Below are positions 1-64,000 of a DNA stretch of 64,000 nt, piece after piece (within the stretch, counting starts at the first letter, position 1; every line of letters starts with the position of its first letter). The translations under genes were made by a program, and so were the position numbers. Under the pieces are notes generated by a model that had not been told where the DNA came from, searched no databases, and was given only the letters and a program-made list of their open reading frames with translations. Source of the stretch: Terriglobus roseus (GTDB taxonomy: Bacteria; Acidobacteriota; Terriglobia; Terriglobales; Acidobacteriaceae); NCBI RefSeq assembly GCF_900105625.1, contig NZ_FNSD01000001.1, positions 1,612,001-1,676,000 on the forward strand, in the 5' to 3' direction.

Positions 1-54
1 CTCGAGAGGCATTCCACGTCCAGCTCACGATCGCGGCTTTCTGATTGAGGAGAC

Positions 55-82
55 AGAGGAGCAGCGCCGCTGCCGCTCCTCT
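55..82 (-). terminator. hairpin downstream of the first gene, possible terminator
   Basis: AGAGGAGC (55-62) and GCTCCTCT (75-82) are perfect inverted arms around a GC-rich 12-nt loop. It lies just beyond the stop of the reverse-strand gene ending at 126. There is no clear T-run, so termination is only a guess. Confidence 0.35.
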
Positions 83-125
83 CGATATCTGCTTCGCGTG
101 AGACGTAGCTCATGCGAAAAGGCTG

Positions 126-434
126 CTAGCGAAAAGAAGCCGTGGAGCCGTTCAGGTCACGCGTGACAAGCACCTTCACAGCCTTATCGGTGCCATAGAC
201 GTGCGTGCCCTCCGGCGCGTTCAGGGCATACTCGCCCTTCGCGGCAATCGTCACCGGCTTGTCTTCAATCAGGACGTCCATCGGTGCATCGGTCTGGTTT
301 TTGAGGGTCATCTTCACCATCTTGACCTTGGCCTGGGCGGTCTCACCCTTGGCGAAGAATGGGAAGGCGTGCGAAGCGACGGGTGCGAAGGTGGAGGCGG
401 CAAGGGCGAGAGCGATAACGGAACGACGGATCAT
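126..434 (-). CDS. small exported protein of unknown function
   Basis: A 102-residue protein begins at the ATG at 434, chosen because AGGAGA lies about 7 bases upstream and the N-terminus then reads as a clean signal peptide (MIRRSVIALALAASTF, cleaved near SHA-FPFF). The mature part of about 80 residues is lysine-rich and looks beta-stranded (KMVKMTLKNQTDAPMDVLIE, then a VTIAAKGEYALNAPEGT stretch). No enzyme motif or lipobox is visible. The pattern suggests a small periplasmic beta protein; I do not recognise the family with certainty. It is divergent from the RNase T2 gene. Confidence 0.75.
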   Translation of the reverse strand: MIRRSVIALALAASTFAPVASHAFPFFAKGETAQAKVKMVKMTLKNQTDAPMDVLIEDKPVTIAAKGEYALNAPEGTHVYGTDKAVKVLVTRDLNGSTASFR

Positions 435-677
435 GGTGACTTCTCCTAAGGGTTTAGTAGCTGGCGAAGTTCCCTGCAGGTTGAACATCGTCGCGCACTG
501 ACAGATACGTCGCAAGTTCGCTTCCGTTCCATAGTTTTTTCAACTTTCTTTCTGAGGGTGTTTCAGGACCGTGAATAGGTCACGCAAGTGAGTAAAGACC
601 CTGCATTCATAGGGGATCTTATTCAGGAAGGGATCTTCTGAATGAATGCGTTTACATTCAAGGCAGGAGCCAATGCC

Positions 678-1367
678 ATGCGATTTGCACATATCCTGTC
701 CGCTTTCGCGGTGACGCTGTCCATAGTTGGACACTGCGCGAACTCTCACGCGCAGGAGATCAAGTCCGTCCCCGGGCAGTTCGATTACTACGTGCTGAAT
801 CTGTCGTGGGCTCCAGCGTTCTGCGACAACCTGAAGACACTTACGCCACTAGAGCGGTCAAGGTCGAGCCGCGACGACCTTCAGTGCAGCACGCCGCACG
901 CCTTCGTGCTGCATGGCCTGTGGACGCAGAACAATGACGGCACCTATCCCGGCTACTGTGCGGAGCGGATGGGGCCTCTGCATCCCGAGCGCAACCTGGA
1001 CATGACACCGAACCTCGCCCTGCTACGGCATGAGTGGGCAAAGCACGGCACCTGCACCACCCTGTCGCCGGAGGCTTTCTTCGCGACAGCACGGCAGGCG
1101 TATAACTCTGTCACGGTGCCCGAGCAGTTGACGCAGCTGGAGCACGATACGGTGATGCGGTCGGCGGACGTCCTGACGCTCTTTTATCGCGCGAATCCCT
1201 TGTTTCCACAGGGGAGCTTTGTGTTGTCGTGCAGCGACAGTCAACTGACAGCGGTGGAGGCCTGCTTCAACCGGGATGTCCAGCCGATGGCGTGCGTCAA
1301 CCTGAAGAGTTGCGCATCCGACTCGATCAAGGTGACCTCCGAGTCGCCGGGCGGCATCGTCCAATAA
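678..1367 (+). CDS. ribonuclease T2 family protein, exported
   Basis: RNase T2 enzymes are secreted or periplasmic endoribonucleases that cleave through a 2',3'-cyclic phosphate. Both signature blocks are present: FVLHGLWTQ (about residues 76-84, catalytic His79) and HEWAKHGTC (about 118-126, with His118, Glu119, His123). Paired cysteines typical of the fold are scattered along the chain. The start at 678 is preferred over an in-frame ATG at 642 because AGGAG lies 8 bases upstream and a signal peptide (MRFAHILSAFAVTLSIVG, ending near HAQ) follows at once. At 229 residues it is the usual bacterial length. It probably scavenges extracellular or periplasmic RNA. Confidence 0.9.
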   Translation: MRFAHILSAFAVTLSIVGHCANSHAQEIKSVPGQFDYYVLNLSWAPAFCDNLKTLTPLERSRSSRDDLQCSTPHAFVLHGLWTQNNDGTYPGYCAERMGPLHPERNLDMTPNLALLRHEWAKHGTCTTLSPEAFFATARQAYNSVTVPEQLTQLEHDTVMRSADVLTLFYRANPLFPQGSFVLSCSDSQLTAVEACFNRDVQPMACVNLKSCASDSIKVTSESPGGIVQ

Positions 1368-1417
1368 CACACAGGCCGTCGCGATAAACTGGATCCTGTC
1401 TGGAGCCGCTTCGCCAC

Positions 1418-4276
1418 GTGTCACGTCTGCTTGAAAACATGAATCCGCAACAGCGCGAAGGCGTGCTGAGCGTTGACGGCCCAGTACTGCTGCTGGCCGG
1501 TGCCGGCAGCGGCAAGACGCGCGTCATCACGCATCGCATCGCCTACCTGATTGAAGAGCGGGGCGTTGCCCCTGACAGCATTCTTGCCGTCACCTTCACC
1601 AATAAAGCCGCGAAGGAGATGGGCGAACGCGTCGACCATCTCATCGGTCACAGCTCCCTGGCGCGACCGCTCATCAGTACCTTCCACTCGCTTTGCGTGC
1701 GTGTTCTGCGGCGAGACATCGAGGCATTGCGTGTGAACGGCGTGGGCCTGACCAAGAGCTTCGCCATCTATGACGAGACGGACCAGCAGGCCATCGTAAA
1801 GACGGCCCTCAAGCGCCTGGGCTTTGATGACAAGCAGTTAAAGCCGCGTGTCGCGCTGGGGCGCATCTCCTGGGCGAAGAATCACATGATCGACCCGCAG
1901 GAGTACTTCCTGGCTTCGACGAACCCGCTGGAAGAACGCATCGCGCACATCTTTAAGATCTACCGTGACGAAATGGCGAAGAACAACGCCATGGACTTCG
2001 ACGACCTGCTGCTCGAGACCGTCCGCCTGTTGAAGACCAGCAAGGAGACACGCGAGAAGTATCAGAAGCGCTATCGCTACCTGCTGATCGACGAGTACCA
2101 GGACACCAACCGCCCGCAGTACGAGTTGATGCGTCTGCTGAGCGGCGAGCATGGGAACGTCTGCGTCGTCGGCGATGAGGACCAGTCCATCTATAGCTGG
2201 CGCGGCGCGGACATCAAGAACATCCTCGACTTCGAGAAAGACTTCAACGACACCAGGATCATTCGCCTGGAACAGAACTACCGCTCCACGCAGGTGATCC
2301 TGGAAGGCGCGGGCTCTGTCGTGCGCAACAATACGCAGCGCAAGGGCAAAGAGCTGTTCACCACGCGCGAGGGCGGCTCGCTCATCGGCTTCTACGAAGC
2401 GCCCGATGGTGAGAATGAAGCGCTCTTCGTCGCGGACCGCATCCAGACCTATATTCGCGAGGTCACGTCGGCTGGCGAGACTCCGAAGTGTGCGGTGCTG
2501 TACCGCACCAACGCGCAGTCGCGCCTGGTGGAAGAGTCGCTGCGCCGCTACAACATCCAGTACCACATGGTGGGTGGCTTCAGCTTCTATGACCGGGCTG
2601 AGGTCAAGGACATGCTCAGCTATCTGAAGCTGGTGCAGAACCCTCATGACTCCATCGCATTGAATCGCGTCGTGAACTCGCCGCCGCGCGGTATCGGCAA
2701 GACGACCATGGAGACGCTGGAGCGCATTGCTCTGACGACCGGTATGAGTTCGTGGGACGCTATCGAGCGCGTCGCCGCAGAGCAACTGCTACCCGCACGC
2801 GCGATCACTGCCTTGACGGGCTTTCGGCGTTTGATTCTGGACGCGCGGGCGATGCTGGGCCCTGGCTTTGGCGATGCGCTGGCCGCGGACGCTGGCCTTC
2901 CCGCGCCAGAGGATGCTGTTGAGTTCGTAGGCGAAGAAGAGAATGCTTCTGCCAGCGATGCGAACGAGGACACGTCCTTCGACACCAGCTTCAACTTCGG
3001 CTTCGACTTTGGTCCCAGTGAAGAGCGCAGCACGATCGCTCCCGAGAACTCCCAGATCGAGGACGCCGATACCAGCTTCGACTTCAGCTTTGATCCCCCT
3101 GCGCAAGCCGCAGTAGAGGAGGCACCGCAGCAGACTGTCTCCTTCAACCCTTTCGAGACCAGCAACAAAGCCGCGCAGAAGCGGTTGACCTCCGACAAGT
3201 TCGCTGAGCTGCGCGCCATGGCTGCCCCCATCGTGGAGAGCACTGCTCCTGCTGAGACCAGCACACGCATCGATGGCTTCCGCGCTCCGGGAGACCCGGC
3301 GACGCTGCCGGAGTTGATCAAGTTCCTCAACGATCGCAGCGGCTATATCAAGATCCTTGAAGCAGAAGGCACACCCGAAGCCTTCAGCCGGATAGAAAAC
3401 CTGAAGGAACTTGCCAACGCCGCGCAGGATGCACAGGAGCGTGGCGAAACGCTCTCCGACTTCCTGGACCATGCTGCCCTGGTCAGCGACGCGGACGGCA
3501 TCAACATGGACGCTCGTGTGACGCTGATGACGCTGCACGCTGCGAAGGGCCTTGAGTTCCCTCTTGTGTTTCTCTGCGGCATGGAGGAAGGCCTCTTTCC
3601 CAGTTCGCGCACCATGCAGGATCCTGCCGGACTGGAAGAAGAGCGCCGCCTTTGCTACGTGGGCATGACCCGTGCGATGGACACGCTCATCATGACGCGG
3701 GCCCGCTACCGCCGTCGCTACGGATCGGATATGCCAGACGCCACGGTGGCCTCACGCTTCCTGGAAGAAGTACCGTCGCGCCTGGTGGAAGACATGGGCT
3801 CGCCTGCGGACCGTCCCAGCTTTCGTGCCGACACGGGCTATGGTGGCTACGGCGGCGCCTATGGCAAGAAGTGGCCCAAGAAGGGTGCCGACGACTTTGA
3901 CGGGGAGCGCCACTATAACTACGAGGACGAAGACCAGAGCGCAACGGCGCCCCCACCGAAGCCAAAGAGCAACTTCGGTCTGCAGTTTGGCGCATCCAAG
4001 AAGTCTGTGAGCACAGGAACCAAGCCGAACAGTATCGATAACATTGCCAGCTTTTTCGGCGGTGGTGGCAAGTTTGCCCGGCCCAAGATGGAGATTCCTG
4101 AGGCGACAGGCGCCACCCATCTGGGTCGCGGAAGCCGCGTTCGACACCCGAAATATGGCGATGGAATCGTCGCACAGCGCGAAGGGGACGGCCCGGACGC
4201 CAAGCTTACAGTACAATTTACAAAGCACGGCGTGAAGAAGCTGGTAGAGAAGTTCGCCCAGCTTGAAAAGCTCTGA
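1418..4276 (+). CDS. pcrA: ATP-dependent DNA helicase, PcrA/UvrD type, with an acidic insert
   Basis: SF1A 3'-5' helicase used in repair and replication. The N-terminus MSRLLENMNPQQREGV fits PcrA, supporting the GTG start at 1418 with TGGAG upstream. Walker A GAGSGKT is at residues 28-34, then FTNKAAKEM (Ia), LLIDEYQDTN near 222-231 (Walker B), VVGDEDQSIYSWRG (III), LEQNYRST (IV), TLMTLHAAKGLEF near 702 (V) and EERRLCYVGMTRA (VI). The C-terminus (RGSRVRHPKYGDGIV) is the Tudor-like RNA polymerase-binding domain of PcrA. At 952 residues it is about 200 longer than usual. Residues about 489-616 form an acidic, low-complexity insert with repeated DTSF/FDF motifs in the region expected for 2B, and a glycine-rich linker precedes the C-terminal domain. 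Confidence 0.97.
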   Translation: MSRLLENMNPQQREGVLSVDGPVLLLAGAGSGKTRVITHRIAYLIEERGVAPDSILAVTFTNKAAKEMGERVDHLIGHSSLARPLISTFHSLCVRVLRRDIEALRVNGVGLTKSFAIYDETDQQAIVKTALKRLGFDDKQLKPRVALGRISWAKNHMIDPQEYFLASTNPLEERIAHIFKIYRDEMAKNNAMDFDDLLLETVRLLKTSKETREKYQKRYRYLLIDEYQDTNRPQYELMRLLSGEHGNVCVVGDEDQSIYSWRGADIKNILDFEKDFNDTRIIRLEQNYRSTQVILEGAGSVVRNNTQRKGKELFTTREGGSLIGFYEAPDGENEALFVADRIQTYIREVTSAGETPKCAVLYRTNAQSRLVEESLRRYNIQYHMVGGFSFYDRAEVKDMLSYLKLVQNPHDSIALNRVVNSPPRGIGKTTMETLERIALTTGMSSWDAIERVAAEQLLPARAITALTGFRRLILDARAMLGPGFGDALAADAGLPAPEDAVEFVGEEENASASDANEDTSFDTSFNFGFDFGPSEERSTIAPENSQIEDADTSFDFSFDPPAQAAVEEAPQQTVSFNPFETSNKAAQKRLTSDKFAELRAMAAPIVESTAPAETSTRIDGFRAPGDPATLPELIKFLNDRSGYIKILEAEGTPEAFSRIENLKELANAAQDAQERGETLSDFLDHAALVSDADGINMDARVTLMTLHAAKGLEFPLVFLCGMEEGLFPSSRTMQDPAGLEEERRLCYVGMTRAMDTLIMTRARYRRRYGSDMPDATVASRFLEEVPSRLVEDMGSPADRPSFRADTGYGGYGGAYGKKWPKKGADDFDGERHYNYEDEDQSATAPPPKPKSNFGLQFGASKKSVSTGTKPNSIDNIASFFGGGGKFARPKMEIPEATGATHLGRGSRVRHPKYGDGIVAQREGDGPDAKLTVQFTKHGVKKLVEKFAQLEKL

Positions 4277-4372
4277 CGGAAGCCGGAAGGCTGCATGGAA
4301 GAGAGCTTCAAACTCTAGCGCCCTCGCAGGCGCACCGCCGGCGAAATTTTCAGGAAAAAGGTTCAAGCAATT

Positions 4373-4525
4373 ATGGCAAACACCAAGGCACTGGCACACG
4401 ACGAGCGCAAGGTAGCAAAGCGCACGGCACGCAAGAACGCAGCACCGAAGGCTCCCCGCACCACGCCGCGCGGCAGCAACAAGCAGAAGATGCGCTCCGC
4501 CGTTAAGGGCACCAGCAAGCGCTAG
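4373..4525 (+). CDS. 50-residue highly basic protein
   Basis: A short gene with ATG at 4373, a purine-rich site AGGAAAAAGG about 11 bases upstream, and TAG at 4523-4525. The 50-residue product begins MANTKALAHDERKVAKR and ends KMRSAVKGTSKR. It has roughly 17 Lys/Arg against 2 acidic residues, and no Cys, Trp, Phe, Tyr or Ile. A strong hairpin terminator follows 25 bases later, so it looks like a real, independently ended transcription unit. The N-terminus resembles ribosomal protein S20 superficially, but it is far too short. Nucleic-acid or ribosome binding is inferred only from charge. Confidence 0.7.
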   Translation: MANTKALAHDERKVAKRTARKNAAPKAPRTTPRGSNKQKMRSAVKGTSKR

Positions 4526-4550
4526 TCCCACACCGAACTTAGCTGAAACG

Positions 4551-4582
4551 GCCCGCACGGCATCTGCCGCATGCGGGCTTTT
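4551..4582 (+). terminator. Rho-independent terminator
   Basis: GCCCGCA (4551-4557) pairs with TGCGGGC (4572-4578), with an inner CGGCA/TGCCG stem, followed by TTTT. It sits directly after the 50-residue basic protein gene and separates it from the TonB receptor. Confidence 0.85.
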
Positions 4583-4659
4583 CAGCGTCCGCAGATAAGC
4601 GAGACCTCTCCTCGCTCACAACGAAACCAGCGACCCGATAAGTCATTGACCAACTCTGC

Positions 4660-4700
4660 AATTTAGCCTAGCCTAAATTTGTTTTAGGTAAAGCTAAATT
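4660..4700 (+). promoter_or_regulatory. tandem palindromic operators upstream of the TonB receptor
   Basis: The first palindrome is AATTTAG-N6-CTAAATT (4660-4679, perfect 7-bp arms). The second is TTTAG-N6-CTAAA (4683-4698, within 4681-4700). Their centres are 21 bp apart, two helical turns, so dimers would bind the same DNA face. The arrangement resembles sites of metal-dependent DtxR/MntR-type repressors, which often control TonB receptors; the regulator's identity is inference. Confidence 0.6.
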
Positions 4701-7278
4701 GCATACGCAGATGTTCTTTGCACTCCTCTTCGCTCTTGGATCCATCGGTCTCCTGCCGACTTCGCCCGCAGCGCAGAGCGGCAACGCTTCGGAGCTATCC
4801 GGACTCGTGACCGACAGGACTGGAGCAGCGCTTCCACGGACGAACGTGACGCTGCTTCAGCAATCGACGCAGGCCACGCGCATCGTCGTCTCGGACGCAG
4901 AGGGTAGATTTTCCTTTGCAGAACTTACTGCGGGTAAGTACCGCATCAGTGCCCAGGGCGGGGGCTTCGCAGCAGCCTCTGAGAGTTTGGATTACTCGGG
5001 CACACCACTGCAGGTCAACTTCCGCCTCGCTCCGGTAAGTACTGCCAGCAGCGTGGATGTCACCGCAGACGCGACCGCTCTCGACCCCACGGCGCCTGCC
5101 CGCGTCTCCATCACGCTCGAAGAGATCGAACGCATCCCCAGACAGAGCGTCAGTTCCCCGCTGAGCTCGCTCATCACCAACACCACACCCGGTGTCGCCG
5201 CAAACTCCAATGGCTCCTTTCATCCCTTGGGCGATCACGCGGAGGCCTCCTTCGTCATCGACGGCCAGCCCATCACCGATCAGCAGAGCCGCACCTTCTC
5301 CTCGCAGATCTCGCTCGACGCGCTTCAATCACTCGAGGTCCGCGTAGGCGCTCCGCAGGCCGATGTCGGCGACAAGACCAGCATGGTCATCGTGGCGCAT
5401 ACCAGATCGGGCCTCGATCAGAACCACCCCACCGGTGAGTTCTCCATTAGCCGCGGCAGCTTCAATTCAATTCAGGCAAGCGCGCGCGTGGGCTACGGCA
5501 CCGAACGTTTCGGAACCTTCACCGCCATCGACGCACTCAACAGCGGACGCTTCCTCGACACACCGGAACTCGTCCCATTGCATGCCAACGGCAATCTGGA
5601 AAATATCTTCCAGCGGCTCGACTATCGCCTCACCCCGCGAACATCACTGCAACTCAACGCCATCCTCAGTCACTCCTGGTTTCAGACACCCAACACCTAC
5701 GATCAACACGCAATGCGCCAGAACCAGCGACAGACAATCCAGAGCTTCAATATCGCGCCGTCGCTCATGCATACCTTCAACGCCGCGTCGTTCCTGCGTA
5801 CCAACCTGTGGGTGCGCCAGGACAAAGTACGCTACAGGCCTTCGACCGATACCTTCGCAGACACACCGGCTTACCTCGCACAATCGCGCCGTCTCATCAA
5901 CGCCGGCATCCGCTCGGAGTACAGCTACGCAAAGGGTAGGCACAACGTCACCGTCGGCGCGGAGTGGAAACACGCCTTCCTCGCAGAGCGCTTCGCAACC
6001 GGCCTCACAGACTCCATGTACAACAGTCCATGCCTCACAGCGGACGGCGCATCCTCTCCCGCCACATCGCTCACAGCAACGACGCAATGCACGAGCTTCG
6101 GCCTCACCGTCAATCCTGACTTCCTCCCAAACCTTCTCGCCAGCGACCTGACGCGCGGCGGCACCCTCTTCGCCTTCGCCGGTCAAACCGACATCAAGCA
6201 GGAGGCGGTCTTCGGCCAGGACAGTATTCAGCTCGGCAACTTCACCGCGAACCTCGGCCTTCGCTTCGACAAGTACAACGGCCTCACACGATCCACCGGT
6301 TTCCAGCCCAGGGTGGGCGTGGCCTACAACGCAACGCCACTCCGTACAGTCCTTCGCATGGGCTATTCGCGCGTCTTCATCACGCCGTATAACGAGAACC
6401 TCATCGTCGCCAGCTCCGCGGGCCCGGGATCAACCTCCGCAGCACTCGGGGCTGCGAACTCGGCACCGCTCGCGACCGGCCATCGCAATCAATTCAACAT
6501 CGGTAGCGAGTCGCAGCTCAGCAAGCACCTTACCCTCAGCAGCGAATACTTCTGGAAGTTCACCTACGGCGCCTATGACTTTGATGTCCTGCTCAACAGC
6601 CCACTGACCTTCCCCACGCAATTCCGTAAGTCGAAGATCGACGGTGGTCTTCTCCGGCTCAGCGTTGCACCCACTCACGGCCTCGCCGGCTACTTCACCG
6701 CGAGCCACGTTCGTTCGCGATTGTTTGGCCCGGAGACCGGTGGCGTCAGCTTCAACGCACCGTACAGCAACGTCACGCGGCCCGATCACGACCAGGGCCT
6801 TGCCACCAACACCTACGTCCGTTATCAACTCGGGCGTCGAGGCCCGTGGGCCGGCTTCTCATGGCGCTACGACGGCGGCCTCGTCTCCGTCGCCACGCCA
6901 GACGCCGCCTCCGTCCTACGCCTGACCGGGGATGAACAGGCGCAGATCGGCTTGCACTGCGGTTCGGTCTTCGCAGACGTAGGCCGACCCGTCCGCTCCT
7001 GCGCCGCTGGCAGTCTGCAGACCACGCGCATCCGCATCGCACCCGCCGGCACCGAAGACGATGACAGGAACCCCTCGCGCATCGCGCCCCGAAGCGTCTT
7101 CGACATCTCACTCGGAGAAGACGATCTTTACCACCACGAGCGGCAGCAGATCGGCATCCACGCCGACATCGTCAACCTCACCAACGAGGACGGCCTCTAC
7201 AACTTCCTCTCGACGTTTTCCGGAACGCACTTCCTGACACCGCGAGCCATCACCGTCCAACTGACCTACGCGTTCTGA
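4699..7278 (+). CDS. TonB-dependent outer-membrane receptor with carboxypeptidase-regulatory-like domain
   Basis: An outer-membrane barrel that takes up a ligand using TonB energy. A signal peptide (MFFALLFALGSIGLLPTSPAA) is followed by a CarboxypepD_reg-like beta domain at about residues 33-115 (SGLVTDRTGAALPRTNVTL, AEGRFSFAELTAGKYRI). A plug follows from about 125-240, then a long barrel ending in the aromatic sequence VQLTYAF. This is the acidobacterial Oar/TonB arrangement, although 859 residues is short for that group. The TTG at 4699 has AGGT about 9 bases upstream; the ATG at 4711 is the alternative and gives a cleaner signal peptide. The gene is preceded by two CTAAATT-type operators, suggesting metal control. 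Substrate unknown. Confidence 0.88.
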   Translation: MHTQMFFALLFALGSIGLLPTSPAAQSGNASELSGLVTDRTGAALPRTNVTLLQQSTQATRIVVSDAEGRFSFAELTAGKYRISAQGGGFAAASESLDYSGTPLQVNFRLAPVSTASSVDVTADATALDPTAPARVSITLEEIERIPRQSVSSPLSSLITNTTPGVAANSNGSFHPLGDHAEASFVIDGQPITDQQSRTFSSQISLDALQSLEVRVGAPQADVGDKTSMVIVAHTRSGLDQNHPTGEFSISRGSFNSIQASARVGYGTERFGTFTAIDALNSGRFLDTPELVPLHANGNLENIFQRLDYRLTPRTSLQLNAILSHSWFQTPNTYDQHAMRQNQRQTIQSFNIAPSLMHTFNAASFLRTNLWVRQDKVRYRPSTDTFADTPAYLAQSRRLINAGIRSEYSYAKGRHNVTVGAEWKHAFLAERFATGLTDSMYNSPCLTADGASSPATSLTATTQCTSFGLTVNPDFLPNLLASDLTRGGTLFAFAGQTDIKQEAVFGQDSIQLGNFTANLGLRFDKYNGLTRSTGFQPRVGVAYNATPLRTVLRMGYSRVFITPYNENLIVASSAGPGSTSAALGAANSAPLATGHRNQFNIGSESQLSKHLTLSSEYFWKFTYGAYDFDVLLNSPLTFPTQFRKSKIDGGLLRLSVAPTHGLAGYFTASHVRSRLFGPETGGVSFNAPYSNVTRPDHDQGLATNTYVRYQLGRRGPWAGFSWRYDGGLVSVATPDAASVLRLTGDEQAQIGLHCGSVFADVGRPVRSCAAGSLQTTRIRIAPAGTEDDDRNPSRIAPRSVFDISLGEDDLYHHERQQIGIHADIVNLTNEDGLYNFLSTFSGTHFLTPRAITVQLTYAF

Positions 7279-7283
7279 GCGGG

Positions 7284-7303
7284 TCACTTCTCTGCAGGCG
7301 CCC
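7284..7303. repeat. left copy of a 20-bp direct repeat
   Basis: TCACTTCTCTGCAGGCGCCC matches 9972-9991 at 19 of 20 bases in the same orientation. The right copy is the 3' end of the GH130 coding sequence (codons APAEK-stop read in reverse). This copy lies outside any gene. The pair flanks the block holding the broken exported gene, the TetR gene and the TetX-like gene. Confidence 0.6.
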
Positions 7304-7356
7304 GCACCGAGCGATCGGAGCGTGCCTTTCTCTCTTTGGAACGGGTCATGCGGGAC

Positions 7357-8008
7357 TCAAGGGTGAACGGTCAGATTCGCGAAGTGCGCAACCGTTCCCG
7401 GTCCTACCCACAAGGCGATGTCGCCCGCCGCCGGGGCCTGCTTCAGATCATTCACCATCAGGGAGGGCTGCTCGGCTCCGTTCAGATAGAGCCGTGCCCG
7501 TTGACCGGAGACCTCAATCTTCACGTGGATCCACTTCCCCGCGACCATGTCCGCATAGGACTCGTACTTGCCTGGGGTTTCAGACCGAAGCTTCTGCCAC
7601 GGATAGCCGGGCAGCGAGATGTACTGCGTGGAATGGTTGCGCTGCAGTTGGTCCTCAGCACGACCGTTCTTGGGACGGAGATACAGGCACTCAAACCGCG
7701 ACCGATCCGCCGATACTCGAAACGCAAATGCCGACGAATCCACGAGCATCGGCAGCGGCAGTAGGGAGCGTATCGCCTGCAATGTCCACCTCGATGACGC
7801 CGTCCTGAAAGGGGGCGTGGTGCAGGACAGCCAGGCGTCCGGCATCTCCAAGAGTCTCTGGTCCGTAATCTGTGATCTGGACCGACTGACGCCCGCTATA
7901 GGTGACCACTTCGGACTTCACATTGTGGAGCTCCAAGGGCCCGGGTGCCTGTGCCACCAGGAACTGCGTCATGAAGCACAGGGCCAGCATTCCAGAAACA
8001 AACCTCAT
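7357..8008 (-). pseudogene. frameshifted exported LamG/concanavalin-like domain protein
   Basis: The start at 8008 has GGGAG 8 bases upstream and a signal peptide (MRFVSGMLALCFMTQFLVAQ). The reading frame runs sensibly to ADARGFVGI (about residue 94) near 7727. The sense then continues in another frame as AFRVSADRSRFECLYLRP and on to VAHFANLTVHP, ending at 7357. Removing one base from the short run at 7726-7728 rejoins the two halves as GFVGIAFRV, about 216 residues. The restored protein resembles the LamG/DUF1080 sugar-binding or glycosidase-like beta-sandwich (AGKWIHVKIEVSG, RARLYLNG). Either a recent pseudogene or a sequencing error. Confidence 0.75.
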
Positions 8009-8031
8009 CCGCTTTCTCCCTTTGGGAATGG

Positions 8032-8742
8032 CTAATCTTCCTGCGATGCTAACCCGGTCTGTGCACGAGACGGTGGCGATTCGATCCCTCTGAGGATGAG
8101 ATCGATCCCTGCGAGAAAATCTTCGCGGTCATCATGAACTCGTAACTGCCCCGCGACGCTGCGTACGAACGGATACGCCTCCGGATCCAGCTTCGACCAG
8201 ATCTTCGCCATGGCCTCCAGGAAGTCGCCTCGGTCCAGCCCGTGCGCGCGCGCAAACTGACCGTTGGCCGCATTCTGCCCACCGACGCCAACGATGTAGC
8301 TGAACAAAGCGCCTACCGTTGTCCACTGTTCCTGAGCCGGAACGCCCATCGCCAGGATCTGCTGGCCGATGCGTTCGACCACGCGCACCATCGGCGATTG
8401 CAGTTCAGCCCGTATCAACACGGAGCCCATCCAGGGATGCGCATCCAGCGCGTCGAACATACCGAGCGCCAGCGACCGGAGCTTCGCCTTCGGCGTGCCG
8501 CCAGCCAACTCGGACTGGAGCGTGCGAGCGATCACAACGTCGCAGGCAACTGTGAGCAGCTCGCCCTTATTCGCGATGTGCCAATAGATCGCACCAGGAC
8601 CCGTGGCGAGTCGTTCCGACAACGCACGAAAGGTCAGACCATCTTCGCCGCTGCTATCCAGCAGCTCGATCGAGGCGTCGACGATTCGCTCCCGGCTGAG
8701 TGATTCCTCCCGCCGGGAGGGGCGGGGTGACTTCTTTGCCAT
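8032..8742 (-). CDS. TetR/AcrR family repressor
   Basis: A 236-residue TetR-family regulator. The N-terminal helix-turn-helix at about residues 15-62 reads SRERIVDASIELLDSSG, then LTFRALSERLATGPGAIYWH, a classical TetR recognition region. The rest is an all-helical ligand-binding domain of the TetR_C type. It is transcribed divergently from the TetX-like monooxygenase; 80 bp separate the two start codons and contain two palindromes that are the likely operators. By analogy with TetR-family control it probably represses the monooxygenase, and itself, until a small ligand binds. No ribosome-binding site is obvious at the ATG. Confidence 0.9.
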   Translation of the reverse strand: MAKKSPRPSRREESLSRERIVDASIELLDSSGEDGLTFRALSERLATGPGAIYWHIANKGELLTVACDVVIARTLQSELAGGTPKAKLRSLALGMFDALDAHPWMGSVLIRAELQSPMVRVVERIGQQILAMGVPAQEQWTTVGALFSYIVGVGGQNAANGQFARAHGLDRGDFLEAMAKIWSKLDPEAYPFVRSVAGQLRVHDDREDFLAGIDLILRGIESPPSRAQTGLASQED

Positions 8743-8750
8743 GTCTTATG

Positions 8751-8797
8751 TTGAGACAGATGGAACGTCATTCCATAATTATGGAACGCTATTCCAT
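8751..8797 (+). promoter_or_regulatory. promoter overlapped by two TetR-type operators
   Basis: TTGAGA (8751-8756), a 17-bp spacer and CATAAT (8774-8779) form a good sigma-70 promoter for the monooxygenase. Two 17-bp palindromes overlap it: ATGGAACGTCATTCCAT (8760-8776) and ATGGAACGCTATTCCAT (8781-8797). Both have 6-bp perfect arms, and their centres lie exactly 21 bp apart. Binding there would block both divergent genes. Confidence 0.75.
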
Positions 8798-8822
8798 TTG
8801 ACAGTGGTGGAGGAGTCATTTT

Positions 8823-9962
8823 TTGAAAAATGCAGTCACGATCCTTGGTGCCGGTCTTGGCGGCCTAACACTTGCGCGAGTGCTCCACGTCCACGGCATC
8901 GATGCTGTCGTCTATGAAGCTGAAGCCTCACCGGCGGAAAGGTCGCAGGGCGGCCTGCTCGATGTTCATGTCTACAACGGGCAGCTCGCGCTCAAGTCCG
9001 CCGGACTCTACGAGGAATTTCTTGGCCTGATTCAGGCGGAGGCGGAGTCGCAGTACGTTCTGGACAAGGACGGCAATGTCCTGCTGTTTGATCCGGACAA
9101 GGGGAACGGGGGGCGGCCGGAGGTTGCACGCGGAGAGCTTCGAGGCATTCTGCTCGACTCGCTTCCTGCCGGCATGGTTCGCTGGGGGCATAAGACTACG
9201 GCAGTCACCTCGCTCGGCAATGGGCAACATGCGGTGAGCTTCGCCAACGGCGTGACGGCGACGACAGACCTGCTTGTCGGTGCGGACGGTGCCTGGTCCC
9301 GCGTTCGTCCGCTGCTCTCGAGCGCAATGCCGGCCTATCTGGGCACCGCGTTTATCGAGACCTTTCTGTTCGACAGCGATGTCCGTCACGGGGCAACTGC
9401 GGAAGCAGTGGGGAAAGGCACGATGATGGCGCTGGCGCCCGGAAAAGGCATTATGGCGCACCGCGAAGCCAACGCCACTCTGCACGCTTACGTGGCGCTG
9501 AATAAATCGGAGGCATGGATTGCCAGTATCGACCCAGGCGACCCCGCAGCCACCCTTGCCCGCGTCGCCACAGAATTCGAAGGCTGGGCCCCGCAGCTTA
9601 CGGCGCTCCTCACCGACACGGAGACCGATCCCGTGCTTTGCCCTATCTATGCGCTGCCGATCGATCATCGTTGGGACCACGTTGCCGGGATAACGATACT
9701 GGGCGACGCCGCACACCTGATGTCGCCGTTCGCGGGCGAAGGCGCCAACCTGGCCATGTATGACGGCGCCCTGCTGGGGGAGGCCATTGCTGCAAACCCG
9801 GACGCCATCGAGGCCGCGATTGTGACGTTTGAAAATGAGATGTTCTGTCGCAGTGCGAGCGCCGCTGCGGAGGCAGACCGGAACCTGAGGCTCTTCTTCA
9901 ATGAAGACTCGCCACAGAGCGTGGTCGACCTTTTTGCCAGCTTTCAGTCCGTCGGCTCCTAG
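8823..9962 (+). CDS. FAD-dependent monooxygenase, TetX-like
   Basis: A 379-residue class A flavin monooxygenase that would hydroxylate an aromatic or polyketide-like substrate using NAD(P)H and oxygen. The dinucleotide-binding motif GAGLGGL is at residues 9-15, GADGAWSRVRP near 153 matches the DG region, and GDAAHLMSPFAGEGANLA near 294 is the second FAD motif. Length and motif layout match TetX, the tetracycline-inactivating enzyme, including GGLLDVH early in the chain. The start is TTG at 8823 with GGAGGAG 6 bases upstream; the nearby ATG is out of frame. The divergent TetR gene and operators suggest ligand-induced expression. Whether it acts on an antibiotic is unknown. Confidence 0.88.
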   Translation: MKNAVTILGAGLGGLTLARVLHVHGIDAVVYEAEASPAERSQGGLLDVHVYNGQLALKSAGLYEEFLGLIQAEAESQYVLDKDGNVLLFDPDKGNGGRPEVARGELRGILLDSLPAGMVRWGHKTTAVTSLGNGQHAVSFANGVTATTDLLVGADGAWSRVRPLLSSAMPAYLGTAFIETFLFDSDVRHGATAEAVGKGTMMALAPGKGIMAHREANATLHAYVALNKSEAWIASIDPGDPAATLARVATEFEGWAPQLTALLTDTETDPVLCPIYALPIDHRWDHVAGITILGDAAHLMSPFAGEGANLAMYDGALLGEAIAANPDAIEAAIVTFENEMFCRSASAAAEADRNLRLFFNEDSPQSVVDLFASFQSVGS

Positions 9963-9971
9963 CGCCGTAGA

Positions 9972-9991
9972 TCACTTCTCCGCAGGCGCCC
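9972..9991. repeat. right copy of a 20-bp direct repeat
   Basis: TCACTTCTCCGCAGGCGCCC forms the last codons and stop of the GH130 gene (reverse strand). It repeats 7284-7303 with one mismatch, so the 2.7-kb block between the copies is bounded by direct repeats. Confidence 0.6.
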
Positions 9992-11102
9992 ATGCCACGC
10001 CCACGAACGAGTCCGCGCAGCCGTAGTAGAGCCACCACTTCCCTTTGAAGAGCACCAGGCCTTCTCCAAAGGTCGTTCCGGCTGCGTACTGGCCGCTCTG
10101 CTCAAAGGGCAGCTCGGGTTTGAAGACCGGCGTGTCCGTCCGAGCGATCACCTTGAGGGGATCATCCGCAGCAAGAACCGCGCGCAGCACCGAGTACGTG
10201 CCAGCCTTGAGCGACGGATCGGCACCATCGCCGTCTTTGTTCTTGGCGTTGTAAAGCATCACGATACCTTGCCTGGTCAGCACGGGTGGAGGTCCTGCCT
10301 CAGGGAAGTCGCTGTCGGGTTTGGCGGCTCGCGGCACAAGGATGACCCGGGGTGTACCGGGAGATGACTCGACCGGGATCCAGTGGACCAGGTCGGTCGA
10401 GGTAGCAGCGCGAATGCCAAGATCGCCCCAAAACATCCAGTACTTGCCCTGCACCCGGGCAGCAACGAGGTGTTCTCCCTTTACTTCCGTCAGGATCGCC
10501 GCAGACTTGTATTTGTAGGTGTCATAACGTCCGTCGAGAGCACCGGCGAAGGCAGGCCCGTGCTTCTGCCAGTGCGTCAAATCCTTCGACGTTGCGATGC
10601 CCACGGAGTACCGGCCCAGCTTGCGCGACCACTGCGTATAGGTCAGCACGTACCCGCCATCCGGGGACTCCACGATGCGCGGGTCCTCCACGCCGCCCGG
10701 TGATTCCCGCTGCTCCTGACTATCCTTTGCTGGGAACAGCACCGGCTGCGGCATTCGACGGAAGTGCACGCCGTCTTCGCTTACCGCGAGCCCCAGTCGC
10801 GAGACGTGGCCGCCGATCTCCATCGAGCCGGAATCATCCTCGGCACGATACAGGACGTACACTTTCCCATCCCGAACCACTGCCGCCGGATTGAAGGTAT
10901 GCAGTGCCTCCCAATGCGTCGATTGAGCTGTGATCGGATCGAGAAAGGTGCTGTCGGCTTGCGGTGCGATCACCGGAGCGGTGGAGGCGCGAGTCCATAG
11001 TCCTGCCAAGGGTTCGGAAGGCGCGGCTTCGGCCTGTGCCGCGCATATTCCCAACAGACCGCCCCACACGGTCATTCCCATTGCCAATCGACACAATCGC
11101 AC
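9972..11102 (-). CDS. exported GH130-like glycoside phosphorylase/hydrolase
   Basis: The GH130 family cleaves or phosphorolyses beta-mannosides and related glycans with a five-bladed beta-propeller. Hallmarks seen: FNPAAVVRDGKVYVLYRAE (about residues 71-89), GVEDPRI (about 137), the repeated DLTHWQKH / DLVHWIPV blade motif, and YYGCADSFVGVAWAP near the C-terminus. The GTG at 11102 is chosen because GGAAGGTGG lies upstream and a normal signal peptide follows (MRLCRLAMGMTVWGGLLG, ending near AQAEA). A longer reading from 11153 lacks these signs. The product is 376 residues and probably periplasmic, which points to hydrolysis rather than phosphorolysis, though this is inference. Confidence 0.87.
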   Translation of the reverse strand: MRLCRLAMGMTVWGGLLGICAAQAEAAPSEPLAGLWTRASTAPVIAPQADSTFLDPITAQSTHWEALHTFNPAAVVRDGKVYVLYRAEDDSGSMEIGGHVSRLGLAVSEDGVHFRRMPQPVLFPAKDSQEQRESPGGVEDPRIVESPDGGYVLTYTQWSRKLGRYSVGIATSKDLTHWQKHGPAFAGALDGRYDTYKYKSAAILTEVKGEHLVAARVQGKYWMFWGDLGIRAATSTDLVHWIPVESSPGTPRVILVPRAAKPDSDFPEAGPPPVLTRQGIVMLYNAKNKDGDGADPSLKAGTYSVLRAVLAADDPLKVIARTDTPVFKPELPFEQSGQYAAGTTFGEGLVLFKGKWWLYYGCADSFVGVAWAPAEK

Positions 11103-11199
11103 CTCGGACCACCTTCCGGCACGGATTCCTCTGCTATCGCCCGTGGCCAACACGCTAAACTACCTCTGCCTTCATCCGCAAAACACTGAGGACACGCCG

Positions 11200-12753
11200 C
11201 TGCCCCGCCAGATCTTTGCCACCAAGTCCATCGACAAATTGATTGCCGACTCGGAGCGACCAGAACATGCCCTGAAGAAGACTCTCGGCCCCGTCTCGTT
11301 GACGGCGCTGGGCATCGGCGCAGTGATCGGCAGCGGTATCTTCACCGTGATTGGCACTGCGATCGGCGGCAACCCCGAGAAGCTGGCGGACTGGAAGGGC
11401 TCGCCGATCATCGACCTGATCCTGCACCACGGCGCAGTAGCCGGTCGCCCGGGAGCAGGTCCGGCACTCGCAATCTCGCTGGTGCTGGTCGCCATCGTCT
11501 GCGCACTGACGGGACTTTGTTACGCAGAGCTTTCGAGCATGATTCCGATTGCCGGTTCTGCCTATACCTATACCTATGCCACGCTGGGTGAACTGGTCGC
11601 GTGGATCATCGGCTGGGACCTGATCCTCGAATACGCCTTCAGCAATATGAGCGTATCGGTGGGCTTCGCTGCACACATCGTGGACCTGCTCGACTGGCTG
11701 AATATCCGTGTCGATCCGAAATGGCTGTCTCCGGCTTACCTGCCGCTCGGTCTCCAGGACCTTTCCGGCAAAGACATTTTTCCGCCGGGCTGGCACTTTG
11801 GCTTCGACTTCCCAGCCTTTGTCGTCGTGCTGCTGCTAACCGTGCTGCTCGTGCGTGGCATCTCGGAGTCGGCGCGCACCAACAACATCATGGTGCTGGT
11901 GAAGATCGCCGCGATCCTGCTCTTCATTGGCTTCGGTTTCAGCTTCATCCATGGCTCGAACTACCATCCTTTCTCGCCGAATGGCTTTTCCGGCGTGCTT
12001 GCCGGCGGGTCGATCATCTTCTTCACTTACATCGGCTTTGACTCCGTTTCGACGGCCAGCGAAGAATGCAGGAACCCGCGGCGCGACGTGCCGATTGGCA
12101 TCATCGCCACCCTGGTCGTCTGCACCATCCTTTACATCGGAGTGGCGGCAACATTAACCGGCCTGGTGCCGTGGAGGACCATCGCCGGCGATGGAGCGCC
12201 TGTTGTGAATGCGCTGAAACGCGTGAGCCTGCTGCCCGGTGCCCACCGTCTGCACTTTGTTCGACTGGCGGTTCTGCTTGGGGCGCTGGTCGGCATGGTG
12301 TCGTCCATCCTTGTCTTCCAACTGGGCCAGGCGCGCGTATGGTTCGCGATGAGCCGCGATCGGCTGCTGCCGGACGTCTTCTCATCGGTACATCCAAAGT
12401 TCCGCACACCGGCTTTCGCAACGTGGGTTGCCGGCATCCTGGTCGCCATTCCGTCGGGTCTTTTCGATGTGGGTACCTTTGCGGAGATGTCGAACATTGG
12501 TACGCTCTTCGCGTTCGTGCTGGTTTCCATCGGCGTGATCGTCCTTCGTTACAAGGACCCCAGCCGACATCGTGGCTTCCGTGTGCCCGGCGGCCCGATC
12601 ATCCCGATCCTGAGCACACTCTTCTGCGTGCTGCTGATGGCTGGTCTGCCCGCCATTACATGGCTGCGATTCTTTGTCTGGCTGGTCATCGGCCTGTTCG
12701 TTTACTTCTTCTACAGCCGTAAGCGAAGCGAGTTCGCCGGACTGGACCACTAA
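11200..12753 (+). CDS. APC family amino-acid permease
   Basis: An inner-membrane amino-acid transporter of the cationic amino-acid transporter-like APC type with about 12 helices. LTALGIGAVIGSGIFTVIG is the conserved helix 1 and FFTYIGFDSVSTASEE is the helix 6 signature. Family members usually begin just before FATKS. The only start matching this is the CTG at 11200, which has GAGGA 7 bases upstream. The nearest conventional start, GTG at 11143, has no ribosome-binding site and would add 19 unrelated residues. From CTG the product is 517 residues. A soluble insert rich in Gly/Pro lies between helices 1 and 2. The gene is divergent from GH130. Confidence 0.85.
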   Translation: MPRQIFATKSIDKLIADSERPEHALKKTLGPVSLTALGIGAVIGSGIFTVIGTAIGGNPEKLADWKGSPIIDLILHHGAVAGRPGAGPALAISLVLVAIVCALTGLCYAELSSMIPIAGSAYTYTYATLGELVAWIIGWDLILEYAFSNMSVSVGFAAHIVDLLDWLNIRVDPKWLSPAYLPLGLQDLSGKDIFPPGWHFGFDFPAFVVVLLLTVLLVRGISESARTNNIMVLVKIAAILLFIGFGFSFIHGSNYHPFSPNGFSGVLAGGSIIFFTYIGFDSVSTASEECRNPRRDVPIGIIATLVVCTILYIGVAATLTGLVPWRTIAGDGAPVVNALKRVSLLPGAHRLHFVRLAVLLGALVGMVSSILVFQLGQARVWFAMSRDRLLPDVFSSVHPKFRTPAFATWVAGILVAIPSGLFDVGTFAEMSNIGTLFAFVLVSIGVIVLRYKDPSRHRGFRVPGGPIIPILSTLFCVLLMAGLPAITWLRFFVWLVIGLFVYFFYSRKRSEFAGLDH

Positions 12754-12982
12754 GTCGATCCACGCCCAGGTGCCGGATTGTGTGTCGCCCGCACGACATA
12801 TACCTACAGAGTCCGAGAAGGCGAAAATATCTCTTTTTCGAACGTTTCGTTAATTTCTTCATCCGCCAAACATCGGCACGGCTCACGGCGCAAGCTGACT
12901 CAACTATGTGGGCTGTTGAACACACAGATCGTGCATCCATCTATCTGCAGACGTCTTTATGGGTCTCGCAAAGGAGCAGCGG

Positions 12983-14323
12983 ATGGACATATATGGTCAA
13001 GGGCCGGCAAGTATCCGTCCGGTGAGGCCGTTGGTGCCCGCTGTTCTAGCGGTGTTGCAGCACGTTCCCGTCGGTATCTACACCGTGGATATCCATGGCT
13101 GCTGTGCGCAAATTAACGAGGCTGCGCTTCGACTGCTGGGCTATACCGAAAGCGAGTGCCTGGGCAAGGACATGCATGCCCTGGTTCACTATCGATATCC
13201 TGATGGCAAGCCGTACCCAGCGGCCGACTGTCCTCTGCTGCATGCGCGCGAGAAGAACGATACCGCGACTAACATCGATGAAGTGCTTTGGACCAAGAAT
13301 GGCGATCCGGTTTATGTCACCTGCTCCTCGGCCCCGGTGATGTTGGCGGACAGTGTTACCGGCACGGTGGTCACGCTGACCGATGCGAGTACCCGTCACC
13401 GCACCGAACAACGACTCTTGCGTGCAGAGGCCGAACAGCGCGAGATTCTGCGTCAGCGCGATGCCACTGCTCGTATCGAACGAGACCTGGCGCAGGAAGA
13501 AGCCATTCGCCAGCGCGAGATGTCGGCGGCTGTCGAGCGGGCCGCCGCTGAGCAGCTTCGTCAGCAGCAAAAGATGTCGGAAGAGCGGCTATTGCAGAGT
13601 GAGCGACTCGCCGCCGTGGGCCGCTTGGCCGCATCCATCTCGCACGAGATCAATAACCCCTTGGAAGCCGTAACGAACCTTCTATACCTCGTGCGGAATG
13701 ATCCATCACTGTCAAGTGAATCGGGCTCCTACGTCGAGATGGCGGAGAAAGAACTTGCCCGCGTCTCTGAAATTGTGGCGCAGACACTTCGTTTCCAGCG
13801 CGGCGGCGCGGCGCCCACGCTCTGCTCTCCGGAGGAACTGATCGAGTCGGTACTGGCGCTGCACCAGGGCAGGCTGCACCATCGCCGTATCGTTATTGAT
13901 CGCCGTCATAAGGACTCGAAGCCGATCTTCTGCCCGGAAGGGGACATCCGGCAAATCCTGAATAACCTGGTGGGCAATGCGATCGATGCCATGACGGAAA
14001 AGGGCGGCACCATGACGATCCGCACGAAGAATATGCGGGATCCCCACACCCGCACGGCAGGACTCCGCATCAGCGTCTCAGACTCCGGCCACGGCATGAC
14101 CCTGGACACCGCTTCGCAGATTTTTGAGCCTTTCTACACCACCAAGGGCGATGGTGGCTCTGGCTTAGGATTATGGATTTCGAGCACGATCGCTCGGCGG
14201 CATGGTGGAAGGCTGAACGTCCGGTCACGCACAGGCGGTGGACCCCGAGGCGGCACGACCTTCTCGTTATTCGTCCCGGAGTCCCAGCAGGACGCTGCAA
14301 AGGCAGCTCCCTCGACTCATTAG
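12983..14323 (+). CDS. soluble PAS-domain sensor histidine kinase
   Basis: A 446-residue cytoplasmic histidine kinase with no membrane segment. A PAS domain covers about residues 15-130 (VPVGIYTVDIHGCC, RLLGYTESECLGKDM) and includes several cysteines that could bind a cofactor or sense redox. A glutamate/arginine-rich coiled coil follows at about 135-210. The H box SISHEINNPLEAV (near 217-229) carries the phospho-acceptor His, followed by the N box ILNNLVGNAIDAM, the G1 box SDSGHGM and the G2 box GLGLWISSTIARRHGG. The ATG at 12983 is chosen because AAGGAG precedes it by 8 bases. No response regulator is adjacent, so its partner is unknown. About 230 bp without any gene precede it. Confidence 0.92.
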   Translation: MDIYGQGPASIRPVRPLVPAVLAVLQHVPVGIYTVDIHGCCAQINEAALRLLGYTESECLGKDMHALVHYRYPDGKPYPAADCPLLHAREKNDTATNIDEVLWTKNGDPVYVTCSSAPVMLADSVTGTVVTLTDASTRHRTEQRLLRAEAEQREILRQRDATARIERDLAQEEAIRQREMSAAVERAAAEQLRQQQKMSEERLLQSERLAAVGRLAASISHEINNPLEAVTNLLYLVRNDPSLSSESGSYVEMAEKELARVSEIVAQTLRFQRGGAAPTLCSPEELIESVLALHQGRLHHRRIVIDRRHKDSKPIFCPEGDIRQILNNLVGNAIDAMTEKGGTMTIRTKNMRDPHTRTAGLRISVSDSGHGMTLDTASQIFEPFYTTKGDGGSGLGLWISSTIARRHGGRLNVRSRTGGGPRGGTTFSLFVPESQQDAAKAAPSTH

Positions 14324-14412
14324 TCGACGACGGCAGCCAGTTGTCAGCAGTAGCTGGCTCGGTGAAACGGTACAATAAATTGGTTACGAAGAAATTTTAG
14401 TTGGGGAGCATC

Positions 14413-14829
14413 ATGTCGCAGCGCACCTTTTCCATCGTCAAGCCGGACGCCGTCCGCAAGGGTTACACCGGAGCCATTCTCGCTGAAATTGAGAAGGCCG
14501 GATTCAAGATCGTCTCCATCAAGAAGATGTCCCTCACGGATGAGCAGGCACAGGGCTTTTACCACGTTCACAGCGCCCGTCCGTTCTTCAAGGACCTCAC
14601 ACGCTTCATGTCGTCTGGCCCCATCTTTCCCATGGTGCTCGAGAAGGACAACGCGATCCTGGATCTACGCAAGCTGATGGGTGCAACCAACCCCGCGAAC
14701 GCTGAGGAAGGCACGATCCGCAAGCAGTTCGCAGCATCCATCGAAGAGAACGCGATCCACGGCTCCGATGCGGAAGATACGGCAGCATTCGAGATCGGCT
14801 ACTTCTTCGCTGGTTATGAGCTGAAGTAA
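14413..14829 (+). CDS. ndk: nucleoside diphosphate kinase
   Basis: Transfers the gamma phosphate of ATP to nucleoside diphosphates through a phosphohistidine. [17 protein letters not shown] is the conserved first strand and [13 protein letters not shown] carries the active-site His and the HGSD signature. At 138 residues it is full length. GGGGAG lies 4 bases before the ATG. A strong bidirectional hairpin terminator follows. No operon partner is obvious; the histidine kinase upstream ends about 90 bases earlier. Confidence 0.98.
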
Positions 14830-14852
14830 GTATTCCTCTCAGTTATGAAAGG

Positions 14853-14882
14853 AAGGCCGCTCCTCGGAGCGGCCTTTCTTTT
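14853..14882 (+). terminator. bidirectional terminator between ndk and the DUF4097 operon
   Basis: AAGGCCGCTCC (14853-14863) and GGAGCGGCCTT (14866-14876) form an 11-bp stem followed by a T-rich run. It lies between convergent genes, and the opposite strand also ends pyrimidine-rich. Confidence 0.9.
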
Positions 14883-14899
14883 CAGTTGCGATGAAGCAC

Positions 14900-16825
14900 T
14901 CAGTCTTTCTGCTTTGCGGCCTCACGCGCCAGGCGCATTGCTTCTCTCTGTTTCTCCTGCGCGTCCTTCATCGCCTGCCTTGCCTGCTCCATTGCCTCTT
15001 TGGCCTGTTGACGGGCATCAGCGCCTGCCTGTGCCGCCTGCGCCTTGGCATCCGCAACTTGCTTCTTCGCGTCTTCCAAAGCGGCAGCTGCCTCGGGTGG
15101 CATGCCTGGCGTCAGTGGTATTGGCGTCTGCGGGATCGAGCCGAAGCCGGTAATCGTGGGTGCTGGCGGCCGCGGTGGCAATGGAGCGACCGAGTTCCGC
15201 GTGACATTCACATCGCCGTGCGATGTGTTGATGCGGACAGCAACGCCGCCGCCATTGACGGTCCCCGAGATTGTCCCGCGTCCGTCCGAGTTCACACCAG
15301 CAAAGTCGCTGTGCGTGTCGCCGTCGCTGGTCTCCGCATTCAGGTTGAACTTGGTCCCGTTAGGCAAAGTCACGTTGACGTCACCCTTCTGGTTGTCGAT
15401 GGTGATCGCACCGGTCGGCGGCGCAGCATGGACATCCACCGTGCCGTTGCTGTTAACGACCTTCACCTCACCTGTCACCTTGTCCAGTGTGATGTTGTGG
15501 CTGCGCGTTTCTACGCGAACCGGTCCAATGACCTGCGACAGGTTCAGGTCTTCCTTATCCAGCGCCATCTGCCCGTCCAGACGCGCCAGCGTCAGGTCTG
15601 TGCGGCTGCTGTGATAGCTGACGGCACCTGTAATGCGCTCCAACTGACCGCCGCTGAGGAAGTCACCCTTGACGGTCGCGGTGCCGTTCACATCAGACAG
15701 CGAAACACTGTCGCCATTGCCGTTGACATTCACATCGCCCGTCACACTCCGCACATTCGTGCTGCGCCGTCGATTGTTTACGTGAACCAGCACGCTGCCA
15801 GTGATGGCGGCCACTTCCACGTCGCCGTTGTTCGCCGTGACGACCAGGGGCGATTTCAGATTGGTCACATGGACGTCTCCTCGATCGCTGTTCAACTGCA
15901 CGCGAGTACCTGCCGGTACCAGCAGCGTGAGATCAGCACTGGCACCCTCCTTCGCAGGGATCCGCAGCCGCAGATTGTCGTCCGCACCCTCGAAGACCGG
16001 CGCCATCTCTCGGAGGCGGTCACTCGCCGTACTGTCAGAGTTGGTGTAGACCTCCTTATGCAGCGACAGGTGAACCTTACCGTCGTCGCTTGTGCCGGAT
16101 ACGGAGACATCACCGCGTGGGTTGTCGATGGTCAGCGAGGCCCCGGAAGGCAGTGCATGTTCCATTGCGGGGGAATCTTCCTCATGCTTCTGGCCGAAAA
16201 AGTGTCCCATATCGTCGCCACCAAACGGTCCGGTGAAACCGAAGCCATTACGGTCAGCACGCCACTGCATGGTGTGCGTCGCGAGTCCCAGGCAGATCAG
16301 AACAATCACGCCAAGAACCACGCCGCCTCCTACGGAATAGCGCATGGGTGGAGCGTCCTGCGGTGCACGCGCCCGGTCGATCGCCCACTCAGCCAATCGC
16401 AGCAGACCGATGAGGATCAATAGCAGCGGCCACCAGCGTGAGTACCAGCTGATGAAGTTCACCATGGACACGCGGCCGGTGTGGATCAGAAAGAAGATGA
16501 CACCGAGTGCAATCAGCAATAGCGGACCAACAATCGACGCGCGACGCTGACTGCGCCAGTACATCTTCCACTGATCGCGATTCGCACGGCTTTGGGCGCG
16601 CCACGCGGCAGCCTGCGCCCGTGTTGCCGCACGCCCCTGGTTCGCAGCAGCGCGCTGCTGGTCGCGGTAGAAACGCTGCTGTGCCTTCTGCCATCGCGGA
16701 TCGTACCGAGGGTCACGGCTTGGGTCGTAACGCGGATCGTTGACGTTGGTCGGGTCGAACGGGGCATTCGGATCGACGCGAGCGGTCGGATCGAAGGGCG
16801 GCTGGTTCGGGGGTGTGGTGCTCAT
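14900..16825 (-). CDS. membrane protein with LiaF-like helices and DUF4097 beta-strand repeats
   Basis: A 641-residue last gene of an ECF sigma operon. The N-terminal 60 residues are Pro/Asp/Arg-rich and cytoplasm-like (NDPRYDPSRDPRYDPRW). Then come transmembrane segments IVGPLLLIALGVIFFLI and WWPLLLILIGLLRLAEW of the LiaF/DUF5668 type and another near 178-195. Residues about 230-560 are repeated short beta strands with DNxxGDVxV-like motifs (IDNPRGDVSV, SDRGDVHV, NNGDVEV, SNGTVDV), the DUF4097 beta-helix pattern. The last about 60 residues are an Ala/Lys/Gln-rich coiled coil. It starts 2 bases after the previous gene ends. Function probably in envelope stability or stress output. Confidence 0.85.
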   Translation of the reverse strand: MSTTPPNQPPFDPTARVDPNAPFDPTNVNDPRYDPSRDPRYDPRWQKAQQRFYRDQQRAAANQGRAATRAQAAAWRAQSRANRDQWKMYWRSQRRASIVGPLLLIALGVIFFLIHTGRVSMVNFISWYSRWWPLLLILIGLLRLAEWAIDRARAPQDAPPMRYSVGGGVVLGVIVLICLGLATHTMQWRADRNGFGFTGPFGGDDMGHFFGQKHEEDSPAMEHALPSGASLTIDNPRGDVSVSGTSDDGKVHLSLHKEVYTNSDSTASDRLREMAPVFEGADDNLRLRIPAKEGASADLTLLVPAGTRVQLNSDRGDVHVTNLKSPLVVTANNGDVEVAAITGSVLVHVNNRRRSTNVRSVTGDVNVNGNGDSVSLSDVNGTATVKGDFLSGGQLERITGAVSYHSSRTDLTLARLDGQMALDKEDLNLSQVIGPVRVETRSHNITLDKVTGEVKVVNSNGTVDVHAAPPTGAITIDNQKGDVNVTLPNGTKFNLNAETSDGDTHSDFAGVNSDGRGTISGTVNGGGVAVRINTSHGDVNVTRNSVAPLPPRPPAPTITGFGSIPQTPIPLTPGMPPEAAAALEDAKKQVADAKAQAAQAGADARQQAKEAMEQARQAMKDAQEKQREAMRLAREAAKQKD

Positions 16826-16827
16826 GG

Positions 16828-18183
16828 CTAGCGTCCTTCCCCGCGGTCGTCCGCGTCTGGTTTGATCGAGAGATCGTTGTTGGGTCGGTTGTACCTCGGC
16901 AGAATCGAAGTCGATTCGGCCTCAGTGGGGGACTCAGCCCGAGTATCCGGTGGCGCCGCAGGTGGTTCTGGAGCGACGGGGTAGCCCGGGTAGCCAGCAG
17001 CAGTGTTCATCGTGTTCAGCGACATGCGTTCCAGCACCATCACCACGCCGAGGAAGATCAGCAGGAAGGGCCACGATTCGTGCCACGCGACCACGTGCAG
17101 GCCCTGCAGCAGCGTTAGCAGACCGACGATAAACACGACGCCGGCACTCCTGCTGGCACGCAGCATATTCCACCGCGCCGCTGGTGAACCAGACGGATAC
17201 ATGCCGTTCCGGCTGTTCTGCCGCCAGAAGATAAAGACTGCAAGGCCGATCAGGAAGAGACCGCCGGTAGCCTCCCCCTCAAGGAACGCAAAGGGATGGA
17301 GCGATCCCAGCAAGGCAAAGAATCCAAGGCCGATGAGCCAGATCGCGCCAGTGGGCAAACCGCCACGTGCCGGAGAGACCGGGGGCACTCCACCAAAGCC
17401 CGGAGGTGGAGGCGGCATGGGAGGTATCCCGTACCCAGGTGGCGGTGGCGGGACCGGAGGCACACCGTATTGCGGAGCACCATAGGGCGCGCCATAGCTT
17501 GCTGGCGGCGCATAACCTCCAGCGGGCGGAGCGTAGCCGGACGCCGGAGGAGCAGTGCTGCTAGAAGTGTAGACGCTACCATCCGGATCGACTTGATAGG
17601 TTGCACGAGCACCTGTCGCGTCAGTTCGCGAATAGTAGGCAGCACCCGACGGGTCGACGCGTGACTCGTCAACGAAAGGCGCAGCTCCTGGCATTTTGCC
17701 AACCGTCTGCGACCACGCGTTGTTCAGGTCAGGATGGTGATTGCTGTTGAAACCAAAGCGGTCGCCGATCGTGTTCAGACCAAAAGGATCGGGTAGCGGA
17801 CGGCCATCGCGACGCGCGACTGCCGTCTGGTAAGCCTCGAAAACCATGTAGAAGATCCAGCCCGCGACAAACAGCCCAAAGATGCCGTTCACGTGGTCCG
17901 CCAGCGACGACAGCACGGCAAAGATTGCGATGTGTGCAATCCCCTTCGCGAACTGCCCGTTGTACATCGCGCCGACGCCGGGAATAAACCCAAGCAGACC
18001 GGCCAGTAAGGGATTGGGCACGTGGGGCATGCCCGGCCCGTATGGCGGATAACCAGCAGGAGGTGGCGGTGGGACATCCGCCGGGTTGTAGGGCGCGCCC
18101 GTTGCCGGGTCGTACGCCGCCGAAGCACCCGGCGCAGTGTAATGCTGCTCGTATGGATCCGTGTTCGGATTCTGCGTGCTCAT
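16828..18183 (-). CDS. proline-rich membrane protein with TM2-like and LiaF-like segments
   Basis: A 451-residue protein. An N-terminal tail rich in Pro/Gly/Tyr leads to helices NPLLAGLLGFIPGVGAMYNG (typical of TM2-type modules) and FGLFVAGWIFYMVFEAYQ. A long Tyr/Pro/Gly low-complexity stretch with repeated PPA(S/G)GYAPP and a PPPPPG motif follows, then two or three LiaF-like helices (GLGFFALLGSLHPFAFLEG, WPFLLIFLGVVMVLERM). It overlaps the anti-sigma gene by the four bases ATGA, so translation is probably coupled. It may interact with the downstream DUF4097 protein in the inner membrane. Exact function unknown. Confidence 0.8.
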   Translation of the reverse strand: MSTQNPNTDPYEQHYTAPGASAAYDPATGAPYNPADVPPPPPAGYPPYGPGMPHVPNPLLAGLLGFIPGVGAMYNGQFAKGIAHIAIFAVLSSLADHVNGIFGLFVAGWIFYMVFEAYQTAVARRDGRPLPDPFGLNTIGDRFGFNSNHHPDLNNAWSQTVGKMPGAAPFVDESRVDPSGAAYYSRTDATGARATYQVDPDGSVYTSSSTAPPASGYAPPAGGYAPPASYGAPYGAPQYGVPPVPPPPPGYGIPPMPPPPPGFGGVPPVSPARGGLPTGAIWLIGLGFFALLGSLHPFAFLEGEATGGLFLIGLAVFIFWRQNSRNGMYPSGSPAARWNMLRASRSAGVVFIVGLLTLLQGLHVVAWHESWPFLLIFLGVVMVLERMSLNTMNTAAGYPGYPVAPEPPAAPPDTRAESPTEAESTSILPRYNRPNNDLSIKPDADDRGEGR

Positions 18184-19073
18184 GCCTGGACTCCTTCGCC
18201 GCGGTTATGGACCGCGATCATCTTGTTCTGATTGCTATGTACGCGTTCTAACTCTGTGCGGTTCCCGTCGGGCGAAGAAAGGTTGAAAGGACCTTCTCGA
18301 TGCACGTGCGGAGCGCTGCTGTGGGGCTGTCCGCCAGGCTGCGTACGCGGCTGAGTCTGGGGCTTCGTTTCGTCAGTCGGGCGCGTCGTGTTCAGCGGCG
18401 CCGACATGATGCCGTTGCGGGGCGTTGCTTCACTGTCGCTGTCGCGTTGCATCTCGCGCACACGCGACTCAAGCTCGTAAACCACGCGGAGATTGTCGTA
18501 ATAGCGCACGACCTGGCTGTTCACAGCCCAGAAGCTCTTCCGAACATTGGCGGGTCTCAGGTCGCTCGCGCGGAGCGAGCTGAGGCGAACACCCGCAAGG
18601 TTCAGAGTCAGCGCAATTGAGAAGAACGCCATTGCCGCCGTCATGGCGAAGCGCGGCTGCATAACCGTATGCACCATGCGCGACCACGGGGTACTTGGGG
18701 GTGGCACACGAAACGGCAGGACCTTCGCACCCTGACTGTGACCGAAGAGCGACGCTGCATGCGCCGTCTCCGCCATCAAGGCATGGGCCGCCTGAGGGTT
18801 ACCGCTTGTCTGCGCAAGGATGCGGTCCACCAGGCCAGCTGGCGGCACAGGAGGCGCGTCCTTCAGCATCTCCATCCAGGCCCCACCCCGCTTGATATCG
18901 TCAAAGGTTGAGGTGCAGTTGGAGCAGTCGGCGAGGTGCAGCTGGAAGTGAGCCTCATCTTCCGGCAACAGCACACCGTCCGCCGCGTCCAGCAGCATGC
19001 TCTCGCACTGGGTGCAGGTCAGCCGGCTCATGCGCTTCTTCCCTTCGTTCGGATTTGATCTCTCATCGGCCAC
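18180..19073 (-). CDS. zinc-binding membrane anti-sigma factor
   Basis: A 297-residue partner of the ECF sigma factor. The N-terminus holds a zinc anti-sigma (ZAS) module: CTQC near residue 20, then HLADCSNC, the H-x3-C-x2-C signature. One transmembrane helix lies near residues 143-165 (FAMTAAMAFFSIALTLNLA), placing the C-terminal about 130 residues outside the cytoplasm; this part is Pro/Gln/Thr-rich. The GTG at 19073 lies one base after the sigma stop and has AAGGTG upstream, so the two are probably coupled; ATG at 19031 is an alternative. ZAS proteins hold the sigma factor inactive until a signal releases it. Confidence 0.9.
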   Translation of the reverse strand: MADERSNPNEGKKRMSRLTCTQCESMLLDAADGVLLPEDEAHFQLHLADCSNCTSTFDDIKRGGAWMEMLKDAPPVPPAGLVDRILAQTSGNPQAAHALMAETAHAASLFGHSQGAKVLPFRVPPPSTPWSRMVHTVMQPRFAMTAAMAFFSIALTLNLAGVRLSSLRASDLRPANVRKSFWAVNSQVVRYYDNLRVVYELESRVREMQRDSDSEATPRNGIMSAPLNTTRPTDETKPQTQPRTQPGGQPHSSAPHVHREGPFNLSSPDGNRTELERVHSNQNKMIAVHNRGEGVQA

Positions 19074-19074
19074 C

Positions 19075-19992
19075 TCACATCACCTTCCCTTCTGTGCGTC
19101 CCAGCATCCGCGCCATCTCTGCGCGGCCGCGGCTTATGCGGCTCTTTACGGTGCCCTCCGGCACCTTCAAGACCGCGGCAATCTCCTTGTAGTCCATGTC
19201 CTGCAGGTCGCGCAGGATCACTGCCTCACGCAACTCCGGAGACAGCTGCTTTAACGCATGCTGAATCCGTACACGCAGCTCAGCCTGGGCCACCTGCTGC
19301 AGCTGATTGGGGCGACTATCCGCCAGGCGGTCGGCCATGGTTGGGCCATCCTCGCCCTCGCGCGAACTCTCGTCGAGTGAATCCGTCGCACGATCCTGAC
19401 GTGTCCGCCGGAAGTGATCCACCAAAAGATTGCGTGTCAGAGTTGTGAGCCACGTCGTAAACGCGCCCTTGGCAGGATCAAACCCGGTGAGGTTCCGGTA
19501 GACCTTAAGGAAGACGTCCTGCGTCAGGTCTTCCGCGTCCGTTGGCGACCCGGTGAAACGGTAGCAGATGCCGTAGACGCGCCGATGCTGCGAGATAACA
19601 AGCTGCTGCCATGCAGCACCATCGCCACGCATGCATGCGTAGACCAGCCGATGCAGCGCGTCGATCTCCGCAGCCTTCGCCGCATCCAGCGCGGGGGGCA
19701 CTGCGGTTTCGCCGCGCCAAGGCTCGCGATCTGCGGGTTCTTCAGCGGTTCGCAACAAACTTACGTCTCCGTGCAGTGGCAGCAGTGTACCCCGATTATC
19801 GCGGACAACAGGCAGCTCCGCGCCACGCAGTGTCGTCGGCAGCAACTCTTCTGCGGCAGTCGAACCTAGCAGGATCTCCGGCAGCGACGCCTTGGGTGTT
19901 GCATCCAACAGCTTCGCACTACGTCCGCGAGCAAACCGGCTACCACCCGGCAGGCCCATCGTCATCGTTATCGGCATGGTCACCGTTCCCAT
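19075..19992 (-). CDS. ECF (RpoE-like) RNA polymerase sigma factor
   Basis: Group 4 sigma factor heading a four-gene operon. Region 2 runs from about residue 125 (VYGICYRFTGSPTDAEDLTQ, FLKVYRNLTGF, TWLTTLTRNLLVDHFRR). Region 4 lies near 245-290 (LSPELREAVILRDLQDMDY, VLKVPEGTVKSRISRG). The first about 110 residues are an unusual extension with no sigma region; part may be leader if translation starts internally. At 305 residues it is about 100 longer than common ECF factors. The ATG at 19992 has AAGGA unusually close upstream, so the exact start is uncertain. It is likely autoregulated with its anti-sigma factor. Confidence 0.92.
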   Translation of the reverse strand: MGTVTMPITMTMGLPGGSRFARGRSAKLLDATPKASLPEILLGSTAAEELLPTTLRGAELPVVRDNRGTLLPLHGDVSLLRTAEEPADREPWRGETAVPPALDAAKAAEIDALHRLVYACMRGDGAAWQQLVISQHRRVYGICYRFTGSPTDAEDLTQDVFLKVYRNLTGFDPAKGAFTTWLTTLTRNLLVDHFRRTRQDRATDSLDESSREGEDGPTMADRLADSRPNQLQQVAQAELRVRIQHALKQLSPELREAVILRDLQDMDYKEIAAVLKVPEGTVKSRISRGRAEMARMLGRTEGKVM

Positions 19993-20098
19993 GTCCTTCT
20001 GTACGCAAACGGACGGGAATCAGTTCCCTGAGGAGCGCTGCTTCTTCTGCATCCGGTCCAGGCCATCGCAGGCTCACGGAAGAAGCTACAATTCGCCC

Positions 20099-21424
20099 AT
20101 GCGTCTTGCTGCTCTCCTGCTCGCTCTCTCCATACCCGCTGTTGCTGAACAAACGTGGCTGGGAACCTGGACGACGGCCGCCATGCCTCTCTCCGCCCCC
20201 GCCGCTCAGAAACTTCCTATCGGCAAGCAGGACGTTACGCTGCGGCAGATCGTTCACATCAGCCAGGGTGGAAAGCGTATGCGGATCACCTTCACCAATG
20301 AGTTCGGCACCACGCCGCTCCACATCGCAAACGCGCACGTCGCCTTTCTCTCCGCCGGGTCAAAGATCCTGCCTGAGACGGACCGCCAGCTGACCTTCGC
20401 CGGGAGGCCCGATATCACCATTGCTCCGGGCCAGTTTGCCGCCAGCGACGCTGTCGTGGAAACCGTGCCGATCTTCTCCGACCTCGTCATCTCCACCGCA
20501 ATTCCCCAGCAGGATCTCCCAGTTCTTACAACGCACTCGCTCGCGCTTCAGACCACCTTCATCACTGCTGGTGACCAGACCACAGCGCTCGAATTTGATT
20601 CCGCTGCCGCCGTACCTCCCGGCGTAAGTCCTCCGGATGTCAGTGCGCCGATCCAGTCACCGCTGGGCGCCAGGCCCATCGTGAAGAGCGAAGCGCACCC
20701 GGCAATTGCTGCAGGCAATACTCCTGCGCTGCTGACAAGGACCACGTCCTGGTATTTCTTGAAGGATGTAGAAGTCGATGCGACGAGGAAATCCGGTAGC
20801 GTCGTGATGCTCGGTGACTCCATCACAGACGGTGCACAGTCCACGACCGAGACCAATCGGCGCTACCCGGACGATTTGGCTCCGCTGCTCGCGGCAAATA
20901 AGAAGACCGCTGCACTCTCTGTGCTGAACGTGGGCATCAGCGGCAATCGCATCCTGCATGTCAACTCAGGTCCCAGCGCTCTGGATCGCTTTGATCGCGA
21001 TGTCCTGGCCCAGACCGGTGCTCGCTATGTGATTCTGCTGGAAGGGATTAACGATATCGGAAACATGCACCGAGCTCCTGCCGACGCAATTACCGAACAG
21101 GCTCTGATTGATGGCTTTACGAGCATGGCCAACCGCGCTCATGCAAAAGGTTTAAAGTTCTTCGTAGCAACGATCCTGCCCTACGGTGGCGCGAAGTATG
21201 ACAGTCCCGATGGCGAATTGATTCGCCAGCACGTGAATGCCTTCCTGCGCACCAGCCCGGCCTTCGACGGTGTGATCGACTTCGACAAGACCATGCAGGA
21301 TCCAGAACATCCCGAGCGCCTGCTGCGTAAGTACGAGTGCGGAGATCACCTGCATCCGAATGACGCAGGCTATGCGGCCATGGCCGCCGCCATCGACCTG
21401 AAGCTATTTAGAAAAAAGAAGTAA
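20099..21424 (+). CDS. exported SGNH/GDSL hydrolase
   Basis: A 441-residue secreted esterase or lipase-like enzyme. The signal peptide is MRLAALLLALSIPAVAEQ. The catalytic domain begins near residue 237 with block I MLGDSITDG (nucleophile Ser), then the Gly of GISGNRI (block II), EGINDIG (block III Asn) and DHLHPNDAGY (Asp and His of block V). The N-terminal about 220 residues (TWLGTWTTAAMPLSAP, LRQIVHISQGGKRMRI) form the beta domain common in SGNH proteins acting on carbohydrate esters. The start at 20099 is chosen for the signal peptide; the ribosome site is weak. Divergent from the sigma operon. Confidence 0.92.
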   Translation: MRLAALLLALSIPAVAEQTWLGTWTTAAMPLSAPAAQKLPIGKQDVTLRQIVHISQGGKRMRITFTNEFGTTPLHIANAHVAFLSAGSKILPETDRQLTFAGRPDITIAPGQFAASDAVVETVPIFSDLVISTAIPQQDLPVLTTHSLALQTTFITAGDQTTALEFDSAAAVPPGVSPPDVSAPIQSPLGARPIVKSEAHPAIAAGNTPALLTRTTSWYFLKDVEVDATRKSGSVVMLGDSITDGAQSTTETNRRYPDDLAPLLAANKKTAALSVLNVGISGNRILHVNSGPSALDRFDRDVLAQTGARYVILLEGINDIGNMHRAPADAITEQALIDGFTSMANRAHAKGLKFFVATILPYGGAKYDSPDGELIRQHVNAFLRTSPAFDGVIDFDKTMQDPEHPERLLRKYECGDHLHPNDAGYAAMAAAIDLKLFRKKK

Positions 21425-21499
21425 TTACGGGATATTCGTATCCGGCCTGGACACAATGTCAGGCTCGCGCACAACCGCGCGCCGCTACGGAGGGTAAAG

Positions 21500-21973
21500 C
21501 TACTTCTTTGTGATCTCGATCGTCTCGTGGAGCGCTTTGTAGCATGGAACGGCGTCGTTGGCATGGGTTCGCAGGGTGTCGCGCACACTACCATCGAAGA
21601 TCGCGCTGTCACCCTGTGTGAGGAAGATCTTCGCGCCAGACAGATCGCACTCTGGCTCTCGCGTTACCTTCATCTTGAAGAGAGTGCGGTCGCGCAGTAG
21701 CGACGTGCGGATCGGCAGACCAAATCCTGGATACTGATCAATCACGCGCGCGAACTCGCGTCCTCCGCCCTTAACCTCGACTGTCGCCAGATAAACTTCC
21801 TGGTTGCCGGCAAAGCTCTGTCGCGACGAACTGCTCATGGCCAGGATCGACACCGTTGCGGTCATCGGCTTGGACTGATTGGTAAACGGAGAGGGCTTCG
21901 CCGCCCGACCAACCGCCACGGATCCAGCCACGAGGATCAAAGCACCAAACCCACGAATCACGACTGATCGCAT
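21500..21973 (-). CDS. exported protein of unknown function
   Basis: A 157-residue protein from an ATG at 21973 with GGAGG 8 bases upstream. The signal peptide (MRSVVIRGFGALILVAGSVA, ending near AAK) is followed by a beta-rich domain of about 125 residues (KPMTATVSILAMSS, NQEVYLATVEVKGGG, RDRTLFKMKVTREPECDLSG). Two cysteines (in EPECDLSG and VPCYKAL) may form a disulfide. I do not recognise the family. It lies between a convergent SGNH hydrolase and the terminator of the rRNA operon. Confidence 0.75.
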   Translation of the reverse strand: MRSVVIRGFGALILVAGSVAVGRAAKPSPFTNQSKPMTATVSILAMSSSSRQSFAGNQEVYLATVEVKGGGREFARVIDQYPGFGLPIRTSLLRDRTLFKMKVTREPECDLSGAKIFLTQGDSAIFDGSVRDTLRTHANDAVPCYKALHETIEITKK

Positions 21974-22085
21974 CACAACCTCCAACCAACTCAGTGTACC
22001 TGTAAGACTCGCACGCCCTTGGAAAGACACCGGGAGGCTGTGTGTCCTCCTGCGGCAAACAATCCAGTTTTTGCCGCTCAAGACA

Positions 22086-22113
22086 AAAGGCCCACTCCGA
22101 AGAGTGGGCCTTT
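22086..22113 (-). terminator. terminator of the rRNA operon
   Basis: AAAGGCCCACTC (22086-22097) and GAGTGGGCCTTT (22102-22113) form a perfect 12-bp stem with a CGAA loop. On the reverse strand it is followed by TTTTGTCTT. It lies about 10 bases past the 5S gene. Confidence 0.92.
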
Positions 22114-22122
22114 GTTGTTTAT

Positions 22123-22241
<119 letters not shown>

Positions 22242-22280
22242 TTGTCAAAACTCGCGCAATACCTGCTGCGAAGTTTCACG

Positions 22281-22293
22281 ACTGAATAGATTG
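22281..22293 (-). other. 3' arm of the 23S processing stem
   Basis: On the + strand ACTGAATAGATTG (22281-22293) is the exact complement of the pre-23S leader element at 25525-25537. The stem continues past this core with wobble pairs. It would bring both ends of 23S together for RNase III. Confidence 0.7.
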
Positions 22294-22420
22294 AGTAGAC
22301 ATATACTTCGTAATTTTCGTACTTAGTTTCGTCGCAGAGCTTGCGCTCCGAACATAACTACTTAGCTTGTGTTGAATTGTCTCAGGACAGAAACGATGTT
22401 TCTGCGCAGAGTAAATTCTA

Positions 22421-25372
<2,952 letters not shown>

Positions 25373-25524
25373 AATTTACTCGCACGCAGAAACATACTCT
25401 GCTAATGCTGCAAGTCCTTTACTTCGCCGTTTATTATCCTAAAGACACTCAACACTAAATCTTCAGATTTACTCCCAGAGAAAACCCGGGAAACTGAAGG
25501 CTCAGCCTTGTAGTTATATTTACC

Positions 25525-25537
25525 CAATCTATTCAGT
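25525..25537 (-). other. 5' arm of the 23S processing stem, with boxA-like motif next to it
   Basis: CAATCTATTCAGT on the + strand complements 22281-22293 over 13 bases. The adjacent GTTGTCAAA (25536-25544; TTTGACAAC on the RNA) matches the leader motif before 16S. The 332-bp spacer 25373-25704 between 23S and tRNA-Ala holds only these elements. Confidence 0.65.
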
Positions 25538-25704
25538 TGTCAAACATCACAGGCAAGCTATCTCGCTTACCATCACACCCTGGGGTGCGGGACTTTTCCT
25601 CGCGGCAGACTAATCACTTAGCCGCACACGCGTTCTGTCCAAGGCTCAGGAGCACTACCGAAGTAGCTTCCTCAACCTCATACAGACTCATTCTTTCGAG
25701 AGAA

Positions 25705-25780
25705 TGGTGGAGCTGACCGGGATCGAACCGATGACATCCTGCTTGCAAAGCAGGCGCTCTCCCAACTGAGCTACAGCCCC
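25705..25780 (-). tRNA. tRNA-Ala (anticodon TGC)
   Basis: A 76-nt cloverleaf on the reverse strand: GGGGCTGTAGCTCAGTTGGG, anticodon arm CTGCTTTGCAAGCAG with TGC, T arm GGTTCGATCCC, encoded CCA end. Standard position in the 16S-23S spacer. Confidence 0.98.
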
Positions 25781-25835
25781 ATTCAGAACAACTTCACCAG
25801 AGTACCGCTCGCACGGCTTCCAATCAAGTGGTTGG

Positions 25836-25912
<77 letters not shown>

Positions 25913-26009
25913 AGATCAGGGCGATACCGGCAGAGCCCCTCGCGGAACCCTGCCGGCAACCCTCTGATTTACCTTGAGCTCACTGCAAAGCAGTTGGCTC
26001 TCGAAAGAT

Positions 26010-26032
26010 TTCGAGGACACAGTTGAACGTGC
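26010..26032 (-). other. 3' arm of a bipartite 16S processing stem
   Basis: This continuous 23-nt trailer is complementary to two separate leader elements: 26010-26021 pairs with 27926-27937 (12 bp) and 26022-26032 pairs with 27833-27843 (11 bp). The nesting order is correct for one long RNA helix interrupted by an 82-nt leader bulge. Confidence 0.7.
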
Positions 26033-26204
26033 TCACCGGCTACGCCAGTGATGACCATCGCATAGATGGGAATTAGACCAAAGAGAGGCTTAGTTCAAGC
26101 TCTCCAGGATAAATCCTGGAGGTTGTCTGACCTCAGTCGAACTCAGCTCGTAAGCTGCTCGCGATACGCGAGGCGTTTTGACTTTGTCAGACTGGTTCTC
26201 TTTA

Positions 26205-27706
<1,502 letters not shown>

Positions 27707-27832
27707 AATGCTGGTTGCACTTACTAACTCACGGAGGTGGTTAGCATAGGTGCCCGGTCTAGTCTCGAAAACTAGCCGGTTTAAAACAAGTGAGAATGAC
27801 TAAACCGTAATGTCCAATGCATCTCACGACTG

Positions 27833-27937
27833 GCACGTTCAACCATGTTGTCAAAGATCCTAGTCAGATCAGGCCTAAGCCGTCCGCTTTGGATCAAGGA
27901 CGCCGCAAGTCATTGACTCAACGGTTGTGTCCTCGAA
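27833..27937 (-). other. 16S leader: bipartite stem arms with boxA-like motif in the bulge
   Basis: 27833-27843 and 27926-27937 are the two 5' arms of the 16S processing stem. Between them GTTGTCAAA (27847-27855; TTTGACAAC on the RNA, preceded by GATC) resembles the boxA antitermination element and recurs before 23S (25536-25544) and 5S (ATTGTCAAAA, 22241-22250). Confidence 0.6.
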
Positions 27938-27986
27938 CTTGTATGGGCTGCAATTGTCTTGATTTGGGACTTACTTAGTAAGTCAC

Positions 27987-28015
27987 TTTCTACTCGCTCG
28001 CTGCTTTCCAGTCAG
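27987..28015 (-). promoter_or_regulatory. candidate rRNA promoter, proximal
   Basis: On the reverse strand CTGACT (28010-28015), a 17-bp spacer and TAGAAA (27987-27992). Weaker than the two upstream promoters. The spacer contains GCGAGCGAG, which also occurs just before the middle promoter. Confidence 0.4.
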
Positions 28016-28080
28016 CCACTTCGTGGCGTGAACCGGAACCGCGTCGCTTTCGCTCTCGACTGCCGTTCACCAACTTTTCT

Positions 28081-28109
28081 AGAGTATCGCGATTTCGCTT
28101 GCTTGTCAA
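28081..28109 (-). promoter_or_regulatory. rRNA promoter, middle
   Basis: On the reverse strand a perfect TTGACA (28104-28109), a 17-bp spacer and TACTCT (28081-28086), about 375 bp upstream of 16S. The strong -35 and GC-rich discriminator context suit a growth-controlled promoter. Confidence 0.7.
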
Positions 28110-28515
28110 CTCGCTCGCTTCTATACTGTTTCATTCGCTTTTCGATCCTCATGGTCGACGTAGGCCCGCGGCCACGAATTGGAAACAGCTAAAAGCAGCG
28201 ATGACTCTCGCGATATCACACTCCAGTTGCGAGCCTCATTGGGTCTCGCACTTGGCGTACAGCTTTACAGCACCAAAAATCTCAAACGATCCGAAGGAGC
28301 AAACGCAAACGTTTGTCCCGGGGCGTATGCCCCTTAAACTTTTACTGCAGTGTCTTGGGCTTGTCTTTGGATCAACCGGAACCCGTGGGCTCTCGATACT
28401 GACCACGCGTGACAAACGCTTGGACTGCGCTGCTGCTCTTTCGAGACTTACGCTGCAGGATGCCTTTCGGCTACCCACTCTTGCCGCGCCGTACTGGCCG
28501 CTTGCATGAGTTTCT

Positions 28516-28545
28516 TTTATACAAGCAACGTTTCGCTTGTGTCAA
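28516..28545 (-). promoter_or_regulatory. rRNA promoter, distal
   Basis: On the reverse strand TTGACA (28540-28545), an 18-bp spacer and TATAAA (28516-28521), about 810 bp before 16S. The 1.1-kb stretch 27707-28807 between 16S and ilvE contains no gene I can support, only this leader and its promoters. Confidence 0.65.
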
Positions 28546-28807
28546 ACGGTAATGTTTTCCGTTTCGTTTCGCGCCTCACAACTGCGCTCGACTTGATTGA
28601 CATTACCGGAACCCTCCGTGCCATGCAACCACCGGGGTGGAAAACTCTGAGGAAAAGATGTCTCGGTTGCGACAGATCACCCGTAAACACTGGGTAAAGA
28701 CGGTCTTTGTTTTTTACTCGCAGACCGGCCGGAACTTCAAGGGACTCGGTCCGGGGTCCGTTTGATACCCTTAGTGTCTCGCGACTGCGATGTTGGAGCA
28801 CCACACC

Positions 28808-29755
28808 ATGCCCATCCAAACCACCGATAAGATCTGGCACAACGGATCGCTGATCCCCTGGGCCGACGCAAACATCCACGTGATGTCGCACGTGGTCCAT
28901 TACGGCTCGTCGGTGTTTGAGGGCATCCGCGCCTATACACAGGGTGAGAAGGTTGGCATCTTCCGTCTGCGCGAACACATGCAGCGCTTCATCGATTCCG
29001 CCCGCATCTACCGCATGCCCCTCCCCTACACGCTGGATGAACTGATGGAAGCGGTCGTCAGTGTTGTGGAGACGAATGGTGTGGCCCCCTGTTACATCCG
29101 CCCGGTCGCTTTCCGTGGTTACGGAGAGATTGGGGTCAACCCGCTGAAGTCTCCGGTTGAGATCTACATCGCGAACTTCCCCTGGGGAAAGTACATGCCG
29201 GGTCACCAAGGCGCAGACGTTTGTGTTTCAAGCTGGAACCGGCTGGCACCGAACACCATGCCGTCGCTGGCAAAGGCTGGCGCCAACTACATGAACTCGC
29301 AGTTGATCCGCATGGAAGCTGAGATTAACGGGTATGCCGAGGGCATCGCACTGGACCGCAATGGGTACCTGAGTGAGGGTTCTGGCGAGAACCTCTTCCT
29401 GATCCGCGAGGGCAAGCTGCTAACCTCCCCGCTGGCGAACTCGGTCCTGAACGGCATCACGCGCGCTTCGGTGATTCAGATCGCCCGCGAGATGGGTATC
29501 GAAGTCGTCGAGCAGGCCCTGCCGCGCGAGATGCTGTACCTGTGTGACGAGGCCTTCTTCACCGGCACTGCGGCTGAAGTCTCTCATCTGCGCTCGGTCG
29601 ATCGCATCGTGATCGGCGACGGCACGATGGGGCCTGTGACAAAACTGCTGCATGATGAGTTCTTCGCACTGGTGAACGGCACAAAGGCCGATCGCTTCAA
29701 CTGGCTGACACCGGTCAACGTAAAGATCGAAGAAGCTGAACCGGTGAACGCCTAA
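28808..29755 (+). CDS. ilvE: branched-chain amino-acid aminotransferase
   Basis: PLP fold-type IV enzyme for the last step of Ile, Leu and Val synthesis. Conserved features: IWHNGSLIPWADANIHVMSH, YGSSVFEGIRAY, IRPVAFRGYGEIGV, the PLP lysine in LAKAGANYMNSQL, EGIALDRNGYLSEGSGENLF and TAAEVSHLRSVD. At 315 residues it is the normal length. The ATG at 28808 is chosen over 28790 because GGAG lies 9 bases before it and the protein then begins at the family's usual place. It is divergent from the rRNA operon and is followed by a strong terminator. Confidence 0.97.
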   Translation: MPIQTTDKIWHNGSLIPWADANIHVMSHVVHYGSSVFEGIRAYTQGEKVGIFRLREHMQRFIDSARIYRMPLPYTLDELMEAVVSVVETNGVAPCYIRPVAFRGYGEIGVNPLKSPVEIYIANFPWGKYMPGHQGADVCVSSWNRLAPNTMPSLAKAGANYMNSQLIRMEAEINGYAEGIALDRNGYLSEGSGENLFLIREGKLLTSPLANSVLNGITRASVIQIAREMGIEVVEQALPREMLYLCDEAFFTGTAAEVSHLRSVDRIVIGDGTMGPVTKLLHDEFFALVNGTKADRFNWLTPVNVKIEEAEPVNA

Positions 29756-29776
29756 GCTTCAGAGTTCGCGGTAACG

Positions 29777-29806
29777 GGCCTGCTCCGCTGAGCAGGCCTT
29801 TTTTTT
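29777..29806 (+). terminator. Rho-independent terminator of ilvE
   Basis: GGCCTGCTC (29777-29785), loop CGCT, GAGCAGGCC (29790-29798) and eight T. Textbook form. Confidence 0.95.
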
Positions 29807-29997
29807 GGCCCCGCGACCCGAAATCCAGCCGCCGTGGATGAGGAACCTTGGGCGAGCTGAGACGAGACTTCCTCCTGCAATTACCTTGCGCCTGCCGCTC
29901 CTGTTCGATACCTTCCTAGTTAGTTCCCCTAATTAATCCATGCAGTGCCGCAGCCCATTTGCGCCGCAGCGCAGCCGCACCCGAAGGGATGTCGCCC

Positions 29998-31560
29998 ATG
30001 AGCCTGACTCGTCGCAGCTTTCTCAATCGCGTTGCCCAGCTTGGTGGCTACTCCGCCGCCTTCTCTACGATGAACGCGCTTGGACTACTCGGCAGTGCGG
30101 AGGCCTCGGCCCTGACGCCACTGTCCTCCAGCCTGGGCAAAGGCAAGTCCGTGGTGATTCTTGGCGCAGGCATCGCAGGACTTGTCTCGGCGTACGAACT
30201 TCGGAAGGCTGGCTATACCGTCTCCATTCTCGAAGCACGCAACCGTCCCGGCGGACGCAATTGGAGCGTCCGCAACGGCACCGATGTCATCTTCACGGAT
30301 GGCACGAAACAGAGCTGTACCTGGGAAGACGGCCATTACCTGAATGCCGGGCCTGCGCGGCTCCCGTCCATCCACAAAACCATCCTCGGTTATTGCTCGG
30401 AGCTTGGCGTACCGCTCGAGGTTGAAGTCAACGTCTCGAGGTCTGCCCTGTTGCAGTCTGACAAGCTCAACGGCGGCAAACCCGTGGAACAGCGTCAGGC
30501 CGTCTACGACACCCGCGGCTACATTGCAGAACTCCTTACGAAGTCGGTGAACAACCACGCGCTCGAGGAAGATCTTAGCGCCGAAGATTCGAAGCTCCTG
30601 CTGGACTTCCTCTCGGGCTACGGCGATCTGGACAACAAGGCGAAATACCACGGCACTACGCGTGCCGGCTTCGTCACACCACGTGGCGCCGGTTCCGATC
30701 CAAGCAAGCTGCACGACACCATTCCGCTTCACGACTTGCTCGTTGCAAATTTCTCCAAAGCCGAGTTTTATGAAGACCAGATTGACTGGCAGGCCACGAT
30801 GTTTCAGCCGGTGGGAGGCATGGATCGTATTCCCTACGCCTTTGCGGAATCGCTGAAAGGTCTGATCCAGTACGGCAGCCCCGTCAGCGAAATTCGCAAG
30901 ACGGCGACAGGCGTTCGGATCGCCTACAAGTCCGGCACAGAAGCGAAGGAAGCGAAAGCAGACTTCTGCATCTGCACGCTGCCCATCAGCGTTCTGCAGT
31001 CCATCCCGAATGATTTCAGCCCCGCCATGCAGAAGGCCTTTCACGGCATGCCGATGGCCGCTCTCTACAAGATGGCCTGGGAATCTCCCCGTTTCTGGGA
31101 GAAGGAAAACAATATCTACGGCGGCATCTCGTTCCTTGATCAGCCGGTCGATCTTGTCTGGTATCCGAGCGACAAGATGTTCTCGAAGACCGGCGTCATC
31201 CTGTCCGGCTTCAATGCTATTGGGGATGAGAAGGGACAGCTCACCGCGCTTGGCAAGATCCCCACGATGCAGGGTCGGCTTGATTCCTCACGCAGGAGTG
31301 TTGACCTGCTGCATCCGGGGCGTGGCAAGGATCTGACAAAGCCCATTTACATCGAGTGGACGAGAATCCCTTACAGCATTGGCTGTTACGCGAATAACCA
31401 TATCGACGAGTCGCAGCCCGCTTACAACCAGTTGATTCAACCGGAAGGCGCGCTCATGCTTGCGGGCGACTATGTGAGCCGCATCGTCGGCTGGCAGGAG
31501 GGCGCGGCGCTTTCCGCGCACAAGGCCGTTGCGCATATCGCAGCGATGACGAAGGCCTGA
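29998..31560 (+). CDS. Tat-exported flavin amine oxidase
   Basis: A 520-residue FAD enzyme of the monoamine/L-amino-acid oxidase family, which oxidises amines to imines and makes H2O2. The N-terminus MSLTRRSFLNRVAQLGG is a twin-arginine signal. The Rossmann motif VVILGAGIAGLVSAYELRKAGY (broken here: VVILGAGIAG, then LVSAYEL) leads to EARNRPGGRNWS, the ADP and flavin region. The C-terminal FAD motif is GALMLAGDYVSRIVGWQEGA. Start 29998 is chosen for the GAAGGG 9 bases before it and for the Tat motif. Folding in the cytoplasm with FAD before export fits the family. It is convergent with the bicupin gene. Confidence 0.9.
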   Translation: MSLTRRSFLNRVAQLGGYSAAFSTMNALGLLGSAEASALTPLSSSLGKGKSVVILGAGIAGLVSAYELRKAGYTVSILEARNRPGGRNWSVRNGTDVIFTDGTKQSCTWEDGHYLNAGPARLPSIHKTILGYCSELGVPLEVEVNVSRSALLQSDKLNGGKPVEQRQAVYDTRGYIAELLTKSVNNHALEEDLSAEDSKLLLDFLSGYGDLDNKAKYHGTTRAGFVTPRGAGSDPSKLHDTIPLHDLLVANFSKAEFYEDQIDWQATMFQPVGGMDRIPYAFAESLKGLIQYGSPVSEIRKTATGVRIAYKSGTEAKEAKADFCICTLPISVLQSIPNDFSPAMQKAFHGMPMAALYKMAWESPRFWEKENNIYGGISFLDQPVDLVWYPSDKMFSKTGVILSGFNAIGDEKGQLTALGKIPTMQGRLDSSRRSVDLLHPGRGKDLTKPIYIEWTRIPYSIGCYANNHIDESQPAYNQLIQPEGALMLAGDYVSRIVGWQEGAALSAHKAVAHIAAMTKA

Positions 31561-31572
31561 TCGATTACGGCG

Positions 31573-32817
31573 CTATGCCGGATCGACCACGACCTTCGTT
31601 TTCGGGATCGCGTGCAGCATCTCTTCCCCCACCTGGATGTGTTCGTTCACCAGGCGTGATGGTGTGTGGGCGAGCCACTCCGCGAGTGCGATGTCCTGAT
31701 ATGTGCTGATCGGAAAGACCTCAAGAAACACCAGGTCTTCGTCGCCGGTGTTCTCGATGTAGTGTGGTCGCGATACGCCGATGTAGCCCACGTCACCCTG
31801 CTGAAAGTCGAAGGTGCGAGCCTTTGCTCCGGCCTCAAAGACAGTCATGCGTCCCTTGCCGCTGACATAGTACTGCCACTCGTCACTCAGCGGATGCCAG
31901 TGCAGTTCTCGCAGGCCACCGGGCTTGAGACGAACGATGGCTGCGGCGATCGTCGTGATGGGAAAGTTCTTGTTATCGATGATGCGGACTTCGCCGCCGG
32001 GTGTCGTCTTGGTCGGCGGCATCTTGCTTGCGTAGAACGTCATGGATTGAGGCACAACTCCCGTGCTCGCGGAGGCCTCGCGAGTCTCGTCAGCCAAAGG
32101 ACGCGGCGGCTCCGCTGCAAAGATGAACAACTCTTTCTTTGGCACTTTGTCGAAGGTGCTCTCTGGGACACCGAAGTTCTTTGCCAGCACCTCCTTCGGC
32201 GTGTGAGCCATGAAGTCTGTCAGGAGGAACGTGCTGAACTCATCGAAATCTCCCTGGTCGAAGACCAGCAAAAACATGCAGCCATCATCACCAATGCCTT
32301 GGATTGAGTGTGGGACACCGCCAGGAAACAGCCACAGATCGCCCGCGTTCACGTCGCTCACATGGCTGCGCGCCTCCGCGTCCACAGCGGTGATACGAGC
32401 GCTGCCGGAGATCATGAACGCCCATTCTGAACTCACATGCCAGTGCAGTTCCCTCACGCCGCCCTTGATCAGACGCATCTCTACGCCAGCCATGCGCTTT
32501 GAGACTGGTAATTCACGGGACGTCACCTGTCGCGTCCATCCACCGTCCGTGATGCGCTTGTGCGCCAGTGAGAAGGAATACCAGAACGGCTCTACTGTGC
32601 CGTTGTCTGTCTCGGGAGCCCAGACGGAACTTGGGCTCTCATTCTCAATCGGCATGTTGCGCCGCAGTGGCTGTTCTTCGTTCGGCAGATGATGATCTGC
32701 TGATCTTGGAACTGGCCGATCCTGCGCCAGCACTGGCGCAGCAAACGCTGCAGCTAAGGCTGCCGCACTGCTGCCCATAAACTTCCGACGACTAACTTCC
32801 TCTTCACGCTCTTGCAT
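31573..32817 (-). CDS. Tat-exported bicupin oxalate decarboxylase
   Basis: A 414-residue Mn-dependent bicupin converting oxalate to formate and CO2. The Tat signal is SRRKFMGSSAAALAAAF. Cupin 1 has ELHWH (His125, His127), Glu131 and PH (His170); cupin 2 has ELHWH (His306, His308), Glu313 and His352. The active-site lid, SENST in Bacillus subtilis OxdC, reads DEFST (residues 192-196): the essential Glu is kept, Ser161 becomes Asp and Asn163 becomes Phe. GAGGGA precedes the ATG. An extracytoplasmic oxalate-degrading role suits a soil bacterium. Decarboxylase is favoured over oxidase because of the lid Glu. Confidence 0.93.
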   Translation of the reverse strand: MQEREEEVSRRKFMGSSAAALAAAFAAPVLAQDRPVPRSADHHLPNEEQPLRRNMPIENESPSSVWAPETDNGTVEPFWYSFSLAHKRITDGGWTRQVTSRELPVSKRMAGVEMRLIKGGVRELHWHVSSEWAFMISGSARITAVDAEARSHVSDVNAGDLWLFPGGVPHSIQGIGDDGCMFLLVFDQGDFDEFSTFLLTDFMAHTPKEVLAKNFGVPESTFDKVPKKELFIFAAEPPRPLADETREASASTGVVPQSMTFYASKMPPTKTTPGGEVRIIDNKNFPITTIAAAIVRLKPGGLRELHWHPLSDEWQYYVSGKGRMTVFEAGAKARTFDFQQGDVGYIGVSRPHYIENTGDEDLVFLEVFPISTYQDIALAEWLAHTPSRLVNEHIQVGEEMLHAIPKTKVVVDPA

Positions 32818-32956
32818 GCTTCCCTCGCTTTGCTACGGTCGTGCGTCGATCAACTTTGCTGTGCCCGATGGCAAAGACGCGAGATGCCTTAGGTTGAAGC
32901 TGCAGTGCATCACCGCCGGGGCAAGAAAAGACATACTCCGACGGGATGCTTCCACG

Positions 32957-34078
32957 TTACTGTCCGTCGGACGGTTTATGTGCGCCGATCAACTCTGGCA
33001 GCTTCACAGGACTAAGCTTTTGCACCTGGTCACTCACCGCACGGCGGGAGCGAGTGTAGGGCTGCAGCTTCACTGGCATGCCTGTTTTCAGCGACTGCTC
33101 TGCAGCGACCAGGATGCGAACATCCAGCAAGCCTTCTTCGCCGTCGGGTTCGGGATCGGTCCCGTTTAAAACGCACTCTGAGAAGTACTTCAACTCGCCG
33201 CCGAACTGGTCGGTCTTGTTGAAGCTTTCGGTACTCTCGTCCTTGTCGATCTTGACGGTGTGTTTCATACCGCCGGGCATACCGTAGGCCGGAGAACTGT
33301 ACAGGCTTCCGAGTTCCCCCACAATGCGGAAGTCGTCAAGGTCTTGTCCGTTGTAACTGAGGACGAACGCAGCCACACGATTCGACTCAAACTTCATCGT
33401 CATTGCGACCGTGTCATCGAAGTTGAACTTCTCGTCAGTCTTCACGCCGGTTGCGAATACCTCCATCGGCTCAGAGCCGAAGAGCGTACGCACCATATTG
33501 ATCGGGTACGGCCCCATGTCTGGAACGGGCCCTGCCCAAAAGCCATTCTTCGCGCGGTGATTTTCGCGGCTTACCGGTTGCGAGAAGCTGGAGTTGAAAT
33601 AGCGAATGGGGCCAAACTCGCCAGAGCGCACACGCTCCAAAGCCTTTAGAGTTCCAGGCTCAAAGTGCAGGCGATACGCGATCATCAGCTTCGCACCCGT
33701 CTTCTGCGAGGCGGCAATGATGCGCTGACACTCCTCGACACTGATAGCCATCGGCTTTTCGAGCAACAGGTGCAGGCCTGCTTCGAGCGTCTTCACGGCA
33801 AGCTCAACATGATCAAAGTTTGGAGTCGCGAGATAAACCGCATCTGCTACATCAGAGCGGAGGAAGACGTCGTACTCCTCGTAGCTGTAGCCGTGCTCGA
33901 TGGTTGGATACTTCTCCGCGAGCTTTTCTGTCTTGTACTCGTGCCCCGTGACGATGGTGGTCACGACAGAATTGTCTGTGTGTTCCACGCCCGGCAGCAG
34001 CGCCGTCTGTGATATCCATCCTGCGCCGACGACGGCATACCGAACCTTGCCGCCCTCCACCTTTTTCGCTGTCGCCAT
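32957..34078 (-). CDS. Gfo/Idh/MocA family oxidoreductase
   Basis: A 373-residue NAD(P)-dependent oxidoreductase. The Rossmann motif VRYAVVGAGWISQTALLPG lies near residues 12-30, the EKP motif in LLLEKPMAISVEEC near 106-119 carries the catalytic Lys, and PDMGPYPINMVRTLFG near 186-201 is the usual substrate-side motif. AGGGAG precedes the ATG. No signal peptide is visible, so it is cytoplasmic. It likely acts on a sugar or inositol-like alcohol, but the substrate cannot be read from the sequence. The next gene on the same strand (NDH-2) lies 90 bp upstream, so they may or may not be co-transcribed. Confidence 0.9.
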   Translation of the reverse strand: MATAKKVEGGKVRYAVVGAGWISQTALLPGVEHTDNSVVTTIVTGHEYKTEKLAEKYPTIEHGYSYEEYDVFLRSDVADAVYLATPNFDHVELAVKTLEAGLHLLLEKPMAISVEECQRIIAASQKTGAKLMIAYRLHFEPGTLKALERVRSGEFGPIRYFNSSFSQPVSRENHRAKNGFWAGPVPDMGPYPINMVRTLFGSEPMEVFATGVKTDEKFNFDDTVAMTMKFESNRVAAFVLSYNGQDLDDFRIVGELGSLYSSPAYGMPGGMKHTVKIDKDESTESFNKTDQFGGELKYFSECVLNGTDPEPDGEEGLLDVRILVAAEQSLKTGMPVKLQPYTRSRRAVSDQVQKLSPVKLPELIGAHKPSDGQ

Positions 34079-34168
34079 GTCCGTTGACTCCCTACGAACA
34101 CGTGGGACGGCGAGCCATGTAGGCAGGATGCCCAGGCGGCGCGAAGCTGCGTGCGCTGCGATAAAGCT

Positions 34169-35524
34169 CTACGGCTGTTGTTCCACGGGATCAATCGGCC
34201 TGGTTGTCAGCTTCCCGTGCGGATCATCGACAACGCCCCATCCGGGGAGTTCCAGATCGCCGGTAATGAGGCGCGAGCCCTCCGTGAAGAAGAGGTAAGT
34301 CCAGGCCCAGTTGCGAAAAACACTGAAACGATTGCGGAAACCGATGAGGAAGAAGATATGCACCACGAGCCACGTGATCCACGCAGGGAAGCCACTCAGG
34401 TGTCCCTTGAAGGGCCACTTGACATTGGCAACAGCAGCACTGCGACCGATGGTAGCCATGTCGCCCTTGTCCCAGTAGACAAACGGTTTCTTCATCCGCT
34501 GTCCCTTGATCTCCAGCGCGATCGTCTTGCCTGCGTATTCGCCCATCTGCATCGCCGGCTGAGCAACGCCGGGGACGGGCTTACCTTCGCTCATGGCATG
34601 AGCGAGATCGCCACAAACAAAGATCTCCGGATGTCCCGACGGATGCAGGTTCTCATCCACTACGACCGCGCCACGCTTGTCCACTTCGACGCCCAGCAGT
34701 TTACCCAGCGGTGACGCCTGAACACCTGCGGCCCATAGCGTCACGACCGAATCAATGCGCTCCTTGCCATCAACGACCACAAAGCCAGGCTGCACATCGG
34801 TGACACGTGTGTTTGTGCGCACCTGCACACCAAGTTCACTCAGTTGTTTTAGAGCACTCTTCTGCAGATCCTCAGGATATGCCGTCAGGATCGCAGGCGA
34901 ACCCTCGACGATCAGCACCTTGGCCGTCGCAGGATCGATGTGTTTGAAGTCGCGGCGGATGTATAGCTTTGCAATATCCGAAATGGCTCCGGCGAGCTCC
35001 ACGCCTGTCGGTCCCCCACCAATTACGATGAAATTGAGCGCTGGATGACGGCCCGTCTCCTGCATCTCGCCCTCGGCTAACTCAAAGGCGAGCAGTACGC
35101 GTCTGCGAATTTCCACTGCGTCTTCGATTGTCTTCAGACCTGGCGCCAGCGGCGCCCAGTCATCACGTCCAAAGTAAGAATGTGTGGATCCAGTCGCGAG
35201 TATCAGGTAGTCATACTCCAGAACGGTGCCGCTCTTCAACGTGGCACGTCGCGCAGCCGCATCGAAGCCCACCACTTCATCCATCAGCACCTGTGTATTG
35301 GGCGATCGCAGAATGGCGCGGATTGGCTGGGCGATCTCGTTCGGAGAGAGCACGGCGAGTGCCACCTGGTATAGCAGCGGCTGAAAGGTGTGGTGATTAC
35401 GACGGTCCACCAAGGTGACATTCACATCGACGTCGGCAAGCGCCTCCGCTGCCTTTAACCCTGCAAAACCACCGCCCACAATCAAGACCCGCTTGCGTAT
35501 TCCACCCGTCACGCCACTCGACAT
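34169..35524 (-). CDS. ndh: type II NADH dehydrogenase
   Basis: A single-subunit, non-pumping NADH:quinone oxidoreductase on the inner membrane. KRVLIVGGGFAGLKAAEAL is the FAD Rossmann motif, DRRNHHTFQPLLYQVA is the NDH-2 signature, and NFIVIGGGPTGVELAGAI is the NADH-binding motif. VFVCGD-type spacing appears in EIFVCGDLAHAMSEG. The C-terminus has a hydrophobic, amphipathic segment (WITWLVVHIFFLIGFRNRF) for membrane attachment. GAGGAG lies 5 bases before the ATG. At 451 residues it is full length. It gives the cell an NADH oxidation route not tied to proton pumping. Confidence 0.94.
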   Translation of the reverse strand: MSSGVTGGIRKRVLIVGGGFAGLKAAEALADVDVNVTLVDRRNHHTFQPLLYQVALAVLSPNEIAQPIRAILRSPNTQVLMDEVVGFDAAARRATLKSGTVLEYDYLILATGSTHSYFGRDDWAPLAPGLKTIEDAVEIRRRVLLAFELAEGEMQETGRHPALNFIVIGGGPTGVELAGAISDIAKLYIRRDFKHIDPATAKVLIVEGSPAILTAYPEDLQKSALKQLSELGVQVRTNTRVTDVQPGFVVVDGKERIDSVVTLWAAGVQASPLGKLLGVEVDKRGAVVVDENLHPSGHPEIFVCGDLAHAMSEGKPVPGVAQPAMQMGEYAGKTIALEIKGQRMKKPFVYWDKGDMATIGRSAAVANVKWPFKGHLSGFPAWITWLVVHIFFLIGFRNRFSVFRNWAWTYLFFTEGSRLITGDLELPGWGVVDDPHGKLTTRPIDPVEQQP

Positions 35525-35835
35525 CTGTACTCCTCATCTCGCATCTGCTTCTTTCGATGCGCAGGAAGCCTTCGCCGTCGCGTGACCGCTCTCACTGAAC
35601 CTTCGCGAACGACGATCCTACGGGGTTTTCTGCAATGCAAGCGTGACCATTCCGTGCGTGCCAACGGCCGCCGTGATCTTCGTAGTAGCAGGAGTGTTCG
35701 CATATTGCATTTGGAGTTACTGTGAGCAATCCGTCATCGCCACTCACGCGAGGATGCGCATCAGTGGCACTGCAACTGCGTCGATTGCACCGTCCTCGTC
35801 TTCTCTATCGGTACACGAGGACGACGCGTCACAAC
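35525..35835. other. gap between ndh and the symporter gene
   Basis: This 311-bp gap has no clear gene or terminator. A + strand frame from 35643 encodes a hydrophobic stretch (AVIFVVAGVFAYCIWSY) and would end inside the symporter gene, but it has no ribosome-binding site and I do not call it. Confidence 0.4.
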
Positions 35836-37281
35836 CTAACTTTCAAACGGGCGGAGTTGAGCCTCGGTAGGCGCGGGCGTCATGAGGCTGACCAACAGAA
35901 GCGCGACAACAGATACCAGAAGCGCCGGCAGAATCGCATCACGTTGTGCAACCATCGGCGGCAGCAGGCGCTTGATGAAATCCGAATCCCAGCCAATCGT
36001 CACGACGGTTCCCAGCGCAATGGAAGCCACCGCACCGGCACCGGTAGCACGCTTCCAGAAAAAGGCCGCAAGGATCACCGGCGTGAGCGCCGCAGCGTAG
36101 ATCGTGTAGGCGTACAGGCTCTTCGCCAGCACACTCTCGGTGCCTAGCGACTGCCACAAGGACCACAACCCCAGCAGCACCACCATGCCACGCGAGACCA
36201 GCAACACGGCACGATCGCCCGCCTGGGGTGCGATATATCGAACGAAGACATCGTTCACGAGATTCGTCGCCGGACTGAAGAGGTAGTTGTTCGCCGTCGA
36301 GATGATCTTGGCGAAGATCGCACCCATCATCAACGCGCCCAGCAGTTGTAGGGCACCACTGCCGTGCAGCCCGTTCATCGCGGCGTAGGCAAGGATTTCG
36401 CGCGGATGCTGGCTGACTTCGCCTGTTGGGAAGAGTGCGGATCCGGTGACGGCCAATGCCGCGATTGCCGTTTCAAGAATCACCGTTCCAATGATCCAAC
36501 CCACCACCGCTCGACTCGCGTCACGCTGGCTCTTCGCACTGAAGAACTTCTGATACATCGATTGATTGCCCAGCATCAGCAGGCACGTTGGCAGAAACAG
36601 TTCCGCGGCCTGCACGCCGCTGACATCACCGAAGACCTGGAAGTGCGTCGCCGGCAACGCAGCATGCACAGCGCCCCAGCCGCCTACCAGGTGGATCAGG
36701 ATCGGGAGCGCAACCAGCATGGTCACCGTCGCAAGTGAACCGATGACAACATCCATGTAAGCAACCGACCCCATACCCGCAATGGCGGTGAAGACGATCA
36801 CGAAACCAGCAATGATGTAACGACCGGCAATGTTCGAGATGCTGCCCGGAAAGATCAGGTGGAGGATATCCCCGCCACCGATCAACTGGTAGCTGGTGAT
36901 GGCCGTATAAGCGAACAGCACAGCGATCACGCCCAGGACGCGTGCGGTCTGGTTGTAACGAGCTTCCAGCAGGTCCGGAATGGTGAACTGGGCAAACTTT
37001 CGTGCCCGCGGGGCGATGAAGTAGATCAGCAGCAGGCCGGCCCATCCGCCGCCACCCTGCCACAAAGCGGCAAAGCCGTGTTTGTATGCGTTCTCCGCAC
37101 CGCCCAGCAGCGACCCGGAACCAATCCAACTGGAAAGCAGCGTGAAGACCAGCACCGCCGCCGGCAGGGTACGGCCCGCAACCAGGTAATCCGCTTTTGT
37201 CTTTGTCGCCCGCAGCCGGGAAAGCGATACCGCCAGCAGCGTGACCACAATGATGCCAACCACAATTCCGTAGAGACTCAT
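35836..37281 (-). CDS. sodium:solute symporter (SSS family)
   Basis: A 481-residue inner-membrane symporter of the SLC5/SSS family with about 13 helices. YLVAGRTLPAAVLVFTLLSSWIG (split: YLVAGRTLPAAVLVF, then TLLSSWIGSGSLLGG) is the conserved helix 1 region, and AYTAITSYQLIGGGDIL with GMGSVAYMDVVIGS follows later. The ATG at 37281 is chosen because the chain then begins with a short non-cytoplasmic end and helix 1 (MSLYGIVVGIIVVTLLAV). The product lies head-to-head with the molybdopterin hydroxylase gene, 89 bp apart, which hints at shared control and perhaps uptake of that enzyme's substrate. The substrate is unknown. Confidence 0.9.
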   Translation of the reverse strand: MSLYGIVVGIIVVTLLAVSLSRLRATKTKADYLVAGRTLPAAVLVFTLLSSWIGSGSLLGGAENAYKHGFAALWQGGGGWAGLLLIYFIAPRARKFAQFTIPDLLEARYNQTARVLGVIAVLFAYTAITSYQLIGGGDILHLIFPGSISNIAGRYIIAGFVIVFTAIAGMGSVAYMDVVIGSLATVTMLVALPILIHLVGGWGAVHAALPATHFQVFGDVSGVQAAELFLPTCLLMLGNQSMYQKFFSAKSQRDASRAVVGWIIGTVILETAIAALAVTGSALFPTGEVSQHPREILAYAAMNGLHGSGALQLLGALMMGAIFAKIISTANNYLFSPATNLVNDVFVRYIAPQAGDRAVLLVSRGMVVLLGLWSLWQSLGTESVLAKSLYAYTIYAAALTPVILAAFFWKRATGAGAVASIALGTVVTIGWDSDFIKRLLPPMVAQRDAILPALLVSVVALLLVSLMTPAPTEAQLRPFES

Positions 37282-37370
37282 GTCCGAATTGAGTCTACTC
37301 GTTGGGGTGCATCGCCCGAATCCGGACTCACGTTCTCTACGATTCGTACAGGAGCCGCATCCAACCCAGC

Positions 37371-39683
37371 ATGCCAGAAGCAGCCGCAATTAACGCCCCG
37401 GTTCGCATTGACGGTCGCGCCAAGGTCAACGGCGAGGGCCTCTACACCGGTGACATCAACAGCTTCGACCGCTACCTGCATCCGGGCGAGGCTCCGAAGT
37501 CCTTGCTGCATGCCGTGGTGGTGCCGGCAGCCATCGCCTTTGGCCGCGTTCTCCATCTGGACACGGACACCGCGCAGAGGCTACCGGGCGTTCGCTTGGT
37601 GATGACCCCTGTCAATGCACCGAAGCTGAAAAAAATCCGCTCGCTGTTGATGAGTGAGCAGTCGAACTATCTGCCGCTGCAGGATGACCGTGTGCGCTAT
37701 CACGGCCAGCCCATCGCGCTGGTCGTTGCCGAGACACCCGAGATCGCGCGAGAAGGTGCTTCGCTTGTGAAAGCGACCTACTCGCCGCAGCCTGCTTTGC
37801 TGGACTTTGAGCGGAACCTCGACAAAGCAGAACCTGCGAAAAAGGTCGGCGCAGGAGCAAAGGCCGAGGTGAAGCGCGGGGATGCAGAGGCAGTGTTTGC
37901 CGTGGCTCCGATTCAGATCGATTCGCACTTCGAGTTGCAACCGGCACATCACAATGCGATGGAACCCGGCGCAACCGTCGCCCACTGGCATGCGCAGGAC
38001 GGTCTCGCGAATCGCGTCACAGTCGTGTCGACAACGCAGTTTGTCTATGGCGACGCCGTCGCGATCGGCGAAGCCTTCAGCCTTGGCGTGAAGGACAAGC
38101 TGCCGCGCATCGTCGCGCAGGTGCTGGTCGGCAAAGAGTTCGACAGCGCCGTGCGGGTTATCGCGCCACTCATTGGCGGCGGGTTCGGATCGAAGGGCGG
38201 AGCGAACCAGACCATGCTGTCCACCATGGCCGCAAAGCTACTCGGACACCCCGTGAAGCTGGTACTCACGCGGCAGGATACCTTCAGCCAGATGCCATAC
38301 CGCGGCGGTCTGGACGTGCGTCTTCGCCTGGGCGCAACGCCCGACGGCAAGCTAACCGCAATGGTGCAGGAGAGCCTGCTGCAGTCGTCCGAGACCGCAA
38401 GTTTCCTTGAGCCGACAAGCGAGGTCACGCAACACCTGTACGCCGTTCCCAACTTCCACGCAACGCATAAGGCCCTGCGGCTCAACACCAACTCACCCGG
38501 ATGGATGCGTGCCCCTGGCGTCACGCCGGGCCAGTTTGTGCTGGAGACGGCGATGGACGAACTGGCAGAAAAACTGGGGATCGATCCGATCGATCTGCGC
38601 CTGCGTAACTATGCCGAGGTCGATCCGGAAGGCGGCAGGGAATGGTCCAGCAAGTCACTGCGCGAGTGTTACGCCACAGGCGCGGAGCACTTCGGTTGGC
38701 ATCGCCGCACCGCACGCAGTGCCGAGCGCGAAGGCGCAGAGCTCATCGGTTACGGCATGGCTACCGCGGCCTATCCTACGAATCACTTCCCTGCGACGGC
38801 ACGGTTGGTCCTGCAGGCCGATGGCTCCGTCATCGCCCAGAGCGCAACGCAGGAGATCGGCCAGGGCGCCATCACCTCCCTGTCGCAAGTAGTAGCAACG
38901 GAGTTGAGTCTTCCGCTTGACCGCGTACGTTTTGACATCGGCGATACCACGCTGCCTTTCGGCGCGTTCTCCGCAGGGTCCTCCACATCCCTGTCGGTTG
39001 GATCTGCGATCCGTGTTGCAGCAAAGATGCTGACGGAGAAACTCGCACGTATCGCGCGCGTTGATAAGGAAAGCCCGCTCTACCTCTGCGGCCTGAAGGA
39101 CATCGTCTTCCGGGGCGGCATCCTTTCGCACCGTATCGAGTCCGCCCGGCGTGATCCTGCAACAGCCGTACTCGCGCGAGCGAAGCTGACAACGCTCGAG
39201 GTGAAAGGCATAGCGGGCCGCACCTTCGGCAAAAGTGACTACGCGCGGATGGCCTTCGGTGCACAGTTCGCGCGGGTCGCGGTGAATGAGTTCACGGGCA
39301 GCGTGCGTGTCACGCACATGACCGGAGCCTTCGCAGGTGGCCGCATCCTGAATGCGCGCACCGCACGTTCGCAGTTACTCGGTGGCATGGTTTGGGGGGT
39401 GGGTCACGCACTGATGGAAGAGAGTCTGCGCGACATCCACGTTGGCGCCTGGGTCAATGCAAATCTGGCGGAAGCGCATGTTCCTACCAATGCAGATGCA
39501 CCCGATATTGAAGTGATCCTGGTACCCGAGGATGACACTCGCGGCAGCGAACTTGGCGCCAAGGGTCTGGGAGAGATCGGCATCACCGGTGTCGCCGCAG
39601 CCATTGCGAACGCTATTCACAACGCCACCGGAAGACGCTTACGAAACCTGCCCATCACGCCCGATCAGGTATTGGGCCTGTAA
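37371..39683 (+). CDS. molybdopterin-binding subunit of a xanthine dehydrogenase-family enzyme
   Basis: A 770-residue catalytic subunit of a molybdenum hydroxylase. VRIDGRAKVNGEGLYTGDI opens the family's N-terminal domain. IGGGFGSKGGANQTML binds the cofactor; PGWMRAPGVTPGQFVLETAM and ATQEIGQGAITSLSQVVAT are typical. GAKGLGEIGITGVAAAIANA near the C-terminus carries the catalytic Glu. No iron-sulfur or FAD subunit gene is adjacent on either side, which is unusual because these subunits normally form one operon. The ATG at 37371 is chosen on homology; the ribosome site is weak. Substrate could be a purine or an aldehyde. Confidence 0.9.
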   Translation: MPEAAAINAPVRIDGRAKVNGEGLYTGDINSFDRYLHPGEAPKSLLHAVVVPAAIAFGRVLHLDTDTAQRLPGVRLVMTPVNAPKLKKIRSLLMSEQSNYLPLQDDRVRYHGQPIALVVAETPEIAREGASLVKATYSPQPALLDFERNLDKAEPAKKVGAGAKAEVKRGDAEAVFAVAPIQIDSHFELQPAHHNAMEPGATVAHWHAQDGLANRVTVVSTTQFVYGDAVAIGEAFSLGVKDKLPRIVAQVLVGKEFDSAVRVIAPLIGGGFGSKGGANQTMLSTMAAKLLGHPVKLVLTRQDTFSQMPYRGGLDVRLRLGATPDGKLTAMVQESLLQSSETASFLEPTSEVTQHLYAVPNFHATHKALRLNTNSPGWMRAPGVTPGQFVLETAMDELAEKLGIDPIDLRLRNYAEVDPEGGREWSSKSLRECYATGAEHFGWHRRTARSAEREGAELIGYGMATAAYPTNHFPATARLVLQADGSVIAQSATQEIGQGAITSLSQVVATELSLPLDRVRFDIGDTTLPFGAFSAGSSTSLSVGSAIRVAAKMLTEKLARIARVDKESPLYLCGLKDIVFRGGILSHRIESARRDPATAVLARAKLTTLEVKGIAGRTFGKSDYARMAFGAQFARVAVNEFTGSVRVTHMTGAFAGGRILNARTARSQLLGGMVWGVGHALMEESLRDIHVGAWVNANLAEAHVPTNADAPDIEVILVPEDDTRGSELGAKGLGEIGITGVAAAIANAIHNATGRRLRNLPITPDQVLGL

Positions 39684-39691
39684 CGAAAGGC

Positions 39692-39737
39692 GGGTGCCCG
39701 TACTTTCGCTGCTGAATCGCAAGAGAGTAGGGCACCC
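39692..39737. repeat. GGGTGCCC-type palindromic intergenic repeat
   Basis: GGGTGCCC(g)TACT at 39692-39704 pairs with AGTAGGGCACCC at 39726-39737. It sits between convergent genes and may also terminate transcription. The same opening, GGGTGCCCcaTACTTTCGC, recurs at 51719. Confidence 0.65.
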
Positions 39738-39757
39738 GAAACCTTGGAACAGTAAGT

Positions 39758-40891
39758 CTACGAAGCTTTCCTGGCAGTATTGATGTCTACCTTGTCCACC
39801 GCGGAAGATGGCGGCAGCGGACACTCACCGCTCACCAGCTTCTTCTCCGCAACCGCATGCTCGATCTCTGAATTGACCTCGCCACCCAGCAGAATCATCG
39901 CGCCGGTGAGGTAGAACCACAGCAAGAGGATAATCACCGCACCAAGCGATCCGTACGTCACCGAGTAGCTATTGAAGTAATGCAGGTAGACACGCAGCCC
40001 TACGGAACCAGCGATCCACCCCAGCAGACCGATGCAGCCGCCTGGCGTAAACCAGCGCCACTTGCGGTTCTGCACGTCCGGGCAGAAGTAATACATCACC
40101 TCGAAGGACAGCACCATCAACAGGCATGCAACCGCCCAGTAAATGATGCGGAAGATGATGGACAGTACATACGCGCCACGGAACATATGCTCCAGGTGAT
40201 TCGCCGCCCAATCGCCTGCGAACAATGTCAGCAACGCAATGATCACAAGAGCCGCGACCATCAGCGTTAGCCCAATGGCCTGCAGCCGCGCCTTCCAGAA
40301 CGGCCGCGTCTCTCGGACCTTATAGATGGAATTCAACGTGTCCTGCACAGCGGAGATGCCAACGCTCGCGGAGAACAATGCGAACAACAGACCAAAGGTA
40401 ACTTTGCCCGTTGTGCTGGCGCTGGTCGTCTGCTTGAAGGTCTGCGTTACAAGCTCAAAGGCACTCGGCGGGATCAACTGACCGATCTTGCCCAGCAGCG
40501 TGTAGTACAGTTGCCCGCTTGACTGCGCTACCAATCCCATCAGCGAGGACATCGCGATCAGCGCCGGGAAGATCGCCGAGAAGAAGGAATACGCCAACTG
40601 CGAGGCGCGGCCAAACAGGTTGTCTTCGTTGATGCCATCCCACACCCGCTTGCCGACTTCTTTCACCGGCACACCCTGAAGATCCCACATGCTGCTCAGC
40701 GGCGTGTGCTGCACATGCGCCCAGGCATTCTGCTCCAGTGCGTGCAGGCTCCATCCGTTAGCACGGGCCTGCTGGGCGACGCCTGTCGAGACATTCGCAG
40801 CTGCCTTCGCGTTGTCCGCCCGTTCCTGTTCGCCGTGGGCTCTGGCCGTGCGCTCGCTCGCTTCCCTGCCTGCATTGGTTGCTTCACTCAT
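39758..40891 (-). CDS. yihY: YihY/BrkB family inner-membrane protein
   Basis: A 377-residue member of the YihY (formerly RNase BN) family of six-helix membrane proteins of unclear function. GRASQLAYSFFSAIFPALIA and ASVGISAVQDTLNSIYKV are family motifs, followed by several helices (LMVAALVIIALLTLFAGDW, WFTPGGCIGLLGWIAGS, TYGSLGAVIILLLWFYLTG). The last helix is followed by GAMILLGGEVNSEIE, the conserved end. The first about 70 residues are hydrophilic and Ala/Glu/Arg-rich. ATG at 40891 is preferred for a CGGAG 8 bases upstream; a longer frame begins at 41062 without support. Divergent from the MBL-fold gene. Confidence 0.93.
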   Translation of the reverse strand: MSEATNAGREASERTARAHGEQERADNAKAAANVSTGVAQQARANGWSLHALEQNAWAHVQHTPLSSMWDLQGVPVKEVGKRVWDGINEDNLFGRASQLAYSFFSAIFPALIAMSSLMGLVAQSSGQLYYTLLGKIGQLIPPSAFELVTQTFKQTTSASTTGKVTFGLLFALFSASVGISAVQDTLNSIYKVRETRPFWKARLQAIGLTLMVAALVIIALLTLFAGDWAANHLEHMFRGAYVLSIIFRIIYWAVACLLMVLSFEVMYYFCPDVQNRKWRWFTPGGCIGLLGWIAGSVGLRVYLHYFNSYSVTYGSLGAVIILLLWFYLTGAMILLGGEVNSEIEHAVAEKKLVSGECPLPPSSAVDKVDINTARKAS

Positions 40892-41061
40892 CGTGGAACT
40901 CCGTGACTGCAACTGTTGACAGCCGTTGAGGATACGGACACCGCACAGCGTCCGCGAACTTGCTTCTGGAGGGTTGTGATGCGGAGGAGCGCCGGATTTG
41001 TCGTCTGGACAGAACCTGCCGCGTGACGCACTCCGCATCTCCCAACGCTTTTCTTCATCCA

Positions 41062-42033
41062 ATGAATGTGAGCAATCCTCGTCCGCATCCCTCGGTACTG
41101 CGTAAGCTGCGCCAACTGTGGGGCGTTGTGCGCGAAAGCCATCGCACTCCCCTGCTCGGTAAGCCGAACCCGCCCAAGCTCGTCGATCCTGAGCAGTTGG
41201 GCGTGACCTTCATCGGCCACTCGTCATTCCTGATCCAGATCGCCGGCCGCAACCTGCTGGTCGACCCCGTCTTCGCGACGCGGCTGATCCTGCTGCGCCG
41301 CCAACGCCGGCCCGGCATCCTGATCGACCATCTGCCGCCCATTGACGCTGTGCTTCTGACGCACGCACACATGGACCACCTGAACCTGCCTTCGCTGCGC
41401 CGCATTGTTCGCCACGCGAAGAAGCTAACCGGCGTTGCACCGCAGGCCATTGTTCCCAGCGGCGTGCGAGATCTGGTGGAGGATCTGGGCTTCCGCAGCG
41501 TCACCGAACTGGAGTGGTGGCAGACCACGGAACTCGATGCCGAGGTAGATGAAGAGCCAGTGACCATCACCATGACGCCTGCGCAGCACTGGGGCGCGCG
41601 CATGTTCAAGGACACGCACCGGCTCTTCGGTGGCTACGTTATCTCCGGCGCAGGCCACAGCATCTATCATTCGGGCGATACGGCTTACTTCAGCGGCTTC
41701 AGCGAGATCGGCCGCCGCCTGCGGCCGCAGATTGCATTGCTGCCCATCGGCGCCTATTTCCCGGACAGCTACCGGGCCGTGCACACGTCGCCGGAAGAGG
41801 CGCTGCAGGCATTCCTCGATCTCGGCTCCGCAACGACGATGGTGCCCATGCACTACAACACCTTCCCGCTGGGCCGCGAGCCGATGACAGAGCCACCGAT
41901 CCGACTGCGAACTGCGGCAAGGAAGGCTGGCGTCGCCAGCCAGGTGGATGTGCTGGGCGAAGGGGAAACGCTGGTCATCCGCGCGAAGGATCACAGCAGC
42001 GAAGCACGCTCTATGCGCTCTCGATCCGCATAA
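41062..42033 (+). CDS. MBL-fold hydrolase, UlaG/NAPE-PLD-like
   Basis: A 323-residue metallo-beta-lactamase fold enzyme. The metal site LLTHAHMDHLNLPSL (HxHxDH) lies near residues 95-109, preceded by VTFIGHSSFLIQ. HSGDTAYFSGF and PMHYNTFPLGREP supply the later metal ligands. The pattern fits the group related to N-acyl-phosphatidylethanolamine phospholipase D and UlaG, suggesting a phosphodiesterase or lactonase, but the substrate is unknown. No clear ribosome site precedes the ATG. Its 3' end overlaps the convergent YggU-like gene by 23 bases. Confidence 0.9.
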   Translation: MNVSNPRPHPSVLRKLRQLWGVVRESHRTPLLGKPNPPKLVDPEQLGVTFIGHSSFLIQIAGRNLLVDPVFATRLILLRRQRRPGILIDHLPPIDAVLLTHAHMDHLNLPSLRRIVRHAKKLTGVAPQAIVPSGVRDLVEDLGFRSVTELEWWQTTELDAEVDEEPVTITMTPAQHWGARMFKDTHRLFGGYVISGAGHSIYHSGDTAYFSGFSEIGRRLRPQIALLPIGAYFPDSYRAVHTSPEEALQAFLDLGSATTMVPMHYNTFPLGREPMTEPPIRLRTAARKAGVASQVDVLGEGETLVIRAKDHSSEARSMRSRSA

Positions 42034-42313
42034 GTTTCGCTGCCGCTTCTTCCGCGGATATGCCCGTAACGCGCACGATCTTAGAGCGTGACAGTGTTCC
42101 GGATGCAATCTCAACGCTCATGCGGGGAACACTCAGCAACGTAGCCACATAGCGGATCAGCGCTTCGTTCGCTTTACCGTCAACAGCCGGAGCAGTCAGC
42201 GCGATCTTGAGTGCATCGCCATACTCGCCGACGATGCACTCGCGTGAAGCTCCCGGCTGTACACGCACCGCGAAGCTGACACCGCCATCCATACTGCTCA
42301 CGGCAAAGGCCAC
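42011..42313 (-). CDS. yggU: DUF167/YggU family protein
   Basis: A 100-residue conserved small protein of unknown function. FAVRVQPGASRECIVGEYGD, VDGKANEALIRYVATLL and SGTLSRSKIVRVTG are DUF167 motifs. The GTG at 42313 follows the YggS stop by three bases, with GAGG upstream, so the two are co-translated in the order yggS-yggU, a common arrangement. Its end overlaps the convergent MBL-fold gene. Confidence 0.93.
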   Translation of the reverse strand: MAFAVSSMDGGVSFAVRVQPGASRECIVGEYGDALKIALTAPAVDGKANEALIRYVATLLSVPRMSVEIASGTLSRSKIVRVTGISAEEAAAKLMRIESA

Positions 42314-42316
42314 GGG

Positions 42317-43048
42317 CTACGCCTCGTCTTCTTCGTCCTTCGGAGCGTACGTCCGAACACCAAAGATCGCCGACCCCACGCGCACGCAGGTCGATCCCTC
42401 TTCGATAGCAACCGCAAAGTCATGCGACATGCCCATCGAAAGTTCGGGCAGCTTGATGCCAACCTCTGCCTCGGCCGAGTCACGTAACTCGCGCAGACGG
42501 CGGAAGTACGGCCGGGCATCCTCGGGATCGTCCGCGTAGGGCGGGACCGTCATCAGGCCGCGCACCTCGACACCATCCATCTCCAGGATGCTGTTCAGCA
42601 GGCCTGGCAGAGCATACGCTGTTACGCCCTGTTTCGTCTCCTCTTCGGAGAGCTTCACCTCAATCAGGATCGGCAGCACTTTGCCTACCTGGTCGCAGAC
42701 ATCATGCAGACGGCGCGCGACCTTCGCGCTATCGACCGCATCCACCGCGCTGAAGAGCCACGCCGCCTTACTGGTCTTGTTGCTTTGCAGGTTGCCGATC
42801 AGGTGAACGTCCATCTCACCCACGCCTTCACCCAGAATCGAATGCAGATCGGCGCGCTTATGCTCCCACTCCTGCACACGGTTCTCACCAAATAACCGCT
42901 GGCCCGCGCGGAACGCCTCGGCGACCGCGGGCGGTCCCCACGTCTTCGACACCGCGAGCAACTTCACATCCTCGGGCTGGCGCCCGGCCTTGGCACATGC
43001 TGCGGCGATCTCCGCCCGCACACGCTCCAGATTTTCTGCAATCGACAT
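42317..43048 (-). CDS. yggS: YggS-type PLP homeostasis protein
   Basis: A 243-residue member of the PLPBP/YggS family that binds PLP in a single TIM-barrel domain and helps keep free PLP and amino-acid pools in balance. The PLP Lys is in LLAVSKTW near residues 30-37. FGENRVQEWEHK (near 73-84), HLIGNLQSNK (near 101-110) and MGMSHDFAVAIEEGSTCVRVG (split: MGMSHDFAVAIEEG, then STCVRVGSAIFG) bind the cofactor phosphate. GGAAG lies just before the ATG. It is co-transcribed with the YggU-like gene downstream. Confidence 0.95.
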   Translation of the reverse strand: MSIAENLERVRAEIAAACAKAGRQPEDVKLLAVSKTWGPPAVAEAFRAGQRLFGENRVQEWEHKRADLHSILGEGVGEMDVHLIGNLQSNKTSKAAWLFSAVDAVDSAKVARRLHDVCDQVGKVLPILIEVKLSEEETKQGVTAYALPGLLNSILEMDGVEVRGLMTVPPYADDPEDARPYFRRLRELRDSAEAEVGIKLPELSMGMSHDFAVAIEEGSTCVRVGSAIFGVRTYAPKDEEDEA

Positions 43049-43069
43049 GCTTCCAGCTTATCCCGCGGC

Positions 43070-44038
43070 TCACTTACCGCGCAGAAAGGTCTCTATGGTC
43101 GTGCGATAAAACTCTGGCTGCTCCAGCCAACCAAAGTGGCCGGCCTTCTCCGCGATGACCAGTTGCGCGTCCGGAATCGCATCGCGGGTCAAAGCAGCAA
43201 GATCTGGATCGAGCGAATCCTGGCGGCCCTGCACGATCAGCGTTGGGATATGCAGTTTCGCCAGGGCCGGTCGCTCGTCGTAGTCCGGCAATGCCGTCTC
43301 AAGTACCGCGGACGTCCCCATGTGGAAGTTATCCACGGTCATCGTCTGCGCAAAGCGATGTCCTGCTTCTTTGTCCACGAACTCCGCCTCAAACGTCATC
43401 CGCAACATCTCGATCTGCCGCGCATTTTGCTGTGCAACCGTGCCCGTGTTTCCGAGCTTGCTTAGTTCCGCCATACGCGCCTGCTCCGCCGGGCCAAGTC
43501 GAGCCATCCGGCTCGGCCCGACCTTCAACAGCGGGGTGAAGTTCGGCGGCATCGTGCCCAACAGCACCAAAGCGCGAATCGATGACGGATGGGCCACCGC
43601 GTACAGCATGGCCGTCAGGGAACCGGCAGAGTGACCGAGCACCACCCACTGGCGATATCGCAGCTTCGTCCGCAGAGCCTCCATGTCACTGAGCATCAGG
43701 TCTGCGCTCACCGTCTCTGGAGCGATCTTCGCCGGCATCGACCGACCGGTGCCCCGCTGTTCCAACAGGATGGCCGTATGATCCTTCGCCAACAGCCTCG
43801 CCACGGGCAGCATGTAGTCCACGTCCATGCCGGGGCCACCGGCCAGGATCAGCACCGGCGATCCCTGGCCCAGTGTGCGGTAGTACAACGTCAGACCGGC
43901 GTTCTCGAACGTCCCCTGGCCCTGCTGGGCCAGCGCAGCGGGAAGGCAAAGAAACGCCATGGACAGGACAACACAGAGAGGCACGCGGATGCCACGGCGG
44001 AGGGTGATGAGCAGGTTCAGAACGAGACGGGAGGCCAT
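43070..44038 (-). CDS. exported alpha/beta hydrolase
   Basis: A 322-residue hydrolase, probably periplasmic. A long N-region and hydrophobic stretch (RVPLCVVLSMAFLCLPAALA) form a signal peptide ending near AQQ. The oxyanion region is LILAGGPGMDVDY, the nucleophile elbow is VLGHSAGSLTAML, and the acid and base are in GRQDSLDP and AGHFGWLEQPEFY. The domain resembles proline iminopeptidases, epoxide hydrolases and esterases, so the substrate stays open. The start at 44038 lacks a ribosome site; translation may begin at a later codon before the hydrophobic stretch. Confidence 0.85.
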   Translation of the reverse strand: MASRLVLNLLITLRRGIRVPLCVVLSMAFLCLPAALAQQGQGTFENAGLTLYYRTLGQGSPVLILAGGPGMDVDYMLPVARLLAKDHTAILLEQRGTGRSMPAKIAPETVSADLMLSDMEALRTKLRYRQWVVLGHSAGSLTAMLYAVAHPSSIRALVLLGTMPPNFTPLLKVGPSRMARLGPAEQARMAELSKLGNTGTVAQQNARQIEMLRMTFEAEFVDKEAGHRFAQTMTVDNFHMGTSAVLETALPDYDERPALAKLHIPTLIVQGRQDSLDPDLAALTRDAIPDAQLVIAEKAGHFGWLEQPEFYRTTIETFLRGK

Positions 44039-44181
44039 GAAGCAAGGCTAACCCTCACGGCGGATCGAACCAAACATCCCGCGTCCAGAAGTCACGGGCA
44101 TGCCATGCACAACGCCTCAACGCGGAAGGTGAGGCGGCCTGAAGGTACAGCGATCGGAAGATACGGCGGGCTGAAGGTACG

Positions 44182-44359
44182 GCGGGCTGAAGGCCCGCGA
44201 CTTCCCAGCCCAGGTTGGAGCCCTGGGTTGCAAACCCTGCACTATCCAGCGGGCTGAAGGCCCGCGACAAAGACTAACGGGTAGATTGAGGTCTCACGAA
44301 AGGCGATCACTTTGTCGCGGGCCTTCAGCCCGCAAGCTCTGCATCCTTCCCGAATCCCA
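44182..44359. repeat. cluster of GCGGGCTGAAGGCCCGC palindromic repeats
   Basis: GCGGGCTGAAGGCCCGC occurs at 44182-44198 and 44249-44265, and inverted at 44317-44333. The second and third copies extend to a 24-bp perfect inverted repeat (44249-44272 with 44310-44333). CCCAGCCC and GCCCTGGG segments next to them recur inverted as CCCAGGGC near 44357. Typical REP-like intergenic elements; no transposase is nearby. Confidence 0.75.
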
Positions 44360-44421
44360 GGGCGATGCCCAGGGCTGGGAAGTCACGGACCTTCATTCCG
44401 CTTGAAGCAATGTGCAACGAG

Positions 44422-44505
44422 TCGATGCGCACCCATCGCACTGACCAACCAATCGATGCGCGCCCCATCGCCTCACCAACCAATCGGTGTGCAACCTATC
44501 GCCTT
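44422..44505. repeat. degenerate tandem repeat, period about 31 bp
   Basis: The unit TCGATGCGC-CCCATCGC-CACCAACCAA appears about 2.6 times with scattered changes: TCGATGCGCACC, TCGATGCGCGCC, TCGGTGTGCAACC, separated by CCAACCAA. It ends just before the convergent DUF4188 gene. No coding frame is convincing across it. The gap 44039-44523 holds only this and the palindromic repeats. Confidence 0.6.
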
Positions 44506-44523
44506 TGTCTGTCCCAATGCGAT

Positions 44524-45030
44524 CTAGGCGCCGGCGCCACGACCAACGGCCGATGCCCGCAGACGATCCGCCGCGTCCTTCATCGATCCCACCGCAGGCA
44601 CCATCGCACCGGCCTTCGCCAAGCCGAAGCGTGGCATGTCGACATAGACGGTCTCGTAAGTACCCGGCTTCTGCAGATAGCTCTCGTGGTAAACGCCCAC
44701 CGCCGCATTGCCGCGAGCAGCCCTGTTAAACGCTGCCCAGGCCGGCAGATGCGCCTTGTCCCGAGCGTGCGCATAGGCGTGCAGGTGGTCATAGCTGCGC
44801 CAGTACTGCAGCGTCATCACGTTGCGATCGGCCAGGTTCATGAAGAACTCGGCGTGCAACAGACCAAGCTCCGGCTGGCGAAAGAGTTCCTGCAACATGC
44901 GCGGCATGGCACGCGATACCGGCAACCACTTGTTCACCGCCAGAAGATTGTTGATCCGCATCCCGATCACGAAGACGACGAACTCGCCCTCCATCGTGCC
45001 CGCAAACCGCCCTGTTTCAACCTTCGCCAT
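44524..45030 (-). CDS. DUF4188 family protein
   Basis: A 168-residue cytoplasmic protein resembling the DUF4188 group annotated near monooxygenases and phenylacetaldoxime-dehydratase-like proteins. Visible conserved stretches: FVVFVIGMRINNLLAVNKW, FFMNLADRNVMTLQYWRSYD and HLHAYAHARDKAHLPAW, followed by VGVYHESYLQKPGTYETVYV. The histidine-rich HLHAYAHARDKAH segment is the likely cofactor or active region. The ATG at 45030 has GGAGG 5 bases before it. No operon partner; function in the cell unknown. Confidence 0.85.
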   Translation of the reverse strand: MAKVETGRFAGTMEGEFVVFVIGMRINNLLAVNKWLPVSRAMPRMLQELFRQPELGLLHAEFFMNLADRNVMTLQYWRSYDHLHAYAHARDKAHLPAWAAFNRAARGNAAVGVYHESYLQKPGTYETVYVDMPRFGLAKAGAMVPAVGSMKDAADRLRASAVGRGAGA

Positions 45031-45213
45031 CGCAGCCTCCACGCAACAGTTCCATGATGCGCTGTGCCGCTACCAGGACATAGAGAGAACCGTCAGGGCG
45101 TTTTCATGACAAACGTCATCCACCGATTGAAGCGTGCGCAGACGACACACCGCTGACAGTAAGGATCCGGGTGCCGTCGTTCACGACGGGAAACTGGTCG
45201 CGCCAAAGAAAAG

Positions 45214-45241
45214 CCCACGTCTCAGAAACGAGACGTGGGCA
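45214..45241 (-). terminator. terminator of trxB
   Basis: GCCCACGTCTC (45214-45224) and GAGACGTGGGC (45231-45241) make an 11-bp stem with a 6-nt loop, followed on the reverse strand by TTTTCTTT. Confidence 0.92.
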
Positions 45242-45262
45242 AGCTTTTGTTCGAGCTGATGC

Positions 45263-46231
45263 TTACCGGCCGTGCTCTTCCAGGTACTTTTCGACTTCCA
45301 GCGCGGCCATGCAGCCTGTGCCGGCAGCCGTGATGGCCTGGCGGTAGCGACGGTCCTGCACGTCGCCTGCACAGAAGACGCCGGGGATGATCTTGCCATC
45401 CTTCGTGGTGAAGACGTTGTCGTGGCTCTTGATATAGCCGTCTTCGTCCAGGTCCATCTGTCCCTCGAAGAATTTCGCGTTCGGGATGTGACCGATACCG
45501 AGGAAGAAGCCGCTGAGCGCAATCTCGCTGACTTCGCCGCTGACTGAGTTGCGGATGCGGATGCCGCGAACATCCTTCTCTTCCACGCCGAGCACTTCCT
45601 CGACAATGGTGTTGGTCAGGAACTCGATCTGCGGATGCGCCATCGCGCGATCCAGCATGATTTTGCTGGCGCGGAACTGTGCCGACCGGTGGATCAGGTA
45701 GACCTTCGTGGCGAAGCGCGTCAGGAACATCGCCTCTTCCATGGCGGAGTCGCCACCACCAATCACGCAGATGACCTTACCCGAGAAGAAGAAGCCGTCG
45801 CACGTCGCGCAGGACGAGACACCATGACCGATGAGTGCCTGTTCACTTGGCAGACCGAGCCAGCGCGCGCTGGCGCCGGAAGCGACGATCAGCGTGCGCG
45901 TATGCACGATCTTATGGCCGAAGTTCAGCTCGATCGGCGACTTGGACAGGTCTGCACTGACCAGGTGTCCCATTTCCATCTCTGCGCCAAACTTCTCGGC
46001 CTGCTTGCGGATGTTTTCGACCAGCTCCGGTCCCTGCACGCCGTCGGGCCATCCCGGGAAGTTCTCAACCAGGGTGGTGATGGAAAGCTGGCCGCCAGGT
46101 TCGTGGCCTTCAATCACAAGCGGCTTGAGGTTGGCGCGCGCGGTATAAATGGCAGCGGTAAGGCCGCTGCAACCGGAGCCGAGAATGACGGTATCGCGTG
46201 TGGTGCTGGTCGTAGGGGTGACGTTCGACAT
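45263..46231 (-). CDS. trxB: thioredoxin reductase
   Basis: A 322-residue flavoprotein that reduces thioredoxin with NADPH. GSGCSGLTAAIYTARA (18-33) is the FAD motif, CATC (141-144) is the redox disulfide in SSCATCDGFFF, and VIGGGDSAMEEAMFL binds NADPH. GVFCAGDVQDRRYRQAI is the second FAD motif. Full normal length. It is followed by its own terminator and is divergent from the DUF1440 gene. It keeps cytosolic thiols reduced. Confidence 0.97.
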   Translation of the reverse strand: MSNVTPTTSTTRDTVILGSGCSGLTAAIYTARANLKPLVIEGHEPGGQLSITTLVENFPGWPDGVQGPELVENIRKQAEKFGAEMEMGHLVSADLSKSPIELNFGHKIVHTRTLIVASGASARWLGLPSEQALIGHGVSSCATCDGFFFSGKVICVIGGGDSAMEEAMFLTRFATKVYLIHRSAQFRASKIMLDRAMAHPQIEFLTNTIVEEVLGVEEKDVRGIRIRNSVSGEVSEIALSGFFLGIGHIPNAKFFEGQMDLDEDGYIKSHDNVFTTKDGKIIPGVFCAGDVQDRRYRQAITAAGTGCMAALEVEKYLEEHGR

Positions 46232-46388
46232 GGTGTCCGATCTTGGGTGTCTTCCTGCAGTCTGATGCAGGTCGCGCCGCGCACTTGCTTTGCGGGCACG
46301 CAGCCCTCATTCTAAATGCGCCAACTCACGAAAGGATTCATTTGGGACACACTCGGCAGACCACCCGAGCCCACCGCGCCGCGTCCCA

Positions 46389-46880
46389 ATGCCTGCTATG
46401 ACTAAGACTGTGAAGCCTTTGACCAATCCGACGAAGAACCTTCTGAAGGGCGCGCTGGCCGGCCTGGTCGGCGGCCTGATCGCCACCGCTGCCAAATCCG
46501 CGGCTGAGAAACTCTACCCCCCCCGCACCCATGGCGAACCCGAACCGCCTGCCGTCCTGGCAGAAAAGCTGGGTCAGCCGAGACTCGAAACGCCGGGCAA
46601 GAAGGCAGTCGAAGAGGGCATTCACTGGACCTTTGGCGCGCTCGCCGGCGCCGCCTACGGCATCATGGCCGAACTCTATCCCGCCGTGACCGCCAAGAAC
46701 GGCGCCACCTTCGGCATCGCGCTGATGTCCGTCACGCACGAGGGTGCGCTACCCGCGCTGGGCCTCTCCGCAAGCCCGGAAGAACAGGAAGGCCGCGAAA
46801 AGCGGAGCGAGATGGCCACACACGTCGTCTACGGCGTCGTCTGCGAAACGGTCCGCAGCGTGGTCCGCAAAGCCCTCTAA
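46389..46880 (+). CDS. DUF1440/YagU-like small membrane protein
   Basis: A 163-residue predicted inner-membrane protein. GALAGLVGGLIATAAKSAAE and HWTFGALAGAAYGIMAELY are Gly/Ala-rich hydrophobic helices separated by a soluble stretch (PEPPAVLAEKLGQP), and a third hydrophobic region follows (TFGIALMSVTHEGALPALGL). Overall pattern matches the YagU/DUF1440 family, linked to acid or stress responses in other bacteria. The start is ATG 46389 or 46398; neither has a strong ribosome site. Function here is unknown. Confidence 0.8.
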   Translation: MPAMTKTVKPLTNPTKNLLKGALAGLVGGLIATAAKSAAEKLYPPRTHGEPEPPAVLAEKLGQPRLETPGKKAVEEGIHWTFGALAGAAYGIMAELYPAVTAKNGATFGIALMSVTHEGALPALGLSASPEEQEGREKRSEMATHVVYGVVCETVRSVVRKAL

Positions 46881-46904
46881 GCTCGGCGTATCGCGTAACG
46901 CAAG

Positions 46905-46959
46905 GAAGGGATTTGATTCTTTCCGCATCAGCGATGATGCGAAAGGGTCAGATCCCTTC
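46905..46959. repeat. long imperfect hairpin between convergent genes
   Basis: GAAGGGATTTGA (46905-46916) pairs with TCAGATCCCTTC (46948-46959) with one mismatch, and inner GCATCA (46925-46930) pairs with TGATGC (46935-46940). No T-run. It is either a terminator for both convergent genes or a REP-like element. Confidence 0.6.
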
Positions 46960-46979
46960 GTGCTGCCGGGTGCAGCGAT

Positions 46980-47774
46980 CTAGACCTGCGAGTAAGCAGT
47001 CGGCGTCAGCACCAGATTGTCCACGCGCGACACGGTCGGTTCGCTGGCGTAACGAGGGTTAGTCGAAAGCTTCTTCCAGTCCGGGTGCGTGGTGAAATTC
47101 TTCCAGTTCTGATCCATCGCTGCCAGATCTTTGTGCGCCAGCATGTACGTCAGGCTTGGAAGATCCGGGCCAATCAGATTGTCTCCGTAGAAGACCGACT
47201 TTGCGCCTGCTTCGGCAAAGATGCGGAACTCACCCTGGTGGAACATCTCCATCTTCCGCTCATGTGCTGCGTAAGTGGGACTGACGTAGGTACGGATCTG
47301 GACAATGTGCGGATCCTTCGCCGGAACAACGAGCTGCGGAAACCCCTCAAAGCCGATGGAGACGGTGCTGGTCACGGTGAGAAACGGCGGAGCGATCGCA
47401 GGTGCGGCCCAGAACGGTGCAGCCGCAGCCACGAAGGCGGGATCCTTCACAAGGTTCAGATCCAGCATGGCCAAAGCTGTCAGATCGCTGCCAGGGATGA
47501 GGACAAACATGGTCGGCGTCCCATCGCCGTACGAAAGGTTGAAAACACCCACCGGCCCCAATCCCATGCGGGTGAGCGCAGGGATCAACGCCTCACTAAA
47601 GTACTTGTTGGCGGCCGCACCGAACGTCGGCCCCGACTGCAGCTTGTAACGGCGCAGCAAAAAGTAGCTTCGGCCACCCTTTGCGGCAGGTGCCTGCGCC
47701 TCCGCAAGCTTTGTGGAAATACCTGCGGCGGCTGCCAGCGTGGCAGTGCCTTTTAACCAGTCACGGCGGTTCAT
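46980..47774 (-). CDS. exported NIPSNAP domain protein
   Basis: A 264-residue protein with a twin-arginine-like signal (MNRRDWLKGTATLAAAAG, ending near AEA). NIPSNAP domains are ferredoxin-like ligand-binding folds. The first copy begins YFLLRRYKLQSGPTFG and the second IVQIRTYVSPTYAAHERKME, each followed by a beta-alpha-beta pattern and a histidine/phenylalanine-rich region (FHQGEFRIFAEAGAKSVF). ATG at 47774 has AGGAG 7 bases upstream. Such exported copies are common in Acidobacteria; substrate unknown. Confidence 0.85.
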   Translation of the reverse strand: MNRRDWLKGTATLAAAAGISTKLAEAQAPAAKGGRSYFLLRRYKLQSGPTFGAAANKYFSEALIPALTRMGLGPVGVFNLSYGDGTPTMFVLIPGSDLTALAMLDLNLVKDPAFVAAAAPFWAAPAIAPPFLTVTSTVSIGFEGFPQLVVPAKDPHIVQIRTYVSPTYAAHERKMEMFHQGEFRIFAEAGAKSVFYGDNLIGPDLPSLTYMLAHKDLAAMDQNWKNFTTHPDWKKLSTNPRYASEPTVSRVDNLVLTPTAYSQV

Positions 47775-47880
47775 AACGATCTCCTGACCCATTTCGTTGC
47801 GGTGCAAGTGTATCCGGGTTCTTGCGAGTTTTGAATCGTTTCAATCCGCGGCATTCTGCGCCCCGCAACGCTGCGGCTTT

Positions 47881-48774
47881 ATGCTTGATCGCATGCGAAA
47901 GCTTCTTGCCGCCCTTGCCTCCTCCGCTCTCCTTGTCGCCACGATTGCACCACCATCTGCCTCGGCCTGGTGGGAGAAAGGGCATCGTCTGGTCGGTAAA
48001 GTCGCATGGGATCACCTGACGCCCGTCGCTCGCCGCAACGTAAAGGCTCTGCTCGGCACGGAGTCCTTGGCCGACGTAGCCGCATGGCCCGACGTCTACC
48101 GTCCACTGGTCGCGCAGACGGGCGGCTGGCACTTCACCGACATTCCGGGCGATAAGACGACCTACGACCGCGACCGCGATTGCCCCACCCAGCCCGGCGT
48201 AAAGGCCGGCAGCTACAACGACAAGTGGCGCGACTGCGTGACCGACCGCATCCTGTTCTTTAAGAGCCGCATCGGCGATCTGAAGCTCGACCCGAGTGAA
48301 CGCGCCGAGTCTCTCAAGTTCCTCGTGCACTTCATCGGCGACGTCCACCAGCCCTTCCACGCATCGGGCGTCGAGAAGGGTGGCAACGGCATCCAGGTCA
48401 CGGCCTTCGGCCAGGACACCTGCGGCAGCAAGAACAACTGCAACCTGCATGCCATCTGGGATGGCTACCTGATCGACCATCGCAACCTGACCGACGCGCA
48501 GTACCTCGCCAGGCTGGAAGCGGAGATCCGCAAGGAGCGCCTCGCCGCAGGCAGCACCGATCCCATCGCATGGACGGAGCAGTCGAAAATCCTGAGCGAC
48601 GCCGCCATCGTACCCAAGGGCGCCGACATTGATGAGGCTTACTTCACCAAGAACATCCCTCTGATCGATCGTCAGCTTGAGCTCGGCGGTCTGCGCCTCG
48701 CGGCGGCCCTCAACGCTGCCTTCACCGCGCCGCCGGCGGTCTTCCACCCCGTGGATCAAGAGAAGGCAAAGTAA
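47881..48774 (+). CDS. S1/P1-type zinc nuclease, exported
   Basis: A 297-residue secreted nuclease that cuts single-stranded nucleic acid with three zinc ions. The signal peptide ends at ASA, giving the mature N-terminus WWEKGH, whose Trp amino group is the usual zinc ligand. Further ligands appear in GWHFTDIPGD, LVHFIGDVHQPFHAS and NCNLHAIWDGYLID. AWWEKGHRLVGKVAWDHLTP begins the family fold. Start at 47881, or 47893, both give a valid signal peptide. A strong terminator follows. Together with RNase T2 it may let the cell scavenge nucleic acid phosphate. Confidence 0.93.
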   Translation: MLDRMRKLLAALASSALLVATIAPPSASAWWEKGHRLVGKVAWDHLTPVARRNVKALLGTESLADVAAWPDVYRPLVAQTGGWHFTDIPGDKTTYDRDRDCPTQPGVKAGSYNDKWRDCVTDRILFFKSRIGDLKLDPSERAESLKFLVHFIGDVHQPFHASGVEKGGNGIQVTAFGQDTCGSKNNCNLHAIWDGYLIDHRNLTDAQYLARLEAEIRKERLAAGSTDPIAWTEQSKILSDAAIVPKGADIDEAYFTKNIPLIDRQLELGGLRLAAALNAAFTAPPAVFHPVDQEKAK

Positions 48775-48829
48775 GTCGGCATCGACGCACCGGTCGCGAG
48801 GCCGGGGCTACGCTCCTAGGCAAGCAGGA

Positions 48830-48867
48830 AAGGGCCGACGCATCACGCGTTGGCCCTTAGATTTTTT
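48830..48867 (+). terminator. terminator after the S1/P1 nuclease gene
   Basis: AAGGGCC (48830-48836) and GGCCCTT (48852-48858) with inner GACGC/GCGTT arms, followed by AGATTTTTT. Confidence 0.9.
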
Positions 48868-48877
48868 GCGGCGCTGG

Positions 48878-49255
48878 TTACTGCGCAGCCTTCTTCGAAG
48901 TGAAGCTGCCGTCGACGTTGAAAGGGTCCACACTCATGGTGCCGGTCATGGCGCCATCGGTGCCTAACTTGCCGGTGTAGGTGATGACGAAGTCCGTCCC
49001 CTGGTAGTTCCCGCCGTGCGACCAGATGATGGTCGTGTCCGTGACAGTTCCCGTCGTTGGATAGGCTTTGCCATCGACCAGGCAGCTACCGGCCAGCTTC
49101 GCATCCGCGCCCTGCGTGAAGGTGCAGGTCTCCTGCACGGCAACGCCAGAGACATCACCGGTGGTAGACCAGACGCCTGCAACAGTTGCCGGTGCGGCTG
49201 CATGGGCCACAAACGGAACGACGACCAGCGCCGCGACTGCAATCCAATGCTTCAT
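48878..49255 (-). CDS. small secreted beta protein, paralogue 1
   Basis: A 125-residue protein from ATG 49255 with GGGGGGAAG upstream. Signal peptide MKHWIAVAALVVVPFVAHA. The mature region of about 105 residues has a two-Cys core (ETCTFTQ, AGSCLVDGK) and alternates beta strands, ending SVDPFNVDGSFTSKKAAQ. It aligns along its whole length with the next gene upstream (GVWSTTGDVSGVAVQETC against GTWTTQTEVQGIAVNETC), so the two are tandem paralogues. The pattern resembles a small beta-barrel binder; the family is not recognised and the ligand is unknown. Confidence 0.8.
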   Translation of the reverse strand: MKHWIAVAALVVVPFVAHAAAPATVAGVWSTTGDVSGVAVQETCTFTQGADAKLAGSCLVDGKAYPTTGTVTDTTIIWSHGGNYQGTDFVITYTGKLGTDGAMTGTMSVDPFNVDGSFTSKKAAQ

Positions 49256-49317
49256 GTGAACTTCCCCCCTGGTATGCAATTCGATTCCTGATACGGATCA
49301 ACCTGAGCGATGGTTCC

Positions 49318-49695
49318 TTACTTACTGATCTTCTTCATGGCAAAGGTCCCACCGGCGTTCAGCGGCTGCATGTCGATCGATCCGCTGACGGATGTGGGCT
49401 CATCCAGCTTGCCGAAGAAGGATACCGTCATATCTTCCTGCTGGTAGTTGGCCGGGTGCGAGAAATTGACACTGGTGCCCGTGACCTTGCCTGTCAGCTT
49501 GTACTTTCCCGCAGAGGTTTCGCAGATACCGCTCAGCGCGCCATCTGCCGCTTCCGTGAAGTGGCAGGTTTCATTGACGGCGATGCCCTGTACTTCCGTC
49601 TGCGTGGTCCATGTGCCGGAGACGTCGGCAGGCGCCTGTGCAAAGGCCAGCGGGGAGACACAGACGAGGGCGGCAATCGAGAACAAGCGCTTCAC
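49318..49695 (-). CDS. small secreted beta protein, paralogue 2
   Basis: A 125-residue protein with GTG start at 49695 and AGGAG 6 bases upstream. Signal peptide MKRLFSIAALVCVSPLAFAQ. The mature part shares the layout of its neighbour: GTWTTQTEVQG, ETCHFTEAADGALSGICE (two conserved Cys), KYKLTGKVTGTSVNFSHPAN, SIDMQPLNAGGTFAMKK. Both lie in the same direction 62 bp apart, so a recent duplication followed by divergence is likely. Function unknown. Confidence 0.8.
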   Translation of the reverse strand: MKRLFSIAALVCVSPLAFAQAPADVSGTWTTQTEVQGIAVNETCHFTEAADGALSGICETSAGKYKLTGKVTGTSVNFSHPANYQQEDMTVSFFGKLDEPTSVSGSIDMQPLNAGGTFAMKKISK

Positions 49696-49746
49696 AAAGA
49701 ACTCCTGGCAATGCGGGGATCAACATCAATGTACCGCAGCGGCCCG

Positions 49747-50655
49747 CTACTGCAGCACCGATCGCACAGGCTCCATCGCTTCCGGGATCTCCCGTTCGCC
49801 GATCGTCTCGAGCAGGCTGATCTCGACTGTGCGGGCCATGGCGGTCAGCGGCAAGGCGTTCAGCGTGTCGCCGAACGGCTCCTGCAACTCGTCTCCGAGC
49901 GCGTCCAGACCGAAGAATGCATAAGCGACGACGGCGCAGAAGACCGGTGTTGCATAGCGCAACGTTCCCACCAGGCCAAAGGGCAGTAAAAAACAGAACG
50001 CATACGCCGTGCGGTGCAGCAGCAGCGTGTAAGGAAAGGGCGTCGGCGTTCCCTTGATGCGTTCGCACGCCACCTGCATGGCGGCGAACGAGGTCAGACG
50101 CTCGTCGAACGTGCCATACAGCAACTCGCCGAATTCGCCCTCCGCTAGCATCGCGCCTGTCTCCATTGCAATATTGCGCAACATCGCGTCGGGAACGTTG
50201 CGGGCTGACCGCAGCGAGTCGTCTTCCGGTGCGTAAAACGCCACTTCACGCGGCATGGCGGCGCCGCGCAAGTGTGCCATCAAGGCGTAGACGAACCCGA
50301 TGGCCCGCTTCACCACGCGAACCCGCCGCGCACGATCGCCGCCAGGCGTCGCAATCAGTAGGCGAGCAAAAGAACGCATCTCGCCGATGAGCGCGCCAAG
50401 CTGTCGACGCGCCTCCCACCAGCGGTCGTAACAGGCGCTGTTCCGGAAGCCAAGAAAGATGGAGAGCGCAATACCAAGCAGCGTGAAGGGCGCCACGTTG
50501 AAGGTCCGGAAGAGCGCCGGAAAGCGATCTGCAGCAAGCACCACGCCCGCGGAGAAGACGGCTTCGACCAGAATCAGAGGCCAGATGCGGCTGAGAATCG
50601 ACAGCCGCCAGATGCCGAAGAGTTCCCATCCACGCGGCCTGGGGCGAACGATCAC
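49747..50655 (-). CDS. bestrophin family membrane protein
   Basis: A 302-residue predicted anion channel of the bestrophin/UPF0187 family. The N-terminal stretch WELFGIWRLSILSRIWPLIL leads into helices and the conserved FLGFRNSACYDRWWEARRQLG motif, which lines the family's pore region. Later helices include YAFCFLLPFGLVGTLRYA and FCAVVAYAFFGLDALGDELQ, followed by PFGDTLNALPL, the usual bestrophin end. The GTG start overlaps the trpD stop by four bases (GTGA), so translation is coupled. No functional link between anion transport and tryptophan synthesis is known to me. Confidence 0.92.
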   Translation of the reverse strand: MIVRPRPRGWELFGIWRLSILSRIWPLILVEAVFSAGVVLAADRFPALFRTFNVAPFTLLGIALSIFLGFRNSACYDRWWEARRQLGALIGEMRSFARLLIATPGGDRARRVRVVKRAIGFVYALMAHLRGAAMPREVAFYAPEDDSLRSARNVPDAMLRNIAMETGAMLAEGEFGELLYGTFDERLTSFAAMQVACERIKGTPTPFPYTLLLHRTAYAFCFLLPFGLVGTLRYATPVFCAVVAYAFFGLDALGDELQEPFGDTLNALPLTAMARTVEISLLETIGEREIPEAMEPVRSVLQ

Positions 50656-51674
50656 GCGTGCGCCCCAGCCAGTTGATCCAATAGCTGCGTGACACGGCCG
50701 CTATCGATGGCCGCAGCAGCAACCGCCACGCCACCACGCAGATCGTCTGCAACACCGGCCACCATCAGGACCGCCGCCGCGTTCAGCAGAACGATGTCGC
50801 GGGCGGGCCCCGCCTTTCCGGCGAAGATGCCGCGGAGGATCGCGGCGTTCTGCTCGGCATCACCACCTGCCAGTGCGTCCTGCGAACGCATGAGACCAGC
50901 GTCTTCCGGAGTGACGGTGAACTGTGTGACCTCGCTCCCCTTCACCTCGGCAACGAGACTTTCGCCGCTGAGCGACAGCTCATCCAGCCCGCTCAATCCA
51001 TGCACGACCAGCGCATGTTGCATGTGACCGCTGAAGGCCAGCGCCTCCGCGACCAGCGGCACGGCCTGCGCAGAGTAAACACCGATGACCTGCCTGCGAG
51101 CCCCGGCTGGATTCGTCATTGGCCCCAGCAGATTGAAGACAGTCCGAAACGGCAGAGCCCGCCGCACGGGCCCGACAATCTTCATGGCCGGATGCATGCG
51201 GGTCGCGAGTAGAAATGCGAAGCCGTCGCGCCGCAGCGTCGCGGCGGCCGACTCCGTTGTGTGTTCCGTCGGGATACCCAGAGCGCCCAGCACATCGGCC
51301 GATCCGCAACGCGACGTCACCGCGCGATTGCCATGCTTGGCAATGCGAGCACCCGCCGCCGCCGCAACGAGCGCAACTGCCGTCGAAATATTGAAGGTGC
51401 CGCTGCCGTCGCCGCCCGTACCGCAGGTGTCGACTAAACCATCGCGCTCCGCATCGGTCAGCGGTAGCTTCACTGCCGCGCCGCGCATGGCGTCGCTGAA
51501 ACCCGCGAGTTCCGCGGACGTCTCACCGCGTTCGTGCAGCGCGCTCAGAAGCGCAGACATCTCGTTCTCGCTGAACTCGCCCTCCAGCAGCGCAGACATC
51601 AGCGCGCGTGCGTCATCGAACGCGAGTGCATCGGCACCATCCACCACGCCCTGCAGAAGTTCGACCGGCTCCAT
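50652..51674 (-). CDS. trpD: anthranilate phosphoribosyltransferase
   Basis: A 340-residue enzyme joining anthranilate to PRPP in tryptophan synthesis. DTCGTGGDGSGTFNISTAVA is the PRPP-binding glycine-rich motif, KHGNRAVTSRCGSADVL the following conserved stretch, and NLLGPMTNPAGARRQVIGV the anthranilate region. The chain length is normal. GAGGATCT precedes the ATG closely. It is not next to other trp genes in this window, and it shares an overlapping start with the bestrophin gene. Confidence 0.97.
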   Translation of the reverse strand: MEPVELLQGVVDGADALAFDDARALMSALLEGEFSENEMSALLSALHERGETSAELAGFSDAMRGAAVKLPLTDAERDGLVDTCGTGGDGSGTFNISTAVALVAAAAGARIAKHGNRAVTSRCGSADVLGALGIPTEHTTESAAATLRRDGFAFLLATRMHPAMKIVGPVRRALPFRTVFNLLGPMTNPAGARRQVIGVYSAQAVPLVAEALAFSGHMQHALVVHGLSGLDELSLSGESLVAEVKGSEVTQFTVTPEDAGLMRSQDALAGGDAEQNAAILRGIFAGKAGPARDIVLLNAAAVLMVAGVADDLRGGVAVAAAAIDSGRVTQLLDQLAGAHA

Positions 51675-51718
51675 AGATCCTCATTTATCAAGGTAAATGT
51701 TGTCGGACCAACGACGGC

Positions 51719-51823
51719 GGGTGCCCCATACTTTCGCGCATAGCGCGAAACCTTTCCTTCGATGATTGAAGAGGGGCGCGCTTCGCGCGATAGCCCACCC
51801 TCGCTTCACAAGAATGGGGTGCC
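51719..51823. repeat. composite intergenic repeat upstream of sucC
   Basis: The block begins GGGTGCCCCATACTTTC and ends AATGGGGTGCC, with inner hairpins TTTCGCGC/GCGCGAAA (51732-51750) and GCGCGCTTCGCGCG. It shares its first 17 bases, with small changes, with 39692. The rest of the 325-bp gap 51675-51999 holds no gene and probably the sucCD promoter. Confidence 0.6.
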
Positions 51824-51999
51824 TAAATCCGAGACCTCCCGATCCACGAACGAGCGGCAAGGACTGCTCTGCTGCATCGGTGGCATCACCGTAACATCGA
51901 CCGGTAAACGCACAACCGTGCGGTATCCATTTACTGCTGTGATCTACGTCCGCTACCATTCCCTTGTCTTTAGATCGCTGTCCCGGAGTTTGCCACCAG

Positions 52000-53178
52000 A
52001 TGAAGATTCACGAATATCAGGCGAAGGAAATCCTCCGCAAATACGGCGTGCCCGTGCCCGAGGGCGAGATGGTCACGACGCTGGAAGACGCCGACCGCGC
52101 CGCCAAGCAGCTCTTCTCCGCCGGCAACGCGGTTGTCGTCATCAAGGCGCAGATCCACGCGGGCGGCCGCGGCAAGGGTGGTGGCGTCAAGGTCACCAAG
52201 ACGCTGGATGATGCGAACACCGCTTCCAAGGCCATCCTGGGCATGCAGCTGATCACGCACCAGACCGGACCGCAGGGCCAGAAGGTACAGCGCCTGCTGG
52301 TTGAAGCTGGTTCCGCCATCGAACGCGAACTCTATCTCGGCATCACGCTGGACCGTCTGAACGGCAAGCTGACGTTTATGGCTTCGCAGGCTGGCGGCAT
52401 GGAGATCGAAGAAGTCGCTGCCGAGAATCCCGACGCCATCTATAAGGAAGCGATCGAGCCCGCGCTTGGTCTGCAGCCCTGGCAGGCACGCAACCTGGCG
52501 TTCAAGCTGGGCCTGAAGCCGACACAGATCAACGCCGCAGTCACCTTCATGCTGGGCCTGTACAAAGCTTACGTGGAGACTGACTGCTCGCTGCTGGAGA
52601 TCAACCCCTTCATCACCACGAAGGACGACAAGCTCGCCGCGCTCGACTGCAAGATCAACTTCGACGACAACGCAATGTATCGCCACAAGGACCTGAAGGA
52701 ACTACGCGACGTTGCGGAAGAAGATCCGCTCGAAGTGGAAGCCTCCAAGGATTCGCTGAACTACATCAAGCTGGACGGCTCGATCGCCTGCATGGTCAAC
52801 GGCGCCGGTCTTGCGATGGCCACGATGGACATCATCCAGTACAGCGGCGGTTCGCCGGCAAACTTCCTGGATGTGGGCGGCGGTGCGAACCAGCAGCAGA
52901 TTGAAGCTGCCTTCGCGATCCTACTGGCCGACCCCAACGTCAAGGCCATCTTCATCAACATCTTCGGCGGCATCCTGCGTGTGGACGTACTGGCAACGGC
53001 CGTCGTCGCCGCGGCTCGCAACCTGAACGTCACCTTGCCGTTGATCCTTCGCCTAGAAGGAACGAACGTCGAGGAAGGCCGTCAGATTCTTGCCGAGAGC
53101 GGCTTGAAATATGCAGTAGGCGCAACGATGGCGGAAGCCGCAAAGCTGGCAGTGGAAGCAGCGAAGGGAGCCAAGTAA
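52000..53178 (+). CDS. sucC: succinyl-CoA ligase [ADP-forming], beta subunit
   Basis: A 392-residue TCA-cycle subunit with an ATP-grasp domain. [17 protein letters not shown] is the standard N-terminus; [18 protein letters not shown] is the ATP-grasp glycine loop; [11 protein letters not shown] binds Mg, and [13 protein letters not shown] with [10 protein letters not shown] form the CoA-ligase beta end. ATG 52000 matches the family start; GGAG lies 12 bases before it. It overlaps sucD by a single base (TAATG), so the subunits are made in step. Confidence 0.97.
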
Positions 53179-54050
53179 TGGCAGTTCTCGTTAATAACGA
53201 CACGCGGCTCATCGTTCAGGGCATCACCGGCCGCGAAGGTACGTATCACGCCAAGGGTTGCCAGGATTACGGCACCAAGGTTGTCGGCGGCGTAACGCCC
53301 GGCAAGGGCGGCACCACGCACGAGGGCTGGCCCGTCTTCAACACGGTCGAAGAGGCAGTTGCCGCAACCGGCGCGAATGCGACCATGATCTTCGTTCCGC
53401 CGCCATTCGCTGCGGACGGCATCATGGAAGCCGTTGCTGCGAATCTGCCGCTGGTGGTCTGCATCACCGAAGGCATTCCGATCCTGGACATGGTCAAGGT
53501 GTGGTCGGTTGTGAAGGATTCGAAGTCTGTGCTGATTGGACCGAACTGCCCCGGCGTCATCTCGCCCGGCATGGCGAAGATCGGCATCATGCCCGGTCGC
53601 ATTCACATGCAGGGCAAGGTCGGTATCGTGTCGCGCTCGGGCACGCTGACCTACGAGGCGGTGCACCAGTTGACGCAGCGCGGTATCGGCCAGTCGACCG
53701 CCATCGGCATCGGCGGCGATCCCATCATAGGCACCAAGCACATCGATGCGATCAAGCTGCTGAACGAGGATCCTGACACTGAGGCGATCGTCATGATCGG
53801 CGAGATCGGCGGCACCAATGAGGAGATCGCGGCGGAGTACATCAAGGCTCACGTGAAGAAGCCGGTAGTTGGCTTCATCGCTGGCCAGACGGCACCTCCG
53901 GGTCGCCGCATGGGCCACGCCGGCGCCATCATCAGCGGCGGCGAGGGTACCGCTGAAAGCAAGATGGAAGCTATGAGCGCTGCAGGCATCCACGTCGTCA
54001 AGTCTCCGGCTGATATCGGCGAGATGATGGCCAAGGTCCTCGGCAAGTAA
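53178..54050 (+). CDS. sucD: succinyl-CoA ligase, alpha subunit
   Basis: A 290-residue partner of Suc[22 protein letters not shown] (broken: [15 protein letters not shown], then [16 protein letters not shown]) is the CoA-binding Rossmann start; [11 protein letters not shown] is a conserved motif; the catalytic His lies in [16 protein letters not shown]. Length normal. Its ATG uses the last A of the sucC stop. A good terminator lies 23 bases downstream. Confidence 0.97.
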
Positions 54051-54072
54051 CTGACGGAGGGTCCATAAGAAG

Positions 54073-54108
54073 AGGCCAGAGCGCGTATGCGACTCTGGCC
54101 TTTTCTTT
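54073..54108 (+). terminator. terminator of sucCD
   Basis: GGCCAGAG (54074-54081) pairs with CTCTGGCC (54093-54100), with an inner CGC/GCG stem, followed by TTTTCTTT. Confidence 0.92.
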
Positions 54109-54197
54109 ATTGGAGATCGTTCGGGGAGACTCTTCGGTCAATCGATGGATTAGCCGGGCACAGCGAATCTATCGGGAAAACGATGATATCGGCGATC

Positions 54198-54229
54198 CGG
54201 AAGGGCACAGCTGAAGCCGTGCCCTTCCG
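54198..54229. repeat. GGGCACnGCTTCAGC-type palindromic repeat
   Basis: CGGAAGGGCAC (54198-54208) and GTGCCCTTCCG (54219-54229) form an 11-bp stem around AGCTGAAGCC. There is no T-run, so it looks like a REP-like intergenic element rather than a terminator, though it lies just past the reverse-strand LPXTG gene. Confidence 0.6.
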
Positions 54230-54254
54230 AGCGCCTATAGACCACCAGGCCTCT

Positions 54255-54878
54255 CTAAGCGTTGCGGCGCTTTGCCTTCAGCGTGAAGCCTACGGCAAGC
54301 AACAGTCCGCCGAGCAGGCCGTAGGTGGGCAGGTTGGTGCCCGAATCCGGCTGCTCCAGGTTGGGCTGCTGGTAGAAGGCAAGCTTGCCGCTGATCGCCG
54401 GCGCCTTCACGGCATTCATGGGGCGGTTGTCGCCGTCGGTACGAATGCTGACCAGCGTCAGTTCGACGGTATCGCCAACCTTGGTACCGGTGGGCACACC
54501 CTCGGCTACGGTGACTTCCTTCGACTCATCTTCAACCTTGACGACCATCTTATTCGGCGGCGACAGGCTGATGACCTTGGCCTTAACGACCGAAGCATCA
54601 TCGACCACCTTGCCGCCCGTGAGGCCTCCTGTGATGGTCATGCCGGGCTTCAGGCCCGAAACGGCTACGTCGCCGGCTGCTGTCTTGACCTTGTCACCGG
54701 CGCCCAGCATGTAGCCGTAGTCCAGCTCGTTCTTCATGTTCTTTACAACGACCTGTCCGCCGGAGACATAGACGACCGTCGCGGTGTCTTCAGCGTGGGC
54801 AGCGGCTGCAAGCAGCGGGAAGGCGACGGCAGCGGTGACGACAAGCTTGCGTGCGGAAACGGAAAACAGACGGCTCAT
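54255..54878 (-). CDS. exported protein with LPXTG-type sorting tail
   Basis: A 207-residue protein. The signal peptide (KLVVTAAVAFPLLAAAAHA) is followed by about 150 residues of beta-rich chain (TATVVYVSGGQVVVKNMKN, GDTVELTLVSIRTDGD). It ends in a tripartite sorting signal: LPTYG (183-187), a hydrophobic run LLGGLLLAVGFTL (188-200) and a basic tail KAKRRNA. This is the classical sortase substrate layout. Its ATG directly follows the stop of the sortase gene with GGAGAG just before it, so it is co-translated with its probable processing enzyme. The function of the anchored protein is unknown. Confidence 0.9.
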   Translation of the reverse strand: MSRLFSVSARKLVVTAAVAFPLLAAAAHAEDTATVVYVSGGQVVVKNMKNELDYGYMLGAGDKVKTAAGDVAVSGLKPGMTITGGLTGGKVVDDASVVKAKVISLSPPNKMVVKVEDESKEVTVAEGVPTGTKVGDTVELTLVSIRTDGDNRPMNAVKAPAISGKLAFYQQPNLEQPDSGTNLPTYGLLGGLLLAVGFTLKAKRRNA

Positions 54879-55535
54879 TTATCTCTCCAGATGGGGTGCG
54901 GCGGTGTTGGTCGAAACTTGTGAAGTCGAGAGCAGGGACGCACGCACGATGTACCGTTGCGGGGCCGGCCCGAGGTAGAAGAACGGATAGCAGGTGACCA
55001 GGGTCAGGACAGGCTTCGCGGTCGGCTGCAACGAGGCGACGTCGCTCGGCGAAACGATCTGCAGGCTGTCGACCTGATAGACGTTGTTCCCTTGTGTGGA
55101 GTTCACCTCGATGCGGTCGCCCACGTGCACATCTTTCAGGTGTCGGAAGTAGCCATCACGATGGCTTGCAAGGGCAACGTTCCCTGCACCACCCGGACTG
55201 GCTGTGCCCTCAATGTGTCCGGCGCCGAGATTCATCACCAGTTTCGAGGTGCCTTCCATGACCGGCACTTCGATCCCCACGCGGGGGATCCGCAGAACCG
55301 CCTCTGCAGGTGGTGCGGCAACCTTCAGTGCGTTGCGATACGCCGCCACGCGGCCCGGAGCCCAGGCAGTCGTCTCAGCGTGGTGTGCCTGAAAACGCGA
55401 CAGTACGACGTGCGAGAAGACCAAGCCGTAGACCGTCGGCACGCACCAGAACCCGAACAGCACGGTACCGGCCAGCAGGCAAAGCCGGCTGATCCACTGC
55501 GTCGTCGATGGGCTAACACTCTGCATGCGGGACAA
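54879..55535 (-). CDS. sortase
   Basis: A 218-residue membrane transpeptidase or cleavage enzyme. One N-terminal helix (RLCLLAGTVLFGFWCVPTVYG) anchors it. Catalytic residues are His125 in ALASHRDGYFRHL, Cys182 in LTLVTCYPFFY and Arg194 in PQRYIVRA, the sortase triad; TCYPF resembles class D sortases. RIPRVGIEVPVMEGTS is the usual first strand. The start is TTG 55535 with GGAG close by, or ATG 55526. The next gene, directly joined, encodes a protein with a matching LPTYG sorting tail. In a Gram-negative cell the final attachment site of such a protein is unclear. Confidence 0.93.
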   Translation of the reverse strand: MSRMQSVSPSTTQWISRLCLLAGTVLFGFWCVPTVYGLVFSHVVLSRFQAHHAETTAWAPGRVAAYRNALKVAAPPAEAVLRIPRVGIEVPVMEGTSKLVMNLGAGHIEGTASPGGAGNVALASHRDGYFRHLKDVHVGDRIEVNSTQGNNVYQVDSLQIVSPSDVASLQPTAKPVLTLVTCYPFFYLGPAPQRYIVRASLLSTSQVSTNTAAPHLER

Positions 55536-55698
55536 AAATCTCCGTGCGGTGCTTTGGAACTGAAAGTTGTGGAAGAGGACTTTTCGATTATTTCATTCCT
55601 TCCGTCCTGCCGGCAGCGCAAATCCTCAGGAAATCGCGCTGTTTTTCGCTCGTCCAACGAACCCGGGCCGCATGGTCCACACTAGAGGGATGAAGGAA

Positions 55699-56712
55699 AT
55701 GGCGATCACGCCGCGCGAATGGCTGCGCGGACTTCCGAAGTGCGAACTGCACCTGCATCTGGAAGGCACCATTGTGCCGGAGACGCTGGTCAAACTCTCC
55801 CAGCGGCATGACGATGAGCCGCTGACGCTGGAAGCTGCGCGCGCGCTCTATGTGTACGACAATTTTCTCGGCTTCCTGATGGCATTTAAGGCCGTCAGCG
55901 AGCGCCTGCAGACCCCTGAAGACTACGAGCTGATCACTTACGAGATGATCCATCGCCTGAGCGAACAGGGTGTTCGCCACGCGGAGGTTTACATCTCTTA
56001 TGGCATCATCCTGCGCTTCAAAACGCAGCTCACCGTCGAGGATGTCACTGCTGCCATCGAGCGTGGACGCGTACGCGGCGAAGCCGACTTCGGCACTACG
56101 GTTACGTGGCTGATCGATGCCGTGAGGCACTTCGGTGTGGAGGAGGCCGCCGTGGTCTTCACGAAGGCCGCGGAGCTACGAAAGATCTATCCCAGCATCG
56201 TCGGCATCGGCATCGGCGGCGACGAAGCGCGCGGACACGCACAGGATTTCAAGCACATCTACGCGGAGGCGAAGGCCGCTGGTCTGCACCTGACCGCGCA
56301 TGCCGGTGAGAACGTTTCTGCGCAAAGTATCTGGGCTGCCATCAACATTGGCGCGGAACGGATCGGCCATGCGCTGTCCGCGGTCGACGATCCCGAGCTG
56401 CTGGACATCCTCTCTGAGAAGCAGATTCCCCTCGAGCTCAATGTCACCAGCAACCTGCGTACCGGCTGCTGTAGCAACATGGAGTCGCACCCGGTACGCC
56501 ACTACTTCGAACGCGGCCTGATGATCACATTGAACTCGGACGATCCGCCCATGTTCGGCGCAGACCTGCTCGATGAATACGAGACGGTTCATCGTGAGTT
56601 TGAATTCACCTTGGAGCAGATGCGTGAGATCGCCGGTAACTCCGTCGAGGCCAGCTTTCTGCCGCCGGAACTCAAGCTGAAACTGCTGGGCGAAGTGGAG
56701 CAGTATCGTTAG
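55699..56712 (+). CDS. adenosine deaminase family protein
   Basis: A 337-residue zinc TIM-barrel deaminase converting adenosine, or a related aminopurine compound, to the inosine form. CELHLHLEGTI holds the first zinc ligands, LHLTAHAGENVSA the HAGE motif, ERIGHALSA and SNLRTG the substrate loop, and NSDDPPMFG the Asp pair. An aminofutalosine or adenine deaminase role cannot be excluded. The ATG at 55699 is chosen because GAGGG lies 9 bases upstream; ATG 55690 would leave no spacing. Divergent from the sortase gene across 163 bp. Confidence 0.9.
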   Translation: MAITPREWLRGLPKCELHLHLEGTIVPETLVKLSQRHDDEPLTLEAARALYVYDNFLGFLMAFKAVSERLQTPEDYELITYEMIHRLSEQGVRHAEVYISYGIILRFKTQLTVEDVTAAIERGRVRGEADFGTTVTWLIDAVRHFGVEEAAVVFTKAAELRKIYPSIVGIGIGGDEARGHAQDFKHIYAEAKAAGLHLTAHAGENVSAQSIWAAINIGAERIGHALSAVDDPELLDILSEKQIPLELNVTSNLRTGCCSNMESHPVRHYFERGLMITLNSDDPPMFGADLLDEYETVHREFEFTLEQMREIAGNSVEASFLPPELKLKLLGEVEQYR

Positions 56713-56769
56713 GCGCTTTCGTTAGCGCGCGCATTGCAGTGCGATAAGCTTGCGCCAGAAGGTGACCCG

Positions 56770-57375
56770 ATGACCGCAAGCGCAAGACGTACGTTCGCTC
56801 CGTTGTGCCTGCTGATGGCGAGCATGGCGCAGGCGCAGGCGCTCTCTTCCCTGCACATCGGCGATGCTTCCCGGAAGCTCGCCGCGCTGGGGAAGCCCGC
56901 GTCGTCGCAAGCGGATGGCGACCGAGCCGTCGCACGCTGGACGCTGCCAAACGGCAACGACCTCTCCGCTACCACGGGCAAGAACAGTCGAATCGTCTAT
57001 CTGGAAGCCAATTGGAATCGCGTCAACAACGCCACAGGATCCGACCTTTCCTGGCTGCGCTTCGGGACAACAACGCTGACCGAAATCCGCAAGCACTTTG
57101 GCAGCAATGGCTTCGCCTTCAAGGGGCAGGCGGGGCAGCTACTCGCAGACGACGGGGCGGTACTGCTCAACTCGTACGAGGTAGGCGATGCCGTGATCAC
57201 CTTCTACAACAAGGTCAACAATGCAGAAGTGGCAAAGCTGGACCCGAACGGACAGAGCACCTTTGCAGACCACGCCCGGCTCGATGCAATCTCCATCGCC
57301 TCCCAGAGCTACGCGATGACTGAGTGGGGCGACCGCGTTTACGATCCGCAGTACAAGAAAATCACTTGGAAGTAG
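56770..57375 (+). CDS. exported protein with two SmpA/BamE-like motifs
   Basis: A 201-residue exported protein. The signal peptide is RRTFAPLCLLMASMAQAQA. Two stretches repeat the pattern of SmpA/BamE-type folds: LHIGDASRKLAALGKPAS near 28-45 and LRFGTTTLTEIRKHFGSNG near 97-115, each followed by beta strands. The rest (AVLLNSYEVGDAVITFYNK) looks beta-rich. GAAGGTGA lies 5 bases before the ATG at 56770. It follows the deaminase by 57 bp in the same direction. Placement in an outer-membrane assembly role is only a guess. Confidence 0.75.
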   Translation: MTASARRTFAPLCLLMASMAQAQALSSLHIGDASRKLAALGKPASSQADGDRAVARWTLPNGNDLSATTGKNSRIVYLEANWNRVNNATGSDLSWLRFGTTTLTEIRKHFGSNGFAFKGQAGQLLADDGAVLLNSYEVGDAVITFYNKVNNAEVAKLDPNGQSTFADHARLDAISIASQSYAMTEWGDRVYDPQYKKITWK

Positions 57376-57392
57376 CGCAATACGGAGCGCAC

Positions 57393-57788
57393 TTAGGCCG
57401 ACATCTTCCGCGATTTTTCGCGGTTCGCCATGACTCTGCCGACGTTGCTTTCAACCCACCCGGTCAGACTCTTCATGTGCTCGGCCAGTTCTCGGCCGAA
57501 CGGGGTCAGACTGTACTCCACGCGGGGCGGCTTGGTCGGAAAAACCTCTCGCAGCACGAAGCCATCCTCTTCCAGAAGACGCAGCGTCTGTGCCAGCATC
57601 TTTTCGCTGATCCCGCCGATGCGATACGCCAACTCACTGAAGCGGTAGGTCTGCTCCAGCAAAAGAACGATCACCAGCGATCCCCATCGCGACGTGATGT
57701 TGTCCAGCACGGTCCGCGTCGGACACTCCGTCGCGTACAGGTTCCCTTTGCGAATGCGAACGGTCTTTGTGCTCTTAGGCCACGCCAT
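57393..57788 (-). CDS. HxlR family transcriptional regulator
   Basis: A 131-residue winged-helix regulator. CPTRTVLDNITSRWGSLVIV with LLLEQTYRFSELAYRIGGIS is the HxlR recognition region, and PPRVEYSLTPFGRELAEHM is the wing. The conserved Cys in ATECPTR is the position that senses quinones or oxidants in related regulators such as QorR, YodB and HypR. It is divergent from a QorB-like gene and separated from it by a short region carrying a palindrome, so it probably controls that gene and itself. Confidence 0.92.
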   Translation of the reverse strand: MAWPKSTKTVRIRKGNLYATECPTRTVLDNITSRWGSLVIVLLLEQTYRFSELAYRIGGISEKMLAQTLRLLEEDGFVLREVFPTKPPRVEYSLTPFGRELAEHMKSLTGWVESNVGRVMANREKSRKMSA

Positions 57789-57805
57789 GCAAGCAGCTTA
57801 CTCAA

Positions 57806-57829
57806 AAGTACGTACTTACTACAAGTAAG
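57806..57829 (+). promoter_or_regulatory. palindromic operator between HxlR and QorB-like genes
   Basis: AAGTACGTACTT (57806-57817) is a perfect 12-bp palindrome, overlapping CTTACT-ACA-AGTAAG (57815-57829), a second inverted repeat. Position and TAC-rich form fit HxlR-type operators controlling divergent quinone-reductase genes. Confidence 0.65.
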
Positions 57830-57886
57830 CGAATGGACTAGTCTGGGTTTGTTCGCGCCAGGATGCGCGAGAAGGAGTGGGTCACT

Positions 57887-58741
57887 ATGATCGTCGTTAC
57901 AGGAGCAACCGGAAAGCTGGGCCAGCATGTTATTGAGGGCCTGTTGAAGTCAGTACCGCCGGCAGAGATCGTCGCCGCAGTCCGCACGCCCGAAAAGGCC
58001 GCAGACCTTGCTGCAAAGGGTGTCCAGGTTCGGCAAGCCGACTACTTTCAGCCTGCATCACTCGGCACAGCATTCGCCGGTGCCGATGCCCTGCTGCTCA
58101 TCTCATCCAGCGAGTTGCGCGACCGCGTATCGCAGCACAAAACAGTTATCGATGCAGCAAAGTCGGCGGGCGTAAAGCTGATCGCCTACACCAGCCTTTT
58201 GCGCGCGGATACCAGCACCAACTCCGTGCTGGCACCAGACCACTCGGCCACGGAAGACTACCTGCGCGCCAGCGGCGTACCCTTCGTCATTCTGCGCAAT
58301 GGCTGGTATCTCGAAAACCACACGGAAAACCTCGGACCGGCGCTGGAGCATGGAGCGATCCTGGGTGCAGCAAAGGACGGCCGTTTCGCCTCGGCTGCAC
58401 GCGCTGACTACGCGGCCGCAGCGGTTGCGGTCCTTACCGGCAAGGGCCATGAGAACAAGGTCTATGAACTCGGCGGCGATGCGCCGTACACGCTGACGGA
58501 ACTGGCAGCAGAAGTCACCAGGCAGTCGGGAAAGACCGTCATCTATCAGAACCTGCCCGAAGCGGAGTACGAGAAGACGCTGGAGAGCTTCGGCCTGCCA
58601 ACCGCCATCGCGCATATGCTGGCCGATGCAGATCGCGGCGCGAGCGAGGGTGAACTGGATAATCCGGGGAGTGACATGCGCACGCTGATCGGTCGGCCGA
58701 CGACCTCTCTCGCGGCTGCCGTCACGGCTGCTCTGCGATAG
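57887..58741 (+). CDS. NAD(P)H-dependent quinone oxidoreductase, QorB-like (NmrA fold)
   Basis: A 284-residue atypical short-chain dehydrogenase of the NmrA/QorB group. MIVVTGATGKLGQHVIEGLL is the NADPH motif; NGWYLENHTENL and GGDAPYTLTELAAEV are QorB-like. AAG-GAG spacing supports the ATG at 57887 (AAGGAG 9 bases before). No active Tyr-Lys pair of classical SDRs is obvious, as expected. The divergent HxlR gene and operator suggest induction by quinones or electrophiles. Confidence 0.92.
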   Translation: MIVVTGATGKLGQHVIEGLLKSVPPAEIVAAVRTPEKAADLAAKGVQVRQADYFQPASLGTAFAGADALLLISSSELRDRVSQHKTVIDAAKSAGVKLIAYTSLLRADTSTNSVLAPDHSATEDYLRASGVPFVILRNGWYLENHTENLGPALEHGAILGAAKDGRFASAARADYAAAAVAVLTGKGHENKVYELGGDAPYTLTELAAEVTRQSGKTVIYQNLPEAEYEKTLESFGLPTAIAHMLADADRGASEGELDNPGSDMRTLIGRPTTSLAAAVTAALR

Positions 58742-58824
58742 CCTGATGTGAGTCGCACGTACTGGCCCGCGGACTCATCCGTGGGCCGGTATGCTCTGTC
58801 GAAACATCAAGAAAGAAGGCTTCC

Positions 58825-59235
58825 ATGAGCAATCCCATCGTGCCGCCATTCACGGATCCAGAGCAGGCAATACGTAAGGTGCAGATGGCAGAAGACCTTT
58901 GGAACACGCGCGATCCCGAGCGCGTTGCCCTGGCCTACACCGAAGACACCGAGTGGCGGAATCGCACCGAGTTCCTCACGGGTCGCCAGGCTGTCGTAGA
59001 GTTTCTGACGCGTAAGTGGAACCGCGAATTGGACTACAAGCTGAAGAAAGAGCTGTGGGGCTTTCGCGGAAATCGCATGGCCGTTAAGTTCCAATATGAG
59101 TGGCACGACAGCGAGGGGCAGTGGTTTCGCAGCTACGGCAACGAACTGTGGGAGTTCGCTCCGTCGGGCCTGATGCAGCGGCGCGAAGCCAGCATCAACG
59201 ACCTACCCATCGCGGAGTCTGAGCGCACCCTTTAG
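58825..59235 (+). CDS. DUF1348 (NTF2-like) protein
   Basis: A 136-residue protein of the NTF2-like DUF1348 family. [20 protein letters not shown] with [20 protein letters not shown] and [19 protein letters not shown] match the family closely. These proteins form a small cone-shaped beta/alpha pocket; most members have unknown function. It lies 83 bp after the QorB-like gene in the same direction and could share its transcript. Convergent with hflX. Confidence 0.93.
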
Positions 59236-59250
59236 TCGTGATCCAAAGAA

Positions 59251-60795
59251 CTAAGCGATCTGCTGCGTGCGGCGCCGCGGACGAGCCGCTGCCGGTGATG
59301 TCACTGGCAGTACGCCGTGCTCCTGTGCGATGTAGCGGCGGTAGCGCTGCAGCAACGATGCCGGGCCGTGCGCCGTGAAGAAGATGACATTACCCTCGAA
59401 TCGCTTGTCTTCGATGAAACAGCCTGCTTCCAGCGCGGCGATGGTGCGGCCTTCGCGCTGTGGGATACGGAAGCTTGCCGTAGCCGTTGGATCGACCGCT
59501 TGCGCGCCGCCGATGCGCTCTTCAATCGCAGCGATCAGTGCCTGCAAGCCATCGCCCGTGTGAGCCGAGACGGCGATGGTATTCGCCTCAGGAAAATCCT
59601 TCAGCTCCGCGATCTTGTCAGCGGGCAGCAGATCTATCTTGTTCAGCACCTGCAGTGTCGGGGTCTTCGACACTTCGAGTTCCGCGAGTACACGTTCCAC
59701 CTGCATCTTCTGCTCGTCGATGTTGGGTGACGCTGCGTCGCGCACGTGCAGCAGCAGTTCTGCACGCTCCACCTCTTCCAGCGTTGCGCGGAAGCTGGTG
59801 ACGAGCGCATGGGGCAGGTTGCGGATGAAGCCAACGGTATCGCTCAACAGCACCTTACGGCGCGATGGCAGTGCCAGGTGTCGCAGTTTGGGGTCCAGTG
59901 TGGCGAACATACGCGCGGACTCGAGCACGCCCGCGTCGGTGAGCGCGTTGAACAGCGTGCTCTTCCCGGCATTGGTGTAACCGACGAGTGCCACCGTGGG
60001 TACCGGGACGGCCTCACGACGCTGGCGCTGCTGCCGGCGGTTGCGCCGCACGGTGTCCAGTTGGTCCTTCAAGCGGTCGATGCGCGCGCGAATGCGGCGG
60101 CGATCCGTCTCAAGTTTGGTCTCGCCGGGACCTCGCGTGCCGATGCCGCCGCCGAGCTGGCTCATCGACTTGCCCTTACCGGCCAGTCGCGGCAGCTGGT
60201 ATTCAAGCTGTGCGAGTTCGACCTGCAGGTGCCCTTCGCGGGTGCGAGCGTGACGGGCGAAGATGTCCAGGATGAGCTGCGTGCGGTCGATGACGCGGAC
60301 CGGCAGCTCCCTGTCCAGATTGCGCAGTTGCGACGGCGTCAAGTCGTGGTCGAAGAGCACAAGGTTCGCGCCACTGCTGGCCACAACCGCGGCCAGTTCT
60401 TCCACCTTGCCAGGACCGATCAACATTGCCGGATCCGGTTTGCCGCGGCGCTGCACGACAGTCGCAACCACTTCCGCACCGGCCGAACGCGCCAGTTCCT
60501 GAAACTCTTCAAGCGCTGCGTCAAAATCCAGCTCGGCGATAGCCCCGGGCTCGCCGCTGTCCTCATCCCCTTCATGGATCGCAGCGGCAGCGCGTGCCTG
60601 GGCGGCAGCCGCGGTCAGGCGGCGACGCTCGCCGCTGATCTCAACTGAGACCAGAACGGCAAGCTCGCGCTCTTTCTCTGTAACGTAGCCGCCCTTGGGA
60701 GCGGCAGCAGCAGCATTTGCCGCGGTCTCAAGTCGCGAAGGGGATGGGCGCGCTCCGGAAAGCCCCGTGCGAGCTGTGCGTTGTTTTGCCGACAC
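59251..60795 (-). CDS. hflX: ribosome-associated GTPase HflX
   Basis: A 514-residue GTPase that splits stalled ribosomes. The N-terminal HflX domain contains [20 protein letters not shown] and [15 protein letters not shown]-like [16 protein letters not shown]; the linker [19 protein letters not shown] is diagnostic. P-loop [15 protein letters not shown] (G3) and NKIDLL (G4) form the G domain. The Ala/Glu-rich N-terminal about 90 residues are an extension compared with Escherichia coli HflX. The GTG start at 60795 is 23 bp after the hfq stop, so hfq-hflX form an operon, as in Proteobacteria. Confidence 0.96.
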
Positions 60796-60818
60796 TGACG
60801 AACCGCCCCGCGTCGCGC

Positions 60819-61130
60819 TCAGGAGCCGACCGTTCCGCCCATCGCCTCGGCGCCCTCAAGCGCAGACTCACTGCGCGGAGTGCTGTGGCTGGCATGGGAG
60901 CGGTCGCTATGAAGTGCGCCGCCGCGCGTGGATACCACCGTGGAGATGGCATGCTTGAAGATCAATTGCTCTTGGGCGTTGTTCTCAAGAAGAACAGAGT
61001 ACTTATCGAACGACCGGATCTTGCCCGTCAACTTGACGCCACTAACCAGGTAGATGGTGACTGCACTCTTATCTTTACGGACGGTATTAAGAAAGGTGTC
61101 CTGAATATTCTGTGCCGGCTTGGAATCCAT
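60819..61130 (-). CDS. hfq: RNA chaperone Hfq
   Basis: A 103-residue Sm-like RNA chaperone. [20 protein letters not shown] leads Sm1, and [18 protein letters not shown] with [12 protein letters not shown] is Sm2 (the KH of IFKHA replaces the usual YKHA). The C-terminal about 30 residues are Ser/His/Gly-rich and disordered. GGGGAG precedes the ATG. It is first in the hfq-hflX operon. It pairs small RNAs with mRNA. Confidence 0.97.
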
Positions 61131-61483
61131 GTGCCGATCTCCCCTTTTTCTTGCGCTGCATACGTGCGCGCGCTGTCAAATGTACTGCCTCTAAGAAAAA
61201 CCTGAACGACTCGCTTTGGCAGATCGTCTTCGGTTGAGCACAAGGGCCGATGCCCCCAAGACCCTACACAATACGGGGACAACCCTAACCCTGGCAAGGG
61301 TAAACCTACCACGGAACGGCGAGCGATTGACCCCGAGGTGTTAGACGCAGGTTATCGCCCGACGACACGGCCCATTTTGGGCCATCCTTGGAAATTATTG
61401 ATAGAGTGCCATGTCGCCGTGCGCTATTCCACGTATCGAACTCAATGCGCCCTTTTACCGCGATGACGATACCATCAACGGTG
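61131..61483. other. divergent promoter region between hfq and the DegT gene
   Basis: This 353-bp gap should hold the promoters of hfq (reverse) and of the DegT-type aminotransferase (forward). On the reverse strand TTGACA occurs near 61180, but no well-spaced -10 follows. No gene is supported here. Confidence 0.45.
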
Positions 61484-62635
61484 ATGTCTTCAACCGATTT
61501 CGCTCCCGTCCCAATCCTCGACCTCAGCCGCCAATACGCCACCGTGGGCGACGAGATCGGGCGCGCCATCGCCGACGTCTGCGCGGGCGGCCGCTTCATT
61601 CTGGGTCGCGAGGTCAGCGACTTCGAAGCCGCCTTCACCCGCACGACGGGTGCAACGGAAGCTGTGGGCTGCGCGAGCGGGACCGATGCTCTCTGGCTGG
61701 CCATGGCTGCACTGGGTGTTGGCGAGGGCGCGGCCGTGGTCACTACGCCGTTCTCGTTCTTCGCGACCGTCAGCAGCATCCTTCGGGCGGGAGCGCGGCC
61801 GGTGCTGGCCGACATCGACCCCATCAGCTTCAACATCTCTGCGGATGCCGTGGCAGATGCCGTGGCTGCCAACCCCGACGTCCGTGCGGTCATACCCGTT
61901 CATCTCTACGGCCAGTGCGCGGACTGGGATGCGCTGGCACCCCTGGCGAAAAAGCACGGGCTGCTGACGATCGAGGATGCCGCACAGGCTTTCGGTGCCA
62001 GTTGGAGCGGCACCGAGGCGGGAGCGCTCGGCGATGCGGGTGCCTTCTCCTTCTACCCCACCAAGAACCTGAGCGCGTGGGGCGATGCAGGCCTGACCAC
62101 CTTCCGCGATGCCGCCGCCGGCGAACGAGCCCGCGCGCTGCGTGCCCACGGCATGCGCCGCCGCTACTATCACGACGAGGTCGGCTGGAACTCGCGCCTG
62201 GATACCGTTCAGGCGGCCGTGTTGCTGGTGAAGATGAAGTACATCGCACAGTGGAATGAGGACCGCCGCAGCGTCGCCGCACGCTATGCCGCAATGTTTG
62301 CCGACACAAATCTGGTGGGGACGGTAGCAGATGGTGGCATCGTCCTGCCCACGGCCGACTCGCGCGGCGTGCACGTCTGGCATCAGTACGTCATCCGCAC
62401 GCCACGCCGCGATGAACTACGCGCGCACCTGGCGTCACTCAAGATTGGCAGTGAGATTTACTATCCGGTGCCGCTGCACATGCAGGACGCGCTGCAGAAC
62501 CTGGGCTATCGCGCAGGCCAGTTCCCCGAGAGCGAGAAGGCTGCGCGCGAAGTGCTGGCACTGCCGATCTATCCAGAGCTTCGCGAGGGTGAGCAGATCC
62601 GCGTGGTTGAAGCGATTCAGGGCTTCCTCCGATAG
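61484..62635 (+). CDS. DegT/DnrJ/EryC1/StrS PLP-dependent sugar aminotransferase
   Basis: A 383-residue aminotransferase acting on nucleotide-linked keto sugars for surface glycans. VPILDLSRQYATVGDEI opens the family fold; GCASGTDALWLAMAALGVG binds the PLP phosphate; EDAAQAFGASWSG and SFYPTKNLSAWGDAGL contain the PLP-binding Asp and Lys. HVWHQYVIRTPRRDEL closes the substrate region. ATG 61484 is chosen on homology; no good ribosome site is visible, and ATG 61463 is an alternative. The following kdsA-kdsD genes suggest a role in surface polysaccharide. Confidence 0.92.
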   Translation: MSSTDFAPVPILDLSRQYATVGDEIGRAIADVCAGGRFILGREVSDFEAAFTRTTGATEAVGCASGTDALWLAMAALGVGEGAAVVTTPFSFFATVSSILRAGARPVLADIDPISFNISADAVADAVAANPDVRAVIPVHLYGQCADWDALAPLAKKHGLLTIEDAAQAFGASWSGTEAGALGDAGAFSFYPTKNLSAWGDAGLTTFRDAAAGERARALRAHGMRRRYYHDEVGWNSRLDTVQAAVLLVKMKYIAQWNEDRRSVAARYAAMFADTNLVGTVADGGIVLPTADSRGVHVWHQYVIRTPRRDELRAHLASLKIGSEIYYPVPLHMQDALQNLGYRAGQFPESEKAAREVLALPIYPELREGEQIRVVEAIQGFLR

Positions 62636-62736
62636 CAGGCTTTCCCCAACTCCCAGGTCGTGATCGTGTGCGAGTGCAGCGGAGTCGAAAAGGACAACCC
62701 GAAGTGGGCGAGCCTGACGCACTAAGATGGAATGCG

Positions 62737-63600
62737 ATGAGCTCAACCGTAACCGTCGGCAACGTCACCTTCAGCAATCGATCCCCTCTGGCGTTGATCG
62801 CCGGCCCGTGCCAGATGGAGAGCCGAGCCCATGCGCTGGAGACGGCATCTGCGCTGAAGGAGATCACGTCGAAGCTGGGCCTCGGCCTGGTCTATAAAAG
62901 CAGCTTCGACAAAGCCAATCGCACCAGCGCCAATGCGCAGCGGGGCATCGGGCTTGAGGCTTCGCTACCGATTTTCGCCGAAATCCGCGAGACGCTCGGC
63001 CTGTCGACACTAACGGATGTGCACGAGAGCTGGCAGTGCGAGCCTGTCGCTGATGCCGTGGATGTCTTGCAGATTCCTGCGTTTCTTTGCCGTCAGACCG
63101 ACCTGCTGCTGGCCGCCGCCGCTACGGGCCGCACGGTGAATGTGAAGAAGGGCCAGTTTCTCTCGCCGCCGGAGATGGCCCATGTCGTCAACAAGTTGAA
63201 AGATGCAGCGGGCGGCGTGCTGGTGACAGAGCGCGGCACGACCTTCGGCTACAACACGCTGGTGACCGACATGCGATCGCTGCCTGTACTGGCACAGACC
63301 GGAGCGCCGGTGATCTTCGACGCGACGCACTCGGTGCAGCAGCCCGGCGGCTTAAACGGCGCCAGCGGCGGCCAGCGCGAATTTGTGCCGGTGCTGGCAC
63401 GCGCGGCCGTCAGCGTTGGTGTGGCGGGCGTCTTCATCGAGACACATCCCGACCCCGATCATGCGCCGAGTGATGGACCGAACATGATCGCGTTGAAAGA
63501 TATGGAAGCGCTGCTGCGCGACCTGATGGCCTTCGACACACTGTCCAAGAGTCTGACGGCGCGTTCGGCCGATCCTGCGAACGCACCTTCTTGCAGCTAA
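62737..63600 (+). CDS. kdsA: 3-deoxy-8-phosphooctulonate (Kdo8P) synthase
   Basis: A 287-residue aldolase that joins arabinose-5-phosphate and phosphoenolpyruvate, the first committed step in Kdo for the lipopolysaccharide core. ALIAGPCQMES, VYKSSFDKANRTS, LQIPAFLCRQTDLL and FDATHSVQQPGG are family motifs. The Cys in GPCQMES together with His in DATHS, Glu in FIETHPD and Asp in DHAPSD indicates the metal-dependent class (Aquifex type), unlike Escherichia coli KdsA. It precedes kdsD by 27 bases, forming an operon. Confidence 0.97.
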   Translation: MSSTVTVGNVTFSNRSPLALIAGPCQMESRAHALETASALKEITSKLGLGLVYKSSFDKANRTSANAQRGIGLEASLPIFAEIRETLGLSTLTDVHESWQCEPVADAVDVLQIPAFLCRQTDLLLAAAATGRTVNVKKGQFLSPPEMAHVVNKLKDAAGGVLVTERGTTFGYNTLVTDMRSLPVLAQTGAPVIFDATHSVQQPGGLNGASGGQREFVPVLARAAVSVGVAGVFIETHPDPDHAPSDGPNMIALKDMEALLRDLMAFDTLSKSLTARSADPANAPSCS

Positions 63601-63627
63601 AGGGTGCTTAAGGCGAGGACAGTCATT

Positions 63628-64000
63628 GTGAGCAACGAAGCCCGGCAGAGCGCAGCAGACACGATCGCGTGTGAGATTCGCGGTCTGGAAGCACTGCGGA
63701 ATGCCTTCGGGGGACCGCTTGGCGCTGCGTTCGAACGCGCTGTCGAAGCCCTGACAAATGCACCCGGCCGCGTCATCGTCACAGGCGTCGGCAAGAGCGG
63801 GCACATTGCTCGCAAGATCGCGGCAACCCTGGCTTCCACCGGTAAGCCCGCGCACTTCGTGCATCCCTCGGACGCGAGCCACGGCGACCTGGGCATGGTG
63901 CGCCCGGACGATGTCGTCATGGCGCTGTCGTGGTCCGGCGAAACTGCAGAGCTATCCGACATTGTTGCCTATACGCGCCGCTTCGGCGTAACGCTGATCG
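63628..64000 (+). CDS. kdsD: arabinose-5-phosphate isomerase, partial (truncated by the window end)
   Basis: The GTG at 63628 with GAGGA 8 bases before it opens a frame that runs off the window. The first about 124 residues hold the SIS domain: VIVTGVGKSGHIARKIAATL (near 50-69), FVHPSDASHGDLGMV and LSWSGETAELSDIV. This is the KdsD/KpsF/GutQ family, which makes arabinose-5-phosphate for the preceding KdsA. The product is incomplete here; the C-terminal CBS domains expected for the family lie outside. Confidence 0.93.
   Translation, partial: MSNEARQSAADTIACEIRGLEALRNAFGGPLGAAFERAVEALTNAPGRVIVTGVGKSGHIARKIAATLASTGKPAHFVHPSDASHGDLGMVRPDDVVMALSWSGETAELSDIVAYTRRFGVTLI

What the first reader, a model, noticed from the sequence alone, without database searches (positions are those of the whole stretch)
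54255..55535. Dedicated sortase and LPXTG-type substrate in one coupled operon in a Gram-negative
Seen directly: a sortase with His125, Cys182 and Arg194, followed without a gap by a protein ending LPTYG, a hydrophobic run and a basic tail. Known: this layout is the standard sortase-substrate pair of Gram-positive bacteria; single-target sortases occur in some Gram-negatives. Inference: in an acidobacterium the pair may anchor or release one surface or periplasmic protein by an unstudied route, as there is no thick peptidoglycan wall.
Basis: partly seen in the sequence, partly recalled or inferred. Interest (0 to 1): 0.78.

Follow-up and report, generated by a model that had tools for sequence, protein, structure and literature searches.

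The report
Dedicated acidobacterial sortase with divergent signal
A soil bacterium of a Gram-negative phylum carries one protein-anchoring enzyme (a sortase) next to its single apparent target, and the expected cutting site on that target has drifted away from the usual LPxTG pattern.

Summary
On the minus strand a complete sortase (His125, Cys182, Arg194) is followed with zero gap by a secreted protein with a C-terminal hydrophobic stretch and basic end. The genome (a Terriglobus near T. roseus) shows one sortase and one such tail, so the pair looks dedicated. LPTYG is a second conserved box at the start of the hydrophobic stretch. The pair is not isolated: sortases occur in 73 of 200 family genomes and 59 of 297 phylum genomes; 80 of 98 sortase loci have a same-strand tail gene nearby. 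The window belongs to a five-member clade with [QEM]PDS[GA][TS]N signals, sister to LPEAGTN, grouped with canonical LPKT[GA] pairs. Best reading: a class-D-like sortase cuts at PDS|G and links the protein to an amine, probably meso-diaminopimelate of the thin peptidoglycan; cleavage and nucleophile are inferred. New variant of a known kind.

The parts
54879..55535 (-). Class-D-like sortase, 218 aa: N-terminal membrane segment (within residues 14-45), catalytic domain about 79-202 with H125, C182, R194
   Evidence: Pfam PF04203 109.7 bits; best NCBIfam model NF058671 (SrtD, LPxTATN-specific) 127.9 bits, below its cut-off of 140; hydrophobicity
54255..54878 (-). Sortase substrate, 207 aa: signal peptide, two small beta modules, short linker, C-terminal sorting signal
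   Evidence: Homologues next to the orthologous sortases; no Pfam match; AlphaFold2 mean pLDDT 65
54792..54878 (-). Substrate signal peptide (residues 1-29, ending AHA before ED)
   Evidence: Sequence; hydrophobic windows within residues 4-30; cleavage position judged by eye
54339..54353 (-). Predicted sortase site QPDSG (residues 176-180), homologous to LPxTG/LPxTA
   Evidence: NF058670 and TIGR01167 alignments (both scores below cut-off); homologue alignment, P177 invariant in 16 of 16; held-out profile aligns its P to P177
54318..54332 (-).
   Evidence: P of this box kept in 78 of 80 tails; alignment A4
54258..54317 (-). Hydrophobic stretch and basic end (residues 188-207, ..KAKRRNA)
   Evidence: Sequence; helix 183-206 in the model; short: no 19-residue window here reaches mean hydropathy 1.5

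Best explanation
A dedicated two-gene sorting cassette. The substrate is exported by Sec and held in the inner membrane by its C-terminal tail with its body in the periplasm. The adjacent membrane-anchored class-D-like sortase cuts the tail at PDS|G (PDS|A in Bryocella), forming a thioester through Cys182, and passes the protein to an amine, most likely the side-chain amine of meso-diaminopimelate in lipid II or peptidoglycan, so that a small two-module beta protein becomes fixed to the thin wall in the periplasm. Shown here by comparison: pairing, catalytic residues, register of the site, joint presence of enzyme and tail, and a site that differs between clades (LPKT[GA], LPEAG, [QEM]PDS[GA]). 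Inferred: actual cleavage, cut position, nucleophile and location. The function of the anchored protein is not known.
For: One sortase and one tail in the genome. Genus, 19 genomes: at E<=1e-3 tails were found in the 5 with a sortase, in equal number (1/1, 2/2, 1/1, 2/2, 2/2), and in none of the 14 without. Family, 200 genomes: sortase and tail 69, sortase only 4, tail only 3, neither 124 (not corrected for kinship). Of 17 substrate-family places with E<=1e-27, the 14 with a tail lie in sortase-bearing genomes; two without any tail lie in genomes where no sortase was found. QPDSG falls on LPKTG by homologues, two NCBIfam models and a held-out profile. P177, D178, S179 and N182 are invariant in 5 of 5 clade members whose substrates are as little as 45% identical to the window's, which speaks for selection rather than decay. 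Sortase tree: clade 100/98, with the LPEAG pair 100/98, within a group of 23 at 100/99. Class D precedent: B. anthracis SrtC cuts LPNTA between T and A and uses m-Dpm (PMC3297441, passages). A match over the cut-off of NF001126 (521 vs 373 bits) fits m-DAP peptidoglycan (that this model is the m-DAP-adding MurE is recalled; 8 of the 14 control genomes also pass).
Against: The sortase passes only the general sortase models (PF04203, TIGR01076) and is below the cut-off of every class model it matched. The site lacks the Leu and Thr that 70 and 55 of 80 tails keep. No experiment and no direct evidence of cleavage or of linkage to peptidoglycan. Co-occurrence is not corrected for phylogeny; the tail profile holds rows of three close clade members. 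The two genomes with tail-less homologues are 69% and 89% complete. One genome has a paralogue with a membrane tail but no LPxT (G116), so such a tail alone may be a plain membrane anchor. Four sortase-bearing genomes show no tail and three tail-bearing ones no sortase.
Confidence: 0.62

Rival explanations
1. The sortase acts mainly as a releasing protease: it cuts at PDS|G and water or a small amine resolves the thioester, so the protein becomes soluble in the periplasm.
For: No thick wall in this kind of envelope (recalled); nothing in the locus names the nucleophile; tail-less, presumably soluble homologues exist in two genomes without a detected sortase.
Against: Sortases of the nearest characterised class are transpeptidases using m-Dpm (PMC3297441, passages). 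In a canonical homologue a mostly low-confidence, spacer-like region (within 183-233) precedes the site, as in anchored proteins.
Confidence: 0.2
2. One reading: the sortase recognises and cuts LPTYG, and QPDSG is only linker.
For: LPxxG is literally present; the P of this box is kept in 78 of 80 tails and G187 is invariant in 16 of 16 homologues.
Against: In the canonical relatives of alignment A4 LPxT[AGS] sits at the QPDSG position and the LPTYG position reads [LVIF][PS]L[IYLFV]G; P177 is also invariant in 16 of 16; two NCBIfam models and the held-out profile give the same register.
Confidence: 0.08
3. Degraded pair: the signal is eroding after loss of the need for sorting, and the tail now works as a plain inner-membrane anchor.
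For: L and T of the motif are lost; 25 of 80 tails from family sortase loci also lack T; the G116 paralogue keeps a membrane tail without the motif.
Against: Catalytic residues intact; P-D-S and N kept in 5 of 5; the two genes stay adjacent in 5 of 5 clade loci, although of 12 window genes only these two were found in the Bryocella and two other genus loci.
Confidence: 0.1

Closest known systems
Class D sortases (B. anthracis SrtC/SrtD, LPNTA; C. perfringens SrtD, LPQTGS; NCBIfam NF058671 'LPxTATN-specific')
   Same: The two class D models rank first; the best PDB sequence matches include 2ln7 and 4d70 (that these are the B. anthracis and C. perfringens class D structures is recalled); relatives L062 and L113 pass the NF058671 cut-off (149.2 and 141.4 vs 140). 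C. perfringens SrtD also lies in one operon with an LPQTGS protein (PMC4498605, passages).
   Different: Window sortase scores 127.9, below 140; host of a Gram-negative phylum; signal [QEM]PDS[GA] without L and T; substrate family without a Pfam match.
Class GN (TIGR03784) dedicated Gram-negative sortase with adjacent LPXTG target (vault/vWA-type protein)
   Same: One sortase with an adjacent target, the only LPXTG example of its genome, Gram-negative (PMC3237569, passages).
   Different: Window sortase scores 86.7 vs a cut-off of 158.25 for TIGR03784; the substrate here is a 207-aa protein with no Pfam match.
Rhombosortase/GlyGly-CTERM and exosortase/PEP-CTERM pairs
   Same: Same logic: tripartite C-terminal signal and, for single-target rhombosortases, a neighbouring enzyme gene (PMC3237569, passages).
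   Different: Unrelated enzymes and motifs.

Membership tests
Sortase superfamily (PF04203) | Sortase domain above gathering score | tested here: met
   109.7 vs 26.6 bits; TIGR01076 83.2 vs 39.35
Sortase superfamily (PF04203) | Catalytic His, Cys, Arg | tested here: met
   H125, C182, R194; conserved in 99, 99, 98 of 99
Sortase superfamily (PF04203) | Transpeptidase activity | not testable with these tools
   Needs an enzyme assay
Class D sortase (NF033746 / NF058671) | Score above curated cut-off | tested here: not met
   116.9 vs 165 and 127.9 vs 140; two relatives of the same tree group pass NF058671
Class D sortase (NF033746 / NF058671) | Best match among class models | tested here: met
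   NF058671, then NF033746, rank first for P0001
Class D sortase (NF033746 / NF058671) | Substrate signal of LPxTA/LPxTG type | tested here: not met
   Site reads QPDSG: L and T missing, P and G kept; NF058670 14.4 vs 32 bits, TIGR01167 12.1 vs 15.9
Class GN sortase (TIGR03784) | Score above curated cut-off | tested here: not met
   86.7 vs 158.25
Dedicated sorting system (one enzyme, one target) | One sortase and one sorting tail in the genome, genes adjacent | tested here: met
   profile-based, so a tail of an unknown type could be missed

The most novel reading that the evidence does not exclude
A sortase lineage whose specificity moved, together with its only substrate, from LPxT[GA] to [QEM]PDS[GA][TS]N (acyl residue Ser instead of Thr, no Leu), freed from the usual motif because it serves one linked target, and which fixes that target to the thin peptidoglycan of a diderm.
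Probability: 0.4. Interest if true: 0.62.

Novelty: new variant of a known kind. Interest (0 to 1): 0.45.

Why it matters
If true, covalent sortase anchoring is a regular trait in a large Gram-negative soil phylum (sortase in 59 of 297 genomes), and a set of naturally matched enzyme-signal pairs shows how sortase specificity changes. That would help both cell-envelope biology and the search for new peptide ligases. What a sortase does in an envelope with a thin wall is an open question; T. roseus DSM 18391, a named strain with the same pair, would allow a direct test.

Tried and rejected
LPTYG as the cleavage site: rejected by register. Many LPXTG proteins in the genome: not found. TIGR01167 and NF058670 searches of the own genome gave weak hits besides the substrate, two of them over the TIGR01167 cut-off (L019, L020); of the 12 others with a locus none has an LPxT motif followed by a C-terminal helix and basic end (L019 and L020 are internal; L022 has a C-terminal helix and basic end but no motif) (one search read minus-strand hits on the wrong strand and was redone). 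Five of the 13 TIGR01167 hits had no locus and were not read.

Co-variation of sortase residue 97 (Ser in 7 of 7 with PDS or LPEAG signals, Asp in 15 of 16 of the rest of that tree group): not kept, because Ser97 also goes with canonical LPxTA signals in other groups.

Fold of the substrate: mean pLDDT 65 for the window protein and 69 for a canonical relative. Top PDB matches were a proteasomal ATPase OB-type domain (E=0.038, TM 0.23, rmsd 11.8) and ModE/ModG molybdate-binding domains (E=0.0027 at best, TM 0.17, rmsd about 20); too weak to claim a function. A profile search of PDB sequences found nothing under E=0.05. Promoter and terminator scan: none found. Plasmids: 466 records with a match, all under 60% identity. 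Phage families: two PHROGs of unknown function match the sortase, none the substrate.

Literature: ten searches of the held open library, judged from listings and the passages named here, showed no study of acidobacterial sortases; most listed papers were not opened. Passages read: PMC3174227 (a table counting sortases in Solibacter), PMC7203096 (says a sortase is unknown in strictly negibacterial phyla), PMC1586193 (2006: sortase homologues outside posibacteria only in a few proteobacteria and Chloroflexus). Subscription papers could not be searched.

The last three printed summaries used a wrong index and are not used; only its position table is.

Full report
What is there. Two minus-strand genes, 55535..54879 and 54878..54255, touch end to start. 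The first is a complete sortase with one N-terminal membrane segment and His125, Cys182 and Arg194. The second is a 207-aa protein with a signal peptide and a C-terminal hydrophobic stretch with basic end. sucC-sucD converge on it from downstream and an adenosine deaminase gene diverges upstream (names mine, from the translations); in T. roseus the same genes surround the pair. The nearest named relative is T. roseus DSM 18391 (sortase 88%, substrate 94% identical), which the genome search places in the same genus (its contig is G004:C1).

Dedicated. The genome (4.8 Mb, 99.9% complete) has one match to the Pfam sortase model. A profile of 43 acidobacterial sorting tails, built without the window and T. 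roseus rows but with those of three close clade members, finds one tail in it at E<=0.1, this one (1.6e-9). In the 19 genomes of the genus the five with a sortase have as many tails as sortases at E<=1e-3; the 14 without have none at that level, the best being 0.009. One further hit in G016 (0.002) lies inside its reading frame, not at the end.

The motif is out of register in the finding. NF058670 (LPxTATN signal) aligns its positions 6-25 with residues 181-200, which puts positions 1-7 on QPDSGTN 176-182; TIGR01167 aligns its position 3 with P177. On canonical tails these models put the motif at the same positions (for example TIGR01167 position 1 at residue 230 of L089, one residue before LPKTG; NF058670 position 1 at the L of LPHTA in L117 and of LPKTA in L095). 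Both scores are below cut-off for the window protein. In the alignment of 16 substrates LPKT[GAS], LPET and LPEA stand in the columns of QPDS, and the columns of LPTYG read LPL[IYFLV]G with small changes. A profile of the 38 tails left after dropping each PDS or PEAGTN row finds the window tail at 1.1e-7 in the same register and no other of 180 window ORF ends under 0.8. Over 80 tails from family sortase loci the counts are L 70, P 78, x, T 55, [AG] 65, [ST] 72, x, L 61, P 78, L 71. From memory, the staphylococcal protein A signal has a second proline at the same spacing.

Setting in the phylum. Sortases occur in 73 of 200 genomes of the family and 59 of 297 of the phylum. I read the surroundings of 98 sortase loci (90, 7 of the genus, 1 of Bryocella). 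Of these, 80 have a gene with a tail on the same strand within 2.6 kb (the profile was built from a subset of the same loci, so this is not an independent test). At least three more (L070, L075, L100) have a tail on the opposite strand within 2 kb by the coordinates. Sortase and tail co-occur in 69 of 200 genomes, with 4 sortase only (G046, G088, G095, G191), 3 tail only (G058, G075, G090) and 124 neither (Fisher 1e-44, not corrected for kinship). Of 54 genomes with one sortase, 36 have exactly one tail, 15 more than one and 3 none: one-to-one is common, not universal.

History. In a tree of 99 sortases the window groups with T. roseus, Bryocella elongata and two further genus genomes, G016 (a Terriglobus MAG, L029) and G017 (100/98); their substrates carry QPDSG, QPDSG, EPDSA, MPDSG and MPDSG. 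The nearest pair, L062 and L085, carries LPEAG (joined at 100/98). Both lie in a group of 23 (100/99) in which nine more have a downstream substrate of the same family with LPKTG, LPKTA, LPKTS or LPETG. The root is a midpoint, so the direction of change, canonical to divergent, is inferred. The other seven of the 23 have no such downstream gene: L110 has an upstream tail protein not matched by the substrate profile, L070, L075 and L100 have a tail gene on the opposite strand, L120 and L123 have the substrate elsewhere in the genome, and for L098 none was found. Within the five, P, D, S and N of the site are invariant although substrates are as little as 45% identical to the window's. Of 12 window genes all were found around the pair in T. 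roseus, but only the pair itself in the loci held for Bryocella, G016 and G017, so the two genes stay together in different surroundings.

A natural control. Of 17 substrate-family places with E<=1e-27, 14 have the tail and lie in sortase-bearing genomes; two (G123, G173; 69% and 89% complete) end before the tail and lie in genomes without a detected sortase; one paralogue in G116 has a membrane tail without LPxT. One search scored at most 13 candidates per genome.

How it most likely works. Sec export, insertion of the tail, sortase attack at the PDS-G bond, thioester at Cys182, transfer to an amine. The amine is inferred to be m-DAP, from the class D precedent (PMC3297441, passages) and a MurE-type match over its model's cut-off. 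The result would be a periplasmic protein of two small beta modules fixed to the wall. Its role is unknown; structural matches are too weak to use.

Known or new. Dedicated Gram-negative sortase/LPXTG cassettes are in print for TIGR03784 (PMC3237569, passages), and class D sortases of Gram-positives with LPNTA or LPQTGS too (PMC3297441 and PMC4498605, passages). Here the enzyme ranks with class D but is below the cut-off of every class model it matched, the signal has lost L and T, and neither the window substrate nor the relatives scanned match a named family over its body in Pfam or NCBIfam; what passes there are LPXTG anchor models at the tail. I therefore call it a new variant of a known kind.

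Noticed in passing
L033:4566-6045, L034:5876-7395, L035:6657-8086, L036:6265-7237: Four Terriglobus-genus genomes carry another sortase type with an upstream substrate not matched by the window substrate profile, bearing LPHTAS, LPKTAG, LPQTGS or LPQTAS.
   Followed up: partly
L044, L046, L047, L050, L051, L057, L064, L068, L069, L072, L081: In a separate large sortase group upstream substrates have eroded motifs (LPxx[SGN][SG], Thr lost) but a similar membrane entry LPL[LI][SF][VI]IG; the motif Thr seems lost there independently.
   Followed up: partly
L168:1124-2056: Second copy of the substrate family in one genome (G116), with a membrane tail and basic end but no LPxT.
   Followed up: partly
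L171:3527-4294 and 7021-7266: Genome G124 has a tail-bearing substrate and a nearby short ORF with a nearly identical tail, on a contig other than those of its two sortases.
   Followed up: no
window 54255-54878 (model of the relative L113:2137-2913): Two tandem beta modules of the substrate family are predicted with fair confidence in the relative (pLDDT 84-91 by block); Foldseek points weakly to tandem OB-type folds such as ModE/ModG.
   Followed up: partly
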